From NCBI RefSeq assembly GCF_013359695.1, contig NZ_JABFMU010000032.1, positions 1-64,000 on the forward strand: 64,000 nt of DNA, given 5' to 3'. Made by a program: the position numbers and the translations under genes. This document shows, in pieces, positions 1-64,000 of this stretch; positions within the stretch are counted from its first letter, which is position 1; each line of letters opens with the position of its first letter. This DNA is from Pseudomonas sp. C2B4 (GTDB taxonomy: Bacteria > Pseudomonadota > Gammaproteobacteria > Pseudomonadales > Pseudomonadaceae). The notes beneath the pieces were generated by a model. It was not told where the DNA came from, ran no database searches, and saw nothing but the letters and a program-made list of their open reading frames with translations.

Positions 1-56
1 AGAGAGACTGGCGGCGTGAACCTTGACGGGTGTCCAAGATTACTTGACCAGTTCAA

Positions 57-76
57 GCTCGCTCCTACAGGGGTTT
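57..76. repeat. REP fragment
   Basis: A short piece (GCTCGCTCCTACAGG) matches one end of the REP repeats seen complete elsewhere in the window, most closely the TGTAGGAGCGAGC variant at 60441. Its partner arm would lie left of the window or has been lost. Called by similarity to the other copies only. Confidence 0.45.
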
Positions 77-83
77 GCGTTTT

Positions 84-341
84 TCATATTTCGATCTTTG
101 TGTGCAGTTCACTGGTCGGGCGCAACGCCCGTGCATAGCAGAACAGAAACAGGTTTCTCACCACTTCCTTGAGCACCACCGGCTCGCTGGAACTCAAGCC
201 ATTGAGATCCAGATCACCTTGATCCTGCAGCTCACTCAAGGCTTCTTCTTCAAGCACCGCACAGACTTCACCGGTTTCCCGATGCAGGATTCTCAGGTAA
301 GGGTGTGGGCGATCCAGCCAGGCATCGATCAAATAAGTCAT
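84..341 (-). CDS. Small conserved protein, PA4570-like, probably iron-regulated
   Basis: An 85-residue soluble protein starting MTYLIDAWLDRPHPYLRIL, with an acidic middle and no signal peptide or membrane segment. No catalytic motif is visible. It sits beyond ispB and the zinc-ribbon gene, where P. aeruginosa has the small gene PA4570 (position recalled, not searched). The start is supported by GGAGA seven bases upstream of the ATG. A Fur-box-like palindrome lies about 30 bases upstream of the start codon, so the gene is probably repressed by Fur with iron and induced in iron starvation. The function is unknown; the annotation rests on length, position and the Fur site. Confidence 0.8.
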   Translation of the reverse strand: MTYLIDAWLDRPHPYLRILHRETGEVCAVLEEEALSELQDQGDLDLNGLSSSEPVVLKEVVRNLFLFCYARALRPTSELHTKIEI

Positions 342-369
342 GTCTCATCTCCATTGATTGGGGTTCAAT

Positions 370-389
370 GAGAATAATTCTTATTCATT
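370..389. promoter_or_regulatory. Fur box
   Basis: AGAATAATTCTTATTC reads as interrupted GATAAT-type hexamers, the pattern of Pseudomonas Fur boxes (consensus GATAATGATAATCATTATC). It lies just upstream of the leftward 85-residue gene, where it would overlap the promoter. Predicted from sequence only. Confidence 0.65.
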
Positions 390-547
390 AAATAGCAAGA
401 GTCTATTGGCGGATCGTGGCTTTTTCCGGGTAAAGATTGCGTAAGGTCAAATCTAGTGGCGTTTGGCTATTACGAGGATCGGTGAAGTGATGCGGGGGAG
501 GGGCGAGGCACCATCCCGCGTCGGGCGCGGAATGGCGTACAGCGGGA

Positions 548-889
548 TCATACTTTTCTGACGAACTCGGATTTGAGTTTCATTGGGCCGATGCCGTCGA
601 TCTTGCAGTCGATGTCATGATCGCCATCGCACAGGCGGATGTTCTTGACCTTGGTGCCGACCTTGACCACCAGGGAAGTGCCCTTGACCTTGAGGTCCTT
701 GATCACGGTGATGGTGTCGCCGTCCTGCAAGACGTTGCCGACCGAATCCTTTTTCACGGCGTCATCGGACACGGCTTCGGCTTCGCCGCTGGCGGACCAT
801 TCGTGGGCGCACTCGGGGCAGATCAGCTGGGCGCCGTCTTCATAGGTGTATTCGGAATTGCATTTCGGGCAGGGTGGCAACGTGCTCAC
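548..889 (-). CDS. yjdM: PhnA/YjdM-family zinc-ribbon protein
   Basis: A 113-residue protein. Residues 7-30 form a zinc ribbon (CPKC at 8-11, CPEC at 24-27), followed by the PhnA domain with the typical core [15 protein letters not shown]. The length is normal for the family. PhnA/YjdM proteins were named from the E. coli phosphonate region but are not needed for phosphonate breakdown; their cellular role is unclear. The gene stands alone, with its start next to a REP element and no phosphonate genes nearby. Family assignment is firm; function is not. Confidence 0.9.
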
Positions 890-973
890 TAAGGCTCCTT
901 GAAGTCAGGATCGCTAAAAAGCGCACATTATATAGGGTTTTAGGCAGGGAGGGGGGAGGAGCCTTGAATGACC

Positions 974-1064
974 TGTGGGAGCGAGCCTGCTCGCGAATGC
1001 GGTGGGCCAGTCAGCTTCAATGCTGAATGGCTAAATGCATTCGCGAGCAGGCTCGCTCCCACAA
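974..1064. repeat. REP doublet (REPIN)
   Basis: Two inverted REP arms (TGTGGGAGCGAGCCTGCTCG and its complement) flank a variable spacer. It lies between the starts of the zinc-ribbon gene and the end of ispB. Same family as the doublets at 6066, 13164, 33286, 54934 and 62577. Confidence 0.9.
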
Positions 1065-1076
1065 GGGATATTGCTG

Positions 1077-2045
1077 TCAGTGAGTGCGGGCGACCGCAAA
1101 CTCGCTCAGTTCGACCAGCGCATCGCGATACTCGCTGGCTGGCAACGCTTCGAGGCATTTGATCGCGCGGGCCACGTAATCGCGGGCCAGCTTTGCGGTG
1201 TAATCCAGCGAGCCAGAGGCTTCCACGGCTGCACGGATGCTTTCCAGGTCTTCAATGCCGCCTTTCTGAATGGCCTTGCGCACCAGGGCTGCCTGCTCTG
1301 GCGTACCTTCACGCATGGTGTAGATCAGCGGGAGGGTCGGCTTGCCTTCGGCCAGGTCGTCACCGACGTTCTTGCCCAGGGTTTCTGCATCGCCTTTGTA
1401 GTCCAGCAGGTCGTCGACCAGCTGGAAAGCCACGCCCAAGTGGTCGCCGAAAGTGCGCAGCGCTTCGCTCTGTTCAGGCGTTGCACCGGCCAGGGCCGCA
1501 GCGCTGTGGGTCGAGGCTTCGAAAAGCATCGCCGTCTTGCCGCGGATGACTTCCATGTAGGTTTCTTCGGTGGTGCTGGCGTCACGGACCTTCGACAGCT
1601 GCAGCACTTCGCCTTCGGCAATGATGCGTGTGGCTTGCGAAAGGATCTTCATGACTGGCATGGAGCCCAGTTCGACCATCATTTCGAAGGAGCGCGAATA
1701 CAGGAAGTCGCCCACCAGCACGCTGGGCGCATTGCCCCACATGGCATTGGCGGTGGAGCGGCCGCGGCGCATGCCGGACATGTCGACCACGTCGTCATGC
1801 AGCAGGGTGGCGGTGTGCAGGAATTCGATGGTGGCGGCCAGCAAGCGCATGTCATCGCCTTCGCGACCCAGGGCCTTGCCACACAGCAGCACTAATAGGG
1901 GTCGAAGACGTTTGCCGCCGGCCGAGGTAATGTAGTCGCCGATTTTTGACACCAGCGGCACTCGGGAAGTCAGCTGCTTCTTGATGATGCCGTCGACGGC
2001 GCTAAAATCGTCCGCCACCGCGCGGTAGAAAGCTTGGGGTTGCAT
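1077..2045 (-). CDS. ispB: Octaprenyl diphosphate synthase
   Basis: A 322-residue trans-polyprenyl diphosphate synthase. It extends farnesyl diphosphate with isopentenyl diphosphate to make the side chain of ubiquinone. The two aspartate-rich metal-binding motifs are visible: DDVVD at residues 84-88 and DDLLD at 211-215, with the conserved GKRLRP near residue 44. Length is normal for IspB. It is transcribed away from rplU-rpmA, the usual divergent arrangement in gammaproteobacteria. The cytoplasmic enzyme feeds the respiratory quinone pool used by Ndh elsewhere in the window. Confidence 0.96.
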   Translation of the reverse strand: MQPQAFYRAVADDFSAVDGIIKKQLTSRVPLVSKIGDYITSAGGKRLRPLLVLLCGKALGREGDDMRLLAATIEFLHTATLLHDDVVDMSGMRRGRSTANAMWGNAPSVLVGDFLYSRSFEMMVELGSMPVMKILSQATRIIAEGEVLQLSKVRDASTTEETYMEVIRGKTAMLFEASTHSAAALAGATPEQSEALRTFGDHLGVAFQLVDDLLDYKGDAETLGKNVGDDLAEGKPTLPLIYTMREGTPEQAALVRKAIQKGGIEDLESIRAAVEASGSLDYTAKLARDYVARAIKCLEALPASEYRDALVELSEFAVARTH

Positions 2046-2124
2046 CAGCGACAGTCGCTCCAGAAGGGTTGCGCGGCATGCTAGGACCCACGTCCGGGCC
2101 TGTCAAGGCGCGATGGACGGCCTA

Positions 2125-2153
2125 TTGCAAGGCGCTCGTGGCTTGCGTACAAT
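2125..2153 (+). promoter_or_regulatory. sigma-70 promoter of rplU-rpmA
   Basis: TTGCAA and TACAAT are separated by 17 bases and followed by a GC-rich CGCGCA discriminator, as expected for a growth-rate-controlled ribosomal promoter. It implies a leader of roughly 125 bases before rplU. Confidence 0.75.
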
Positions 2154-2285
2154 CGCGCACCCTGAACTTCCTGGGCAGCACCTGCCTTACGCAATTGCAA
2201 GCGGGCCTTCCAGCCCCATGCAGCCATGCCAGCCAATACCTCTTCTTATAAAGAGCTGGGTGAGCAGGATTATCGGAGAAATACC

Positions 2286-2600
2286 ATGTCTTATGCAGTA
2301 ATCGTTACTGGCGGCAAGCAATACAAAGTCGCCCCAGGTGAATACCTGAAGATCGAAAAACTGGAAGTCGCTACCGGCGAATCCGTTACCTTTGATCGCG
2401 TTCTGTTGGTTGCCAACGGTGACGACGTGAATATCGGCGCTCCAGTTGTTGCTGGCGCTACCGTTGTGGCTGAAGTGATCTCCCAAGGTCGTCACGATAA
2501 AGTCCGCATCATCAAGTTCCGTCGCCGTAAGCACCACATGAAGCGTATGGGCCACCGCCAGTGGTACACCGAGATCAAAATCACCGGTATTCAGGCTTAA
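2286..2600 (+). CDS. rplU: 50S ribosomal protein L21
   Basis: A 104-residue large-subunit protein, starting [20 protein letters not shown] and containing the L21 signature with the basic [23 protein letters not shown] near the C-terminus. An upstream in-frame ATG at 2226 gives a non-homologous extension, so the start at 2286, preceded by CGGAGAA, was chosen. It forms an operon with rpmA 35 bases downstream, and a sigma-70 promoter lies at 2125. Confidence 0.98.
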
Positions 2601-2635
2601 TTACAGCCTAATTCCTCACTAGGAGAATTGAACTC

Positions 2636-2893
2636 ATGGCACACAAAAAAGCTGGTGGTAGTACCCGTAACGGTCGCGACTCAGAAGCCAAACGCCTTGG
2701 CGTGAAGATGTATGGCGGCCAGGCTATCAAAGCAGGCAACATCATCGTGCGTCAGCGCGGCACCCAATTCCACGCTGGCTACGGCGTAGGCATGGGTAAA
2801 GATCACACCCTCTTCGCTAAAGTCGAAGGCGTGATCAAGTTCGAAGTAAAAGGCGCCTTCGGTCGTCGTTACGTGAGCGTAGTCGCAGCTTAA
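2636..2893 (+). CDS. rpmA: 50S ribosomal protein L27
   Basis: An 85-residue protein. It begins [20 protein letters not shown], whose flexible N-terminus reaches the peptidyl-transferase centre. AGGAG precedes the ATG. It is co-transcribed with rplU and ends just before a rho-independent terminator. No N-terminal propeptide of the Firmicutes type is present. Confidence 0.98.
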
Positions 2894-2908
2894 TTGCGCG
2901 ATCGCTGG

Positions 2909-2938
2909 AAAAGCCCTGTCTTGCGACGGGGCTTTTTC
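2909..2938 (+). terminator. Terminator of rplU-rpmA
   Basis: AAAAGCCCTGTC and GACGGGGCTTTTT pair around a TTGC loop and end in a T run directly after rpmA. Confidence 0.85.
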
Positions 2939-3051
2939 GTTTGTGGGGTGAGTCTCTTGCAAAACTGTTTGTATGGGCTGTCGGCGCGCTGGACTGTGCG
3001 GTCGTTGATTGAGGTCGCTGCGCTCATTTTTGCAAGAGTCTTATGTCTTAG

Positions 3052-4314
<1,263 letters not shown>

Positions 4315-4334
4315 TTCGTTGCGATAAACTTAAG

Positions 4335-4358
4335 CGCCGCTCAATCGAGCGGCGTTTT
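4335..4358 (+). terminator. Terminator of obgE
   Basis: CGCCGCTC, loop AATC, GAGCGGCG, then TTTT, 20 bases after the obgE stop codon. Confidence 0.85.
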
Positions 4359-4447
4359 AGTATCTGGAAATCGTTGGTCACGAATAGCCACGAATAACAT
4401 CACGGGCAGTGCCAGGTCGCGCTGTCCTCAAGCTAAGGTTGAAGATG

Positions 4448-5566
4448 ATGCGGAGCAAGGTGACAGGTGCGCAGCGTTGGGTCGTGAAAATCGGCAGCGC
4501 TTTGCTGACGGCGGACGGCAAGGGGCTGGACCGCGCGGCAATGGGTGTCTGGGTAGAGCAGATGGTGGCCTTGCATGAGGCGGGTGTCGAGCTGGTGCTG
4601 GTGTCCTCCGGGGCGGTGGCGGCCGGCATGAGCCGTCTGGGCTGGACCGCGCGACCCAGTGCGATGCACGAGCTCCAGGCTGCAGCTGCAATCGGCCAAA
4701 TGGGGTTGGTGCAAGCCTGGGAGTCGAGCTTTGCCGAGCATGGTCGTCACACTGCGCAGATTCTCCTCACTCACGATGACCTGTCCGACCGCAAGCGTTA
4801 CCTGAACGCCCGCAGCACCCTGCGCGCGCTGGTTGAGCTCAAAGTCATCCCGGTGATCAACGAAAACGACACCGTGGTCACCGATGAAATCCGTTTCGGC
4901 GACAACGACACCCTGGCGGCGCTGGTGGCCAACCTGGTGGAGGCGGACTTGCTGGTGATCCTGACGGATCGCGATGGCATGTTCGACGCCGATCCGCGCA
5001 ACAACCCGGATGCCCAGCTGATTTACGAGGCTCGTGCCGATGATCCGGCGCTTGACGCCGTGGCGGGCGGTACCGGCGGAGCGCTGGGGCGCGGTGGCAT
5101 GCAGACCAAATTGCGCGCGGCGCGTCTGGCGGCGCGTTCCGGGGCGCATACGATCATTGTTGGCGGTCGCCTCGAGCGTGTGCTGGATCGCCTCAAGGCG
5201 GGCGAGCGCATCGGTACGTTGCTTTCACCCGAGCGCGGCATGCTGGCGGCGCGTAAGCAGTGGCTGGCCGGGCATCTGCAAACCCGTGGCACGCTGGTGC
5301 TGGATGCAGGTGCGGTGGCGGCGTTGTCCCAAGGCAACAAGAGTTTGCTGCCCGTGGGCGTGAAATTGGTCCAGGGCAGCTTCCGTCGCGGAGAGATGGT
5401 GGTGTGCGTAGCACCGGATGGTCGAGAGATCGCTCGTGGCCTGGCTAACTACAGTGCGCTGGAAGCGCAAAAAATCATCGGTCAGTCGTCTGATGCGATT
5501 GTCGGTCTGTTGGGTTACATGGCGGAACCGGAACTGGTTCACCGCGATAACCTGATTCTGGTCTGA
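4448..5566 (+). CDS. proB: Glutamate 5-kinase
   Basis: A 372-residue enzyme that phosphorylates glutamate in the first step of proline synthesis. The amino-acid-kinase domain covers about residues 1-255 ([42 protein letters not shown]), and a C-terminal PUA domain follows from about 275 ([16 protein letters not shown]). Of the possible starts 4409, 4445 and 4448, the last gives the family N-terminus [11 protein letters not shown]. It follows obgE as usual in Pseudomonas; proA is not in the window. Confidence 0.96.
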
Positions 5567-5578
5567 AGGAATACCTGA

Positions 5579-6043
5579 ATGCGTGTGGCAAAAGGACTAT
5601 TGGGGTTGCTGTTGGCGATGCCATTGCTGGCTTCGGCCGAGGAAATCGGCCAGGTATCGACGGTGTTCAAGTTTGTTGGTCCGAACGATCGAATCGTTGT
5701 CGAGGCATTCGATGATCCGAAAGTCGAGGGTGTGACCTGCTACCTTTCGCGCGCCAAGACCGGCGGTGTGAAGGGTGGCTTGGGTTTGGCTGAAGATCGC
5801 GCCGAAGCTTCCATTGCCTGCCGTCAGGTCGGGCCGATCAAGTTCAAGGGTGAGCTGAAGGATGGGGAGGAAGTGTTCAAGGAGCGCACTTCCCTGGTGT
5901 TCAAGACCATGCAGGTGGTGCGTTTCCTCGACAAGAAGCGCAATACACTGGTGTATCTGGTCTATAGCGATCGATTGATCGAGGGCAGTCCGCAGAATGC
6001 GGTAACGGCGATACCGATTTTGCCGTGGGCGAACGCCCAGTAA
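5579..6043 (+). CDS. CreA-family periplasmic protein
   Basis: A 154-residue exported protein. The signal peptide ends near residue 20 (MPLLASA before [12 protein letters not shown]). The mature part has the CreA core, including [20 protein letters not shown] and two cysteines. CreA proteins are widespread in proteobacteria but have no proven function. It lies 12 bases after proB and is probably co-transcribed. A REP doublet and a bidirectional terminator follow. Confidence 0.9.
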
Positions 6044-6065
6044 TCCGAGGTTCGCGAAGATCCAC

Positions 6066-6154
6066 TGTGGGGGCGAGCCTGCTCGCGAAGGCGGCAGCAC
6101 ATTCAATATTCATGTGTCTGGTGCACTGCTTTCGCGGGCAGGCTCGCTCCCACA
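6066..6154. repeat. REP doublet (REPIN)
   Basis: Inverted arms TGTGGGGGCGAGCCTGCTCG and CGGGCAGGCTCGCTCCCACA, each with one base changed from the common core. Located between the convergent CreA-family gene and rpsT. Confidence 0.88.
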
Positions 6155-6186
6155 TTTTTTGTCGAGTTCACCAAATCACAGGCAAT

Positions 6187-6214
6187 AAAAAACCGACCCT
6201 GAGGTCGGTTTTTT
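6187..6214. terminator. Bidirectional terminator (rpsT / CreA gene)
   Basis: AAAAAACCGACC, loop CTGA, GGTCGGTTTTTT. It has a T run on both strands, so it can end transcription of both convergent genes. Confidence 0.88.
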
Positions 6215-6228
6215 AATGAACGGGTCGC

Positions 6229-6507
6229 TTAGGCAGCAGCGGCAACGTTCAGGGCCTTTACGTGGCCATTCAGGCGGCTCTTATGGCGAGCAGCCTTGTT
6301 CTTGTGGATGATGCCTTTATCGGCCATACGGTCGATAACTGGCACAGCCAGAACGTAAGCAGCTTGTGCTTTAGCAGCGTCTTTTGCGTCGATGGCCTTA
6401 ACTACGTTTTTGATGTAGGTACGAACCATGGAACGCAGGCTGGCGTTGTGGCTGCGACGCTTCTCAGCCTGTTTTGCACGTTTTTTGGCGGAAGGTGAGT
6501 TGGCCAC
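6229..6507 (-). CDS. rpsT: 30S ribosomal protein S20
   Basis: A 92-residue basic helical protein that binds 16S rRNA early in 30S assembly ([21 protein letters not shown]). GAGGAG is placed about 11 bases before the ATG. It is divergent from murJ, the usual pair in gammaproteobacteria. A sigma-70 promoter can be read at 6561-6589, giving a leader of about 45 bases. Confidence 0.98.
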
Positions 6508-6560
6508 CGTCGAGCTCCTCGAAAGACTTTTTAGGAAATAGCAAACAAAATAGGCCGCGA

Positions 6561-6589
6561 ATCATGCCGATGAGTTGAAGTCTTGTCAA
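6561..6589 (-). promoter_or_regulatory. sigma-70 promoter of rpsT
   Basis: On the minus strand, TTGACA and CATGAT are 17 bases apart, followed by GC-rich sequence. Confidence 0.65.
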
Positions 6590-6759
6590 GGGCGCTTGAA
6601 ACGTTCCGCTAAGTGGTAGGCGTGGTGCGACGGGATATTTCTTTCCGGCGTGTGACCTGTAAACTCGCGAGCTTTGGCTCTGTGCTGTTGCGGCGCGGAG
6701 TATCGCACAAGTAGGCGCGTAGTTCGCCTGCTGTTTATCGACAGGCACACACTCTTTCA

Positions 6760-8298
6760 ATGAATCTGCTCAAATCGTTGGCCGCCGTCAGCTCTATCAC
6801 GATGCTTTCCCGGGTTCTGGGGTTCGTTCGTGACACCCTCATTGCGCGCACCTTCGGCGCGGGAATGGCGACGGACGCCTTCTTTATTGCCTTCAAATTG
6901 CCCAACCTGTTGCGACGCATCTTTGCAGAGGGGGCGTTTTCCCAGGCATTCGTGCCGATCCTTGCCGAATATAAAAGCCAGAAAGGGGAGGAGGCGACGC
7001 GCACGTTTATTGCCTACGTCTCGGGTCTTTTGACGCTCGTCCTGGCGTTGGTCACGGCCTTGGGCATGCTTGCCGCGCCGTGGGTCATTTGGGTCACGGC
7101 GCCGGGTTTTACCGATACCCCGGAAAAATTCGAGCTGACCTCAAGTCTGCTGCGGGTGACTTTCCCCTATATTTTGCTGATTTCCCTGTCTTCACTGGCT
7201 GGCGCGATCCTAAATACGTGGAACCGCTTTTCAGTGCCGGCCTTTGTGCCGACGCTGCTTAACGTCAGCATGATCTTCTTCTCTCTGTTCCTGACGCCGT
7301 ACTTCGATCCGCCTGTGATGGCGCTGGGGTGGGCGGTTCTGGTGGGCGGTTTGGCGCAGTTGCTCTATCAGCTGCCGCACCTGAAAAAAATCGGCATGCT
7401 GGTGCTACCGCGCCTGAATCTTCGGGACAGCGGCGTCTGGCGGGTGATGAAGCAGATGCTGCCGGCCATTCTCGGCGTGTCGGTGAGTCAGATTTCGCTG
7501 ATTATCAACACCATTTTCGCTTCCTTCCTGGTTGCCGGTTCCGTGTCCTGGATGTACTACGCCGACCGGTTGATGGAGCTGCCGTCTGGCGTATTGGGTG
7601 TGGCGTTGGGGACGATTCTGCTACCGACCCTGGCCAAGACTTACGCCAGCAAGGATCGTCACGAATACTCGCGGATCCTCGATTGGGGTCTGCGCCTGTG
7701 TTTCGTGCTGGTGCTGCCTTGCGCCCTGGCGTTGGGGATTCTGGCCGAGCCGCTGACGGTTTCACTGTTTCAGTATGGCCAGTTCAATGCCTTTGATGCG
7801 GCCATGACTCAGCGGGCACTGATCGCCTATTCGGTCGGTTTGCTCGGAATTATTGTCATCAAAGTGCTGGCCCCGGGCTTTTATGCGCAACAAAACATCC
7901 GGACTCCGGTAAAAATCGCAATCTTCACCCTGGTCGTCACCCAGTTGTTCAACCTGTTGCTGATCGGTCCGCTGGCCCATGCCGGCCTGGCGCTCGCCAT
8001 CAGCGCCGGCGCCTGCCTCAATGCGGGGTTGCTCTTCTATCAGCTGCGCAAGCAGCAGATGTATCAGCCCCAGCCGGGGTGGGCGAAGTTCGGCTTTAAG
8101 CTGGTGATCGCGGTGACGGTGATGTCGGGCGTATTGTTGGCGGGGATGCACTTTATGCCGGCTTGGGGCGAGGGGCAGATGCTTGAGCGTTTCCTGCGTC
8201 TGGGTGCCTTGGTGGTCGCCGGTGTGGTGGCGTATTTCGGCATGTTAGTGTTGATGGGCTTCCGTTTGCGCGATTTCAATCGCAAGGCGCTGGGCTGA
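6760..8298 (+). CDS. murJ: Lipid II flippase MurJ
   Basis: A 512-residue inner-membrane protein of the MOP superfamily that flips the peptidoglycan precursor lipid II. It has about 14 hydrophobic segments along its length and the family N-terminus [28 protein letters not shown] is clearly visible (short extract: RVLGFVRD). Length is typical. Divergent from rpsT. Its own promoter in the 252-base gap was not resolved. Confidence 0.96.
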
Positions 8299-8393
8299 GG
8301 ATAAAACCTCGATAAGCACGGGCGGGCCGGCATTTTTGTCGGCTTGATCACTTTGGGTTACGGTGTTGCCTGTCGTCGGCCGCCGGGTGTGGT

Positions 8394-8399
8394 TATAAT
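8394..8399 (+). promoter_or_regulatory. -10 element before ribF
   Basis: A perfect TATAAT stands 29 bases before the ribF start. A convincing -35 at the right distance was not found. A transcript from here would begin near 8406, making an ATG at 8410 nearly leaderless and favouring 8428 as the start of ribF. Confidence 0.5.
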
Positions 8400-8427
8400 C
8401 GACCACTTTATGAGCAAGAAGCGCGTT

Positions 8428-9366
8428 ATGCAGCTGGTTCGAGGCCTCCACAATCTGCGCCCCCAGCATCGGGGCTGCGTCGCCACTATTGGCAACTTTG
8501 ACGGTGTACACCGTGGTCACCAGGCTATCCTGGCGCGACTGCGTGAGCGTGCGCTCGAGTTGGGCGTGCCCAGCTGCGTGGTGATTTTCGAGCCACAGCC
8601 ACGGGAGTTCTTCGCTCCGGACACGGCCCCGGCCCGCCTGGCCCGCCTGCGGGACAAACTGCAGCTGCTGGCCGCCGAAGGCGTCGACCGGGTGTTGTGC
8701 CTGGCGTTCAATCAACGTCTGAGCAAGCTCAGCGCCAGCGAATTCGTCGATACCATTCTGGTTGATGGCCTGGGCGTGCAGCACCTTGAAGTCGGCGACG
8801 ACTTCCGTTTCGGTTGTGACCGGGTCGGGGATTTTGATTTCCTGCAACAGGCCGGCGTCATCCAGGGCTTTACCGTCGAAGCCGCGCGGACCGTCGAGCT
8901 GGACGGCATCCGGGTCAGCAGCACCCAGGTGCGTAATGCGCTGGCTGCCGCTGATTTCGCCCTCGCCGAACGCCTGCTCGGTCGCCCGTACCGGATAGCC
9001 GGTCGGGTGTTGCATGGCCAGAAACTTGCCCGGCAGTTGGGGACACCCACCGCCAACATACAACTCAAGCGTCGTCGCGTGCCGTTCACCGGGGTCTACC
9101 TGGTCGATGTCGAGATCGATGGCAAGACCTGGCCCGGTGTCGCCAATATCGGCGTACGGCCAACGGTTCAAGGTGATGGCAAGGCCCACCTGGAAGTACA
9201 TCTTTTAGATTTTGCCGGCGATCTGTATGACCGGCGTTTAACGGTGGTTTTCCACCACAAGCTGCGTGAAGAGCAGCGATTCGCCTCTCTGGAGGCGCTG
9301 AAAACGGCGATCAACGCGGATGTCGCCGCCGCCCGTGCACTAGCCGCACCTAGCGCCCATCGCTAA
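8428..9366 (+). CDS. ribF: Bifunctional riboflavin kinase / FAD synthetase
   Basis: A 312-residue enzyme making FMN and then FAD from riboflavin. The N-terminal FAD-synthetase half has the nucleotidyltransferase motif GNFDGVHRGH at about 24-33 and ISSTQ-like RVSSTQVR near 170. The C-terminal riboflavin-kinase half contains GTPTANI and PGVANIGVRPTV. Start 8428 (MQLVRGLHNLRP) was chosen over 8344 and 8410. It is the first gene of ribF-ileS-lspA-fkpB. Confidence 0.95.
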   Translation: MQLVRGLHNLRPQHRGCVATIGNFDGVHRGHQAILARLRERALELGVPSCVVIFEPQPREFFAPDTAPARLARLRDKLQLLAAEGVDRVLCLAFNQRLSKLSASEFVDTILVDGLGVQHLEVGDDFRFGCDRVGDFDFLQQAGVIQGFTVEAARTVELDGIRVSSTQVRNALAAADFALAERLLGRPYRIAGRVLHGQKLARQLGTPTANIQLKRRRVPFTGVYLVDVEIDGKTWPGVANIGVRPTVQGDGKAHLEVHLLDFAGDLYDRRLTVVFHHKLREEQRFASLEALKTAINADVAAARALAAPSAHR

Positions 9367-9379
9367 TGAAGAGCCTTAA

Positions 9380-12211
9380 ATGACCGACTATAAAGCCACG
9401 CTAAACCTTCCGGACACCGCCTTCCCAATGAAGGCCGGCCTGCCTCAGCGCGAACCGCAGATTCTGCAGCGCTGGGACAGCATTGGCCTGTACGGAAAGT
9501 TGCGCGAGATTGGCAAGGATCGTCCGAAGTTCGTCCTGCACGACGGTCCTCCGTACGCCAACGGCACGATTCACATCGGTCATGCACTGAACAAGATTCT
9601 CAAGGACATGATCATCCGCTCGAAGACCCTGTCGGGCTTCGACGCGCCTTATGTTCCGGGCTGGGACTGCCACGGTCTGCCGATCGAGCACAAGGTCGAA
9701 GTGACCCACGGCAAGAACCTGGGCGCGGACAAGACCCGCGAACTGTGCCGGGCCTACGCCACCGAGCAGATCGAGGGCCAGAAATCCGAATTCATCCGTC
9801 TGGGCGTGTTGGGCGATTTCTCCAATCCGTACAAGACCATGGACTTCAAGAACGAGGCCGGTGAAATCCGTGCCTTGGCCGAAATCGTCAAGGGCGGTTT
9901 CGTGTTCAAGGGCTTGAAGCCGGTGAACTGGTGCTTTGACTGCGGTTCGGCCCTGGCTGAAGCGGAAGTCGAGTACGAGAACAAGAAGTCCTCGACCATC
10001 GACGTGGCCTTCCCGATTGCCGATGAAGCCAAACTGGCTGCCGCTTTCGGTCTGGCATCGCTGGCCAAACCGGCTTCGATCGTGATCTGGACCACCACGC
10101 CGTGGACCATCCCGGCCAACCAGGCGCTGAACGTTCACCCGGAATTCAACTACGCGCTGGTCGACGTTGGCGACAAGTTGCTGGTACTGGCTGAAGAGCT
10201 GGTCGAATCCTGCCTGTCCCGTTACGGCGTCGAAGGCTCGGTGATCGCTACCGCGTCCGGTTCGGCACTGGAACTGATCAATTTCCGTCACCCGTTCTAC
10301 GACCGCCTGTCGCCGGTTTACCTGGCCGACTACGTTGAGCTGGGCGCCGGCACCGGCGTGGTTCACTCCGCTCCGGCCTACGGCGTCGACGACTTCGTGA
10401 CCTGCAAGAAGTACGGCATGGTCAACGACGACATCCTCAACCCGGTTCAAAGCAACGGCGTGTACGTGCCGTCGCTGGAGTTCTTCGGCGGCCAGTTCAT
10501 CTGGAAGGCCAACCCGGCCATCGTCGACAAACTGACCGAAGTCGGTGCGCTGCTGCATACGACGGTCATCGAACACAGCTACATGCACTGCTGGCGTCAC
10601 AAGACCCCGCTGATCTACCGCGCCACCGCGCAGTGGTTCATCGGCATGGACAAGCAGCCGACCACGGGCGATACCCTGCGCCAGCGTTCGCTCAAAGCCA
10701 TTGAAGACACCACGTTCGTCCCGGCCTGGGGCCAGGCGCGCCTGCACTCCATGATCGCCAACCGTCCGGACTGGTGCATTTCCCGTCAGCGCAACTGGGG
10801 CGTACCAATCCCGTTCTTCCTGAACAAGGAAAGCGGTGAACTGCATCCGCGCACCGTAGAACTGATGGAAGAAGTCGCCAAGCGCGTCGAAGTCGAAGGC
10901 ATCGAGGCCTGGTTCAAGCTGGACGCTGCCGAACTGCTGGGCGATGAAGCGCCGCAGTACGACAAGATCAGCGACACGCTGGACGTATGGTTCGACTCGG
11001 GCACCACGCACTGGCACGTCCTGCGTGGTTCGCACCCTGTGGGTCACGAAACCGGTCCACGCGCCGACCTGTACCTGGAAGGTTCGGACCAGCACCGCGG
11101 CTGGTTCCATTCGTCCCTGCTGACCGGCTGCGCCATCGATAATCACGCACCGTACCGCGAGCTGCTGACCCACGGTTTCACCGTCGACGAGTCCGGCCGC
11201 AAGATGTCCAAATCGTTGGGCAACGTCATTGCGCCGCAAAAGGTCAACGACACCCTGGGCGCCGATATCATGCGCCTGTGGGTCGCATCGACCGACTACT
11301 CGGGCGAAATGGCGGTTTCCGAGCAGATCCTGCAACGCAGTGCGGACGCCTATCGGCGTATCCGTAACACCGCGCGTTTCCTGCTCTCGAACCTGACCGG
11401 ATTCAATCCGGCCACCGATTTGCTGCCGGCTGATGAAATGCTGGCCCTGGACCGTTGGGCCGTGGACCGCACCCTGTTGCTGCAGCGCGAGTTGCAAGAG
11501 CACTACGGCGAATACCGCTTCTGGAACGTCTACTCCAAGATCCACAACTTCTGCGTGCAGGAGCTGGGCGGGTTCTACCTGGACATTATCAAGGACCGCC
11601 AGTACACCACCGGCGCCGACAGCAAGGCCCGTCGTTCGTGCCAGACCGCGCTGTTCCACATTTCCGAAGCGCTGGTGCGCTGGATCGCTCCGATCCTGGC
11701 GTTCACCGCCGACGAGCTGTGGCAATACCTGCCGGGCGAGCGCAACGAGTCGGTCATGCTGAACACCTGGTACGAAGGCCTGACCGAGCTGCCGGAAGGC
11801 TTCGAGCTGGGTCGCGCCTACTGGGATCGCATCATGGAAGTGAAAGTCGCGGTCAACAAAGAGATGGAAATCCAGCGCGCGGCCAAGGCCGTCGGTGGCA
11901 ACCTGCAGGCCGAAGTGACCCTGTTCGCCGAAGACGCCCTGAGCGCCGACCTGGCCAAGTTGAGCAACGAACTGCGCTTCGTTCTGATCACGTCCACTGC
12001 CAGCGTCGCGCCTTTCGTGCAAGCGCCGGCCGATGCGGTGGTCACCGAGGTCGGCGGCCTGAAGCTGAAGATCGTCAAGTCGGCCTTCGCCAAGTGCGCC
12101 CGCTGCTGGCACTGCCGCGAAGACGTCGGCGTGAACCCGGAGCATCCGGAGATTTGCGGTCGTTGCGTCGACAACATCAGCGGTGCTGGTGAGGTTCGCC
12201 ACTATGCCTAA
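9380..12211 (+). CDS. ileS: Isoleucyl-tRNA synthetase
   Basis: A 943-residue class I aminoacyl-tRNA synthetase. HIGH is at residues 65-68 and KMSKS at 608-612. An editing (CP1) domain occupies the middle. The C-terminal zinc finger is complete (CARCWHC ... CGRC near 905-930). Length and domain order match the bacterial IleRS1 type, which is mupirocin-sensitive. It begins 13 bases after ribF and overlaps lspA by 8 bases. Confidence 0.98.
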
Positions 12212-12716
12212 TGCCGTTGGCCGTTTTGGACGGCTGAGCTGGCTCTGGTTGAGTTTGCTGGTCCTGGTCATTGACCAGGCCAGCAAGTTCTACTTCGAAG
12301 GCAAGCTTGCGATGTACCAGCAAATCGTGGTGATCCCCGATTACTTCAGCTGGACCCTGGCCTACAACACCGGCGCGGCCTTCAGCTTCCTGGCTGACAG
12401 CTCCGGCTGGCAGCGCTGGCTGTTTGCCCTGATCGCAGTCGTGGTCAGCGCGGTGCTGGTGGTCTGGCTCAAGCGTCTGGGACGCAATGAAACCTGGCTG
12501 GCAGTCGCCCTGGCACTGGTGCTGGGCGGCGCGCTGGGCAATCTCTATGACCGCATTGCCCTGGGCCATGTGATCGATTTCATTCTGGTGCACTGGCAGA
12601 ACCGCTGGTACTTCCCTGCGTTCAACTTTGCCGACAGTGCTATCACTGTCGGCGCAGTCATGCTGGCACTGGATATGTTCAAAAGTAAAAAGACCGGAGA
12701 AACCGTTCATGACTGA
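12204..12716 (+). CDS. lspA: Lipoprotein signal peptidase
   Basis: A 170-residue inner-membrane aspartyl protease (signal peptidase II) that cleaves prolipoproteins before the lipidated cysteine. There are four hydrophobic segments. The catalytic aspartates are visible as D125 (GHVIDF) and D144 (NFADS), with the structural NLYDR at 113-117. The start at 12204 overlaps the end of ileS; an upstream alternative at 12183 has no family similarity. Substrates in this window include BamD. Confidence 0.96.
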
Positions 12717-13161
12717 ACAGGTATTGGCTGAACAACGCATTGGCCAGAACACGGAAGTCACCTTGCATTTCGCATTGCGCCTGGAGAACGGCGACACGGT
12801 GGACAGCACCTTCGACAAGGCCCCGGCGACTTTCAAGGTCGGTGATGGCAACCTGTTGCCAGGTTTCGAAGCGGCTCTGTTCGGTTTCAAGGCTGGCGAC
12901 AAGCGGACGCTGAGCATTGAGCCGGAAAACGCTTTCGGCCAACCCAACCCGCAAAACGTGCAGATCATTCCGCGTTCGCAGTTCCAGGACATGGACCTGT
13001 CGCCGGGATTGCTGGTGATCTTCAACGATGCGGCCAATACTGAATTGCCGGGTGTGGTGAAAGAATTCGATGACGCGCAAGTGACCATCGACTTCAACCA
13101 CCCGCTGGCTGGCAAGACGCTGACCTTTGACGTGGAAATCATCTCCGTCAAAGCGCTGTAA
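12709..13161 (+). CDS. fkpB: FKBP-type peptidyl-prolyl isomerase (SlpA type)
   Basis: A 150-residue cytoplasmic prolyl isomerase/chaperone of the SlyD/SlpA group. It shows FKBP strands (TFDKAPATFKVGDGNLLPGFE) and the inserted IF domain (ENAFGQPNPQNVQIIPRSQF), but no histidine-rich SlyD tail. It overlaps lspA by 8 bases (ATGACTGA), so translation is probably coupled. Final gene of the ribF operon, ended by a REP doublet. Confidence 0.93.
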   Translation: MTEQVLAEQRIGQNTEVTLHFALRLENGDTVDSTFDKAPATFKVGDGNLLPGFEAALFGFKAGDKRTLSIEPENAFGQPNPQNVQIIPRSQFQDMDLSPGLLVIFNDAANTELPGVVKEFDDAQVTIDFNHPLAGKTLTFDVEIISVKAL

Positions 13162-13163
13162 CT

Positions 13164-13253
13164 TGTGGGAGCGAGCCTGCTCGCGAATGCTGACTGACAT
13201 TCAACATTGAAGTTGTCTGGCGCACCGCTTTCGCGAGCCGGCTCGCTCCCACA
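13164..13253. repeat. REP doublet (REPIN)
   Basis: Arms TGTGGGAGCGAGCCTGCTCG and GAGCCGGCTCGCTCCCACA, two bases after the fkpB stop codon. Confidence 0.9.
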
Positions 13254-13306
13254 GCAGGTTTTTCATTGTTTTCGCTTTTTCTTGCGCGCAAGACACGAGG
13301 CACAGC

Positions 13307-14254
13307 ATGCAAATCAAACTCGCCAACCCCCGTGGCTTCTGCGCCGGTGTGGACCGTGCGATAGAAATCGTCAACCGCGCCCTGGAAGTCTTCGGGCCGC
13401 CAATCTATGTGCGCCATGAAGTGGTCCACAACAAATTCGTCGTCGAAGACCTGCGCAACCGTGGCGCGATCTTTGTCGAGGAGCTTGATCAAGTGCCAGA
13501 CGACGTGATCGTGATCTTCAGTGCCCACGGTGTTTCCCAGGCCGTACGTAACGAAGCCGCTGGCCGTGGCTTGAAAGTGTTCGACGCCACCTGTCCGCTG
13601 GTGACCAAGGTGCACATCGAAGTCGCGCGCTACAGCCGCGACGGTCGTGAGTGCATCCTTATCGGTCACGCCGGTCACCCGGAAGTCGAAGGCACCATGG
13701 GCCAGTACGATGCCAGCAGCGGCGGGGCGATCTATCTGGTCGAGGACGAGAAAGACGTCGCCGAACTGCAAGTACGCAATCCCGAAAAACTGGCGTTCGT
13801 GACCCAGACCACCCTGTCCATGGACGATACCAGTCGCGTCATCGATGCCCTGCGTACTCGCTTCCCGGCCATCGGCGGCCCGCGCAAGGATGACATCTGC
13901 TACGCCACCCAGAACCGTCAGGATGCGGTCAAGCAACTGGCCGACGAGTGCGATGTGGTGTTGGTGGTTGGCAGTCCGAACAGCTCCAACTCCAATCGCC
14001 TGCGTGAACTGGCCGAGCGTATGGCCACCCCGGCCTATCTGATCGACGGTGCCGAAGACCTGCAAAAGAGCTGGTTCGACGGTGTCGAGCGCATCGGCAT
14101 CACTGCTGGTGCCTCCGCACCGGAAGTCCTGGTGCGTGGCGTGATCCAGCAATTGCAGGCCTGGGGCGCTACAGGCGCCGACGAATTGGCCGGTCGGGAA
14201 GAGAACATCACGTTCTCCATGCCTAAAGAACTACGCGTTCGTTCCCTCCTCTGA
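13307..14254 (+). CDS. ispH: 4-hydroxy-3-methylbut-2-enyl diphosphate reductase
   Basis: A 315-residue iron-sulfur enzyme, the last step of the MEP isoprenoid pathway, giving IPP and DMAPP. The three cluster cysteines are C12 (RGFCAGV), C96 (DATCPLV) and C198 (DDICYA); the catalytic E126 lies in HPEVEGT. Length is typical. In pseudomonads it sits between fkpB and the minor pilins. Its last 24 bases overlap the end of fimT on the other strand. Confidence 0.97.
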
Positions 14255-14779
14255 GTCTTCTCCCCCCACGCATAACGCCTGTTCAGTCCTTTTGCTGCGC
14301 AGGCTGACAATGCCGGTCCGGGCCAGTACCACTTGGTATTGGCTCAAGGACTCCCGGGCCGAGCAAATGTGCAATGTCCCCGCTTGAAAAGCGCCACTGG
14401 GCAGCAATGGCTCACCTAGACCGCTGAACCTTACAAAATTTCTGACTGGTCTATTCCCCACTACAGGCACCCGGGCACTGCTCTGGCGTTCAATAAGTAG
14501 TGGATTGCTGTCGTCCTCATACCCCTTGCCGCTTAAATCCAGAATCATCCGCCAGCCCTGACCCCAGTCGCCGTTTATGCCGTGAATGACAACGGTCTGG
14601 TTTCGGGCAATGGCTTCGCTTCTCGCGCTACGCATCCCGCTGGCCAGTGACCTCGCCGCTTCCTCGCGATAGTTCGATTCCGTAACTGCTGCAAACGCCG
14701 GACTGACCAAATGCAGAACAATCCCGGCAATCGTCAGTCCCATAAGCAGTTCGATCAGGCTGAAACCGTGCTGGCGCAT
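14231..14779 (-). CDS. fimT: FimT-like type IV pilus minor pseudopilin
   Basis: A 182-residue GspH/FimT-family pseudopilin. The prepilin leader is MRQHG, cleaved by PilD before F6, with the +5 glutamate at E10 ([15 protein letters not shown]), then one hydrophobic helix and a GspH domain. A start at 14836 has been rejected because 14779 is preceded by GGGAGG and gives the short leader. It is divergent from fimU, and its 3' end overlaps ispH. FimT-type proteins are linked to pilus assembly and DNA uptake in other gammaproteobacteria; that role here is inference. Confidence 0.88.
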
Positions 14780-14909
14780 GACATGCCCCTCCCTGGAAGC
14801 AGATAGCCCGTGCGATCCGTGCACGAGCAATGGCAAAACTACCGCGGCGCGGCGGTCGAATGTTCTAGCGTGTTAAAGCAGGTATAGCCGACGGCAACGG
14901 AGGGCACCG

Positions 14910-15383
14910 ATGGATCATCGTTCAAAAGGTTTCACGCTGATCGAGTTGCTGATCGCCATCGCGATCTTTCTGGTCCTTATCACCCTGGCTGTACCGGCGT
15001 TCACCCGATCCACGCAAATATCCAGGGCCGACACCGAGATCGGCGATCTGCAGCGTGGCCTGAACTTCGCCCGTCTGGAAGCGATCAACCGGGGTGTGAC
15101 TACGCGCGTGCGCCCCACAGCGGGTGGCAGCGTCTGGACCGGGGAGCTGTCGGTGTATGACGGCACTGGCACGCCGGCCAATGTATTGCGTGTTGTTCCA
15201 GCGATGAGCAGTGGGGCGACGCTGACGCTAACCTCAGGAGTGACCGCCATCGATTTCGACAATCTGGGCGGTTTGTCGTCACCGTCCACGGCGGTGGTGA
15301 TCAGTTATGTGCTGGGAACGCAGAGCAGGACGCTGAATGTGTGTTTGAACGGACGAATTCTATTGGGTGGAAGTTGCGGATGA
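14910..15383 (+). CDS. fimU: FimU-like minor pilin
   Basis: A 157-residue GspH-family minor pilin. The leader MDHRSKG is followed by FTLIELLIAIAIF (cleavage after G7, +5 Glu at E12). C-terminal cysteines (NVCLNGRILLGGSCG) probably form a disulfide. FimU belongs to the core minor-pilin complex that primes pilus assembly. CGGAGGG precedes the start. The gene heads a tightly packed operon, overlapping pilV by four bases (ATGA). Confidence 0.88.
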   Translation: MDHRSKGFTLIELLIAIAIFLVLITLAVPAFTRSTQISRADTEIGDLQRGLNFARLEAINRGVTTRVRPTAGGSVWTGELSVYDGTGTPANVLRVVPAMSSGATLTLTSGVTAIDFDNLGGLSSPSTAVVISYVLGTQSRTLNVCLNGRILLGGSCG

Positions 15384-15829
15384 GGCAATGGAGCAAGCCT
15401 GCACAGGAAGGCATGACGCTGATCGAAGTCCTTGTGGCATTGTTGATTCTGAGCGTGGGGTTGTTGGGGGCGGCGGCGATTCAACTCAATGCGCTCAAGT
15501 ACACCGACAGTTCCCGCATGACCAGTCAGGCCAGTTTTATCGCCTACGACATGATGGACCGCATCCGCGCCAACGCCGCCGCCGATTACACCGTCACGCC
15601 GCCAACCTCGGGAAACCTGAGCATCGCCCGGGACCAGGACCTTTACGATTTCACCAGCAACATCGTCAGTTTCGGCGGCGCCACGGCCACCGGCAGCATC
15701 AGCCTCAATCAGCGCGTGTACACCATCACCATCACCTGGGACGATTCCCGGGCCGCCAATAGCGCCAACTCCCGTCGCAGCTTTGTGCTCACCAGTCGCG
15801 CCACCGTTGATCCGGTGGCGACCCCATGA
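15380..15829 (+). CDS. pilV: Minor pilin PilV
   Basis: A 149-residue prepilin-like protein. The leader ends EG before MTLIEVLVALLILSVG (cleavage after G11, Glu at +5). It carries a PilV/GspI-type C-terminal domain. The start was set at the ATGA overlap with fimU. Together with FimU, PilW, PilX and PilE it is expected to form the priming tip of the pilus. It overlaps pilW by four bases. Confidence 0.87.
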   Translation: MRQWSKPAQEGMTLIEVLVALLILSVGLLGAAAIQLNALKYTDSSRMTSQASFIAYDMMDRIRANAAADYTVTPPTSGNLSIARDQDLYDFTSNIVSFGGATATGSISLNQRVYTITITWDDSRAANSANSRRSFVLTSRATVDPVATP

Positions 15830-16539
15830 GCCGCAGCGAAAAAGGCTTCGGCCTGATCGAATTACTGATCGCCCTGGCCTTGAGCCTGATCGTGGTGCTG
15901 GGCGTGGTGCAGGTGTTCATTGCCGCGAAAAACACCTACGTCAGCCAGAACTCTGCTGCAGCCATGCAGGAAGATGCGCGTTTTGTACTGAGCAAAATGA
16001 TCCAGGAAATCCGCATGGTCGGGATGTTCGGTTGCCTGGGGACGATCACCGATGCCAGCAAGCTGGGCGATTTCAATGCCAGTCAGATCACGCCAATCAG
16101 TTGGGATAACGCCAGTCTCAAGCTGACTCTGGTGACAGCGGATGTCGGCAACAATGGCGGGACGCCGACCTGGACCGTGGTTTCCGATTGTCGAAGCAGT
16201 GCGACGGCTTATTCCGATGCGCACGCACCGGCCTCAGGGCAAATGGCATTTCCAATCCGGCGTTTGATCTACAGCCTGAAGAACGGTCAGTTGACCATGG
16301 GCGTGGGTGGAGGCACGCCGACCCAGCAAGTGCTGGTGGATAACGTGAGTGCCTTCAACGTCAGTTTCGGGCTCGCCATCTCCGCCTCCGATACGGCCGC
16401 TTCCAGTTACAGCAGCAACCCGTCGGACCCGGCGCGCATCCGCAGCGTGCGGCTGAGCCTCACACTCACCGACCCGAACAACCGGGTGAGCAATCAAACC
16501 TTCAATGTGGTTGCTGCATTGCGCAACCGCTTGCCGTGA
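15826..16539 (+). CDS. pilW: Minor pilin PilW
   Basis: A 237-residue minor pilin of the PilW/GspJ type: leader MSRSEKG, then FGLIELLIALALSLIVVLG (Glu at +5), and a long C-terminal domain ending in a PilW-like strand region (RSVRLSLTLTDPNN). It overlaps pilV by four bases and is followed 11 bases later by pilX. In P. aeruginosa PilW, PilX and PilY1 also take part in surface sensing. Confidence 0.9.
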   Translation: MSRSEKGFGLIELLIALALSLIVVLGVVQVFIAAKNTYVSQNSAAAMQEDARFVLSKMIQEIRMVGMFGCLGTITDASKLGDFNASQITPISWDNASLKLTLVTADVGNNGGTPTWTVVSDCRSSATAYSDAHAPASGQMAFPIRRLIYSLKNGQLTMGVGGGTPTQQVLVDNVSAFNVSFGLAISASDTAASSYSSNPSDPARIRSVRLSLTLTDPNNRVSNQTFNVVAALRNRLP

Positions 16540-16550
16540 GGGGAGGGGCG

Positions 16551-17030
16551 ATGAGTGTTTTTTCTATAACCCCTCGTTCCCAGCACGGTATGGCGCTGTT
16601 GGTCAGCCTGGTGTTTCTGTTGCTGCTGACGCTGATCGGTCTTTCTTCGATGCAGAACGCCACCCTGCAGGAAAAAATGGCCGGTAGCGTGAGCTTGCGC
16701 AATCAGTCGTTCCAGGCCGCGGAAGCCGTTTTACGCGTAGGTGAAAGCGCGGTGCAACTCGATAGTTATTCCTTGCCGGTGTGCAGCGGCGCGACGCAAT
16801 GTGCGCCACCGGCCGAGTCAGCGACGGTCAAGGCCGCCGGGTTCAATTCCACCTCGGGGGTGGCCTGGATCGCTTCCGGCAATGGCTTTTATGGCGTGCA
16901 AAACATTGGCACCGCCCAGGCAGCCGTCAACGTACCGAGCAACACCTCGGCAACGTTGTACCGAGTGACCGCCGTAGGCATCGCGGGCAGCTCGCGCAGC
17001 GTGGTGGAGAGCATTTATGCGAAGTACTGA
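16551..17030 (+). CDS. pilX: Minor pilin PilX
   Basis: A 159-residue protein with the PilX N-terminus GMALLVSLVFLLLLTLIG and the conserved AGSVSLRNQSFQAAEAVLR. The leader is 13 residues long. There is valine, not glutamate, at +5 after the predicted cleavage, a feature of GspK-type tip subunits. ATG 16551, preceded by GGGGAGGGG, was preferred to a GTG at 16536. It overlaps pilY1 by 14 bases. Confidence 0.9.
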   Translation: MSVFSITPRSQHGMALLVSLVFLLLLTLIGLSSMQNATLQEKMAGSVSLRNQSFQAAEAVLRVGESAVQLDSYSLPVCSGATQCAPPAESATVKAAGFNSTSGVAWIASGNGFYGVQNIGTAQAAVNVPSNTSATLYRVTAVGIAGSSRSVVESIYAKY

Positions 17031-20000
17031 GCGGCTGGCAGGGCTTTCGCGGCTAGTGTGCGGCGTTCTGTCCGGGCTGTATCTTTCGGCCCCGGCCTAT
17101 GCCTTTACACCGTCGGACTCGCCCTTGTTGAGCGCTGCGGCGGTGGCGCCGAACGTGATGCTGATGATCGACGATTCGGGGAGCATGAATAACATCATCT
17201 GGGCGCCGGGTTTCGATCCCACGGTCAACCGCGCGCAGATCGCGATTTGCAGCTCCAACACCTTGTGTATCAGTGGCCAGAATCTGGACATGAGTGATAC
17301 CAACATTTCCCTGTCGAGCCTGAACCGTGGCGGTTGCCCGGCCAGTGGAAACTGGTACGGGTTCTATCGCGGTTTCCTGGGGCTGACGCCCGTTTGCCTG
17401 AAGCTGCCAGACCCCGTGGGCAATGAAAACACCCGTTACACCGCAAATTACCTTGCCTATCTGCTGGGCCTGGCCAATGGCTCCAATCGGGACTTCACCA
17501 CCGGGGCCAATGCGATCCCCAACGATTACCGCATCAGCGTGGCGCAGGACGTTTCGACCAACCTGGTCACCAGCAATCGCACGTTGCGTATCGGCCTGGC
17601 CACCTTCAATCCGCCGACCAACAACAATCCGGGCAACGGTGGCTTCATTGCCCGGGCGGTCAGTGATCTGTCGGTGGATGCCAACTACAACGCGCTGATT
17701 GCCTCGATCAACGGCTTGAGTGCCGTGGCGAACACGCCGTTGGCGGAAAGCTACTACGAAGTAACGCGCTACCTGCGCGGCATGGCGCCTTACTACAACT
17801 CGACGCCTTCCACCTACACCAGTCCGATCCAGTACCGCTGCCAGAAAAACTACGGCGTGGTGATTACCGATGGCTTGCCCACCTACGACCGGACTTTCCC
17901 CTCCAATGACCCACTCGGTGGCACCCGTCTGCCGAATTGGGACGGCAACAGTGCAAACGATGGCGACAACCTCAACGGTGACGGGGAAGGTGACACGCTG
18001 TATCTGGATGACATCGCCAAGTTCGCGTTCGACATCGACATGCGTTCCTCCGGGACGGATCTGGCAGGCAAAAACTGGAATGCCACGGATTTCCCCAAAC
18101 AGAACATGAACACCTACACCGTCGGTTTTGCCGCCGCGAATCAGATGTTGTCGGACGCCGCCAGTTACGGCCTGGGCAAGTATTACCAGGCCACCGATAG
18201 CGCCGGGCTTAACTCCGCGTTGTCCTCCGCCCTGAGCGACATCACGTCCAAGGCTGGTTCCGGCGGCAGTGGTGTCACCAGCGGGACGATCCTCGCCAGC
18301 GGCACCAGCTACTTCCAGACCAGTTATGACCCCAAGGATTGGCGCGGCACGATCAAGGCCTTTGGCTTCACCACCAACGGCTCGGTCAACACCGGCAACG
18401 TGCTGTGGACCACCGACACCGCCATCGTGCCGGGTGCCACGACGCCGAACTATCAATCCTGGAACAGTCAGACCAATACGGCAGTAACGCTGGCTTACGC
18501 CAACTTTTCCACGGCCCAGCAGGCCAGCCTCAACCAGGGCCTGCCCGCGGGTATCACCGGCAGCGATCTGGTGGAGTGGAGCAAGGGCACCAACAAACCC
18601 GGCCTGAAGGTGCGCAGTGCGTTATTGGGTGACATCATCAACTCACCGCTGGCACTGGCGTCACCGACGGACAAGACGGCCTCCGACCTGTCGGGCGACA
18701 CCAGTTACAGCATCTACCTGGCCACCAAAGCGGCCAACATGAACGCCAGTCTGGTGGTCAATTCCAATGACGGTTTCGTCGACATCATCAATACCGGGAA
18801 TGGCACGCGGCGTTACGCCTACATGCCGTCCAGTGTGCTGCCATCGCTGCGCTATATCGCGGATATCGCGTACATCAACGGCGTTAGTCATAAGTTTTTG
18901 GTGGATGGGCAGGTAGGGGTGTTCGATGCCCAGCTCAACAGCGCCTGGAAAACCCTCGCACTCGGCGGAACAGGCGCTGGTGGGAGGACCTTCTATGCGC
19001 TGCAACTGTTCGATGCTTCGACCGGCAACGTGCCCAAGGCGTTATGGGAAATCAGCGCACCGACCACCGCCAGCACGGCAAACGCTTTCAATGATCTGGG
19101 TTATGCCTATGCCCGCCCGGAAGTGGCACGCTTGGCGGATGGGAGATGGGCAGCGTTCATTTCCAATGGCTACGGCAGCAATTCCGGCGTGGCTGCGTTG
19201 TATGTGGTGGATATCCGCGATGGTTCGCTGATCAGGAAAATCGTCGTCGATAGCACTGAAACCACCAACGGATTGTCCTCGGTCAAACTCAAAGTCAACT
19301 CGCAGAATGTGGTACAGGCGGCTTATGGCGGTGACTTGAAAGGGCGGCTGTGGAAGTTCGACCTGAGCAGTGCCAGCACCGACAGTTGGGGCGTGGCGTT
19401 TGCTGGCAAGCCGTTGTTTACCGCTGCGGGCGGAGCGACCCAGCCGATTACGGCGCAGCCCTTGCTGGCAGACAATTCACTGGGCGGCAAAGTGGTTTTT
19501 TTCGGTACAGGGAAATTCAACGAGACGGCGGATAAAACCAACAAGGATTTGCAGGCGTTCTACGCGGTATGGGACGCGGATGGCGGTTCCGGGCAGATCA
19601 CCACGTCCAGTTTGCAGGCCCAGGCAGTGACGGGCGTGTTCTCGGGAAGCTCCGGGCAATTCATCACCACCAGCCAGAATGAGGTGACCTATCCGGCGAA
19701 AAAAGGCTGGTACTTGCCGTTGGTGTACAACAGCGCGCTGACCGGGGAACGGGTGATCAATCAGGCCATTCTGGTGCTCGGGCGAATCGTGTTTACCACC
19801 GCCAGCGTGGATACCACGGACCCCTGTGCCAGCTTCGGTACCGGCAAACTGGTCGAACTCGATGCGTTCAGCGGTAAGATGCTCAACTACGCAGTGCTCG
19901 ATACCACGGGCGACGGGTTGATCGACAGTACCGACACGGTGTCCAGCGGCGTGGTCTTTACCGGCGGCATTCCGACCATTAACGCCATCGTCAATAACGC

Positions 20001-20100
20001 GGCCCGCAAAATCGTGAACGATTCCAGTGGCGGCATCACCACGCTGGTGGAAAAATCCGGCGGCGGCAGCCGTCGCATCATGTGGCGACAAATACAGTAA
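17017..20100 (+). CDS. pilY1: Type IV pilus tip adhesin / assembly factor PilY1
   Basis: A 1027-residue exported protein; the signal peptide ends near APAYA (residue 29). The N-terminal half is von Willebrand A-like with a MIDAS start DDSGSMN at residues 52-58. The C-terminal half is the PilC/PilY beta-propeller, with an EF-hand-like calcium loop DTTGDGLIDSTD at 962-973. PilY1 promotes pilus extension and adhesion under calcium control and acts in mechanosensing in P. aeruginosa. Codons overlap the end of pilX. No pilY2 gene follows before pilE. Confidence 0.93.
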   Translation: MRSTERLAGLSRLVCGVLSGLYLSAPAYAFTPSDSPLLSAAAVAPNVMLMIDDSGSMNNIIWAPGFDPTVNRAQIAICSSNTLCISGQNLDMSDTNISLSSLNRGGCPASGNWYGFYRGFLGLTPVCLKLPDPVGNENTRYTANYLAYLLGLANGSNRDFTTGANAIPNDYRISVAQDVSTNLVTSNRTLRIGLATFNPPTNNNPGNGGFIARAVSDLSVDANYNALIASINGLSAVANTPLAESYYEVTRYLRGMAPYYNSTPSTYTSPIQYRCQKNYGVVITDGLPTYDRTFPSNDPLGGTRLPNWDGNSANDGDNLNGDGEGDTLYLDDIAKFAFDIDMRSSGTDLAGKNWNATDFPKQNMNTYTVGFAAANQMLSDAASYGLGKYYQATDSAGLNSALSSALSDITSKAGSGGSGVTSGTILASGTSYFQTSYDPKDWRGTIKAFGFTTNGSVNTGNVLWTTDTAIVPGATTPNYQSWNSQTNTAVTLAYANFSTAQQASLNQGLPAGITGSDLVEWSKGTNKPGLKVRSALLGDIINSPLALASPTDKTASDLSGDTSYSIYLATKAANMNASLVVNSNDGFVDIINTGNGTRRYAYMPSSVLPSLRYIADIAYINGVSHKFLVDGQVGVFDAQLNSAWKTLALGGTGAGGRTFYALQLFDASTGNVPKALWEISAPTTASTANAFNDLGYAYARPEVARLADGRWAAFISNGYGSNSGVAALYVVDIRDGSLIRKIVVDSTETTNGLSSVKLKVNSQNVVQAAYGGDLKGRLWKFDLSSASTDSWGVAFAGKPLFTAAGGATQPITAQPLLADNSLGGKVVFFGTGKFNETADKTNKDLQAFYAVWDADGGSGQITTSSLQAQAVTGVFSGSSGQFITTSQNEVTYPAKKGWYLPLVYNSALTGERVINQAILVLGRIVFTTASVDTTDPCASFGTGKLVELDAFSGKMLNYAVLDTTGDGLIDSTDTVSSGVVFTGGIPTINAIVNNAARKIVNDSSGGITTLVEKSGGGSRRIMWRQIQ

Positions 20101-20114
20101 GCGAGAGTTGAGGC

Positions 20115-20516
20115 ATGCACAGATCCAACCGCGGTTTTACCCTGATCGAAATCATGATCGTGATTGCGATCATCGGGATTGTCCTGACCATCGCCATGCC
20201 GAGCTTTACGGAATATCTGAACAAAGGGCGTCGTACTGAAGTGGCCGGTCTGCTTTCAGAGCAGGCGCAGGTCCTCGAGCGTTTTTATTCACAGAAAAAC
20301 ATCTACACGGGTGCCACCGGCCTCAGTGCCGGCAACGACTACTACACCCTCACGCCGACCCTGACCGACCAGACCTTTGTGCTGACAGCAGTGCGCAAGG
20401 CTGGCACGAGCATGGGCACTGACAAGTGCGGTGATTTCACGATTACCAATACCGGCGTCCGTGGCATGGTCAACGCCACGGCTGGCCTGACCACCAAGGA
20501 TTGCTGGGGGCGCTGA
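20115..20516 (+). CDS. pilE: Minor pilin PilE
   Basis: A 133-residue pilin-like protein: leader MHRSNRG, then FTLIEIMIVIAIIGIVLTI (Glu at +5), and a ComP/PilE-type C-terminal region with a cysteine pair (CGDFT ... DCWGR). It follows pilY1 after 14 bases and is the last gene of the minor-pilin operon. Short length fits the PilE minor pilin, not a major pilin, which is at 53685. Confidence 0.9.
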   Translation: MHRSNRGFTLIEIMIVIAIIGIVLTIAMPSFTEYLNKGRRTEVAGLLSEQAQVLERFYSQKNIYTGATGLSAGNDYYTLTPTLTDQTFVLTAVRKAGTSMGTDKCGDFTITNTGVRGMVNATAGLTTKDCWGR

Positions 20517-20573
20517 GTTTCCTTTTTTCGGGCGTCTTTGCGCCTTCTGTCTATTTATCGGTTGGATCAGAAC

Positions 20574-21674
20574 ATGACCAGGCAACAGCAAGTGGTGATT
20601 GTCGGCGGTGGGGTAATCGGCCTGCTGACGGCGTTCAATCTCGCGTCCGAAGTGCAGAGCGTTGTGCTGCTGGACCGTTCCAGTGTCGGTCAGGAGTCGT
20701 CCTGGGCGGGTGGGGGCATCGTATCGCCGCTCTATCCGTGGCGTTACAACCCGGCCGTCACCGCGTTGGCCCATTGGTCTCAGGATTTTTATCCGCAACT
20801 GGGCGAGCGCTTGTTTGCCGCCACCGGAGTCGATCCCGAAGTGCACACCACCGGTCTGTATTGGCTGGATTTGGACGATGAAGCCGAAGCACTGGCCTGG
20901 GCTGCACGGGAGAATCGTCCGTTGCGGGCTGTGGATATCTCGGCGGCTCACGATGCGGTGCCGGTGCTGGGGAGCGGGTTTTCCCGGGCGATCTACATGG
21001 CCGATGTCGCTAACGTGCGCAATCCGCGGTTGGTGAAGTCCCTCAAGGCTGCGTTGCAGGCGTTGCCGAACGTGACGATTCATGAGCAGTGCGAAGTCAG
21101 CGGATTTGTTCGCGAAGCCGACAAGGTTGTCGGTGTGCAGACCTCCACTGGCGTGATCCGTGGCGATCAAGTGGTCCTCACCGCTGGCGCCTGGAGCGGC
21201 GATTTGCTCAAGAGTCTGGGCCTTGATCTGCCGGTCGAACCCGTGAAAGGGCAGATGATTCTCTACAAGTGTGCAGCGGATTTTCTGCCGAGCATGGTGT
21301 TGGCCAAGGGACGTTATGCGATCCCGCGCCGCGACGGACATATCCTGATTGGCAGTACGCTGGAGCATGAAGGTTATGACAAGACGCCCACTGAGTCGGC
21401 GCTGGAGAGCCTGAAGGCTTCAGCGGTGGAGTTGATTCCGGCATTGGCCGAGGCCGAAGTCGTAGGGCATTGGGCCGGTTTGCGGCCGGGTTCGCCGGAG
21501 GGCATTCCGTACATTGGCCGGGTGCCGGGATTTGATGGGTTGTGGCTCAACTGTGGGCATTTCCGCAACGGGTTGGTGCTGGCGCCGGCATCGTGTCAGT
21601 TGTTTGCCGATGTGATGCTGGGCAGGGCGCCGATCATTGATCCGGCGCCGTATGCGCCGGCTGGGCGGATCTAG
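20574..21674 (+). CDS. thiO: Glycine oxidase ThiO
   Basis: A 366-residue FAD-dependent amine oxidase that converts glycine to dehydroglycine for the thiazole ring of thiamine. The N-terminal Rossmann motif is VIVGGGVIG (residues 9-17). Other DAO-family signatures are SSWAGGGIVSPLYPW and the C-terminal GHFRNGLVLAPAS. The start at 20574 skips a weak upstream extension. It neighbours the pilus genes here as in P. aeruginosa; the other thi genes are elsewhere. Confidence 0.93.
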   Translation: MTRQQQVVIVGGGVIGLLTAFNLASEVQSVVLLDRSSVGQESSWAGGGIVSPLYPWRYNPAVTALAHWSQDFYPQLGERLFAATGVDPEVHTTGLYWLDLDDEAEALAWAARENRPLRAVDISAAHDAVPVLGSGFSRAIYMADVANVRNPRLVKSLKAALQALPNVTIHEQCEVSGFVREADKVVGVQTSTGVIRGDQVVLTAGAWSGDLLKSLGLDLPVEPVKGQMILYKCAADFLPSMVLAKGRYAIPRRDGHILIGSTLEHEGYDKTPTESALESLKASAVELIPALAEAEVVGHWAGLRPGSPEGIPYIGRVPGFDGLWLNCGHFRNGLVLAPASCQLFADVMLGRAPIIDPAPYAPAGRI

Positions 21675-21704
21675 CCTCGAAAGACCTGGTGTCTGTCAGA
21701 TTGC

Positions 21705-21783
21705 CTTCGCGAGCAGGCTCGCTCCCACAAATGGGCCAGGGGTATTCGCCATATCCCCTGTGGGAGCGAGCCTGCTCGCGAAG
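21705..21783. repeat. REP pair in reversed arrangement
   Basis: Two REP arms face the opposite way from the usual doublets: CGCGAGCAGGCTCGCTCCCACA first, then TGTGGGAGCGAGCCTGCTCG after a 29-base spacer. It lies between the convergent thiO and pilR ends. The stem could also act as a transcription barrier, but it has no T run. Confidence 0.85.
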
Positions 21784-21789
21784 GGGCCC

Positions 21790-23121
21790 TCAATCCAACC
21801 CTAATTTTTTCAGCCTGTACCGCATCGACCTGAACGAAAGATTCAACCGCTGAGCCGCCGCCGTGCGGTTCCAGCGGGTTTCTTCCAGTGCCTGGAGTAA
21901 GAGCTGGCGTTCGACGTTTTCCAGATATGCCTCCAGGTTGTCGATCTGCGTGAGGTCTGGCACGCCCCCTTCTGCGACACCATTACCTTCGACCAGTCGC
22001 AAGTCGCCGGCTTCGATCTGTTTGTTTTCGCATAAGGTGTGCGCCCGTTCGAGCATGTTCTCCAGTTCCCGCACATTGCCTGGAAAGCGATAGCTTTTCA
22101 GCGCATCGAGGGCTTGCGGGTGGAGGGTTGCTGCGGGTTGGCCAGTATCGACGGCCAGGCGCTTGAGCACATGGCGGGCCAGCGGTTCGATATCGTCGCG
22201 GCGTTCGCGCAAAGGAGGTACCCGCAGTTCGATCACGTTCAAGCGGTAGTACAAATCCTGGCGAAAACGTTCGGCGCCGACCTCGGCGGCGAGGTCTTTA
22301 TGGGTGGCGCACAGGATGCGCACATCGACCACCCTTTCCTGTTGACCACCGACACGGCGTACGGCTTTTTCCTGAATGGCCCGCAGCAGTTTGACCTGCA
22401 TCGGCAGCGGCAGGTCAGCCACTTCGTCGAGAAACAGGGTGCCGCCATGGGCGGCCTGGAACAGGCCGGGTTTGTCTTCGATGGCGCCGCTGAAGCTGCC
22501 CTTGCGATGGCCGAAGAACTCGCTTTCCATCAGTTCTGATGGAATGGCTCCGCAATTGACCGGAACAAAGGGTTGGCTGGCACGTGGCCCGCGATCATGG
22601 ATCAGGCGTGCGACCAACTCCTTGCCGCTGCCGGATTCGCCGCTGATATAAACCGGCGCCTGGCTGCGCGCCAGTTTATCGATCTGTTTACGCAAGTTGC
22701 GCATCGGCAGTGAATCGCCCAGCAAGCGGCGATCGATGGCAATGCCGGGGGCGGGCAGCAGCAAGGCGCTGGTGACCAGTTCCCGCAGGCGGATGAGGTC
22801 CACCGGTTTGGTCAGGAAATCGAAGGCGCCGGCCTTGAGGGCGTTGATCGCTGTATCGACACTGCCGTAGGCCGTAATCATGGCGACCGGCACTTGCGGG
22901 TAGCGTTGCTGGATGTGCTGTACCAGTTCCAGACCTGTGCCGTCCGGCAAGCGCATGTCGGTCAGGCACAGATCGAACGTCTCGCGCTTCAACAGGGCCA
23001 GAGCCTCGCTTGTATTGCGAGCGCTCCAGGTATCGAGCTTCATCCGACCCAGGGTGATTTCCAGGAGTTCGCGGATGTCCGGTTCGTCGTCCACGATCAG
23101 GACTTTTTGCCGTGGGCTCAT
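21790..23121 (-). CDS. pilR: Sigma-54-dependent response regulator PilR
   Basis: A 443-residue NtrC-class activator of pilA. The receiver domain has phosphorylation site D55 (LCLTDMRLPDG). The AAA+ domain follows, with Walker A GESGSGKE and the sigma-54 contact loop written GAIEDKPG after FSGA. A Fis-type helix-turn-helix closes the protein (RWNRTAAAQRLNLSFRSMRYR). Start 23121 (MSPRQKVLIVDDE) was chosen; the longer reading frame to 23217 runs into pilS. It is translated directly after pilS, with two bases between them. Confidence 0.95.
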   Translation of the reverse strand: MSPRQKVLIVDDEPDIRELLEITLGRMKLDTWSARNTSEALALLKRETFDLCLTDMRLPDGTGLELVQHIQQRYPQVPVAMITAYGSVDTAINALKAGAFDFLTKPVDLIRLRELVTSALLLPAPGIAIDRRLLGDSLPMRNLRKQIDKLARSQAPVYISGESGSGKELVARLIHDRGPRASQPFVPVNCGAIPSELMESEFFGHRKGSFSGAIEDKPGLFQAAHGGTLFLDEVADLPLPMQVKLLRAIQEKAVRRVGGQQERVVDVRILCATHKDLAAEVGAERFRQDLYYRLNVIELRVPPLRERRDDIEPLARHVLKRLAVDTGQPAATLHPQALDALKSYRFPGNVRELENMLERAHTLCENKQIEAGDLRLVEGNGVAEGGVPDLTQIDNLEAYLENVERQLLLQALEETRWNRTAAAQRLNLSFRSMRYRLKKLGLD

Positions 23122-23123
23122 GT

Positions 23124-24713
23124 TCAACTTTGTTTCCGTCCGTGAGCAAAGGTGATACGAAAGCAGCCGCCGCCTTGGCGTGGTTTGAAGTCTAGGCGGG
23201 CCTGGTTGCTTTCGCACAGCTCACGGGACAGGTAAAGCCCCAGGCCGGTGCCTTGGTGGCTGGTTGTGAAGAAAGGCTCGAACAGTTGTGCTTGATGGTC
23301 CGGGGCCACGCCGGGGCCGTCATCGAGGATTTCGAGAATGGGCAACTGGCTGTCGGGATCGATAAACAACTCAAGCCAGACCTGCGCCTGATCGTGGATT
23401 TGGGCGCTGTGACGCCAGCCATTGCGGATCAGATTGTCGAGAATCTGGTTCAACTGGTCCGGGTCCATCAGGGTCTTGAAATCGCCGTGGGCGATGTGCA
23501 GATGAATCTGCTGGCGCTCGGTCGCGCCCTCGCGAATTTCGGTGACGAACTGTTGCAGCCACGGTTTCAGGTCCAGCCGTTGTGGAGCAGTTTGCTGGCG
23601 GCGGGATAGTTGCAGGACGTTTTCGATAACCCGATTCATTCGCTGAGAGTGGTCTTGAATAATCTGCGTCAGACGTCGGTCCGCGCTGCTCAGTTCCTCA
23701 GATTCTCGTAATAACTGCGCGGCATGACTGATGGCACCCAAGGGGTTGCGGATTTCATGGGAGATACCGGCGGTCAGGCGCCCAAGCGCAGCAAGTTTCA
23801 GCTGTTGAGCCTGTTGGGCGACCTGAGCGAGATCTTCAAGGAAAACCAGGGTCTGGTGCTGCGCACTGGCGTCCAGCGCAATGAAGCTCGGCTGCAACTC
23901 CACGCCGCTGTTGGCGATTTTCAGGCTTTGCGGGCGCAGCGTCGGATTGCTGAGCCACAGGTGCAGGCGTTCGACCAGGTCGGGGAAGTGGTCGTCGATC
24001 AGGTCACCTTCGAGGGTACGGCAACCGAGCAGTGACAGGGCGCTGTGATTGGCCAACTGCACGCGTCGCTGTTCATCGAGTACCAGGATACCGGTGCGCA
24101 TGCGTTGCAGGATCAGCGCATTGAGTGCTTCCAGGCCGACGACTTCACTGGCCTTCTGCTCCGCAAGGGTTTCACTCACTTCCAGGCGTCGCATCAAGCC
24201 TTGCACCAGCCATGCCGCGGCGAAGCACAGAACGCCGAGGGTTCCGACTTGCAGGTAGTCATTGGGGTTGGGGGGATGGCTGAAGCTCAGCAGGAAACTC
24301 GAACCGACGATGCCAAGCGCACCGAGGGCGGCAATCAGCAGGCCGATGCGCCTTCGCAGCAGCGTATTACTGATGGCCACCGACACGATCAGCAAGTTGC
24401 CAATGGCGCTGGCCACACCACCGCCGGCGTAGAACAGGGCGCACAGCAGCAAGACGTCGAGCAGCACGAGACCGAGCAGCTGCAGCGGATGACGGGTGTT
24501 TTCGAAGAAAACCACCAGCAGGATATTCAGCACGAGGTACAACCAGCTGCCACTGCGCAGCAGGTCGTCATTGGCTGACGTCAACAACTGGTTGTCCATG
24601 TTGCTGGAGATCAGCAGCACCAGGGTGATGCCGACACTCAAGCGGTAGAGATGATAAAGACGCAGCAGTCGCTGAGCCTGTTTGCCGCCGTGACTGGACG
24701 TCTCAGCGATCAC
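23124..24713 (-). CDS. pilS: Sensor histidine kinase PilS
   Basis: A 529-residue inner-membrane kinase with about six hydrophobic segments in residues 25-175. A PAS-like region (about 200-295) and the phospho-acceptor H319 in GISHEIRNPLGAISHA follow. The ATPase boxes are NQILDNLIRNGWRHS and DDGPGVAPDHQ ... GTGLGLYL. PilS senses pilin in the membrane and controls PilR. Its start overlaps the small upstream gene by 11 bases, so the three genes are probably one transcript. Confidence 0.95.
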   Translation of the reverse strand: MIAETSSHGGKQAQRLLRLYHLYRLSVGITLVLLISSNMDNQLLTSANDDLLRSGSWLYLVLNILLVVFFENTRHPLQLLGLVLLDVLLLCALFYAGGGVASAIGNLLIVSVAISNTLLRRRIGLLIAALGALGIVGSSFLLSFSHPPNPNDYLQVGTLGVLCFAAAWLVQGLMRRLEVSETLAEQKASEVVGLEALNALILQRMRTGILVLDEQRRVQLANHSALSLLGCRTLEGDLIDDHFPDLVERLHLWLSNPTLRPQSLKIANSGVELQPSFIALDASAQHQTLVFLEDLAQVAQQAQQLKLAALGRLTAGISHEIRNPLGAISHAAQLLRESEELSSADRRLTQIIQDHSQRMNRVIENVLQLSRRQQTAPQRLDLKPWLQQFVTEIREGATERQQIHLHIAHGDFKTLMDPDQLNQILDNLIRNGWRHSAQIHDQAQVWLELFIDPDSQLPILEILDDGPGVAPDHQAQLFEPFFTTSHQGTGLGLYLSRELCESNQARLDFKPRQGGGCFRITFAHGRKQS

Positions 24714-24936
24714 TGGAACCGGGGCCTTGCTCCAGATGAGCCTGGCTGCAATACCACTGTTGTTGAAAACTCACCGCCCTGTCACGAGGCAGATGCACGC
24801 CGCAATGGGCGCAGCGGACCATCGGTGCCGCTTCCAGCTCGGCAGAGGACTTGGGTACGGCGGCCTGGCCCTTGTACTTGCGCCAGAACCATACGGCGGC
24901 GGCAATCACGGCAATCCAGAATAGTAAACGAAGCAT
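24703..24936 (-). CDS. PP0621-family small membrane zinc-finger protein
   Basis: A 77-residue protein with one N-terminal membrane helix (LLFWIAVIAAAVWFW) and a cytoplasmic CxxC ... C motif (RCAHCGVHLPRDRA ... WYCSQAH) that should bind zinc. It resembles the PP0621 family found next to pilS in pseudomonads; no function is known. It overlaps the pilS start by 11 bases, suggesting coupled translation and perhaps a role near the PilS-PilR system (inference). Confidence 0.8.
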   Translation of the reverse strand: MLRLLFWIAVIAAAVWFWRKYKGQAAVPKSSAELEAAPMVRCAHCGVHLPRDRAVSFQQQWYCSQAHLEQGPGSSDR

Positions 24937-25025
24937 GATGAGCGGCTTTTTGGCTGATGAACCGGCAGTTTAGCCAAGGACATGACAGGCGCACAGCGCA
25001 AATGCGCGCTACAAAAAAAGCGTAA

Positions 25026-25054
25026 TAAAAAAGGGAGACTCGAGAGTCTCCCTT
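25026..25054 (-). terminator. Terminator of bamD
   Basis: AAAGGGAGACT, loop of four, AGTCTCCCTTT, followed on the minus strand by TTT. It lies 19 bases after the bamD stop codon. Confidence 0.85.
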
Positions 25055-25072
25055 TCTGCACCGCCGGTCGTG

Positions 25073-26095
25073 TCAGTCGAACACGCCGAAGGTCATGTAG
25101 CTGAACCACGAACGGTCTTCGTTGTTACCTTCCGCTTCATGATTCTCTTCTTCGATCACATCGCCATCGGCATCTTTAGGCTTGAGCTCGCTCGGAATGG
25201 CGTCCTTGGCGTCCTGGAACTGCTTCTGCACGTCCTGGTTGGCGCGGGTCTCTCCCGGTGGCAGAGGTGGACGGGATTCGATCAGGCCCAGGGTGGCCTT
25301 GCTCAGCCACGAACGGTTGTCGGCTTCGGCGACCGACGGTACGAACTGACCGTCCACCAGGCTTGGGTGGTTCGGGTAGTTGAGCTTCAGGGTCTCGAGG
25401 CTGGTGGCAGCCAGGTCGTCCAGGTGCAGGCGCTGATAGGCCTCGGTCATCACCGCCAGGCCGTCGCCGACCGCAGGGGTTTCCTGGAAGTTTTCCACCA
25501 CGTAACGGCCACGGTTCGCGGCGGCGACATAGGCCTGACGGGTCAGGTAGTAGTTGGCAACATGAATTTCGTAGGCCGCCAGCAGGTTGCGCAGGTAGAT
25601 CATGCGCTGCTTGGCGTCCGGCGCGTACCGGCTGTTGGGGAAGCGGCTGGTCAGCTGGGCGAATTCATTGTAGGAGTCGCGAGCGGCACCCGGGTCACGC
25701 TTGGTCATGTCCAGCGGCAGGAAGCGCGACAGCAGGCCGACGTCCTGGTCGAAAGAAGTCAGGCCCTTGAGGTAGTAGGCGTAATCGACGTTCGGATGCT
25801 GAGGGTGCAGACGAATGAAACGCTCGGCAGCGGCTTTTGCAGCCTCGGGCTCGGCATTCTTGTAGTTGGCGTAGATGAGTTCCAGCTGCGCCTGATCGGC
25901 ATAGCGACCGAACGGATAACGCGATTCCAGAGCCTTCAGCTTGGCGGTGGCGGCGTTGTAGCTGTTGTTGTCCAGATCGGCCTGAGCTTGTTGGTACAAC
26001 TCGACTTCACTCAGGTTTTCGTCTACGACTTCCTTCGATGAGCAAGCAGCGGTCAATGCGAGGATGGCGATCAGCAGCAGGTGTTTCACTTGCAT
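25073..26095 (-). CDS. bamD: Outer-membrane assembly lipoprotein BamD (ComL)
   Basis: A 340-residue lipoprotein and essential member of the BAM complex that inserts outer-membrane beta-barrels. The lipobox LTAAC ends at C18. Five TPR-like repeats fill residues 30-260. A charged C-terminal tail rich in Glu and Asp extends beyond the E. coli protein (245 residues), as is usual in pseudomonads. The start at 26095 was chosen because it gives the lipoprotein signal; the frame is open up to 26248 but that stretch is promoter DNA. Divergent from rluD. Confidence 0.95.
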
Positions 26096-26246
26096 GGCGG
26101 CTTGCGTCCCTATGACGGCCGCTGTCTTGGGCGTGGCCGTCCTGTTATGATGAGCGCCCCGTTGAATAGCCTCGGGGCAAAAGACGCCGTATTTAACCAC
26201 AAGCGCGCAGCCGAAACCAAAGGCTGTGCCGACGCCTAGTCTGAGC

Positions 26247-27209
26247 ATGTCCGATAAAATTGAACTCCGCGCAGAGGTGCCGTCCGAATTGGGCGGCCAA
26301 CGCCTCGATCAAGTCGCCGCACAATTATTCGCTGAGCACTCGCGCTCGCGCCTTTCCGCCTGGATCAAAGACGGCCGCCTGACTGTGGATGGGGCGGTTA
26401 TCCGCCCGCGAGACATCGTTCACGGTGGCGCCATTCTTGAACTCACTGCCGAGCAGGAAGCTCAGGGCGAATGGGTCGCTCAAGACATTGCCCTGGACAT
26501 CGTCTACGAAGACGACGACATCCTGGTGATCAACAAGCCTGCGGGCCTGGTGGTGCATCCGGCCGCCGGCCATGCTGATGGCACCTTGCTCAACGCTTTG
26601 CTGCACCACGTGCCGGACATCGTCAATGTGCCCCGCGCCGGTATCGTGCATCGTCTGGACAAGGACACCACCGGTCTGATGGTGGTGGCCAAGACCATTC
26701 AGGCGCAGACGCAGCTGGTTGCGCAATTGCAGAGCCGCAGCGTCAGCCGCATCTATGAGTGCATCGTGATCGGCGTGGTGACAGCTGGCGGCAAGATCAA
26801 CGCGCCGATCGGCCGTCACGGCCAGCAACGCCAGCGCATGGCCGTGATGGAGGGTGGCAAGCAGGCCGTCAGCCATTACCGCGTGCTCGAACGCTTCCGC
26901 TCCCACACCCATGTGCGGGTGAAGCTGGAAACCGGTCGTACGCACCAGATTCGCGTGCACATGGCGCACATCAACTTCCCGTTGGTCGGAGACCCTGCCT
27001 ACGGCGGTCGTTTCCGCATCCCTCCGGCAGCCAACCCGACCATGGTCGAGTCGTTGAAAAACTTCCCGCGCCAGGCGCTGCATGCGCGGTTCCTGGAGCT
27101 GGATCACCCGACCACCGGTAAACGCATGAGCTGGGAGTCGCCGTTGCCGGAAGACTTCGTCTGGTTGCTGACCCTGCTCAAGCAAGACCGCGAGGCCTTC
27201 GTCGGATGA
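26247..27209 (+). CDS. rluD: 23S rRNA pseudouridine synthase RluD
   Basis: A 320-residue enzyme that makes the pseudouridines of helix 69 in 23S rRNA (positions 1911, 1915, 1917 in E. coli). An N-terminal S4-like domain (GQRLDQVAA) precedes the catalytic domain, where D138 lies in HRLDKDTTG. Start 26247 ([12 protein letters not shown]) has a weak ribosome-binding site but is the family start. It overlaps pgeF by four bases. Confidence 0.95.
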
Positions 27210-27925
27210 GTGACTGGCTGATTCCTGACTGGCCCGCGCCGGCCGGGGTTAAAGCCTGCGTCACCACCCGAGCGGGCGGCGTCAGCCTGGCGCCGTTCGA
27301 CAGCCTCAACCTGGGCGATCATGTCGACGACAACCCCGAAGCTGTCGCCGAAAACCGCCGTCGCCTCACCGATCACTTTTCCATGCGACCCGCGTGGCTG
27401 CAGCAGGTCCACGGCATTGTCGTGGCCCATGCCGACCCGGATCAGGTGGTCACTGCCGACGCCAGCTGGACGTCGACCCCCGGAATCGCCTGCACGGCAA
27501 TGACCGCCGATTGCCTGCCTGCGCTGTTTTGCGACCGCGCCGGCACTCGCGTGGCGGCGGCACACGCAGGTTGGCGTGGATTGGCGGCGGGCGTGCTGGA
27601 AGCGACCCTCGACAGTCTGGCCGTGCCACCTGCCGAGGTGCTGGTCTGGCTTGGCCCGGCCATTGGCCCGCAAGCCTTTGAAGTCGGCCCCGAAGTGCGC
27701 GAAACCTTCGTTGAGCAATTGCCTGAGGCTGCCGAAGCCTTCGTGCCGAGTCAAAACGAAGGCAAGTTCATGGCCGACATCTATAGGTTGGCGCGCTTGC
27801 GTCTGGCAGCTCGTGGTGTCACCGCTGTTTATGGTGGCGGTTTCTGCACCGTGACCGACCCGCGCTTCTTTTCTTATCGTCGTAGTCCCCGCACCGGACG
27901 ATTTGCTTCCTTGATCTGGCTTTAG
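27206..27925 (+). CDS. pgeF: Purine nucleoside phosphorylase / polyphenol-oxidase-family protein (YfiH)
   Basis: A 239-residue DUF152 protein. The metal-binding His and Cys residues are visible in LQQVHG, MTADCLPALF and AAHAGWRGLAAG. Relatives act as zinc-dependent purine nucleoside phosphorylases or peptidoglycan-editing factors, and older records call them laccase. The rluD-pgeF pair with an ATGA overlap, followed by clpB, is conserved in gammaproteobacteria. A long palindrome starts with the base after the stop codon. Confidence 0.9.
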   Translation: MSDWLIPDWPAPAGVKACVTTRAGGVSLAPFDSLNLGDHVDDNPEAVAENRRRLTDHFSMRPAWLQQVHGIVVAHADPDQVVTADASWTSTPGIACTAMTADCLPALFCDRAGTRVAAAHAGWRGLAAGVLEATLDSLAVPPAEVLVWLGPAIGPQAFEVGPEVRETFVEQLPEAAEAFVPSQNEGKFMADIYRLARLRLAARGVTAVYGGGFCTVTDPRFFSYRRSPRTGRFASLIWL

Positions 27926-28081
27926 TGCCCTATCTCACGAAGCCTGTTCCTTTTTGACGGTGTCTGTTGCCGTCATGCTGCGTTGCCGCTCCTCGCCATA
28001 GCGGGCTATGACTCGTCGCGGCGCCTTGCCTGACGACAACAGCCACTCGTCAAATGAGGAACGCCTTCGTGAGATAGGGCA
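27926..28081. repeat. 156-bp near-perfect palindrome
   Basis: The outer arms TGCCCTATCTCACGAAG (27926 on) and CTTCGTGAGATAGGGCA (to 28081) pair, and the pairing continues inward (TTTGACG / CGTCAAA, CTGTTG / CAACAG) with mismatches to the apex CATAGC-GG-GCTATG at 27997-28010. The whole element folds as one hairpin of about 75 pairs. It has no open reading frame and no resemblance to the REP core. It lies between pgeF and the clpB promoter. Nature unknown: a MITE-like element or a repeat family of fluorescent pseudomonads are the options I consider. Confidence 0.85.
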
Positions 28082-28119
28082 CACGCTAGACTTCTCTGAC
28101 CTGCATCAACGTCACGACG

Positions 28120-28148
28120 CTTGAAACTCCCAGAATCGACCGCATCTA
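28120..28148 (+). promoter_or_regulatory. Sigma-32 heat-shock promoter of clpB
   Basis: CTTGAAA, 13 bases, then CCGCATCTA closely match the RpoH consensus CTTGAAA-N11-16-CCCATNT. It is 72 bases before the clpB start, as expected for a heat-shock gene. Confidence 0.8.
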
Positions 28149-28219
28149 TTGTGGTATCTGGCAGGTTTCTTCATTCAGGATGTTTTATAGGTCCGGCCTG
28201 CTCAAAAGGAAGGTGACCC

Positions 28220-30784
28220 ATGCGTATAGACCGTTTAACCAGCAAATTGCAGTTAGCGTTGTCCGATGCCCAATCCCTGGCCGTCGGTCTCGATCATCCC
28301 GCCATAGAGCCAGCACACTTGATGCAGGCCCTGCTCGAACAGCAAGGCGGCTCAATCAAGCCTCTGTTGATGCAGGTGGGCTTCGACGTCAACAGCCTGC
28401 GTAAAGAGCTGACCAAAGAGCTCGACCAGCTGCCGAAAATCCAGAACCCGACCGGTGACGTCAACATGTCACAGGATCTGGCGCGCCTGCTCAATCAGGC
28501 CGATCGCCTGGCCCAGCAGAAGGGCGACCAATTCATTTCCAGCGAGCTGGTATTGCTCGCCGCCATGGACGAGAACAGCAAGCTCGGCAAGCTGTTGCTC
28601 GGTCAGGGCGTCAGTAAGAAAGCCCTGGAAAACGCGATCAACAACCTGCGTGGTGGTGAGGCCGTCAACGACCCTAACCACGAAGAGGCTCGCCAGGCCC
28701 TGGATAAGTACACCGTTGACCTGACCAAGCGCGCCGAAGACGGCAAGCTCGATCCGGTGATCGGTCGTGACGATGAGATTCGCCGGACCATTCAGGTGCT
28801 GCAACGCCGCACCAAGAACAACCCGGTGCTGATCGGTGAGCCCGGTGTCGGTAAAACCGCCATCGCCGAAGGGCTGGCCCAGCGCATCATCAACGGTGAA
28901 GTGCCCGATGGCCTGAAAGGCAAGCGCCTGTTGTCCCTGGACATGGGGGCACTGATCGCCGGTGCCAAGTATCGCGGCGAGTTCGAAGAACGGCTGAAAG
29001 CGCTGCTCAATGAGCTGTCGAAGCAGGAAGGGCAGATCATTCTGTTCATCGACGAGCTGCACACCATGGTCGGCGCCGGCAAAGGCGAAGGCTCGATGGA
29101 TGCGGGCAACATGCTCAAGCCAGCCCTGGCGCGTGGTGAATTGCATTGCGTCGGTGCGACCACGCTCAACGAGTACCGCCAATACATAGAGAAGGATGCG
29201 GCCCTCGAACGGCGCTTCCAGAAAGTATTGGTGGATGAGCCTAGCGAAGAAGACACTATCGCCATCCTGCGTGGCCTGAAGGAGCGCTACGAGGTTCACC
29301 ACAGGGTGGCGATCACCGACGGTGCGATCATCGCGGCAGCCAAGCTCAGCCATCGCTACATCACGGATCGTCAGTTGCCGGACAAGGCCATCGACCTGAT
29401 CGATGAAGCCGCCAGCCGCATCCGCATGGAAATCGACTCCAAGCCGGAAGTGCTGGACCGTCTGGAGCGTCGCCTGATTCAGCTGAAGGTGGAATCCCAG
29501 GCACTGAAGAAAGAAAGCGACGACGCGGCGAAGAAGCGTCTGGAAAAATTGCAGGAAGAAATTGCTCGTCATGAGCGTGAGTATTCGGATCTCGAAGAGA
29601 TCTGGAACTCGGAAAAAGCCGAGGTTCAGGGTTCGGCGCAGATCCAGCAGAAAATCGAACAGTCCCGTCAGGAACTGGAAGCGGCCCGTCGAAAAGGCGA
29701 TCTGAACCGCATGGCCGAGCTGCAGTATGGGGTTATCCCGGATCTGGAGCGCAGCCTGCAAATGGTCGACCAGCACGGTAAAAGCGAAAACCAGTTGCTG
29801 CGCAGCAAGGTGACTGAAGAAGAGATCGCCGAAGTGGTTTCGAAGTGGACCGGTATTCCGGTTTCGAAGATGCTCGAAGGCGAGCGCGAAAAACTGATGA
29901 AGATGGAAAGCCTGTTGCACCAGCGTGTGATCGGCCAGGAAGAAGCGGTCGTGGCGGTGTCCAACGCGGTGCGGCGTTCCCGTGCCGGATTGGCCGACCC
30001 GAATCGGCCGAGCGGTTCGTTCATGTTCCTCGGCCCGACCGGTGTCGGTAAAACCGAGCTGTGCAAGGCACTGGCCGAGTTCCTCTTCGATACCGAAGAG
30101 GCGATGGTGCGCATCGACATGTCCGAGTTCATGGAGAAACATTCCGTGGCTCGCTTGATTGGCGCGCCACCGGGCTATGTCGGCTACGAAGAGGGCGGTT
30201 ACCTGACCGAGGCGGTGCGTCGCAAGCCTTATTCGGTGATCCTGCTGGACGAAGTCGAGAAGGCGCACCCGGATGTGTTCAACGTGTTGCTGCAAGTGCT
30301 GGAGGACGGCCGACTGACCGACAGCCATGGCCGTACGGTGGATTTCAAGAACACCGTGATTGTCATGACGTCCAACCTGGGGTCGGTGCAGATCCAGGAA
30401 CTGGTCGGGGATCGTGAAGCCCAGCGTGCGGCGGTCATGGACGCGATTTCTTCGCACTTCCGGCCGGAGTTCATCAACCGGGTCGACGAAGTGGTGATCT
30501 TCGAGCCATTGGCGCGGGATCAGATCGCCGGCATTACCGAAATCCAGTTGGGTCGCCTGCGCAGTCGTCTCACCGAGCGGGAACTGAAGCTGGAGTTGAG
30601 CCCTGAGGCCATGGATAAGCTGATCGCGGTTGGGTATGACCCGGTGTATGGCGCAAGACCGCTCAAGCGAGCGATCCAGCGCTGGATCGAAAACCCGCTG
30701 GCACAGCTGATTCTCTCGGGCCGATTCATGCCGGGAGATACCGCCAAGGGAACTGTGGAAAACGACGAGATCGTTTTCAACTGA
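28220..30784 (+). CDS. clpB: ATP-dependent disaggregase ClpB
   Basis: An 854-residue AAA+ hexameric chaperone that pulls proteins out of aggregates together with DnaK. Order: N domain (1-145), NBD1 with Walker A GEPGVGKT at 206-213, coiled-coil M domain (about 410-525, very charged), NBD2 with Walker A GPTGVGKT at 605-612 and a small C-terminal domain. All motifs are intact and the length is normal. AAGGAAGGTG precedes the ATG. Expression should be heat-induced from the sigma-32 promoter at 28120. Confidence 0.98.
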
Positions 30785-30807
30785 GCCCAAACGGCAGCTC
30801 AAAAATG

Positions 30808-30835
30808 AAGGCCTCGCATTGCGAGGCCTTTTTTT
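30808..30835 (+). terminator. Terminator of clpB
   Basis: AAGGCCTCGC, loop ATT, GCGAGGCC, T run, 24 bases after the clpB stop. Confidence 0.9.
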
Positions 30836-30845
30836 CGTCAGGTTG

Positions 30846-30923
30846 TTGAACTCAAAGGAAAATGCTTGTAAAGTGCGCCCCGCAGTAAGTCACCCGGTAG
30901 GGTTTCTGCTCCCCAAGCAGGAA
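30846..30923 (+). other. Possible decayed stable-RNA gene: promoter plus tRNA-like hairpin
   Basis: TTGAAC and TAAAGT lie 17 bases apart (30846-30874), followed by a GCGCCCC discriminator typical of stable-RNA promoters. Behind it is a D-arm-like stretch (AGTCACCCGGTAGGG) and a hairpin at 30903-30923 (TTCTGC, 7-base loop TCCCCAA, GCAGGAA) that resembles an anticodon arm. There is no T-arm and no U at position 33, so a working tRNA is excluded. It may be a tRNA remnant or an untested small RNA. Confidence 0.3.
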
Positions 30924-30968
30924 TCTGAAATAAGTTGCAAATCATTAACTTGAAAGCAATTTAGGGGG

Positions 30969-30996
30969 TTGACAGAGGTGCTTAAGATTGTAGAAT
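30969..30996 (+). promoter_or_regulatory. sigma-70 promoter of the tRNA cluster
   Basis: A perfect TTGACA, 16 bases, TAGAAT, then GC-rich AGCGCGCCT, a stringently controlled stable-RNA promoter. The transcript would start near 31003, about 80 bases before tRNA-Asn. Confidence 0.85.
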
Positions 30997-31084
30997 AGCG
31001 CGCCTCAGACACACGAACGCAGCGATGCGAACGAGTCGAAGAGAACGCAGTAAAGCTTCACCGTTGTAAATTGAAATATGTAGT

Positions 31085-31160
31085 TCCGTGATAGCTCAGT
31101 CGGTAGAGCAAATGACTGTTAATCATTGGGTCCCAGGTTCGAGTCCTGGTCACGGAGCCA
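31085..31160 (+). tRNA. tRNA-Asn (GTT)
   Basis: A 76-base cloverleaf with encoded CCA. Acceptor TCCGTGA pairs with TCACGGA; the anticodon loop CTGTTAA gives GTT (asparagine); the T-arm is GGTTCGAGTCC. Confidence 0.97.
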
Positions 31161-31169
31161 ATTTCAAGC

Positions 31170-31246
31170 CGGGGTATAGCGCAGTCCGGTAGCGCGCCTG
31201 CTTTGGGAGCAGGATGTCAGGAGTTCGAATCCCCTTACCCCGACCA
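31170..31246 (+). tRNA. tRNA-Pro (TGG), copy 1
   Basis: A 77-base cloverleaf with encoded CCA. Acceptor CGGGGTA pairs with TACCCCG; the anticodon loop is TTTGGGA (TGG). Identical over its full length to the copy at 31421. Confidence 0.97.
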
Positions 31247-31251
31247 TATTT

Positions 31252-31327
31252 GGGTCGTTAGCTCAGTTGGTAGAGCAGTTGGCTTTTAACCAATTGGTCG
31301 TAGGTTCGAATCCCACACGACCCACCA
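31252..31327 (+). tRNA. tRNA-Lys (TTT)
   Basis: A 76-base cloverleaf with encoded CCA. Acceptor GGGTCGT pairs with ACGACCC; the anticodon loop CTTTTAA gives TTT (lysine). Confidence 0.97.
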
Positions 31328-31389
31328 TTTTTGAAACCAGCTCGCTGGAATCGAATCTTAAGATCAGACGCCAAAAGCTCTGTTCGCAG

Positions 31390-31418
31390 AAGGCGCCTTT
31401 CGAAGGTGCCTTTTTTTT
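31390..31418 (+). terminator. Terminator between tRNA-Lys and tRNA-Pro copy 2
   Basis: AAGGCGCCTT, loop TCG, AAGGTGCC, T run of eight. It ends the Asn-Pro-Lys transcript just two bases before the second tRNA-Pro. Confidence 0.85.
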
Positions 31419-31420
31419 AC

Positions 31421-31497
31421 CGGGGTATAGCGCAGTCCGGTAGCGCGCCTGCTTTGGGAGCAGGATGTCAGGAGTTCGAATCCCCTTACCCCGACCA
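31421..31497 (+). tRNA. tRNA-Pro (TGG), copy 2
   Basis: All 77 bases match the copy at 31170. It starts two bases after a strong terminator, and no clear promoter of its own is visible between 31328 and 31420. A weak TTGAAA ... AATCTT at 31331-31359 lies upstream of that terminator. Expression may depend on read-through. Confidence 0.95.
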
Positions 31498-31501
31498 TAC
31501 T

Positions 31502-31538
31502 AAAAATCCTCGTATCGAAAGATACGGGGATTTTTTTT
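31502..31538 (+). terminator. Terminator after tRNA-Pro copy 2
   Basis: AAAATCCTCGTATC, loop GAAA, GATACGGGGATTTT, T run. Confidence 0.88.
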
Positions 31539-31642
31539 GCCTTCAAAAAAAGCAGATCACTTCAGTCATCGTACAACTTGCCGATAACGAGCTGTCGGGG
31601 CAAAGCCCTCCACTCAAGCCCATAAAAACAAAGGCGCTCGTT

Positions 31643-33268
31643 ATGTTTCTTCGTCAGTTGAATATTGCCCCCCGTGCCGCATTGGGATTTGCCTTGATCG
31701 CGGTGCTCGTGGCGCTGCTCGGAATCTTCGCCCTGGGGCAAATGTCGAGTATTCGCGAAAGCGAGGTGGCGGTGGAAAAGCAATGGCTGCCGAGCATTCG
31801 CGGTGGTGACGAGATCCGCGAAATCATGCTGCGCATTCGCACCATTTCCCTGCGCATGGCGCTGGACCAGGATCCGAAGAACATCGCGCAATACCGCAGC
31901 CAGATGGATACCCGGGACAAGGAACTGAGCGAAAAAATTGCCGCTTACGACAAGTTGGTGACCACGGCTGAAGGCAAGGCGTTGTACGACCAATTCAAAA
32001 ATACCTTTACGGCGTATCGCGCCGGCATTGCCCAATCGTTCACCCTGGCCGAACAAGGGCGCCGCGACGAACTGACCAAGCTGTTGCTGGTAGACATGAA
32101 AACCGTGGTCGACGGCTCCGGCAAGCAACTCAATGACCTCGCGGAGCTGTTCACCCAGCAAGTCACGGCTGAAAGCGCGAAATCCAAAGATCACTACGAA
32201 ACGTCACGCACAATCGTCAGCCTGTTTATCATCCTCGCGGCCTTGGCAACTGTGGCTCTGGCCATGCTGCTGACCCGTAGCATCGTGCGTCCGCTGAGTG
32301 AGGCGGTGACCGCTGCGGAGCACGTGGCTCAGGGTGACCTGACGCGTCCGATCGAAACCCACGGTAATGACGAAGTCAGCCGTTTGCTCAAGGCGTTGGC
32401 CGCCATGCAGCAGAACCTGCGGGAAACCCTGCAGGGAATCAGCGGTTCCGCCACGCAATTGGCGACCGCAGCGGATGAGCTGAACGCCGTCACCCTCGAT
32501 AGCACTCAGGGGCTGCAACAACAGAACAACGAGATTGAGCAGGCGGCCACGGCAGTCAATGAAATGACCACGGCCGTGGAAGAGGTCGCACGCAACGCAG
32601 TCTCCACCTCCGACGCTACCCGCCAGTCCAGTGAATCGGCCCACCTGGGGCAGGAGCGGGTCAGCGAAACGGCCAGTGCCATCAGCTCACTGGCCCATGA
32701 CGTGCAAAGCACTGGGGAATTGGTGCGGTCCCTGGCCAATCAGTCCCAGGATATTGGCAAGGTGCTGGATGTGATTCGGGCCATTGCCGAGCAAACCAAC
32801 CTGCTGGCCCTCAACGCGGCCATCGAAGCGGCGCGGGCGGGGGAGAGTGGTCGTGGATTCGCCGTGGTGGCCGATGAAGTGCGGGCCTTGGCGTATCGCA
32901 CGCAGCAATCGACCCAGGAGATCGAGCAAATGGTGCAAGGCATGCGCAACGGTTCGAGCCTGGCCCTCGATGCCATGAACGCCAGCGCTTCCCGTGCGGC
33001 CAGCACCCTGGTCCTGGCCGAGCGCGCAGGCGAGGCCCTGCAAACCATCACGGCGTCCGTGCATGAAATTCACGAGCGAAACCTGGTGATCGCCAGTGCG
33101 GCGGAGGAGCAGGCGCAAGTGGCCCGCGAGGTTGATCGCAACCTGGTGAACATTCGTGATTTGTCGGTGCGTTCGGCTGCCGGCGCCGATCAGACCAGTG
33201 CCTCGAGCCATGAACTGTCGCAACTGGCCAATGCGTTGCAGGGGATGGTGCGGCGGTTTCGGGTTTAA
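31643..33268 (+). CDS. Methyl-accepting chemotaxis protein
   Basis: A 541-residue chemoreceptor. TM1 is near residues 10-31. A four-helix-bundle periplasmic sensor (about 32-185) follows, then TM2 (about 190-212), a HAMP domain and a cytoplasmic signalling coil with the hairpin tip [14 protein letters not shown] from residue 387. The reading frame is open back to 31331 through the second tRNA-Pro, so the start at 31643 (AAGG nine bases upstream) was chosen. The ligand cannot be told. A stand-alone receptor with no che genes nearby. Confidence 0.92.
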
Positions 33269-33285
33269 ATTCGACAGATAAAAAA

Positions 33286-33375
33286 TGTGGGAGCGAGCCT
33301 GCTCGCGAAGGCGGCCGTCCAGTCGACATCAATGTCGCCTGAAGGACCGCTTTCGCGAGCAGGCTCGCTCCCACA
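33286..33375. repeat. REP doublet (REPIN)
   Basis: Arms TGTGGGAGCGAGCCTGCTCG and CGAGCAGGCTCGCTCCCACA, between the convergent chemoreceptor and ndh genes. Confidence 0.92.
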
Positions 33376-33387
33376 AGGCTTTTTACA

Positions 33388-34686
33388 TCAGTGCAACTTG
33401 AGTCGTGGCTCGGTGCCACGCCCGATCTTGCTGCCCAGCATCAGCATCGCCGTGCGGAACGGCCCGTACAGCGCCATCTGGTGCATGCGGTACAGCGACA
33501 CGTAAAACATCCGCGCCAGCCACCCCTCGAGCATCACACTGCCGGTGAGGTTACCCATCAAGTTACCCACAGCCGAAAAACGCGACAGCGAGATCAGCGA
33601 GCCGTAGTCGGTGTACTTATACGCAGGCAATGCCTTGCCTTCGATGCGCAGCTTCAGCGATTTGGCCAGGAGCGATGCCTGTTGATGCGCCGCCTGGGCC
33701 CGTGGCGGTACGTTGCGATCAGAGCCCGGCTGCGGGCAGGCCGCACAGTCACCGAAAGCGAAGATGTTCTCGTCGCGGGTGGTTTGCAGGGTCGGCAGCA
33801 CTTGCAGCTGGTTGATGCGGTTGGTTTCCAGGCCATCGATGTCCTTGAGGAACCCCGGTGCGCGGATGCCTGCCGCCCAGACTTTCAGGCTGGCGTTGAT
33901 GACTTTGCCGTCGGCGGTGATCAAGGCATCGGCCGTCACTTCGCTGACCGCTGCATTGGTCATGACGTTGACCCCGAGTTTCTCCAGGGTTTTATGCACA
34001 GGTCCGCCGATACGTTCCGGCAGGGCGGGCAGTACTCGTGGTCCGGCCTCGATCAGGGTGATGTGCATGTTTTCCGGTTTGATCCGGTCCAGGCCATAGG
34101 CCGCCAGTTCATGGGCCGCATTGTGCAACTCGGCGGCCAGTTCGACCCCGGTGGCACCGGCGCCGACGATGGCCACGCTGATTTGTTCGACCTGATCGTT
34201 TTGCCCGGCGTGGGCGCGCAGGTAGTGGTTGAGCAATTGCTGATGGAAGCGCTCAGCCTGTTTGCGGGTGTCGAGGAACAGGCAGTGCTGTGCAGCGCCC
34301 TGGGTACCGAAATCGTTGGTGGTGCTGCCGACGGAGATCACCAGCGAGTCATAAGGCACTTCCCGTGCTGGCACCAGCTCCAGGCCGGCTTCGTCATAGG
34401 TGGCGGCCAGCTGGATTTTCTTCTGCGCGCGATCGAGCCCGCTCATGCGCCCCAGCTGGAACTCGAAGTGGTTCCATTTCGCCTGGGCAACATAGTTGAG
34501 TTCGTCTTCGGAAGAGTTCAGGGAACCGGCCGCCACTTCGTGTAACAGGGGTTTCCAGATGTGGGTCAGGTTCGCGTCGACCAGCATCACACTGGCCGTG
34601 CCGCGCTTGCCCAGAGTCTTACCCAGACGGGTAGCCAACTCCAGACCGCCGGCGCCGCCGCCAACGATGACAATACGATGAGTCAT
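33388..34686 (-). CDS. ndh: Type II NADH dehydrogenase (NDH-2)
   Basis: A 432-residue FAD-dependent, membrane-associated enzyme that passes electrons from NADH to ubiquinone without pumping protons. The first Rossmann motif is VIVGGGAGGLELA at residues 6-18; the second, for NADH, is VAIVGAGATGVELAAEL (around 165-180). The C-terminal region has an amphipathic stretch (GWLARMFYVSLYRMHQ) that should bind the membrane. Start 34686 (MTHRIVIVGGG) replaces a longer frame from 34722. The DUF3094 gene lies 60 bases upstream on the same strand. Confidence 0.93.
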   Translation of the reverse strand: MTHRIVIVGGGAGGLELATRLGKTLGKRGTASVMLVDANLTHIWKPLLHEVAAGSLNSSEDELNYVAQAKWNHFEFQLGRMSGLDRAQKKIQLAATYDEAGLELVPAREVPYDSLVISVGSTTNDFGTQGAAQHCLFLDTRKQAERFHQQLLNHYLRAHAGQNDQVEQISVAIVGAGATGVELAAELHNAAHELAAYGLDRIKPENMHITLIEAGPRVLPALPERIGGPVHKTLEKLGVNVMTNAAVSEVTADALITADGKVINASLKVWAAGIRAPGFLKDIDGLETNRINQLQVLPTLQTTRDENIFAFGDCAACPQPGSDRNVPPRAQAAHQQASLLAKSLKLRIEGKALPAYKYTDYGSLISLSRFSAVGNLMGNLTGSVMLEGWLARMFYVSLYRMHQMALYGPFRTAMLMLGSKIGRGTEPRLKLH

Positions 34687-34746
34687 GGGGATATCTCGCA
34701 AGGCTAAAAGAAATCGGTGCAATTACCCTCGCGAGCGCAATGCGGC

Positions 34747-34920
34747 TCATAGCGTCAGGTAACTGATAAGTCGGCTCAACAGGCCCAAACCAATGGTCAC
34801 TGCCAATACCAGTACCAGGAGCATCCACGGCCTGAAGGGCCGGCGCTCGACTCGGTGCTGGGACAACTGCAGGTACTCTTCGACATGCTTTTGGTCGTCG
34901 GGGTTCAGGCGGCTGGTCAT
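34747..34920 (-). CDS. DUF3094 small membrane protein
   Basis: A 57-residue protein read directly from the minus strand: MTSRLNPDDQKHVEEYLQLS, then a basic linker (HRVERRPFRPW) and one membrane helix (MLLVLVLAVTIGLGLLSRL). It matches the DUF3094 pattern found in pseudomonads; the function is unknown. It lies directly upstream of ndh on the same strand and could be co-transcribed with it. Confidence 0.82.
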   Translation of the reverse strand: MTSRLNPDDQKHVEEYLQLSQHRVERRPFRPWMLLVLVLAVTIGLGLLSRLISYLTL

Positions 34921-34971
34921 AAAGGCCTCGTCAGGTAGACGTTGCTGAATGTTTAGAAGCTACAGACTGAT

Positions 34972-35499
34972 TTAACGCACGTTGAACGGAGCATAGCCGC
35001 TGTCCGGAACAGGCTCGACGCTCACCGTGTCGTCCAGGCGAATGATGCCACTTTGTATCACCCGGGCGGTGATTCCGCCATGCCCGCGCACGGCCTGAAA
35101 GGTCCCGTGGCCGAGGTTGTTCTCCAGGCGCGCGCAAGGCTGGCACCAACCGGTGGTTTCAAAAATCGCCTGGCCAATCCGGAAGCGCCGGCCCTTGAGG
35201 CTGAATAAATTGATCCCACTGATAACGAGATTGCGCCGCAAATCTTCAGGCTTGACCGGTCTATCGTCCGGGCGCCCCATCAACGAATTGATGACCGCCA
35301 GGTGTTCCCACTGGATCAGCGTGACTTGCCGCGCATTGCGCGCACCGGGGCGGGCGTGATCGCCGGTCAAACCGACCTCCAGTCGTGCTTCCACGGCCTC
35401 CAGTTCGATCATTGACGAGCGGGATTGCGGTCGCACGCCGATCCAGCGAACGCGACCCTGTTGCGGTACTTCTGCAATCAATTCCTGCAATGGGCTCAC
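34972..35499 (-). CDS. MOSC-domain protein
   Basis: A 175-residue stand-alone MOSC domain, the C-terminal module of molybdenum-cofactor sulfurases. It shows GLTGDHAR, NLVISGINLFSL and the conserved cysteine motif GWCQPCARLE near residues 115-124, thought to carry sulfur or bind the cofactor. YiiM/YuaD-type relatives detoxify N-hydroxylated bases; that is only a possible role here. It starts with GTG and overlaps the upstream DUF1780 gene by four bases. Confidence 0.88.
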   Translation of the reverse strand: MSPLQELIAEVPQQGRVRWIGVRPQSRSSMIELEAVEARLEVGLTGDHARPGARNARQVTLIQWEHLAVINSLMGRPDDRPVKPEDLRRNLVISGINLFSLKGRRFRIGQAIFETTGWCQPCARLENNLGHGTFQAVRGHGGITARVIQSGIIRLDDTVSVEPVPDSGYAPFNVR

Positions 35500-36122
35500 A
35501 GGCTGATACCGACATCGAAAACGATGCTGCGGCCCAGGTTGCTGCGTAGAAAATCCGGTGCATCGGGATGGGCGAACAGCACCCGGGCGAAGGTCGGGCC
35601 TACCAGCGACAGCGAGCGCCAGCCCTGGCGCAAGTATTCGGTGGGCGGCGGGAAGTGGCTGTTGAGGTCCAGCACTTCGCGCTTGAGGCTGGCGAAGGCG
35701 ATGATGTCCAGTTCGCCCAGGTCCATGCCGCGTTCTTTGTAGTTATGCGCTTTTTTACGCAAGGTCGGCGCCAGTCGCAGCAGGAACTCATTGGCCGGGA
35801 TGCGCCGGGGCTTGGCCTCGCGCCGTACCAGTTGGCTGAGGGAGAACGCGCTGCGTCGGCGTTGCAGCTCGTCGCGCCATTCATCATTGAGGCGCCGACC
35901 CTCGTCGAGGACGAAGAACACCTCGAAACTGGCATCGCGAAACAGTACGTCCGGCGGCTCCCCGGCGGGGGCGAACTCATCGGCGCGATAAGGAATGTTC
36001 AAACCTTGCAGCAGGCGTTGGCACACCCACCGCTCCCGCTCCCATTTGCGGGCATTGGAAAGGAAGGCGTTGGCTTGCTCGGCCGCGATGGTCAGCAGGC
36101 GTAAATAATCTGAGTCATCCAT
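35496..36122 (-). CDS. DUF1780 protein
   Basis: A 208-residue soluble protein (MDDSDYLRLLTIAAEQANAF) rich in Arg and Glu, with the DUF1780 features WERERWVCQRLL and FEVFFVLDEGRRLNDEWR. No signal peptide and no membrane helix. Function is not established. The frame is open to 36200, but 36122 is the family start. Translation is coupled to the MOSC gene by an ATGA-type overlap. Confidence 0.85.
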   Translation of the reverse strand: MDDSDYLRLLTIAAEQANAFLSNARKWERERWVCQRLLQGLNIPYRADEFAPAGEPPDVLFRDASFEVFFVLDEGRRLNDEWRDELQRRRSAFSLSQLVRREAKPRRIPANEFLLRLAPTLRKKAHNYKERGMDLGELDIIAFASLKREVLDLNSHFPPPTEYLRQGWRSLSLVGPTFARVLFAHPDAPDFLRSNLGRSIVFDVGISL

Positions 36123-36239
36123 AGGCCCAAGCTTAGCGCTCAAATGTGATCGCAAAGAAAACAGTTTGTCGGAGAGCGGCAAAAGCCACCAGGGCAACAC
36201 CGCCTCACCGATCCTCGTCCCGCGCCCGGTTCAGGGCAT

Positions 36240-36275
36240 TGCACAAAACGGATAGCGATCTGCGCCACGCGGATA
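36240..36275 (+). promoter_or_regulatory. BenR/XylS-type operator: two direct repeats
   Basis: TGCACAAAACGGATA at 36240-36254 and TGCGCCACGCGGATA at 36261-36275 fit the XylS/BenR half-site TGCA-N6-GGNTA. They repeat with a 21-base period (15-base sites, 6-base spacer), exactly as in the Pm promoter, and end next to a -35-like TTGGCC. BenR with benzoate would activate benK from here. Confidence 0.8.
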
Positions 36276-36367
36276 TTGGCCCGTGCCTGTCGTCATTACC
36301 CTCGGCAGTACGGGACGTTCGCCGCATTTGCGAGCTTCTTAAATAACAACAACAAGAGATAGATGCC

Positions 36368-37735
36368 ATGCGCAAGATCGACGTACATGAGGTTATCGAC
36401 AACGCACGTTTCAACCGCTTTCACTGGATGGTGCTGTTCTGGTGTGCCCTGATCATCATCTTCGACGGTTACGATCTGGTGATCTACGGCGTGGTTTTGC
36501 CGATGTTGATGAAGGAGTGGGGGCTCAGTCCTCTGCAAGCCGGGGCGCTGGGCAGTTATGCATTGTTCGGCATGATGTTCGGTGCACTGTTCTTCGGGCC
36601 GCTGTCAGACAAGATCGGTCGAAAAAAAGCCATCACGATCTGCGTGATGCTCTTCAGCGGTTTCACCGTGCTCAATGGTTTCGCCAGAAACCCCACTGAG
36701 TTTGGCATCTGCCGCTTCATTGCCGGCCTGGGTATCGGCGGCGTGATGCCTAACGTCGTGGCGCTGATGAACGAATACGCGCCGAAGAAAATCCGCAGCA
36801 CCCTGGTGGCGATCATGTTCAGCGGTTACTCGGTGGGTGGCATGCTCTCCGCCGGGCTGGGCATCGTGTTGATCCCGAGTTTCGGCTGGCAATCGGTGTT
36901 TTACGTCGCGGTGCTGCCGTTGCTGTTGTTGCCGTTGATCATGTATTTCCTGCCCGAATCGGTGGGCTTCATGCTGCGCCAAGGGCGCAATGAAGAGGCA
37001 CGCAACATTCTTCAAAGGGTCGATCCGGCGTACATCGCGCAAGCCGACGATCAATTGCACATGAGCGAAGTGAAAGGCACCGGCACCCCGGTACTGCAAC
37101 TGTTTCGCGAGGGGCGGGCGCTGCGCACGCTGATGCTGTGGCTGGCATTTTTCTGCTGCCTGCTGATGGTCTACGCCTTGAGTTCCTGGCTGCCGAAACT
37201 GATGGCCAACGCCGGTTACAGCCTGGGTTCGAGCCTTTCGTTCCTGCTGGTGCTGAACTTCGGGGCAATCTTCGGCGCGGTCGGCGGTGGTGTGCTGGGT
37301 GACAAGCTCAACTTGCCGCGCGTGTTGTCGGTGTTCTTCGCCATGGCAGCCGTTTCGATCACCCTGCTGGGCTTCAATAGCCCGATGCCGGTGTTGTACC
37401 TGCTGATCGCCATCGCCGGTGCGACCACCATCGGTTCGCAGATTCTGTTGTATGCCTGCGCCGCGCAGTTCTACTCCATGACCATTCGATCCACCGGTCT
37501 GGGCTGGGCTTCGGGCATCGGGCGCAACGGGGCCATCGTTGGGCCTTTGCTGGGCGGTGCCTTGCTGGGTATCAGCCTGCCGCTGCAACTGAACTTCATG
37601 GCGTTTGCCTTGCCGGGTGCGGTAGCCGCCATCGCCATGACCGTGTTCGCCATCAGCAGTCGGCGCAGCGCCCGGCAACAGCGATCCATGTCGCAACAGG
37701 GATCGCCTGACGGGGCTGTTGGCGAGGCCTCATGA
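36368..37735 (+). CDS. benK: Benzoate/aromatic acid:H+ symporter BenK (MFS)
   Basis: A 455-residue major-facilitator transporter of the aromatic acid:H+ symporter family, with about 12 hydrophobic segments. The family motif DGYDLVIYGVVLP in TM1 carries the aspartates needed for transport, and the loop 2-3 motif GPLSDKIGRKK is intact. The N-terminus MRKIDVHEVIDNARF is BenK-like, not PcaK-like. The 4-base overlap with benE, the porin downstream and the BenR sites upstream all support benzoate as substrate. Confidence 0.92.
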   Translation: MRKIDVHEVIDNARFNRFHWMVLFWCALIIIFDGYDLVIYGVVLPMLMKEWGLSPLQAGALGSYALFGMMFGALFFGPLSDKIGRKKAITICVMLFSGFTVLNGFARNPTEFGICRFIAGLGIGGVMPNVVALMNEYAPKKIRSTLVAIMFSGYSVGGMLSAGLGIVLIPSFGWQSVFYVAVLPLLLLPLIMYFLPESVGFMLRQGRNEEARNILQRVDPAYIAQADDQLHMSEVKGTGTPVLQLFREGRALRTLMLWLAFFCCLLMVYALSSWLPKLMANAGYSLGSSLSFLLVLNFGAIFGAVGGGVLGDKLNLPRVLSVFFAMAAVSITLLGFNSPMPVLYLLIAIAGATTIGSQILLYACAAQFYSMTIRSTGLGWASGIGRNGAIVGPLLGGALLGISLPLQLNFMAFALPGAVAAIAMTVFAISSRRSARQQRSMSQQGSPDGAVGEAS

Positions 37736-38952
37736 AAACGTTGATTCGGGACTTTTCCCTGTCTGCGACCGTCGCCGGTTTTATCGCCACGGTGATTTCC
37801 TACGCAGGCCCGTTGGTGATTGTTTTTCAGGCTGCCGAGGCCGCACAGCTGTCGCGGGAAATGGTGTCCTCGTGGGTCTGGGCGATCTCCATTGGCAGCG
37901 CCCTGCTCGGTATCGGTTTGAGCCTGCGTTACCGCGTGCCGGTGATCATCGCGTGGTCGGCGCCGGGCTCGGCGTTGCTGGTGGCGTTGTTGCCGGGGAT
38001 CTCCATGCCGGAAGCGGTGGGCGCCTATCTGGTCAGCAGCCTGATCATTTTCCTGGTCGGGGTGTCGGGGGCGTTTGACCGGATCATCGGCAAGCTGCCG
38101 GCCGCGGTTGCGGCGGCGATGCTGGCGGGGATTCTGTTCAGCTTCGGCACCGGGCTGTTCGTCTCGTTGCAGGGCAAACCGTGGCTGGTGCTGGCGATGT
38201 CTGCCACGTACCTGATCTGCAAGCGGCTGATGCCGCGTTATGCGGTGCTGATGGTGCTGCTGGTGGGTTGCACGATCGCATTTTTCGCCGGTGACCTGCA
38301 CCGCGAAGCACTGGTGATCGGTTTGGCCACGCCGGTGTGGATTACCCCGGCGTTCAGCCTGAGCGCGACGCTGAACATTGCCTTGCCGTTGGTGATGGTG
38401 GCGCTGACCGGGCAATTCGTTCCCGGCATGGCGGTACTGCGCGCCAGCGGTTACGCCACGCCGTCCGGCCCGATCATCGCTGGCAGTGCGCTGGGCACGG
38501 CGCTGTTGGCACCGTTCGGTTGCCACGGGCTGAATCTGGCGGCGATTACCGCAGCCATTTGTACCGGGCGCGAGGCTCACGAAGATCCCGGCAAGCGCTA
38601 CGTGGCTGGGGTTGTGGGCGGCCTGTGTTACCTGGTGTTGGGGATCTTCGGCGCCACGCTGGTTTCACTGTTTGCGGCGTTCCCCAAAGAGCTGATCGCG
38701 GCCCTGGCCGGGCTGGCGCTGTTCGCGGCAATTGCCGGGGCGATGGCTGGCGCAATGGCGGTGCCGAGCGATCGCGAAGCCGCCCTGGTGACCTTCCTGA
38801 CGACGGCTTCGGGCATGTCACTGCTGGGTTTGTCCGCGGCTTTTTGGGGACTGATTTTCGGCATGGTCACCCACCTGTTGTTGAGCGTCCATCGCCCCAT
38901 CGCTCGCCGTGAGAACACGGCGGCCAAAGCACTTCTACCTGTCGATCAATAA
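37732..38952 (+). CDS. benE: Benzoate/H+ symporter BenE
   Basis: A 406-residue inner-membrane protein of the BenE family (11-12 hydrophobic segments). Visible signatures are [16 protein letters not shown] near the start and [17 protein letters not shown] around residue 265. It overlaps benK by four bases. Having two inner-membrane benzoate carriers of different families side by side is also seen in P. putida. Length is normal. Confidence 0.94.
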
Positions 38953-38968
38953 AAATAAGAGAAAAACG

Positions 38969-40237
38969 ATGAAACAGATTCTTCCAGCAACCGGTTCAGC
39001 GTTGTCCATGGCTGTCGTCTCGAGTTTCTCCCTCGGCGCGACGGCTGCCGAGGGTGGCTTCATCGAAGACACCACGGCCACCTTGCAAGCGCGCAATTAC
39101 TATTTCAGTCGGGACTTTTCCGACATCGTCGGCGCCAATCAACAATCGAAGGCCGAAGAGTGGGCGCAGGGTTTTATCCTCAACGTCAAATCCGGCTACA
39201 CCCAAGGGCCCGTCGGTTTTGGCGTGGATGTCATCGGCCTGCTCGGGCTCAAACTCGACAGCAGCCCGGATCGGGTCAATACCGGTTTATTGCCGGTGCA
39301 GGATGATGGGCGCGCGGCCAATGATTACAGCCGTCTGGAGGGCGCCTTGAAGATGCGCTACTCCAAAACCGAACTGAAAGTGGGGGAGTTGCAACCTAAC
39401 CTGCCGGTGCTGGTGTTCAGCGATATCCGACTGCTACCGCCCAGTTATCAGGGTGCGAGCATTAGCTCCAGCGAGATCAATGGCCTGACGCTGCAGGGCG
39501 GGCATTTGAATTCCACCAGCCTGCGTAACGAGGCCGGTGACGAAAAAATGCAGGCCATGCTCGGTCACGTACCGCAACGACAGGTCAGCAGTGACGGCTT
39601 CAATTTTGCCGGGGCCGATTACGTCTTCAACGATAAACGTAGCTCGGTCAGCGCCTGGTACGGGCAACTGGAAGACATCTACAACCAACGCTTCCTGGGG
39701 CTCAAGCACAGCCAGCCGATGGGTGACTGGGTATTGGGGGCAAACCTCGGCTACTTCGATTCGCGCGAGGACGGCAAAAAACTGCTGGGCAATATCGACA
39801 ACCAGGCGTTCTTTTCCCTGCTGTCGGCCAAGCGCGGTGGTCACACGTTTTATCTCGGCTATCAGGGCATGTTCGGCAACAGCGCTTTCCCGCGAGTCTT
39901 TGCCAACATCTCCCCGCTGGGCAACGAAGTGCCGACTTACGAGTTTGCCTTCACCGATGAGCGCTCCTGGCAGGTGCGATACGACTACGACTTTGCGGCG
40001 CTAGGCGTGCCGGGGTTGACCAGCACTGTGCGCTACATCACCGGCAACAATGTCGATACCGGGCAGGGGTACGAGGGCAAGGACCGTGAGCGTGATCTGG
40101 ATATCGGATATGTCCTGCAGAGCGGCAGCCTCAAAGGCCTCGGCATCCGTGTGCGCAATGCGATGGCGCGCTCCAACTACCGCAGTGACATCGATGAAAA
40201 CCGGCTGATCCTCAGTTACACATGGACACTGCTATGA
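38969..40237 (+). CDS. benF: OprD-family outer-membrane porin, BenF-like
   Basis: A 422-residue OprD/OccK-type 18-strand porin. The signal peptide ends at GATAAEGGF (about residue 26) and the chain ends on the aromatic strand SYTWTLL. The N-terminus [21 protein letters not shown] is typical of the family. ATG 38969 was chosen, since the frame upstream overlaps benE. Last gene of the benK-benE operon, so benzoate uptake across the outer membrane is the likely role; OprD specificity cannot be read from sequence alone. Confidence 0.88.
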
Positions 40238-40245
40238 GCCACTGA

Positions 40246-40488
40246 TCAGAGGTCGCTCGTGCAATCGCCCATGACGTCGTAGGTCACTCGACGGGTCTGA
40301 CCCTGATGATCGACGTAGACCATGGTCGCCGGCACAACCCCGCACGCAGTCGCGGTGTTCGATACAGACACCACCTTGGCGATGTCCAGCGGCTGCGCCG
40401 GGTTGTACAAGACAGTGAGCGGCTCATTGTCAGCGGCCATGGCCGAGGTGGCGATGAGGGTCAGAAACAGGCTTAACAATGCTTTCAT
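40246..40488 (-). CDS. DUF2790 periplasmic protein
   Basis: An 80-residue exported protein with a clear signal peptide (ALLSLFLTLIATSAMA before ADNEPL) and the DUF2790 core with two cysteines (ATACGVVPATMVYVDHQGQTR ... GDCTSDL, likely a disulfide). Pseudomonads carry many paralogues, with no known biochemical role; some are induced by metals or stress. It ends only eight bases after the porin stop, in convergent orientation. Confidence 0.85.
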   Translation of the reverse strand: MKALLSLFLTLIATSAMAADNEPLTVLYNPAQPLDIAKVVSVSNTATACGVVPATMVYVDHQGQTRRVTYDVMGDCTSDL

Positions 40489-40571
40489 TTTGGCGTGCCC
40501 CGTATGGGTTTCGATGGTTCAAGTTTAGTCTTTGCCTCTGGCGGATAAAGGGGCGAACGCCTGATGCAACC

Positions 40572-40586
40572 TTACGTAAAACGTAA
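40572..40586. promoter_or_regulatory. Palindrome before the LysR gene
   Basis: TTACGTAAAACGTAA is a perfect 6-base inverted repeat around AAA, of the T-N11-A type. It ends 23 bases before the LysR start. It is a candidate autoregulatory site for that regulator. Confidence 0.55.
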
Positions 40587-40609
40587 CAGTCACGGCCTGA
40601 GGGAGGTTT

Positions 40610-41542
40610 ATGGATTTGCTTAACAACTTGCGGGTGTTCGTCCGTGTGGTCGACTGCGCAAGTTTCACCGCCGCCGCCGACGCGCTGGAATTGTCCACCG
40701 CGCAAGTGTCGCGACTGGTCGCGGACCTGGAGCAACATGTGCAGGCTCGCTTGCTGCAACGCACCACGCGGCGCTTGAGCCTCACCGAGGCCGGCGAGCG
40801 ATTCCTGCTGCGCAGTCGGCTGATCCTGGAAGAAATGGAGGAGGCGACAGCGGAGGCTCGCGGCGCCCATCTCAAACCCAGTGGACGGTTGCGGGTGCAC
40901 AGCATGAACGGCCTCGGGGTGCTGATCACACCGCTGATTGCCCGTTACAGCGAGCTGTATCCCGATGTGGTGTTCGAGCTGACCCTGTCGCAGCGCAATC
41001 CCGATCCATTGGAGGAAGGGCATGACGTAGTGATTTCGACGGCCCATGAACTGGCGGATTCACAATTGGTCGCCCAGGCCATCGGGCAGTTTTACAGCGT
41101 GCCCTGCGCGTCCCCCCACTACTTGCAGCGCCGTGGTGTGCCGGCTCATCCGCTGGCATTGAACGAGCATCAGTGCCTGCGCATGCTCGATCCGTTATAC
41201 AGCGATCAATGGGTGTTTCAGGACGAAGAGGGCGAGCATGCCGTGAGCCCGGCCCGAACCTTCCAGTGCAACGTCGCCGAGTCAATGGTCAAGGCTTCGG
41301 AAGCCGGGATGGGCATCAGCCTGATTCCGTTTTACACCGCTACACGCCCCTTGAGCGACGGCACCCTGTTGCGTCTGCTGCCGGACTATCGCCCGCGCCA
41401 GCGCAATGTGTATGCGCTGTATCCGTCGCGACGCTTTCTGGATGCCAAAGTCCGCACGTGGGTGGACTTTCTCAAGACCGAGCTACCCAAATTGTTCGCT
41501 GAGCATGAAGCGGTGACGAACGATCCACGACACTGGGCGTGA
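40610..41542 (+). CDS. LysR-family transcriptional regulator
   Basis: A 310-residue regulator with an N-terminal winged helix (residues 1-60, SFTAAADALELSTAQVSRLVADLEQ) and a C-terminal ligand-binding domain of the CrgA-like type (GRLRVHSMNGLGVLITPLI). GGGAGG precedes the ATG. It is divergent from the DUF2790 gene. It is not obviously tied to the benzoate operon, which has BenR-type sites, and its effector is unknown. Confidence 0.93.
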   Translation: MDLLNNLRVFVRVVDCASFTAAADALELSTAQVSRLVADLEQHVQARLLQRTTRRLSLTEAGERFLLRSRLILEEMEEATAEARGAHLKPSGRLRVHSMNGLGVLITPLIARYSELYPDVVFELTLSQRNPDPLEEGHDVVISTAHELADSQLVAQAIGQFYSVPCASPHYLQRRGVPAHPLALNEHQCLRMLDPLYSDQWVFQDEEGEHAVSPARTFQCNVAESMVKASEAGMGISLIPFYTATRPLSDGTLLRLLPDYRPRQRNVYALYPSRRFLDAKVRTWVDFLKTELPKLFAEHEAVTNDPRHWA

Positions 41543-41618
41543 ATTCGAAGGGCGGGCGATCGGCGGTGTAGACTGAGGGCCTGTTCTGTTTCGGCAAGCC
41601 AAGGGAGTGTGCCCCGCC

Positions 41619-42308
41619 ATGATCGGCGCCGAGTTGCTGTCACCTGAAACCCTCACGATGGGGTGGCTGATCTATGTGCCGGTGCTGATCTGGGCCGTTG
41701 CGCGAGTGTCCTGGGTCGAGTTGTTCAGCGACAGCCGTCGCCAGCATTTGCTGTTCGGCACGGTGTTCGCGTTGTTCGCGCTCTGGCTGGTGCGACGGGA
41801 TTTCGATACCGGCGTGTCCTATCACTTCATCGGCATGACCGCGGTGACGCTGTTGCTCGACTGGCCGCTGGCAATCGTTGGCGGGCTGGTGGCGCAAACG
41901 GGGCTGGTGCTGCTGGGCCGTCAGGACCTGGTGGCGATGGGCGTGAATGGCTCGCTGCTGATTTTGCTGCCGGTGCTGATTACCGAGTGTTGCGCAATCG
42001 CAGTGGAGCGCGCGCAGCCACGCAATCTCTTCGTGTACATCTTCTGCTCGGGATTCTTTGCCGCAGCCCTGTCGGCGTTGTTGTGCCTGGTGCTATCGCT
42101 GACGTTGCTGTGGTACGACGAGCGTTTCGCCATGCCGTACTGGCTGGAAGATTTTATCGGTTATCTGTGGCTGATCATTTTCCCCGAAGCGTTCATCAAC
42201 GGCATGGTGGTCAGTGCCCTGGTGGTGTTCTGCCCCGAGTGGCTTGAGACTTTTAATCGCACGCGCTATCTGTCGGCGCCCTGGAAGGACGACGATCCCG
42301 AGTCTTGA
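41619..42308 (+). CDS. CbiM-like energy-coupling-factor membrane protein
   Basis: A 229-residue integral membrane protein with about six hydrophobic segments. It resembles the CbiM/ECF substrate-binding group (GVSYHFIGMTAVTLLLDWPLA ... ECCAIAVER). No ATPase or T-component is near, so transport as a solitary unit is unproven. The ATG at 41619 has AAGGGAG about 10 bases upstream; a GTG at 41607 is too close to that site. Confidence 0.75.
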   Translation: MIGAELLSPETLTMGWLIYVPVLIWAVARVSWVELFSDSRRQHLLFGTVFALFALWLVRRDFDTGVSYHFIGMTAVTLLLDWPLAIVGGLVAQTGLVLLGRQDLVAMGVNGSLLILLPVLITECCAIAVERAQPRNLFVYIFCSGFFAAALSALLCLVLSLTLLWYDERFAMPYWLEDFIGYLWLIIFPEAFINGMVVSALVVFCPEWLETFNRTRYLSAPWKDDDPES

Positions 42309-42350
42309 GCGCGTTCAGGTCCGCTCACGACTGAGTCTGTTTCCAGCGGT

Positions 42351-42689
42351 TCACTCAATCAGCTGGTCAATCAGAACCACGTTGGAATAGATCAGGCTGC
42401 CATCGCTGGCCCGGTGTCCGACCAGGTGGAACTGACCACGCTCGTAGTGCAAATAGACGCGCATCTGGCAGTCGGATAAGGGGCCGTACCCCTCTGGCAA
42501 GACCAGGTTCAATGTGTCCATGTCGACATCGACCATGACTTCAGGCTCCTGGGTCTTCTGCAGGCGTTCTTCCGCTTCCTCCAGCCGTAGATGGAGGGGG
42601 CCGTCGACGTAAAAATGGATCTCACCTATTGGAACGGACTTTTGGTCGGCGCTGGTTTTGCACCTGCCTTCGAGTGTCAGGTTACTCAT
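42351..42689 (-). CDS. Hypothetical protein next to the oxidase cluster
   Basis: A 112-residue acidic soluble protein (MSNLTLEGRCKTSADQKSVPIG). I do not recognise its family. GGAGG stands eight bases before the ATG. A sigma-S-like CTATACTC lies 139 bases upstream on its strand, close to the divergent coxB promoter. It may be a regulon neighbour of the oxidase; no direct functional clue is present. Confidence 0.7.
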   Translation of the reverse strand: MSNLTLEGRCKTSADQKSVPIGEIHFYVDGPLHLRLEEAEERLQKTQEPEVMVDVDMDTLNLVLPEGYGPLSDCQMRVYLHYERGQFHLVGHRASDGSLIYSNVVLIDQLIE

Positions 42690-42827
42690 GACGAAACCTC
42701 CATCGGGGCTGTTGGACTCGGTGGCTTTTGTCTCTTCTCAATGCCATCACTTATCTGACTATTGCGTCTGGGCAGGGTTCGTTCCTGGCCGCTACTGGCG
42801 GTTCTCTGCCGTCCGTAATCTGCAATT

Positions 42828-42835
42828 GAGTATAG
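42828..42835 (-). promoter_or_regulatory. Sigma-S-like -10 for the 112-residue gene
   Basis: On the minus strand GCTATACTCA matches the RpoS extended -10 (KCTATACTTA) except near its end. About 27 bases from the divergent coxB element. Confidence 0.4.
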
Positions 42836-42861
42836 CTGCCAGCCGGATCTCGCTTGCCGAC

Positions 42862-42869
42862 CTATACTT
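42862..42869 (+). promoter_or_regulatory. Sigma-S-like -10 of the oxidase operon
   Basis: CCTATACTTT matches the RpoS extended -10 (KCTATACTTA) closely, about 104 bases before coxB. No good -35 is present at 17 bases, as is common for sigma-S promoters. Confidence 0.5.
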
Positions 42870-42972
42870 TTCACTGGTTTTGCCATCTCGGGTGGTACTT
42901 GCCTGCCCTGCCTGGGTGTCAGTGGCGATGCTTGTGCATAACCAATGAGCAACAGGAATAGGATGAAGAGAA

Positions 42973-44448
42973 ATGGCAATAGCAATTATCTTGATTCTAA
43001 TCGTTATTGCCTCAGTGCTCTTTCATGTACTTGCGCCTTGGCATGCAGCACCACCTGCTTCCAACTGGGGATCAATCGACACCACGCTGTTCATTACCCT
43101 GATCATTAGCGGCCTGTTTTTCATCGCTATCACAGTGTTCATGGCGGTTGCCGTCATGCGTTATCGCCACCGCGAGGGTGTCAGGGCGCACTACCAGCCA
43201 GAAAGTAAAAAACTGGAGTTCTGGTTGATTGTCGTGACTTCGATCGGTATCGCCGCGATGTTGGCGCCAGGGCTGGTTGTTTACAACGATTTCATTCGGG
43301 TGCCGAAAGAGGCTTATGAACTTGAAGTCGTCGCACAGCAGTGGCAGTGGGCCTTTCGTTTCCCCGGCCAGGACGGGAAGCTGGGCAAGTCGGATATCAA
43401 GTTTGTTAATGCTACTAATCCCCTCGGTGTTGATCCCAAGGATCCTGCCGGGCAGGACGATGTGCTGATAAAAAATAATGAAATCAGACTTCCGCTGAAC
43501 AGGCCGGTAAAGGTTTTACTGCGTTCCAAAGATGTGTTGCACAACTTTTACATACCGCAAATCCGCAGCAAGATGGATATGGTGCCGGGGATGGTGTCGT
43601 ACTTTTGGTTTACGCCGACTAAAACCGGCCAGTATGAAGTCCTTTGCGCCGAGTTTTGTGGTGTCGGTCATTACAACATGCGTGGGCAGATGATCGTGGA
43701 GGAGCAGGGCGCCTTCGATCAATGGCTGAGCAGTCAACCGACCTTTGCCCAGACGTTAGCGACCGCTGCCAGGCCCGGTCGGGACAACCTGGTGGAAAAA
43801 GGCCGCCAGTTGGCCGAGAAATACGGGTGCGGTGCCTGCCATAGCCAGGATGGCAGTAAAAGCCTTGGTCCGGGTTGGAAGGGACTGTACGGCCGTACCG
43901 AACAGCTCGCCGATGGTTCGAGTGTGCCGGTCGATGAGGCCTACCTGAAGGAGTCGATACTCACGCCGCAGGCCCGCCTGGTACAAGGCTACCCGCCAGT
44001 CATGGTGGCCTATACTCTGAATGACGAAGAACTGGGTGCACTCGTCGCCCTGATCAAATCACTGGGTACTGTGCAGCAAGACGAAGGTTCTGCCGGCGCA
44101 GGCTCGGGTCAGGGTGAGGATCTGGTGGCGCAGGGACAGCAGCTGGCCCAGTCGCTCGGCTGCCTGGTCTGCCACAGCGTCGATGGCAACAAGGGCGTCG
44201 GCCCCACCTGGCAAGGCCTGTATGGCTCGACGGTCACCCTTGCCGACGGTACGAGCGTAAAGGCCGATGAAGGCTATCTGAAGGATTCGGTGCTTGATCC
44301 CGGCGCCAAAATCGTCAAGGGCTACGCGGCCGTCATGCCGGTCTTGAAACCGAGCGACAAGGACTTGGACGCGCTGATCGCCTTTATCAAATCGAAAGCA
44401 GACACCGACGCTGACGCGAGCAAGGCGGAGCCAGGGAAGCAGCCGTAA
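42973..44448 (+). CDS. coxB: caa3-type cytochrome c oxidase subunit II with two haem c domains
   Basis: A 491-residue subunit. Three N-terminal hydrophobic helices precede the CuA cupredoxin domain, whose ligands are H190, C225, E227, C229, H233 and M236. Two tandem cytochrome c domains follow: CGACH at 286-290 with axial M344, and CLVCH at 397-401 with axial M455. The two domains are alike throughout and look like an internal duplication. Ordinary subunit II has none and most caa3 subunits have one. It should take electrons from a donor cytochrome in the periplasm and pass them to CuA. First gene of the operon. Confidence 0.95.
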   Translation: MAIAIILILIVIASVLFHVLAPWHAAPPASNWGSIDTTLFITLIISGLFFIAITVFMAVAVMRYRHREGVRAHYQPESKKLEFWLIVVTSIGIAAMLAPGLVVYNDFIRVPKEAYELEVVAQQWQWAFRFPGQDGKLGKSDIKFVNATNPLGVDPKDPAGQDDVLIKNNEIRLPLNRPVKVLLRSKDVLHNFYIPQIRSKMDMVPGMVSYFWFTPTKTGQYEVLCAEFCGVGHYNMRGQMIVEEQGAFDQWLSSQPTFAQTLATAARPGRDNLVEKGRQLAEKYGCGACHSQDGSKSLGPGWKGLYGRTEQLADGSSVPVDEAYLKESILTPQARLVQGYPPVMVAYTLNDEELGALVALIKSLGTVQQDEGSAGAGSGQGEDLVAQGQQLAQSLGCLVCHSVDGNKGVGPTWQGLYGSTVTLADGTSVKADEGYLKDSVLDPGAKIVKGYAAVMPVLKPSDKDLDALIAFIKSKADTDADASKAEPGKQP

Positions 44449-44491
44449 AGCAGCCAGGAAAACACCGAAACTTCGACAGGAGGATGACGTG

Positions 44492-46267
44492 ATGGCCTAT
44501 GCGGAGCAAGCCGAAACAGAAGCACTGCACGAACCCAAAAGTTTCCTGACCAAATACATCTGGAGTCAGGACCACAAGGTCATCGCCATTCAGTATTCCT
44601 TGACGGCGCTGTTCGTGGGTCTTATCGCCGTGGTGTTGTCCGGCTTGATGCGCATGCAGATAGGCTTCCCTGGGAGTTTGGCGTTCATGGACGCCAGTAC
44701 TTACTATCAGGCGATGACCATGCACGGCATGATCATGGTCATTTACTTGCTGACGGCCCTGTTCCTGGGGGGCTTCGGCAATTATCTGATCCCGTTGATG
44801 GTGGGCGCCCGTGACATGGTCTTCCCCTACGTCAACATGCTCAGTTACTGGTTCTACTTGCTGGCGGTCGTGGTGTTGCTCGCCAGTTTCTTCGTTCCAG
44901 GCGGCCCCACCGGTTCGGGCTGGACGCTCTATCCGCCACAGTCCATTACCCAGGGGACCCCGGGCGTCGAGTGGGGCATCGTGCTGATGCTCATCTCACT
45001 GGCGATCTTTATTGTCGCCGCCACCATGGGCGGGTTGAACTACGTCACCACGGTATTGCAGGCGCGGACGCATGGCATGACCTTGTTTCGCATGCCGCTG
45101 TCGGTATGGGGCATCTTCATGGCCTCGATCATGGCCTTGCTGGCTTTCCCGGCGTTGTTCGTCAGTGCGGTCATGATGCTGTTCGACAAACTGTTGGGCA
45201 CCAGTTTCTTTATGCCGGCGATGATCTCGCTGGGGCAGCAGCTCGATCATCAGGGGGGCAGCCCGATACTGTTCCAGCATCTGTTCTGGTTCTTCGGCCA
45301 CCCGGAGGTCTACATCGTTGCACTCCCTGCGTTTGGCCTGGTCTCCGACCTGATCAGCACGCACGCGCGTAAAAATATCTTCGGCTACCGAATGATGGTG
45401 TGGGCCATTATTGCGATTGGCGTGCTCAGTTTTGTGGTCTGGGCGCACCATATGTATGTCAGCGGGATGAACCCGTACTTTGGTTTTTTCTTCGCCGTCA
45501 CGACGTTGATCATCGCGGTGCCGACCGCCCTGAAAGTCTACAACTGGGTACTGACTCTGTGGCAGGGCGACATCCACCTGACCGTGCCGATGCTGTTTGC
45601 CCTGGCCTTTATCGTCACTTTCCTGGTGGGTGGCCTGACCGGGTTGTTTCTCGGCAATGTGATTGTGGATATTCCTCTCTCGGACACCTATTTCGTCGTC
45701 GCCCATTTTCATATGGTCATGGGGGTCGCGCCGGTCCTGGTGGTGTTCGGTGGCATTTACCATTGGTTCCCGAAAGTCACCGGACGCATGTTTAACGACA
45801 CCCTGGGCAAGCTGCATTTCTGGATCACCTTTCTGGGCACCTACGCCATCTTCTTCCCCATGCACTATCTCGGCTTCCAGGGCATGCCACGCCGCTACTA
45901 CGCCTATGAAAACTACGCGTTCATTCCGCAGTCGGCGCAAGAGTTGAATGCGTTCATTACGGTGGTCGCATTAACCGTCGGCGTTTCCCAGCTGCTGTTC
46001 GTGTTCAACATGGCCTGGAGTGTGTTCAAGGGCAAACCCGCAGGCAGTAACCCCTGGGGCGCGGCCAGTCTGGAATGGCAAACACCGAATACCCCGCCCA
46101 TACATGGCAATTGGGGAGAGAAGCTGCCGGTCGTGCATCGCTGGGCCTATGATTACAGTGTGCCGGGGATAGAGCAGGATTTCGTGCCGCAAACGGTCTC
46201 CGCCGAGGAGTTGGAGCAACTGCGCCAACTCGGTACCGGTACCAGTAAAGCGGGCGTTAAACCATGA
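44492..46267 (+). CDS. ctaD: Cytochrome c oxidase subunit I
   Basis: A 591-residue haem-copper oxidase core with 12 predicted helices. Ligands visible: H78 (low-spin haem a), H270 in GHPEVY and H319-H320 (CuB), H405 and H407 in AHFH (haem a3 and a). The GHPEVY glutamate (E272), the D-channel motif GNYLIPLMVGARDM and a K-channel region place it in type A1. AGGAGG is eight bases before ATG 44492; the GTG at 44489 is an alternative. Proton-pumping reduction of oxygen to water in the inner membrane. Confidence 0.96.
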   Translation: MAYAEQAETEALHEPKSFLTKYIWSQDHKVIAIQYSLTALFVGLIAVVLSGLMRMQIGFPGSLAFMDASTYYQAMTMHGMIMVIYLLTALFLGGFGNYLIPLMVGARDMVFPYVNMLSYWFYLLAVVVLLASFFVPGGPTGSGWTLYPPQSITQGTPGVEWGIVLMLISLAIFIVAATMGGLNYVTTVLQARTHGMTLFRMPLSVWGIFMASIMALLAFPALFVSAVMMLFDKLLGTSFFMPAMISLGQQLDHQGGSPILFQHLFWFFGHPEVYIVALPAFGLVSDLISTHARKNIFGYRMMVWAIIAIGVLSFVVWAHHMYVSGMNPYFGFFFAVTTLIIAVPTALKVYNWVLTLWQGDIHLTVPMLFALAFIVTFLVGGLTGLFLGNVIVDIPLSDTYFVVAHFHMVMGVAPVLVVFGGIYHWFPKVTGRMFNDTLGKLHFWITFLGTYAIFFPMHYLGFQGMPRRYYAYENYAFIPQSAQELNAFITVVALTVGVSQLLFVFNMAWSVFKGKPAGSNPWGAASLEWQTPNTPPIHGNWGEKLPVVHRWAYDYSVPGIEQDFVPQTVSAEELEQLRQLGTGTSKAGVKP

Positions 46268-46956
46268 ACAGTCTGTTCTTGAGAAACGCCGACGGCTCTG
46301 GCCCCGGTGGCAGTTGGAGTCGCGGTCCTGAGGGCGCTCCGGCCGCCGATGGTGCTAAAAGAAGTCAGATTGCAAAAACAGGTCTGCGCTTGTTACTGGC
46401 TGCCGTCAGTTCGTTGTTCTTTCTCTTCCTGATTGCCTTTATCGCCCGCTCGCAAATGGCCGACTGGCTGCCCCTGACCGAGCCCTTGGCGCCGTTGGCC
46501 CATCCCTGGCAACTCTGGCTGAATTCGGCTTTTCTGGTGCTCAGTTGCATCGCTCTGCAGTGGTCGCGCATCTCCGCCCGGCGGGCTCGGCTGGGCGCAA
46601 CGGTCATGGGCTTTGCGTTGGGGGGCGTATTGGCAATGGTTTTTCTGGCGGGGCAACTCTGGGTCTGGCAGCAGTTTGTCGCCTGGGGCTACTTTGTCGC
46701 CAGCAACCCGGCCAACAGTTTCTTCTATCTGTTAACCGGCCTGCATGGGCTCCACCTGCTGGGCGGACTGATCGCCTGGGGTCGAACCGTCGTCAAATTC
46801 CTGCGCGGGGTGCCATTGCCGCAACTCAGCGCCAGCGTGGAACTCTGTGCCATCTATTGGCATTACTTGCTGGGACTCTGGTTCGTGCTGTTCGCGCTAT
46901 TGGCCAGCACGCCAGAAACCTATGAAGCCCTCGCCAGGCTCTGCGGCCTGAGGTGA
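46264..46956 (+). CDS. Cytochrome c oxidase subunit III, first copy
   Basis: A 230-residue membrane protein with about five hydrophobic helices. A charged, glycine-rich N-terminal extension of about 38 residues precedes TM1. It has the subunit III signature TGLHGLHLLGGLIAWG and IYWHYLLGLWFVLF. It overlaps ctaD by four bases (ATGA). It is a different subfamily from the next gene, with little identity between them beyond the motif. Confidence 0.9.
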   Translation: MNSLFLRNADGSGPGGSWSRGPEGAPAADGAKRSQIAKTGLRLLLAAVSSLFFLFLIAFIARSQMADWLPLTEPLAPLAHPWQLWLNSAFLVLSCIALQWSRISARRARLGATVMGFALGGVLAMVFLAGQLWVWQQFVAWGYFVASNPANSFFYLLTGLHGLHLLGGLIAWGRTVVKFLRGVPLPQLSASVELCAIYWHYLLGLWFVLFALLASTPETYEALARLCGLR

Positions 46957-46962
46957 AGAACC

Positions 46963-47676
46963 ATGGCATCGCATCCACAAGCCCCGGCCGACGCCGGCTT
47001 ATCTCATCCATCAAGCTCACCGCCTGCACCGGGATGGCAGGGCATCGCCAGCGACTGGTCCTCGGATAAAGACGCTTTCAAACAGGTCCCCTGGGGCAAG
47101 GCGATGATGTGGATATTCCTGCTCAGCGATACGTTTATATTCACCTGTTTTTTAACCGGCTACATGTCGGTCCGCATGACCATCACCGATGCCTGGCCCA
47201 ATCCCAGTGAAGTGTTTGCATTGACGATCGGCGGTCAATCAATCCCGCTCATTCTGATCGCCATCATGACTTTTGTGCTGATCAGTAGCAGCGGCACGAT
47301 GGCCATGGCCGTCAATTTCGCCTATCGCCGCGATCGCGTGAAAACCACAGCGCTGATGCTGGCGACCGCAGCCTTGGGTGTGACCTTCGTCGGCATGCAG
47401 GCCTTTGAATGGAGCAAGTTGATCGCAGAAGGGGTGCGTCCCTGGGGTAATCCCATGGGAGCGGCGCAATTCGGTGCCAGCTTTTTCATGATTACCGGTT
47501 TCCACGGACTGCATGTGTCAATCGGCGCCCTCTATCTCACCATCGTGGCGAGGAAAGTATTGCGGGGAGATTATGAGCGTTCCGGAAACTATCAGAATGT
47601 CGAGATAGCCGGGCTTTACTGGCACTTCGTGGATTTGGTGTGGGTGTTTATTTTTGCTTTCTTCTATTTATGGTAG
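46963..47676 (+). CDS. Cytochrome c oxidase subunit III, second copy
   Basis: A 237-residue protein with about five hydrophobic helices and a Pro-rich N-terminus. Signature TGFHGLHVSIGALYL and the conserved YWHFVDLVWVFIF. It starts six bases after the first copy. Two neighbouring five-helix subunit III proteins are reminiscent of coxO and coxP of the Bradyrhizobium coxMNOP cluster (recalled, not checked). Confidence 0.9.
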   Translation: MASHPQAPADAGLSHPSSSPPAPGWQGIASDWSSDKDAFKQVPWGKAMMWIFLLSDTFIFTCFLTGYMSVRMTITDAWPNPSEVFALTIGGQSIPLILIAIMTFVLISSSGTMAMAVNFAYRRDRVKTTALMLATAALGVTFVGMQAFEWSKLIAEGVRPWGNPMGAAQFGASFFMITGFHGLHVSIGALYLTIVARKVLRGDYERSGNYQNVEIAGLYWHFVDLVWVFIFAFFYLW

Positions 47677-47689
47677 AGGAGCGCGGGTG

Positions 47690-48028
47690 ATGGCGCATGC
47701 TCAAGGTCAGCAGCATCCAATCAGTTTGTACCTGAAAATCTGGGGACTGTTATTCGTCCTCAGCACGCTGTCGTATCTTGTCGACTACTTCCACTTCCAC
47801 GGTTATCTCAGGTGGGCCCTGATTATCACGTTCATGTTGCTGAAGGCAGGTTTGATTGTCTCCATCTTCATGCATATGGCCTGGGAGCGGTTGGCGCTGG
47901 TCTACGCCATATTGGTTCCGCCGTTGTGTTTATTGGTGCTCGTCGGACTGATGGCCACCGAGGCGGATTATGTGTTCCTCAGCCGGGTCGTTTTCTTCGG
48001 CCAACAAGTAACTTCTGGAGGGCCGTGA
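47690..48028 (+). CDS. Cytochrome c oxidase subunit IV family (CyoD-like)
   Basis: A 112-residue protein with three hydrophobic helices and the family motif KAGLIVSIFMHMAWE. It is the small stabilising subunit of proton-pumping oxidases. ATG 47690 has GAGGAG eight bases upstream and was chosen over 47654. The stop codon lies in the loop of a perfect 16-bp inverted repeat. Last gene of the operon; no haem A synthase or copper chaperone follows. Confidence 0.88.
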   Translation: MAHAQGQQHPISLYLKIWGLLFVLSTLSYLVDYFHFHGYLRWALIITFMLLKAGLIVSIFMHMAWERLALVYAILVPPLCLLVLVGLMATEADYVFLSRVVFFGQQVTSGGP

Positions 48029-48045
48029 GCCTCCAGAAGTTACTT
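48006..48045. repeat. Perfect 16-bp inverted repeat around an oxidase stop codon
   Basis: AAGTAACTTCTGGAGG and CCTCCAGAAGTTACTT flank the 8-base loop GCCGTGAG, which holds the TGA of the subunit IV gene. There is no T run, so it is not a standard rho-independent terminator. The convergent gene ends at 48060. Confidence 0.85.
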
Positions 48046-48059
48046 CACACGAAAGGGCG

Positions 48060-48614
48060 TTATATCGTTCGCTTGAACTGATGCCATCTGTGCAGCCAGG
48101 CAACTGTCCAGTGGGGGGATGCGGTTCCCGTGCCTGCGACCGTCAGCTTGGGATGACGCTCGATGACCCGTTCCAGTACCGATTCCTGATTCGGCTCAAC
48201 ATCTACGAAAAAGACATGTTTGCCCGTTTCCACCAACTGCTTGAAGTTGCGGAAGTGGGCGTTCGGTACTTGAAAACCAAAAAATCCGCCTTCCCAGATG
48301 CTGAAGCCCAGTACAACGACGGCAAGGAAGATAAAAGGCATCCAGCCAGCGGCGGATTCGTGCCAGCCCAGCCAATAGGCGCCGCCAAGGATCAACGCCG
48401 CAAGTGGCACACCGATCACTGCGCCAATTTCACCGGAGTGAACGGCATCTTGTTTCATCAACGAGTTAACTTCGTGGAGGTGATGTTCTTCAACATCAGC
48501 AACTTTTTCACTGAGTACGTGAATTTGTTCGGAATTGATCCCGTTGGCTTCCAGTTCATTTTCAATGGATTCAAGATCGTCGAGATTGTCACTGACGTAA
48601 TAGTGTCGATTCAT
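48060..48614 (-). CDS. Membrane protein with general-stress (YflT-like) N-terminus
   Basis: A 184-residue protein. The N-terminal part (MNRHYYVSDNLDDLESIENELEANG, then INSEQIHVLSEKVADVEEHH) resembles the 17M/YflT general-stress domain. Two hydrophobic segments follow (GAVIGVPLAALILGGAYWLGW, MPFIFLAVVVLGFSIWEGGFFG). Pseudomonad relatives are often mislabelled NAD/FAD-utilising enzyme. A sigma-S-like -10 lies 120 bases upstream. Function unknown. Confidence 0.75.
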   Translation of the reverse strand: MNRHYYVSDNLDDLESIENELEANGINSEQIHVLSEKVADVEEHHLHEVNSLMKQDAVHSGEIGAVIGVPLAALILGGAYWLGWHESAAGWMPFIFLAVVVLGFSIWEGGFFGFQVPNAHFRNFKQLVETGKHVFFVDVEPNQESVLERVIERHPKLTVAGTGTASPHWTVAWLHRWHQFKRTI

Positions 48615-48734
48615 GCCACACCTCCCATCTCGTGTTTTGGCTGTAGACCTCCTTTGTCCGGCAGCTGTTTACTGAGATTTACCGTCGGTATTGGTGCTCG
48701 CGGGGAGCGTTGTGCTCTTCTTTCAGCTCGAAGG

Positions 48735-48742
48735 AAGTATAG
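48735..48742 (-). promoter_or_regulatory. Sigma-S-like -10 for the stress-type membrane protein
   Basis: On the minus strand GCTATACTTC matches the RpoS extended -10 (KCTATACTTA). Same element as before coxB. Confidence 0.5.
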
Positions 48743-48846
48743 CACCCGCTAGCACGCAGGGAGTTCGGTGTCAAGGAGTGGCAAGCAAGATTGGGGCCAG
48801 GCACGTTTCATCGATCTCAGGCAAAGGGTCATGCCTGAGATCGGGA

Positions 48847-49047
48847 TCAATGGCGCGGGTCGAAATCGCCGCTGAACAACTCGTCCTCGGCATCGGGGGC
48901 CACTGGAATCTTGTGTTCTTCCGATGCCCACGCACCCAGGTCGATCAGTTTGCAGCGGTCGGAGCAGAAGGGCCGGAATTTGCTCTCGGGGCTCCATTCC
49001 ACAGGGGCGCCGCAGGTTGGGCATTCGACGGTTGGGATCTGGCTCAT
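48847..49047 (-). CDS. yacG: DNA gyrase inhibitor YacG
   Basis: A 66-residue zinc protein with ligands C9, C12, C28 and C32 (CPTC ... FCSDRC) and an acidic C-terminal tail. YacG binds GyrB and blocks DNA binding in E. coli. It follows coaE with a four-base overlap, the usual pilD-coaE-yacG order. Confidence 0.94.
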
Positions 49048-49667
49048 GACTGGCCTCCACGCAAAGTTAGGTAAAAGTGATGCAGGCGTTCGACCTCGCT
49101 GTGCAGCCAGGCGAGGTCGCGGTCGTTGACCACCACTTCGTTGGCATGGCTAACGCGATCCTGGCGGCTGGACTGGGCCTTGAGGATCGCCTGGACCTGC
49201 TGTTCGCTGGTCTGGTCACGTCGCAGGGTGCGTTCGATCTGAAGTTGTTCGGGAGCATCGATCACCAGCACCCGTTGGGTCATGGCGTACTGGCCGGACT
49301 CGATCAGCAGCGGCGAAACCAGAATCGCGTAAGGTGATTTTGCCAGCGCCAGATGATGAGCGATTTCCTCGGCGATCAGCGGATGCAGCAAGGCTTCCAG
49401 CCAGCGACGTTCATCCGGTACTTCAAAGATCAGTTTGCGCAGGGCGGCGCGATCCAGCTGCCCGTCGGCCTGCAGGACGCCGGGGCCGAAGTGTTCGGCG
49501 ATTTTCGCCAGTGCCGGTCGGCCGGGCTCCACCACCCAGCGTGCGGCATGATCGGCATCGACCACGTGTACGCCGAGGTCGATGAAGTGTTGGGCCGCCG
49601 CGCTTTTGCCGCTGCCGATGCCGCCAGTCAGGCCGAGAATCCAGGGTTTTTCCACAGGGGTATTCAT
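49044..49667 (-). CDS. coaE: Dephospho-CoA kinase
   Basis: A 207-residue P-loop kinase for the last step of coenzyme A synthesis. Walker A GGIGSGKS spans residues 15-22, with the family motif [16 protein letters not shown]. The start at 49667 overlaps the end of pilD by four bases; the frame is open to 49988 but that part lies inside pilD. Confidence 0.96.
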
Positions 49668-50536
49668 TTCAAACCGACAAACTGCCAATAGAAGTCGGTT
49701 ATTTGACCACCCCAGAGCAAGGCAATCCAGCCGGCAATCGCCAGATAGGGGCCGAAGGGGATCGGCGTCGAGGTTTTTGCCTTGCGCAGGCGCAGGTAAA
49801 TCACGCCGATAACAGCGCCGACCAGGGAGGACAGCAGGATGGTCAGCGGCAGAACCTGCCAGCCGCCCCAGGCGCCAAACATCGCCAGCAGCTTGAAATC
49901 GCCATGACCCATGCCGTCCTTGCCGGTGATCAGCTTGAACAGCCAGAACACCGACCACAGCGCCAGGTAGCCGGCAACGGCGCCCCACAACGCATCATGC
50001 AGCGATGCGAACAGGCCAAGGCTGTTGACGATCAGTCCCAACCACATCAACGGCAGCACCAGTACATCGGGCAACAGTTGATGCTCGGCGTCGATCAGGC
50101 TCATGGCCAACAGGCCCCAGGTCAGGAGCAGCGTCATGCACGCTTGCCAGCCGAAACCGAAGTGCCAGGCCACGAACGCCGACAGCAGAGCGCAGGCCAG
50201 CTCGGTCAGCGGATAGCGTTTGCTGATCGGTGCCGCGCAGGCTGAGCAGCGTCCACGCAGGAACACATAGCTGAGCAGCGGGATATTTTCCCAGGCACGG
50301 ATCCGGTGGCCGCAGCACGGGCATTGGGAGGGGGGCAGCAGCAGATTGTAGGTCGGCAGCGGCGTTTCGCCGGGCAGGCCGAGGATCTCGTGGGCTTGCA
50401 TGCGCCATTCGCGCTCGAGCATTTTTGGCAGGCGCCAGGTCACCACGTTGAGAAAGCTGCCAACCAGCAGCCCCACCAGAGTGGCGATGACAACGAAGGC
50501 CAGCGGGTAGTGGGTCAGGATTTCGTTCAAGGGCAT
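49664..50536 (-). CDS. pilD: Prepilin peptidase / N-methyltransferase PilD
   Basis: A 290-residue inner-membrane protease that cleaves prepilin leaders and methylates the new N-terminus. The zinc tetracysteine is C72, C75, C97, C100; the catalytic aspartates are D149 (SLIDAEH) and D213 (GHGDFKLL). Same length as P. aeruginosa PilD. Substrates here are PilA and the FimT/U, PilV/W/X/E minor pilins; type II secretion pseudopilins elsewhere may share it. One base separates it from pilC. Confidence 0.97.
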
Positions 50537-50537
50537 G

Positions 50538-51755
50538 TCAGATCGCTGCGCCGAGTTGGAAGATGGGCAGGTACATCGCAACCACCAGGCCGCCGACGAT
50601 AACACCCAACACCACCATGATGAACGGCTCCATCAGGCTGGTGAGGTTATCGACCATATTGTCCACCTCGTCTTCATAGAAACCGGCAACCTTGTCGAGC
50701 ATGTCGTCCAGTGCGCCAGACTCTTCGCCAATGGCGGTCATCTGCACCGCCATGTTCGGAAAAATGCCGGAAGCGCGCATGGAAAAATTCAACTGCATGC
50801 CCGTCGAAACGTCCTGCTTGATGCGCAGGACGGCACGTTTGAACACGATGTTTCCGGTGGCGCCGGCCACCGACTCCAGGGCTTCCACCAGGGGCACGCC
50901 AGCGGCGAAGGTGGTCGACAGGGTGCGGGCGAAACGGGCGACGGCGGATTTGTACATCAGCGTGCCTACCAGTGGCAGCTTCAGCAGCCAGGCGTCCGTT
51001 CGATCGCGAAAGCCTTGCGACGTCGTGAACGCGTGGCGAATGGCAACGGTCGCCACGATCAGCCCGCCAAGCATCATCCACCACCCGTCCTGCATGAACC
51101 GCGACAGGCCAATGACCATCAGGGTAAAGGCCGGCAGTTCGGCACCGAATCCTTCGAAAACCGACTGGAACTGCGGCACCACTTTGATCAGCAGAATGGC
51201 GGTCACAATCATGGCGACGACTACGACGACCAGTGGGTAGGTCATGGCCTTCCTGATCTTGGCCTTGAGGCTTTCGCTCTTTTCCTTGTAGGTCGCCACC
51301 CGCTCCAGCAGGGTATCCAGGGCACCGGCCTGTTCGCCGGCATCCACCAGATTGCAATACAGCTCATCGAAGTACCTGGGTTTTTTACGCAAGGCATTGG
51401 CGAAGCTGTTGCCTGCCGCGACTTCTTGCTTGACCTCGTCGACCAACGTGCGCATCGCCGGGTTGTCGAAGCCTTCGCTGATGATGTCGAAGGACTGCAA
51501 TAACGGCACGCCGGCTTTCATCATGGTTGCCATCTGGCGCGTGAACAGGGCTATGTCCTGGGCCTTGATGCGTTTGCCCGCGTTGAACAGCGAGGTAGTT
51601 TTCTTGCGGACCCTGCCGGGGTTGATGCCTTGTTTGCGCAGTTGCGCCTTGATCAGCGCCGGGTTCTGCCCGCTCAACTCGCCGGTGACTTTCGTGCCTT
51701 TGCGGTCGGTGCCTTCCCAGGCGTATACGCTGATTTTCGCTGCTTTGACCGCCAT
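50538..51755 (-). CDS. pilC: Type IV pilus inner-membrane platform protein PilC
   Basis: A 405-residue GspF-family protein with two repeated cytoplasmic domains and about three membrane helices (MIVTAILLIKVVPQF, GLIVATVAIRHA, VVLGVIVGGLVVAMY). It links the PilB motor to the growing pilus. Two bases after pilB. Confidence 0.96.
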   Translation of the reverse strand: MAVKAAKISVYAWEGTDRKGTKVTGELSGQNPALIKAQLRKQGINPGRVRKKTTSLFNAGKRIKAQDIALFTRQMATMMKAGVPLLQSFDIISEGFDNPAMRTLVDEVKQEVAAGNSFANALRKKPRYFDELYCNLVDAGEQAGALDTLLERVATYKEKSESLKAKIRKAMTYPLVVVVVAMIVTAILLIKVVPQFQSVFEGFGAELPAFTLMVIGLSRFMQDGWWMMLGGLIVATVAIRHAFTTSQGFRDRTDAWLLKLPLVGTLMYKSAVARFARTLSTTFAAGVPLVEALESVAGATGNIVFKRAVLRIKQDVSTGMQLNFSMRASGIFPNMAVQMTAIGEESGALDDMLDKVAGFYEDEVDNMVDNLTSLMEPFIMVVLGVIVGGLVVAMYLPIFQLGAAI

Positions 51756-51757
51756 GT

Positions 51758-53458
<1,701 letters not shown>

Positions 53459-53487
53459 TGGACTACCGGACGAAGACAGTTGGATGA

Positions 53488-53516
53488 CTTATAGCCTAGT
53501 CAAGCGATGGAACCAA
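53488..53516 (-). promoter_or_regulatory. sigma-70-like promoter of pilB
   Basis: On the minus strand TTGGTT and TATAAG are 17 bases apart, about 30 bases before the pilB start. Confidence 0.5.
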
Positions 53517-53620
53517 ACCAGCGGCGCAGAGGTGACAAAAAACGTCAGATAGTGCGGATCCTGGGGGTAGGAAAGGGCGTTGCGGCGGTCATGTCACCCG
53601 CCAACAGGGCATGCGGCGCC

Positions 53621-53636
53621 TGGCATGGGCTGTGCT
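53621..53636 (+). promoter_or_regulatory. sigma-54 promoter of pilA
   Basis: TGGCATGGGCTGTGCT keeps the essential GG-N10-GC spacing of the -24/-12 consensus TGGCAC-N5-TTGCT. It lies about 50 bases before the pilA start. PilR, encoded at 21790, is the expected activator. Confidence 0.8.
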
Positions 53637-53684
53637 GAGACAGATTCAGATCATGAGATTTCGACTCATGCACGGAGGCTGTCT

Positions 53685-54104
53685 ATGAACACTCAAAAAG
53701 GTTTTACCCTGATCGAGCTGCTGATCGTGGTGGCGATCATCGGGATTCTCGCGACGTTCGCGATACCGGCTTATTCCAAGTATCAGGCACGGGCGAAGGT
53801 GACGGCGGGGCTGGCAGAGATTTCGGCATTGAAGGTGCCGTTCGAGGATCTTATCAACCAGGGAACTGATCCGGACCTGACGAAGGTTGGCGGTACGGCC
53901 ACCACTTCCAACTGCACCACGACAGCATCAGGCAAAGCAGCTGATGGGACGGGCACTATCGGCTGCACAATCCTTAATGCGCCAGGCCCGGTGCTGAATA
54001 AAACCATTACCCTGACGCGTTCGTTGACTGGCTGGACATGCGCCACCACTGTCGATCAGGACTTGTCGCCCAAAGGCTGCACAGGCGTTGCGCCGAAAGC
54101 CTGA
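53685..54104 (+). CDS. pilA: Type IVa major pilin PilA
   Basis: A 139-residue prepilin. The leader is MNTQKG, and the mature chain begins FTLIELLIVVAIIGILATFA with E11 as the +5 glutamate. A C-terminal disulfide loop is likely between C119 and C132, enclosing ATTVDQDLSPKG. The frame is open back to 53580, but 53685 gives the leader. The gene is divergent from pilB, has a sigma-54 promoter and ends at a strong terminator. Confidence 0.96.
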   Translation: MNTQKGFTLIELLIVVAIIGILATFAIPAYSKYQARAKVTAGLAEISALKVPFEDLINQGTDPDLTKVGGTATTSNCTTTASGKAADGTGTIGCTILNAPGPVLNKTITLTRSLTGWTCATTVDQDLSPKGCTGVAPKA

Positions 54105-54123
54105 TCCATCCTGTGGAAGCCCG

Positions 54124-54152
54124 ATACCCCGCCTCTGGCGGGGTATTTTTTT
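54124..54152 (+). terminator. Terminator of pilA
   Basis: ATACCCCGCC, loop TCT, GGCGGGGTAT, T run, 19 bases after the pilA stop. Confidence 0.9.
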
Positions 54153-54230
54153 GTCCATCATTCGGAAAGCAGAGCGATTGAGAAAACTTCCCACAATTCA
54201 TGGCCTTAGGCCTTCTCTAAAAACGGTAAC

Positions 54231-54269
54231 TTGCATGTAGAGAATGTCGAAGTCATGCAAATTGCATGA
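54231..54269. promoter_or_regulatory. Palindromic upstream activator site for the BON gene
   Basis: TCATGCAAATTGCATGA (54253-54269) is a perfect 8-base palindrome around one A. An extra half-site TTGCATG is at 54231. They lie about 65 to 100 bases upstream of the sigma-54 promoter at 54333, the right place for an enhancer-binding protein. Between 54105 and 54413 I see only this, the pilA terminator and the promoter. Confidence 0.55.
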
Positions 54270-54332
54270 TTCCGAAAAAACGCCAAAATCATAAACTGTT
54301 GATTTTTAAAGTTTTATTTCCTGTTTCAAACT

Positions 54333-54348
54333 TGGCACAGCGTTCGCA
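54333..54348 (+). promoter_or_regulatory. sigma-54 promoter of the BON gene
   Basis: TGGCACAGCGTTCGCA matches TGGCAC-N5-TTGCA with one mismatch and has GG-N10-GC spacing. It is 66 bases before the start codon. Confidence 0.85.
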
Positions 54349-54413
54349 ATATCTCTGGTAACCCTGCTGAAAAGACACCCAGCAGAATTTCCAGAAAAAC
54401 AGGAGTTACTCGT

Positions 54414-54770
54414 ATGAAGAAGTTCGCTATCGCTGCCGCTACTGCTACCGCGCTGACCCTGACCCTGACGAATGCTGCATTTGCTCAGTCCACCCAGGCG
54501 ACTCAGGCACCCATGATGCTGGCCGCCGGTGAAGTCACCGAAGCGAAAGAGGATGTTTCCGATACCTGGATCACCACCAAAGTCAAAGCAGACCTGGTTA
54601 CCGAAAAAGGCATTCCTGGTACCGACATCAAAGTCGAAACCAATAAAGGTGTTGTGTCCCTGTCTTCCACTACCGCCGTCACCGATAGTCAGAAAGCCAC
54701 CGCGGTGGGCATCGCCAAGCACATCAAAGGCGTCAAAGCGGTCTCCGCCGACGGCCTGAAAGCCGAGTAA
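54414..54770 (+). CDS. BON-domain periplasmic protein
   Basis: A 118-residue exported protein. The signal peptide ends at NAAFA (residue 24). A single BON domain (about 48-115) has the pattern DTWITTKVKADLV ... VETNKGVVSLSS ... AVGIAKHIKGVKAVS, as in OsmY and phospholipid-binding proteins. OsmY-type proteins protect the envelope under stress. AGGAG precedes the start. The strong sigma-54 promoter is unusual for this family. Confidence 0.9.
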   Translation: MKKFAIAAATATALTLTLTNAAFAQSTQATQAPMMLAAGEVTEAKEDVSDTWITTKVKADLVTEKGIPGTDIKVETNKGVVSLSSTTAVTDSQKATAVGIAKHIKGVKAVSADGLKAE

Positions 54771-54933
54771 GGCAAGTCTTCTCGCCTGGACTGGGAGAAG
54801 GCGCGGCAGGCGGGCCGAGTTATACGTCTGCCGCATCCTGGGAGTTCATGCGAACGGCCATAAGGATGTGGTCATTACAGGCCCCGGCATTTGTGTCGGG
54901 GCTTGTTCTATTTTGGGCGACGCTAAATGTAAA

Positions 54934-55022
54934 TGTGGGAGCGAGCCTGCTCGCGAAGACGGACTGGCATTCAACATTGAGTTGGCTGACAGTACGCGTT
55001 CGCGAGCAGGCTCGCTCCCACA
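54934..55022. repeat. REP doublet (REPIN)
   Basis: Arms TGTGGGAGCGAGCCTGCTCG and CGAGCAGGCTCGCTCCCACA between the BON gene and the DUF2845 gene. The rest of 54771-55038 shows short GC-rich hairpins without T runs. Confidence 0.92.
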
Positions 55023-55038
55023 GTGCTTTGTGCTGTTT

Positions 55039-55338
55039 TCAATTACCGCGCTTGCTGTTGATCTGTACCAAGCGATTGCCTTCGAACCGCAAGTACTGAT
55101 ACATCCCGCCCTTCGGTCCGTAAGTCCACTCCTCGACCTGAAACTCTTCCCGTTTGTTGGCGCTGCGCTTGTAGCCCAGCAGATCGCGGCTGACCGGTTC
55201 GCCGCATTTTTGCAGCACTTCGCTCGAGCGGTCGCCGACGCTGATCAACTGGCTGCCGCAGCGCAGGGTGTCCGCCGCGCCTGCCTGCCCGGCGGCTATC
55301 GCCAGTGCCAGGCCCGACAGTAGTCGCGTGCCCCTCAT
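55039..55338 (-). CDS. DUF2845 exported protein
   Basis: A 99-residue protein with a signal peptide (cleavage near AGA|AD, residue 22) and the DUF2845 core: C27 and C45 (TLRCGSQLISVGDRSSEVLQKCG) and a C-terminal WTYGPKGGMYQYLRFEGNRL. The fold resembles SmpA/BamE-type envelope proteins, but its role is not known. Its start overlaps the end of the DUF748 gene by four bases. Confidence 0.85.
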   Translation of the reverse strand: MRGTRLLSGLALAIAAGQAGAADTLRCGSQLISVGDRSSEVLQKCGEPVSRDLLGYKRSANKREEFQVEEWTYGPKGGMYQYLRFEGNRLVQINSKRGN

Positions 55339-58277
55339 TCGGCGTCCAGATGCATTGGCGTTACGACCTTGCCATCTTTCTCCGCTTCGCCCAGCTGAGC
55401 GTCGATGAAGTACACGCGATCATCGGCAAGCTGGCCCTTGTCGACCAGATAATCCTTGATGCTGCTGGCGCGGTCCTGACCCAATTGCCGCAACAGCACT
55501 TCGCTGGAACTCCAGAACTGGATGACGCCTTCGCGCATCTTGGCCGTGCGTTCTTCCTTGCCCAGGTCCTTCCACTCCGCCGGCGGCTGAGCCTTCAAAC
55601 GAGTGCGGTAAATGCCTTCCAGCAGCGGGCCTTTTTCGTTATCGGGGACCTCCAGCAAGGAGGCCTGGGCCGGCACCTTGTCGCCACGGCGCTGGAGCAT
55701 TTTGTAGTAGTTGTACTGATACTCCCGCTCCAGCCGTTGCTCGGCAATCAGCGGGCCATCACTGCTCTTGGCGGCGGTGCCTTCGATTTCCAGGCGCAGG
55801 GCCGGGCGTTCCTTCAGGGCCTTGGACAGTTTGACCAGCGCTGCCTCGGCGTCCTTGCTCAGCTCGGCGGAGCCCGGTGCGAACGCCACGGTGCCCAGAT
55901 CTTCCGAGCCTCCACCGGCCACCAACCCGCCAATGAGTTTGAACGGCGCGGCGGCGGCCTTGACGATCAGGTTGCGCAGGGTCTGCCAGACAATCGGCAT
56001 GACGCTGAATTGAGGGTTGTTCAAGTCGCCGGACACCGGCAGTTCGATGGAAATCTTGCCATCGACGTCCTTGAGCAAGGCAACAGCCAGTTTCAGCGGC
56101 AGGCTCACGGCGTCCGGGCTGTCGACTTTTTCACCCAGTTGCAGCTGTTCGACCACCACCTTGTTTTCGGCCTGGAGCTGGCCCTTGGTGATCTTGTAGT
56201 GCAGGTCCAGATTCAGCCGGCCCTTGCGGATGCGGTAACCAGCGAACTTGCCGGAGTAAGGCGTCAGCGTCGTCAGTTCCACGCGTTTGAAGCTGGTGGC
56301 GATGTCGAGGCTGGCCATCGGGTCGAACGGGTTGACCGCGCCCTTGATGGTCACTGGCGCATAGCGGTCGACCTTGCCCTTGACGTCGACGCTGGCCGGT
56401 TTTGCCTGACGGCTGTCGATGGTACCGATCTGGCCGTTGAGCTGTTGAATCGCGGTGGCGAAGTTTGGCGTCAGGCTGAAGTCGGCGAAGTTGGCCGAAC
56501 CGTCGTTGATCACGATCCCGCCGATGTGGATGCCCAGTGGCTTGTCCTTGCTGGCGGCGGGTTTGGCGGCGGCGGGCTTGGCGCCGGAGTCGGCCGGCTG
56601 GGGAATCAACAGATCATCGATGTTGGTGGTGCGGTCATCGTTGATCATGAAACGCGCATAGGGTTGCAGCAGGTTGACCTTGTCGATCGACAGGCTGTCG
56701 CCATGCTGATAATTGAGGCCTTCGACCACCACCTGCTGCCATTTGACGAAGTCGCGGGTTTTCAGGGTGTCGAGGGTATGCAGTTGATCGACCTGGGCGC
56801 GGCCGGTCACGCTGAAGGCCAGTGGCTCAGTGCTTTTCAGGTTGACCGCCAGGTCGCTGCCGAGCATGCCGCTGCGCAGTTCCAGGCGAATGAATGGGCT
56901 GATGTAGGACTGGGCGACGCGCAGGTCGATGTCCTTGGTCTGTACGTTGAGTTTGGCGCTGACCGGGGCCAGATTGACCTCGCCTTCGGCCAGGATCTTG
57001 CCTTGCTTGCCCACGCCGGTGTCGAGCTTGAGCGTGAAGGGAGAGCCATTGAGACTATCGAACTTCTGCAAGTCCAGATTCAGCGGTGCCAGTTCCAATT
57101 CCACGGCGGGTTGCGCCTTGCGGTCCGCCAGGTGGACCCGGTAATTGCGCAGTTGCACATCGTTGAGCAGCACTTGCCAGGGTTTGGCCGGCGGTGCCGG
57201 TTCGGGTTTCGGCGAATCGGCTGCGGCCGGCGTGGCAGGCGGTTCGGCCTTGGCTTTGGCCGCCGGTTTGGATGGTTGGCTGGCGAACAGTTTCTGCCAG
57301 TCGAGTTGGCCATCGGCTTCGAGGGCCGCCCAGGTTTCCAGCTTGTTGCTGCGGATCTTGCCGACGACGACCTGCTGTTTGGCCAGGTCGATGGTGGTTT
57401 CAGAGACCTCCAGTCGTTCCAGTCTGACTAATGGCCGATTATCCGGAGACTTGATGGCGAAGGGGGCGACAGTGGCCGAGACATTGCTCAGCAGCAGTTC
57501 GGTTTCCTTGGACAGGTTGAGCTTATAGTCGGTACTCAGGCTGATCACACCGTCTTCAAGCACCAGTGGCACCGCATCGCGCACGTAGGGCCAAAAGGCT
57601 TTCATCTTGCCGTCGGTGAGCTTCAGCTTGCCTTCGGAGGCAAGTGGAATGAGGCTGAAGTTGCCGGTCCAGTCGATCTGCCCACCATGCGGGCCGATGG
57701 CCGACAGTGTCATGTCGGCACTGTCTTCGGGCAGGGTGCTGAGATTCTTCAGTTCGAAGTCGAGTTTGTCGTAAAGGAATTCGATGGGTTCGCTGGGGCG
57801 GGCGTCCTGGAAGTGAATAGCACCGCCTGCCAACTTGATCCGGTCGATGCGCAGCGGGAAGGGCTTGGCATCGGGATCGGCCGGCGTCGGCTCGCTCTGG
57901 GGCAGTTTGAACAATCCGAGCAGGTTGAGTTTGCCGTCCTTGCCGAACAGGATCTCGGTCTTGGATTTTTCCAGTTCGATATCCGACAGGTGCAGCGCCT
58001 TGGTCCAGAGACTGTCGAGTTGCAGGTTGGCGTACAGGCGTTCGAAGCCGACTTGCTCCTTGCCGGGCTCACCGATGTTCAGGCCCCAAAGGGTGACTTC
58101 AAGGCTGAACGGGTTGAGTTCGATCCGCTGGATCGTGGCAGGCGTCGTGGCGTAGTTGGCCAGTTGCTGGTTGGCAACGCGCAAGGCGATGCCCGGCAAA
58201 ATCAGAAAACCCAGCAGGCTGTAGAGAGCCAGAGCAGTCAACAAGGCGCCGACGGCGCGCATCAATCCTTTGTACAT
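55335..58277 (-). CDS. DUF748 AsmA-like / OmpA-domain envelope protein
   Basis: A protein of about 980 residues. One N-terminal membrane anchor (LLTALALYSLLGFLILPGIAL) is followed by a very long beta-rich DUF748/AsmA-like region with a Pro-Ala linker near residue 335. A C-terminal OmpA-like stretch comes next (VAFAPGSAELSKDAEAALVKLSKAL). AsmA-type proteins span the periplasm and move lipids; that role here is inference. Starts at 58277, 58289 and 58343 are all possible, none with a strong ribosome-binding site; 58277 (MYKGLMRAVG) was chosen. Confidence 0.85.
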   Translation of the reverse strand: MYKGLMRAVGALLTALALYSLLGFLILPGIALRVANQQLANYATTPATIQRIELNPFSLEVTLWGLNIGEPGKEQVGFERLYANLQLDSLWTKALHLSDIELEKSKTEILFGKDGKLNLLGLFKLPQSEPTPADPDAKPFPLRIDRIKLAGGAIHFQDARPSEPIEFLYDKLDFELKNLSTLPEDSADMTLSAIGPHGGQIDWTGNFSLIPLASEGKLKLTDGKMKAFWPYVRDAVPLVLEDGVISLSTDYKLNLSKETELLLSNVSATVAPFAIKSPDNRPLVRLERLEVSETTIDLAKQQVVVGKIRSNKLETWAALEADGQLDWQKLFASQPSKPAAKAKAEPPATPAAADSPKPEPAPPAKPWQVLLNDVQLRNYRVHLADRKAQPAVELELAPLNLDLQKFDSLNGSPFTLKLDTGVGKQGKILAEGEVNLAPVSAKLNVQTKDIDLRVAQSYISPFIRLELRSGMLGSDLAVNLKSTEPLAFSVTGRAQVDQLHTLDTLKTRDFVKWQQVVVEGLNYQHGDSLSIDKVNLLQPYARFMINDDRTTNIDDLLIPQPADSGAKPAAAKPAASKDKPLGIHIGGIVINDGSANFADFSLTPNFATAIQQLNGQIGTIDSRQAKPASVDVKGKVDRYAPVTIKGAVNPFDPMASLDIATSFKRVELTTLTPYSGKFAGYRIRKGRLNLDLHYKITKGQLQAENKVVVEQLQLGEKVDSPDAVSLPLKLAVALLKDVDGKISIELPVSGDLNNPQFSVMPIVWQTLRNLIVKAAAAPFKLIGGLVAGGGSEDLGTVAFAPGSAELSKDAEAALVKLSKALKERPALRLEIEGTAAKSSDGPLIAEQRLEREYQYNYYKMLQRRGDKVPAQASLLEVPDNEKGPLLEGIYRTRLKAQPPAEWKDLGKEERTAKMREGVIQFWSSSEVLLRQLGQDRASSIKDYLVDKGQLADDRVYFIDAQLGEAEKDGKVVTPMHLDAE

Positions 58278-58382
58278 GTGTGGGTTCATCTGTCTGAATC
58301 GGAGTGCCTTGGAGTATGGCACGCGTTTCCGGTTCCGAAACAATCCCTCGGTTCAGTACTTTTCGGATTTGTCTGACACAGA

Positions 58383-59399
58383 TCAAAGCTGCAGGATCAG
58401 CGTTTTCAGCGGTGGTTGCTGGTCCATCGAAGGGAAATCGCCACCCGGTTTCATCACTGTCCACTCGCGCACTGGCCGTCCGGCTTTCTCTGCGCAACGC
58501 AAAACCTGTTCGCGCCAATCGTCCATGCTGACTTTTGCCAGGTTATTGCAGCAGATCAGCACGCCGTTGTCGGCAGTCGTCAGCAGCGCGGGTTTGAGCA
58601 GGCTCTGATAGTCGCGCAGCAGGTCGACGGTGCCGAACGCGCTCTTGGCCCAGGCCGGAGGATCGAGCAGCACCAGATCATACTGGCGCTGTTCCAGGCG
58701 CTGATAGCTTGGCAGCTTTTGCCCGCGACGCTGACTGATGGGCAGGCCTGCCAGTTGACGAATGGCCGGGAAGTAGTCGGACTGGATGAACTCCATGGTT
58801 GGCAACTGCGGGTTGAGCAGGCCATTTTCACGACCGACCGCCAGGTTGCCTTCGGCGAAGTCCAGGTTGCACACCTCGCGTGCGCCACCGGCCGCGGCAC
58901 TGAGGCCGACGCCACAGGTGTAGGCAAACAGGTTCAGCACGCTTTTGTTTTTGCTGTGCTCCTTGACCCAGCCGCGGGTGTTGCGCAGGTCGAGGAACAG
59001 CAAGGGGTCCTGTCCGGCGTGGCGCCCGCGCACGCGGTAATTGAGTCCCCATTCATGACCGATCAGATCCTGCAGCGCTGCTTCGTCGGCGCGGTATACG
59101 GTGTCTTCCCGATCGATGCGCGAGTTGCCGCGAGAGCGATCGTTGTAGACCAGCAGGCTTTCAAAGCCCAGGTGCTGGTTGACGATTTCGTGCAGTTGCA
59201 GCAGCGCATCGCGTTCCAGTGACTGGTGAAAAGTCTGCACCATCAGTTGTGGACCATAGCGGTCGATCGTCAGGCCCCCGGCGCCTTCCTGGCTGCCATG
59301 GAACAGGCGATAGCAATCGGTGCCTTGCCGATGCAGTTCGGCAAGCAGGTCCTGGCGATGGTCGAGGGCGGCGCGCAGCGCCTGATTCAAGGAAGACAT
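58383..59399 (-). CDS. Class I SAM-dependent rRNA methyltransferase, RlmI-like
   Basis: A 338-residue methyltransferase. The SAM-binding motif is VLNLFAYTCGVGLSAAAGG and the catalytic DPP motif IV is LVLLDPPAWAKS. No N-terminal PUA domain is obvious, so it is shorter than true RlmI (396). Likely modifies 23S rRNA cytosine; the target is not proven. Confidence 0.85.
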   Translation of the reverse strand: MSSLNQALRAALDHRQDLLAELHRQGTDCYRLFHGSQEGAGGLTIDRYGPQLMVQTFHQSLERDALLQLHEIVNQHLGFESLLVYNDRSRGNSRIDREDTVYRADEAALQDLIGHEWGLNYRVRGRHAGQDPLLFLDLRNTRGWVKEHSKNKSVLNLFAYTCGVGLSAAAGGAREVCNLDFAEGNLAVGRENGLLNPQLPTMEFIQSDYFPAIRQLAGLPISQRRGQKLPSYQRLEQRQYDLVLLDPPAWAKSAFGTVDLLRDYQSLLKPALLTTADNGVLICCNNLAKVSMDDWREQVLRCAEKAGRPVREWTVMKPGGDFPSMDQQPPLKTLILQL

Positions 59400-59468
59400 G
59401 CTGGGCGCCTTGCAGGTGGGAATTTGGCGCGGGAGTTTAACAGCTTGGCGCCAAACCGAGGTGCTCCC

Positions 59469-59544
59469 TTCGCGAGCAGGCTCGCTCCCACACTGATTTT
59501 ATGAACGACTCCAATCCACTGTGGGAGCGAGCCTGCTCGCGAAG
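59469..59544. repeat. REP pair in reversed arrangement
   Basis: CGCGAGCAGGCTCGCTCCCACA first, TGTGGGAGCGAGCCTGCTCG second, with a 27-base spacer. Same unusual order as at 21705. Confidence 0.85.
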
Positions 59545-59559
59545 CTTTCAAGTGTTGTT

Positions 59560-60432
59560 TCACGTGAGCAAACCCATCCGCCGCCTGGCGCGCTGCACCG
59601 AACCATTGCGCACCGCCCAGCGCAGCATTGGCGCACTGCGATTGACGCTGGCGCGGATCAGCTTGCGTTGCAGCGGGGTCTGGCTCACGCCAAGCAGGTC
59701 GCTGGCCCAATCCGGTAACAGGTCGATACCGGCCTGCATCATCAGGCCGCCGAAAGGCTTGGCCAGACGGCTCGGGGAGGGCGCATTCAACAACAGTCGC
59801 AATACTTCGCGACTGCGTTCGTCGCACACCAGTTGCGGCCTGATTCGCTCAAGGTAGTCGGAAACTTCCTGTCGAGAGCGGGGCACATTTCTGGCGCCCA
59901 AGCGTTCGGCGACCAAGGCGATTTCAGCGTAGTAGCGATCCTGATCGGCCAGCGACAAGTGCGGGTTGCGATAACGCAAATGCGCGGCGAGAAAGTTGCT
60001 GACTTCGGCCACGTGCACCCAGGTCAGCAGGTCCGGATCGCTCGCAGCATAGGGCCGGCCATCGGGCGCAGTACCGGTGACTTGCAGGTGAATGGTGCGG
60101 ACTTTCTCGATCAGCCAGTCGGCGTCCTGGCGCGAACCGAAGGTGGTGCCGGAGATGAACTGCCCGGTGCGGCGTAGCCGGCCGAGCATGTCCTCGCGGA
60201 AATTCGAATGGTCCCACACGCCCGCCAGGGCCAAGGGGTGCAAGGCTTGCAGCATCAGGGCACTGATCCCGCCGATCAACATGCTGCTGAAGTCGCCGTG
60301 CACTTGCCAACTGATCGAATCGGGCCCGAACAGACCTGGATCGCCCTTGGGGTTTTCCAGATCAAGCTTTCCCAGGGACAGACCGGTCAGGCTCATGATC
60401 TGGGTTTCGATACGGGTGCGTATAAATTCCAT
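59560..60432 (-). CDS. Oxygenase MpaB-family protein (DUF2236)
   Basis: A 290-residue soluble protein with the DUF2236 pattern: GDFSSMLIGGISALMLQALHPLALAGV, then TVHF-like RTIHLQVTG and WVHVAEV near residues 115-145, with His residues typical of the haem-binding MpaB/latex-clearing fold. The substrate is unknown; fungal MpaB cleaves a prenyl side chain. It stands alone between REP elements. Confidence 0.8.
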   Translation of the reverse strand: MEFIRTRIETQIMSLTGLSLGKLDLENPKGDPGLFGPDSISWQVHGDFSSMLIGGISALMLQALHPLALAGVWDHSNFREDMLGRLRRTGQFISGTTFGSRQDADWLIEKVRTIHLQVTGTAPDGRPYAASDPDLLTWVHVAEVSNFLAAHLRYRNPHLSLADQDRYYAEIALVAERLGARNVPRSRQEVSDYLERIRPQLVCDERSREVLRLLLNAPSPSRLAKPFGGLMMQAGIDLLPDWASDLLGVSQTPLQRKLIRASVNRSAPMLRWAVRNGSVQRARRRMGLLT

Positions 60433-60440
60433 GACAACCC

Positions 60441-60540
60441 TGTAGGAGCGAGCTTGCTCGCGATGAACGTTGACGATAACGCGTGATTCCTGAGTGTGCG
60501 CGGCGCGCTTGAGTTCATCGCGAGCAAGCTCGCTCCTACA
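60441..60540. repeat. REP doublet, variant subclass
   Basis: Arms TGTAGGAGCGAGCTTGCTCG and CGAGCAAGCTCGCTCCTACA, followed by GATGAAC-type flanks, with a longer spacer than the other doublets. It differs from the main family at three fixed bases. Confidence 0.85.
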
Positions 60541-60557
60541 GAAGGGCGGCGTACACG

Positions 60558-62495
<1,938 letters not shown>

Positions 62496-62576
62496 GACGG
62501 TTCCTTATTCTTGTTTTGCGACAAAGATAAAGATGCGCGGAGTAACCAAAGGGTTCAAGTCGTACCTGAAACAACA

Positions 62577-62665
62577 GTGGGAGCGAGCCTGCTCGCGAAA
62601 GCGATCTTACATTCACGACCATCATTGAATGTTAGACCGTATTCGCGAGCAGGCTCGCTCCCACA
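62577..62665. repeat. REP doublet (REPIN)
   Basis: Left arm GTGGGAGCGAGCCTGCTCGC (first T missing) and right arm CGAGCAGGCTCGCTCCCACA, between acs and pgi. Confidence 0.9.
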
Positions 62666-62687
62666 GGGTGTAGCAGGGTGCGTCAGA

Positions 62688-64000
62688 TCAACCGCGGTGA
62701 CGCCCACGGAAGTAGTTGATCAGCCCTTGGGTCGAAGCATCCTCGGCCGGGGTTTCCTCGCTGCCAACCAGGCGGTTGTAGACGCCTTTACCCAGCTCCT
62801 TGCCCAGCTCCACGCCCCACTGATCGAAGGCGTTGATGCCCCAGATCACGCTTTGCACGAAGACCTTGTGCTCGTACATCGCCACCAAGGCGCCGAGGCG
62901 ACGCGGGCTGATGCGCTCGACCACCAGGGTATTGCTCGGACGGTTGCCCGGGATCACCTTGTGTGCCGCGAGTTTTTTCACCTCGGCTTCACTCACGCCT
63001 TTTTCGCGCAGTTCGGCCTCGGCTTCGGCAAGGGTCTTGCCGAGCATCAGCGCCTGGCTCTGCGACAGGCAGTTGGCGTACAGCCACTGGTGGTGGTCGG
63101 ACACCGGGTTGAAGCTGACGATTGGCACGATGAAATCGGCCGGGATCAGTTGGGTGCCTTGGTGCAGCAACTGGTGGTACGCATGCTGGCCGTTGCAACC
63201 GACGCCGCCCCAGATCACAGGACCGGTGTCGGTGGACACTGGCGTGCCGTCTTGACGAACGCTCTTGCCGTTGGACTCCATGTCCAGCTGTTGCAAGTGC
63301 TTGGTGATGTTACGCAGGTAGTGGTCGTACGGCAGGATCGCGTGGCTCTGCGCGCCCCAGAAGTTGCCGTACCAGACGCCGAGCAAGGCCAGCAGCACCG
63401 GCATGTTCTGTTCGAATGGCGCGCTTTGGAAGTGCTGGTCCATGGTGTAGGCACCGGACAGCAGTTCCTTGAAGTTCGACATGCCGATGGCCAGGGCGAT
63501 TGGCAGGCCGATGGCCGACCACAGCGAGTAACGACCGCCGACCCAGTCCCACATCGGGAAAATGTTCTCTTCACGGATACCGAAGGCCACGGCGGCGGCA
63601 TTGTTGCTCGATACCGCGATGAAGTGACGATAGAGCTCGGCTTCCGAACCACCCTGGGCCAGGTACCAGGCACGGGCGGCCTGGGCGTTTTTCAGGGTTT
63701 CCAGGGTGTTGAAAGATTTCGACGAGACGATGAACAGCGTGGTCTCGGCGCGCAGCTTCATGGTCAGTTCGTGGAACTCGCTGCCATCGATGTTTGCCAG
63801 GTAATGGCAACGCACGCCTTTCTGGGCGTAGGACAGCAACGCTTCGGACACCAGCTCAGGGCCGAGGAACGAACCACCGATGCCGATGTTCACCACGTCG
63901 GTGATCGGCTTCTCGGTGTAACCGCGCCACAGACCGTCGTGAATGCGGCCAACGAGGTCGGTGATCTGGTTCAGTACTTTGTGCACTTCAGGCATCACGT
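62688..64000 (-). CDS. pgi: Glucose-6-phosphate isomerase (partial)
   Basis: The last 437 or so codons of about 554; the 5' end is outside the window. Interconverts glucose-6-phosphate and fructose-6-phosphate. Visible signatures: [27 protein letters not shown] and the C-terminal [18 protein letters not shown]. The first in-frame start here (MPEVHKVL) is internal and not the true N-terminus. Confidence 0.96.

Follow-up and report, generated by a model that had tools for sequence, protein, structure and literature searches.

The long inverted repeat between pgeF and clpB in Pseudomonas sp. C2B4 raises the question of what kind of sequence it is, how it came to lie there and whether its fold has a function. 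We examined it within a window of 64,000 nucleotides, the whole stretch of DNA that was analysed, and compared it with related sequences from the genus, the order, the class and the phylum. An earlier note on this DNA had proposed that the palindrome was a recent arrival, a mobile sequence or an insulator of clpB. In the following sections we present the evidence that it is most likely a non-autonomous miniature element (MITE) of the IS630 type, 158 bp in length.

The palindrome and its folding

The features of the locus on which this section depends are as follows.

27206..27925, plus strand: pgeF, the last codons and stop of which are altered by the insertion relative to empty relatives (TGGCTYGAACGCTAG)
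27923..27924, no strand: TA on the left side of the element, probably the left-hand copy of the target duplication, judged from the sequence and from the duplication at two other sites
27925..28082, no strand: the whole inverted-repeat element, its ends set by comparison with copies and empty sites
27997..28010, minus strand: apical stem, CATAGC-CC-GCTATG in the minus-strand reading, seen in the sequence, the fold and the covariance-model match
28120..28149, plus strand: promoter of clpB, sigma-32-like by its consensus, kept in most of the gaps printed, with or without the element
28220..30784, plus strand: clpB

The inverted repeat reads GTGCCC...GGGCAC, and its terminal repeats comprise 18 matching bases. 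The palindrome lies where the earlier note had placed it, with its outermost 17 bases free of mismatches, the apex CATAGC-GG-GCTATG at 27997-28010 and the CTTGAAA box of the clpB promoter beginning at 28120, 39 bases past 28081. The limits of 27926 to 28081 given there, directly after the pgeF stop, need correction by one base on each side. Since the element extends one base further left, its first base is the G of the pgeF stop codon TAG, which is completed by the TA at 27923-27924. The description "near-perfect" was too strong (the 156 bases are 76% identical to their own reverse complement), and in place of about 75 pairs the predicted minus-strand fold has 63. No gene is evident inside the element: apart from the end of pgeF, the overlapping open reading frames of at least 25 codons have 38, 49 and 38 codons. 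Nor does inspection reveal a REP core within it.

Folded as RNA, the plus strand gives -93.1 kcal/mol (z -10.4) and the minus strand -105.4 kcal/mol (z -12.4), with none of 200 shuffled sequences as good in either case; the minus strand is thus more stable by 12.3 kcal/mol. The interior mismatches are conserved, and on the opposite strand these positions become wobble or tandem G-A positions. On the plus strand, seven of the 160-nt stretches sampled in the window fold better than the one at 27921. The ungapped symmetry score of the element is 43 of 78, where five mononucleotide shuffles of the window reached maxima of 37-39; this is a poor measure, because the palindrome has offsets. The window also contains five REP doublets unrelated to the element, centred at 1018, 13208, 33330, 60490 and 62620, which are inverted pairs of the GTGGGAGCGAGCCTGCTCGCGAA type or a close variant. 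Three of these centres score higher in ungapped symmetry than the element (47, 45 and 44) and one scores the same (43).

Copies, empty sites and mobility

Both BLAST and the covariance model find a single copy in the genome of the window. BLAST detects relatives in 77 of the 199 genomes sampled from the genus, and covariance model R2 detects them in 84, where the numbers of copies are lower bounds (at least), four candidates per genome having been scored in nearly all. We obtained 145 distinct copies, 120 of them nearly full, of which 118 were distinct after alignment. Across the 20 loci printed the flanks vary, some of these loci lying at a common site. A search with an exact core pattern of 46 positions, of which two were open, gave 105 stretches in a collection that spans 84,980 species, and the 80 listed among these were all titled Pseudomonas. 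The earlier note had said that a single-copy sequence with arms not conserved in close relatives, and no drop in RNA-seq coverage, would be a chance or decaying structure; the single copy in its own genome agrees with that case, and the large family elsewhere does not.

A frequent form of the element ends is CTA-GTGTCC...GGACAC-TAG. A search for empty loci covered three sites with joined flanks, two of which gave readable empty loci. The first reads CTCTAGCTGAAC when empty and CTCTA-element-TAGCTGAAC when filled, and the second reads CCCTTTAGTCAG when empty and CCCTCTA-element-TGGTCAG when filled. A 2-bp TA target duplication is seen at two insertion sites other than that of the window; at the second of these the right copy has changed to TG. 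Mobility is the one of the three proposals that is supported, by dispersed copies, differing flanks, empty sites, the TA duplication and the IS630-like ends of the family. The sequence is short and non-coding, it has terminal inverted repeats, and its dispersed copies are found with filled and empty sites, as expected of a MITE.

Terminal repeats and a candidate mover

The ends of the window copy were compared with those of IS630 elements.

27925..27944, plus strand: left terminal repeat, matching an IS630 end at 12 of 20 bases (family consensus 17 of 20)
28063..28082, minus strand: right terminal repeat, matching an IS630 end at 12 of 20 bases

Within the genus the miniature element has at least three types of arm. 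The consensus ends of these types agree with the best IS630 end at 17, 18 and 17 of 20 positions, and none of 20,000 shuffles was as good, the comparison being with ten IS630 ends of the genus chosen by the author. Each arm type is closest to IS630 ends of the matching kind; for the first, to which the window copy belongs, three IS630 ends of two groups tie at 17 of 20. One genome rich in the third arm type (20 matches) carries an IS630 with such an end. A DDE_3 domain is encoded in 32 of the 199 genomes of the genus, and several of the DDE_3 transposons lie at CTAG, with ends such as GTGTGGTGTTTCACAAATAC, GTGTGCTGTCTCAGAAATAA and GTGGACTGTTTGGTTAGTTC.

No DDE_3 match was found in the genome of the window, which could have lost its IS630 partner. 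The right flank of the window element reads AC and not TA, and the agreement of its ends at 12 of 20 bases is as would be expected of a decayed copy. On these three grounds (the ends, the right flank and the absence of DDE_3 from its own genome) the window copy may be an immobile relic.

At three loci (L296, L297 and L298, at about 821-912) a remnant of a miniature element, lacking the core, adjoins an IS630 transposon, with a TA common to both. At L302 (about 820-911) a short palindrome that also lacks the core, with the ends CTAGTGTGCTGTCTCACAAACAA, adjoins a different IS630. This core-free palindrome folds alike on both strands (-62.3 and -60.8).

Occupancy of the pgeF-clpB gap

PgeF was found in all 199 genomes of the genus, and pgeF-clpB gaps were taken from 90 of these (the 30 best hits and 60 chosen by hand). 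Eighty-eight were readable, the other two having no clpB start within the stretch. Four contain the full element: the window genome (G000), G135, G036 and G011. Remnants lacking the core lie in three (G058, G005 and G128), and 81 have neither element nor remnant, three of these being longer, with other sequence. Two gaps (L071 in G173 and L107 in G102) hold other repeats that are REP-like by eye.

Many of the empty sites read TGGCTYGAACGCTAG, and the filled ones break this sequence near GA. In G000, G135 and the three genomes with remnants the first base of the element completes a TAG stop for pgeF; the pgeF frame of G036 and G011 continues into the element arm. In total, 10 of the 118 distinct near-full copies sit at this position. 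Among these ten, both sides have changed at 10 of 20 variable pairs, and the arms have diverged. A recent arrival, as proposed earlier, finds no support in a site shared by these ten copies, in the three further genomes with core-less remnants or in the divergence of the arms. We had first assumed a single old insertion followed by compensatory change, and dropped this claim because occupancy proved patchy, with at least five changes on a clpB tree of 47 rows, in which 13 of 44 inner branches are well supported and two of the four full copies were left out. Filled and empty genomes are intermingled, so that one old insertion, repeated insertion and loss by recombination are all possible.

The ten copies at this site and the strong hairpin between the two genes might be taken to indicate that the element was selected by the host as a terminator or insulator, keeping pgeF transcription out of clpB. 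This we consider very improbable, and the insulation of clpB proposed in the earlier note is left without support: the element contains no T-run terminator, its weaker fold lies on the pgeF strand, and of the 88 readable gaps 81 have neither element nor remnant and three have remnants only. The sole terminator-like site in 27800-28300 lies at 27813, inside pgeF, as expected by chance. Relative to the neighbouring genes, 50 sites, grouped from 111 copies with a predicted gene on both sides (the grouping is rough, as is the simple gene finder used, and a few clusters seem wrongly merged), comprise 19 (+,+), 12 (-,-), 13 divergent and 6 convergent arrangements, with no clear bias. A role as host terminator or 3′-UTR was rejected more generally, on the lack of a terminator in the element and these mixed orientations.

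A strand-specific core within the genus

At the centre of the element is a conserved hairpin of approximately 95 nt, common to the centres of the three arm types of the genus. It is more stable on one strand, which in the window is the strand opposite pgeF.

27957..28050, minus strand: conserved strand-specific core, matched by covariance model R3 with 102.4 bits
28022..28028, minus strand: CAAGGCG, the conserved 5′ internal-loop stretch of the core; of 55 distant matches, 46 have it exactly and the other 9 have close variants
27978..27985, minus strand: CAACGCAG, the conserved 3′ internal-loop stretch of the core, with CAACG in 37, CAACA in 10 and TAACG in 8 of the 55 distant matches

The strand opposite GCGTTGCCGCTCC is the more stable one in all 118 distinct near-full copies, by a mean of 18 kcal/mol. 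These copies were found by sequence and not by structure; they are related, so the cells counted below are not independent. Conserved mismatches of the plus strand (C-A and C-T/T-C) correspond to G-U and tandem G-A on the minus strand. Where the majority at a pair is Watson-Crick, there are 301 G-T cells to 43 A-C cells; the excess holds for GC-majority pairs (157 versus 13) and for AT-majority pairs (144 versus 30). Thirty-six pair columns lean to G-T and eight to A-C, and, with a slightly different consensus, 103 copies have more G-T and three more A-C. One G-T pair is fixed in 118 of 118 copies. A first model, R1, read the plus (pgeF) strand; A-C cells there outnumbered G-U cells, which revealed the opposite strand as the better one, and R1 was dropped.

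In the five REP doublets of the window the two strands are 0.2 to 10.3 kcal/mol apart, as against 12.3 for the element. Since they differ too, a strand difference is no proof in itself; it is the uniform direction that constitutes evidence. We consider both the dispersal of the element and the one-sided selection on its fold to be established or strongly supported; selection for a folded single strand is what we infer. Rfam 15 gave no match to the element above the gathering score, none up to an E-value of 5 and none at the core in 16 distant loci, and we found no description of the core in the open text of PubMed Central.

The many double changes in the arms could also arise if template switching kept the arms matched, the strand asymmetry being a by-product and the hairpin having no selected function. 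Quasi-palindrome correction is a known process. We regard this explanation as quite improbable here, because it would not preserve identical internal-loop stretches throughout the phylum, and because it leaves unexplained an excess of G-T over A-C that is tied to the orientation of the core.

The core beyond the genus

Class and phylum (Gammaproteobacteria and Pseudomonadota) were taken from the genus. Model R2, built from 39 sequences on the minus strand, matches 21 of 293 genomes of the order, three of them from the genus itself. When 18 loci from this search, one of them from the genus, were folded, all favoured the same strand, one of them by only 0.4 kcal/mol. Within the class, model R3 (built from 61 matches) has matches in 112 of 321 genomes, representing 90 of 243 genera; within the phylum the figures are 100 of 339 genomes and 51 of 177 genera, and some of these lie outside the class. 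The E-values of the covariance models are rough, and weak matches near 1e-4 may include chance ones. Covariation is strong, with 482 double-change cells versus 133 after shuffling.

Forty-five of the best R3 matches yielded 55 hits at E-values up to 1e-5, ten of which are second cores near a first one, nine of the ten in opposite orientation. None of these loci had been used to build R3. In their alignment, which was fitted to the model and so favours pairing, 91.8% of cells are paired versus 58.2% after shuffling and at most 44% when slid, and 504 double-change cells compare with 150 in shuffled alignments. The constant parts, CAAGGCG and CAACG, lie around varying stems. Of the matches found by structure, 57 of 61 and 52 of 55 show the strand preference, which is therefore not universal; the alignments A4 and A5 were fitted to the minus-strand model and lean towards that strand.

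When the palindromes of 83 loci were extended outwards, 43 measured 150-176 bp, 10 measured 112-125 bp and five had other lengths; 25 could not be extended, several of these being pairs of cores. The ends include CTAGTG, ATACCAAT, TATACCCG and AGGAAGCTCTGA, and some elements, among them ones from Pseudomonas, hold two inverted cores within one pair of ends. Of 76 open reading frames flanking the 45 distant loci, 68 were scanned (eight short ones were dropped), and at most three share a Pfam family. No transposase occurs among the 25 listed of the 89 Pfam families of the flanks. An association with one gene family was rejected, no family being common to the flanks. Given the differing ends and the lack of a common flanking gene family, the core is tied neither to a single set of ends nor to a single gene.

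No core match was found on plasmids or viral contigs, with the exception of a weak one in a faecal phage scaffold. This scaffold (L422; MT835554.1, 4466-4563) is an unannotated sequence from human faeces and carries a related element with CTAGTGTCCTGTCTCG ends. Its energies favour the plus strand (-106.0 versus -97.4 for a 270-base stretch), against the general pattern. Another copy of the core (L350; G270:C1:442267-442360) is located in an rRNA operon spacer that has two tRNA genes, the first of which it adjoins or partly overlaps.

How the element may work

In the mechanism that we propose, an IS630-type transposase would move the element in trans by way of its terminal repeats, and insertion would duplicate a TA, as it did at the two other sites and presumably at that of the window. 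Its strand-specific centre of approximately 95 nt is common to palindromic elements of many other Pseudomonadota with different ends. Because the centre stays the same while the ends differ, the hairpin behaves as a module that is kept through the exchange of ends. Its most likely working form would be a structured RNA made from the strand opposite pgeF, the conserved internal loops of which may be bound by a widely shared host factor. That the palindrome is a MITE moved by an IS630 transposase, with a core module that works as a structured RNA bound by a host factor, is in our judgement the probable explanation.

The core of the same mobile element could instead work as a folded single strand of DNA, at replication forks or during DNA transfer, for example, recognized by a recombinase, a primase or another host protein, as in REPIN or attC-like systems. 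Under DNA energy rules the same strand is preferred in 113 of 116 copies, so that the energies do not single out RNA. We found no sigma-70-like promoter in 27800-28300, which, together with the lack of a clear orientation to genes, leaves a transcript of the core strand as a surmise, and both points favour DNA, as do the inverted pairs of cores. The G-T pairs, however, are common, and one that is fixed in every near-full copy is at least as natural for RNA; the TA duplication, moreover, points to a double-strand DDE mechanism. We consider the DNA hairpin a close rival that is nonetheless unlikely, and place RNA ahead of it, not decisively.

The finding of a conserved core inside elements with differing ends suggests a shared, still unnamed function. 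More broadly, and with less assurance than we have in the RNA reading of the MITE, we tentatively suggest that a hairpin of approximately 95 nt, acting as RNA or as a single strand of DNA, has been carried across the Pseudomonadota as a module inside mobile palindromes, repeatedly swapping its transposon ends and doubling into inverted pairs, because it is recognized by a conserved host factor. If true, this would add a type of mobile structured element that is not yet catalogued, and roughly one third of the genomes sampled from the class would carry it. A miniature element is usually understood from its ends, and its interior is taken to vary freely; in this family it is the interior that is conserved, on one strand and with covarying stems and nearly fixed internal loops, and the ends that differ from group to group. 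The claim that elements of this kind have a structured function under selection is testable, and the model allows anonymous intergenic repeats of the Pseudomonadota to be annotated and checked in existing RNA data.

Relation to known elements

The nearest kinds to the window family, as far as the portions of the literature consulted describe them, are the RUP, ERIC and Correia elements. RUP of Streptococcus pneumoniae is an intergenic element of approximately 100 bp with TA ends, for which IS630-Spn1 is the proposed mover (PMC2229807). By description it is alike in size, intergenic location and its TA/IS630 character; a core common to different ends is not mentioned for RUP in the portions of that source consulted. 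ERIC (IRU) and Correia (NEMIS) are small palindromic intergenic elements with TA ends, the transcripts of which form long stem-loops, and the effect of ERIC on mRNA stability depends on its orientation (PMC2229807, PMC10969869). The likeness of both is again one of description, and the window family is distinguished by its strand-specific core, covarying stems and changing ends.

Within Pseudomonas, the REPINs of P. fluorescens are inverted pairs that form hairpins with compensatory changes and are described, in the part of the source consulted, as miniature mobile DNA (PMC3116915). They are tied to RAYT tyrosine transposases, unlike the window family, which has ends and a TA duplication of the IS630 type. 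MITEPsy1 of P. syringae moved in an assay, with CTAG or YTAA as the target. It and MITEPsy2 are miniature elements of the same genus, but according to the excerpt consulted their ends are IS5-like and Tn3-like, and MITEPsy1 makes a 4-bp duplication (PMC3189936). Unnamed stem-loop families of P. putida and P. aeruginosa have also been listed (PMC2267715, consulted in part). The repeats R178 (101 bp, with an 11-bp internal inverted repeat) and R6 (177 bp) of P. fluorescens, as partially described (PMC2718517), are compatible with the window element in size and in the layout of the inverted repeat, and either may be the same core.
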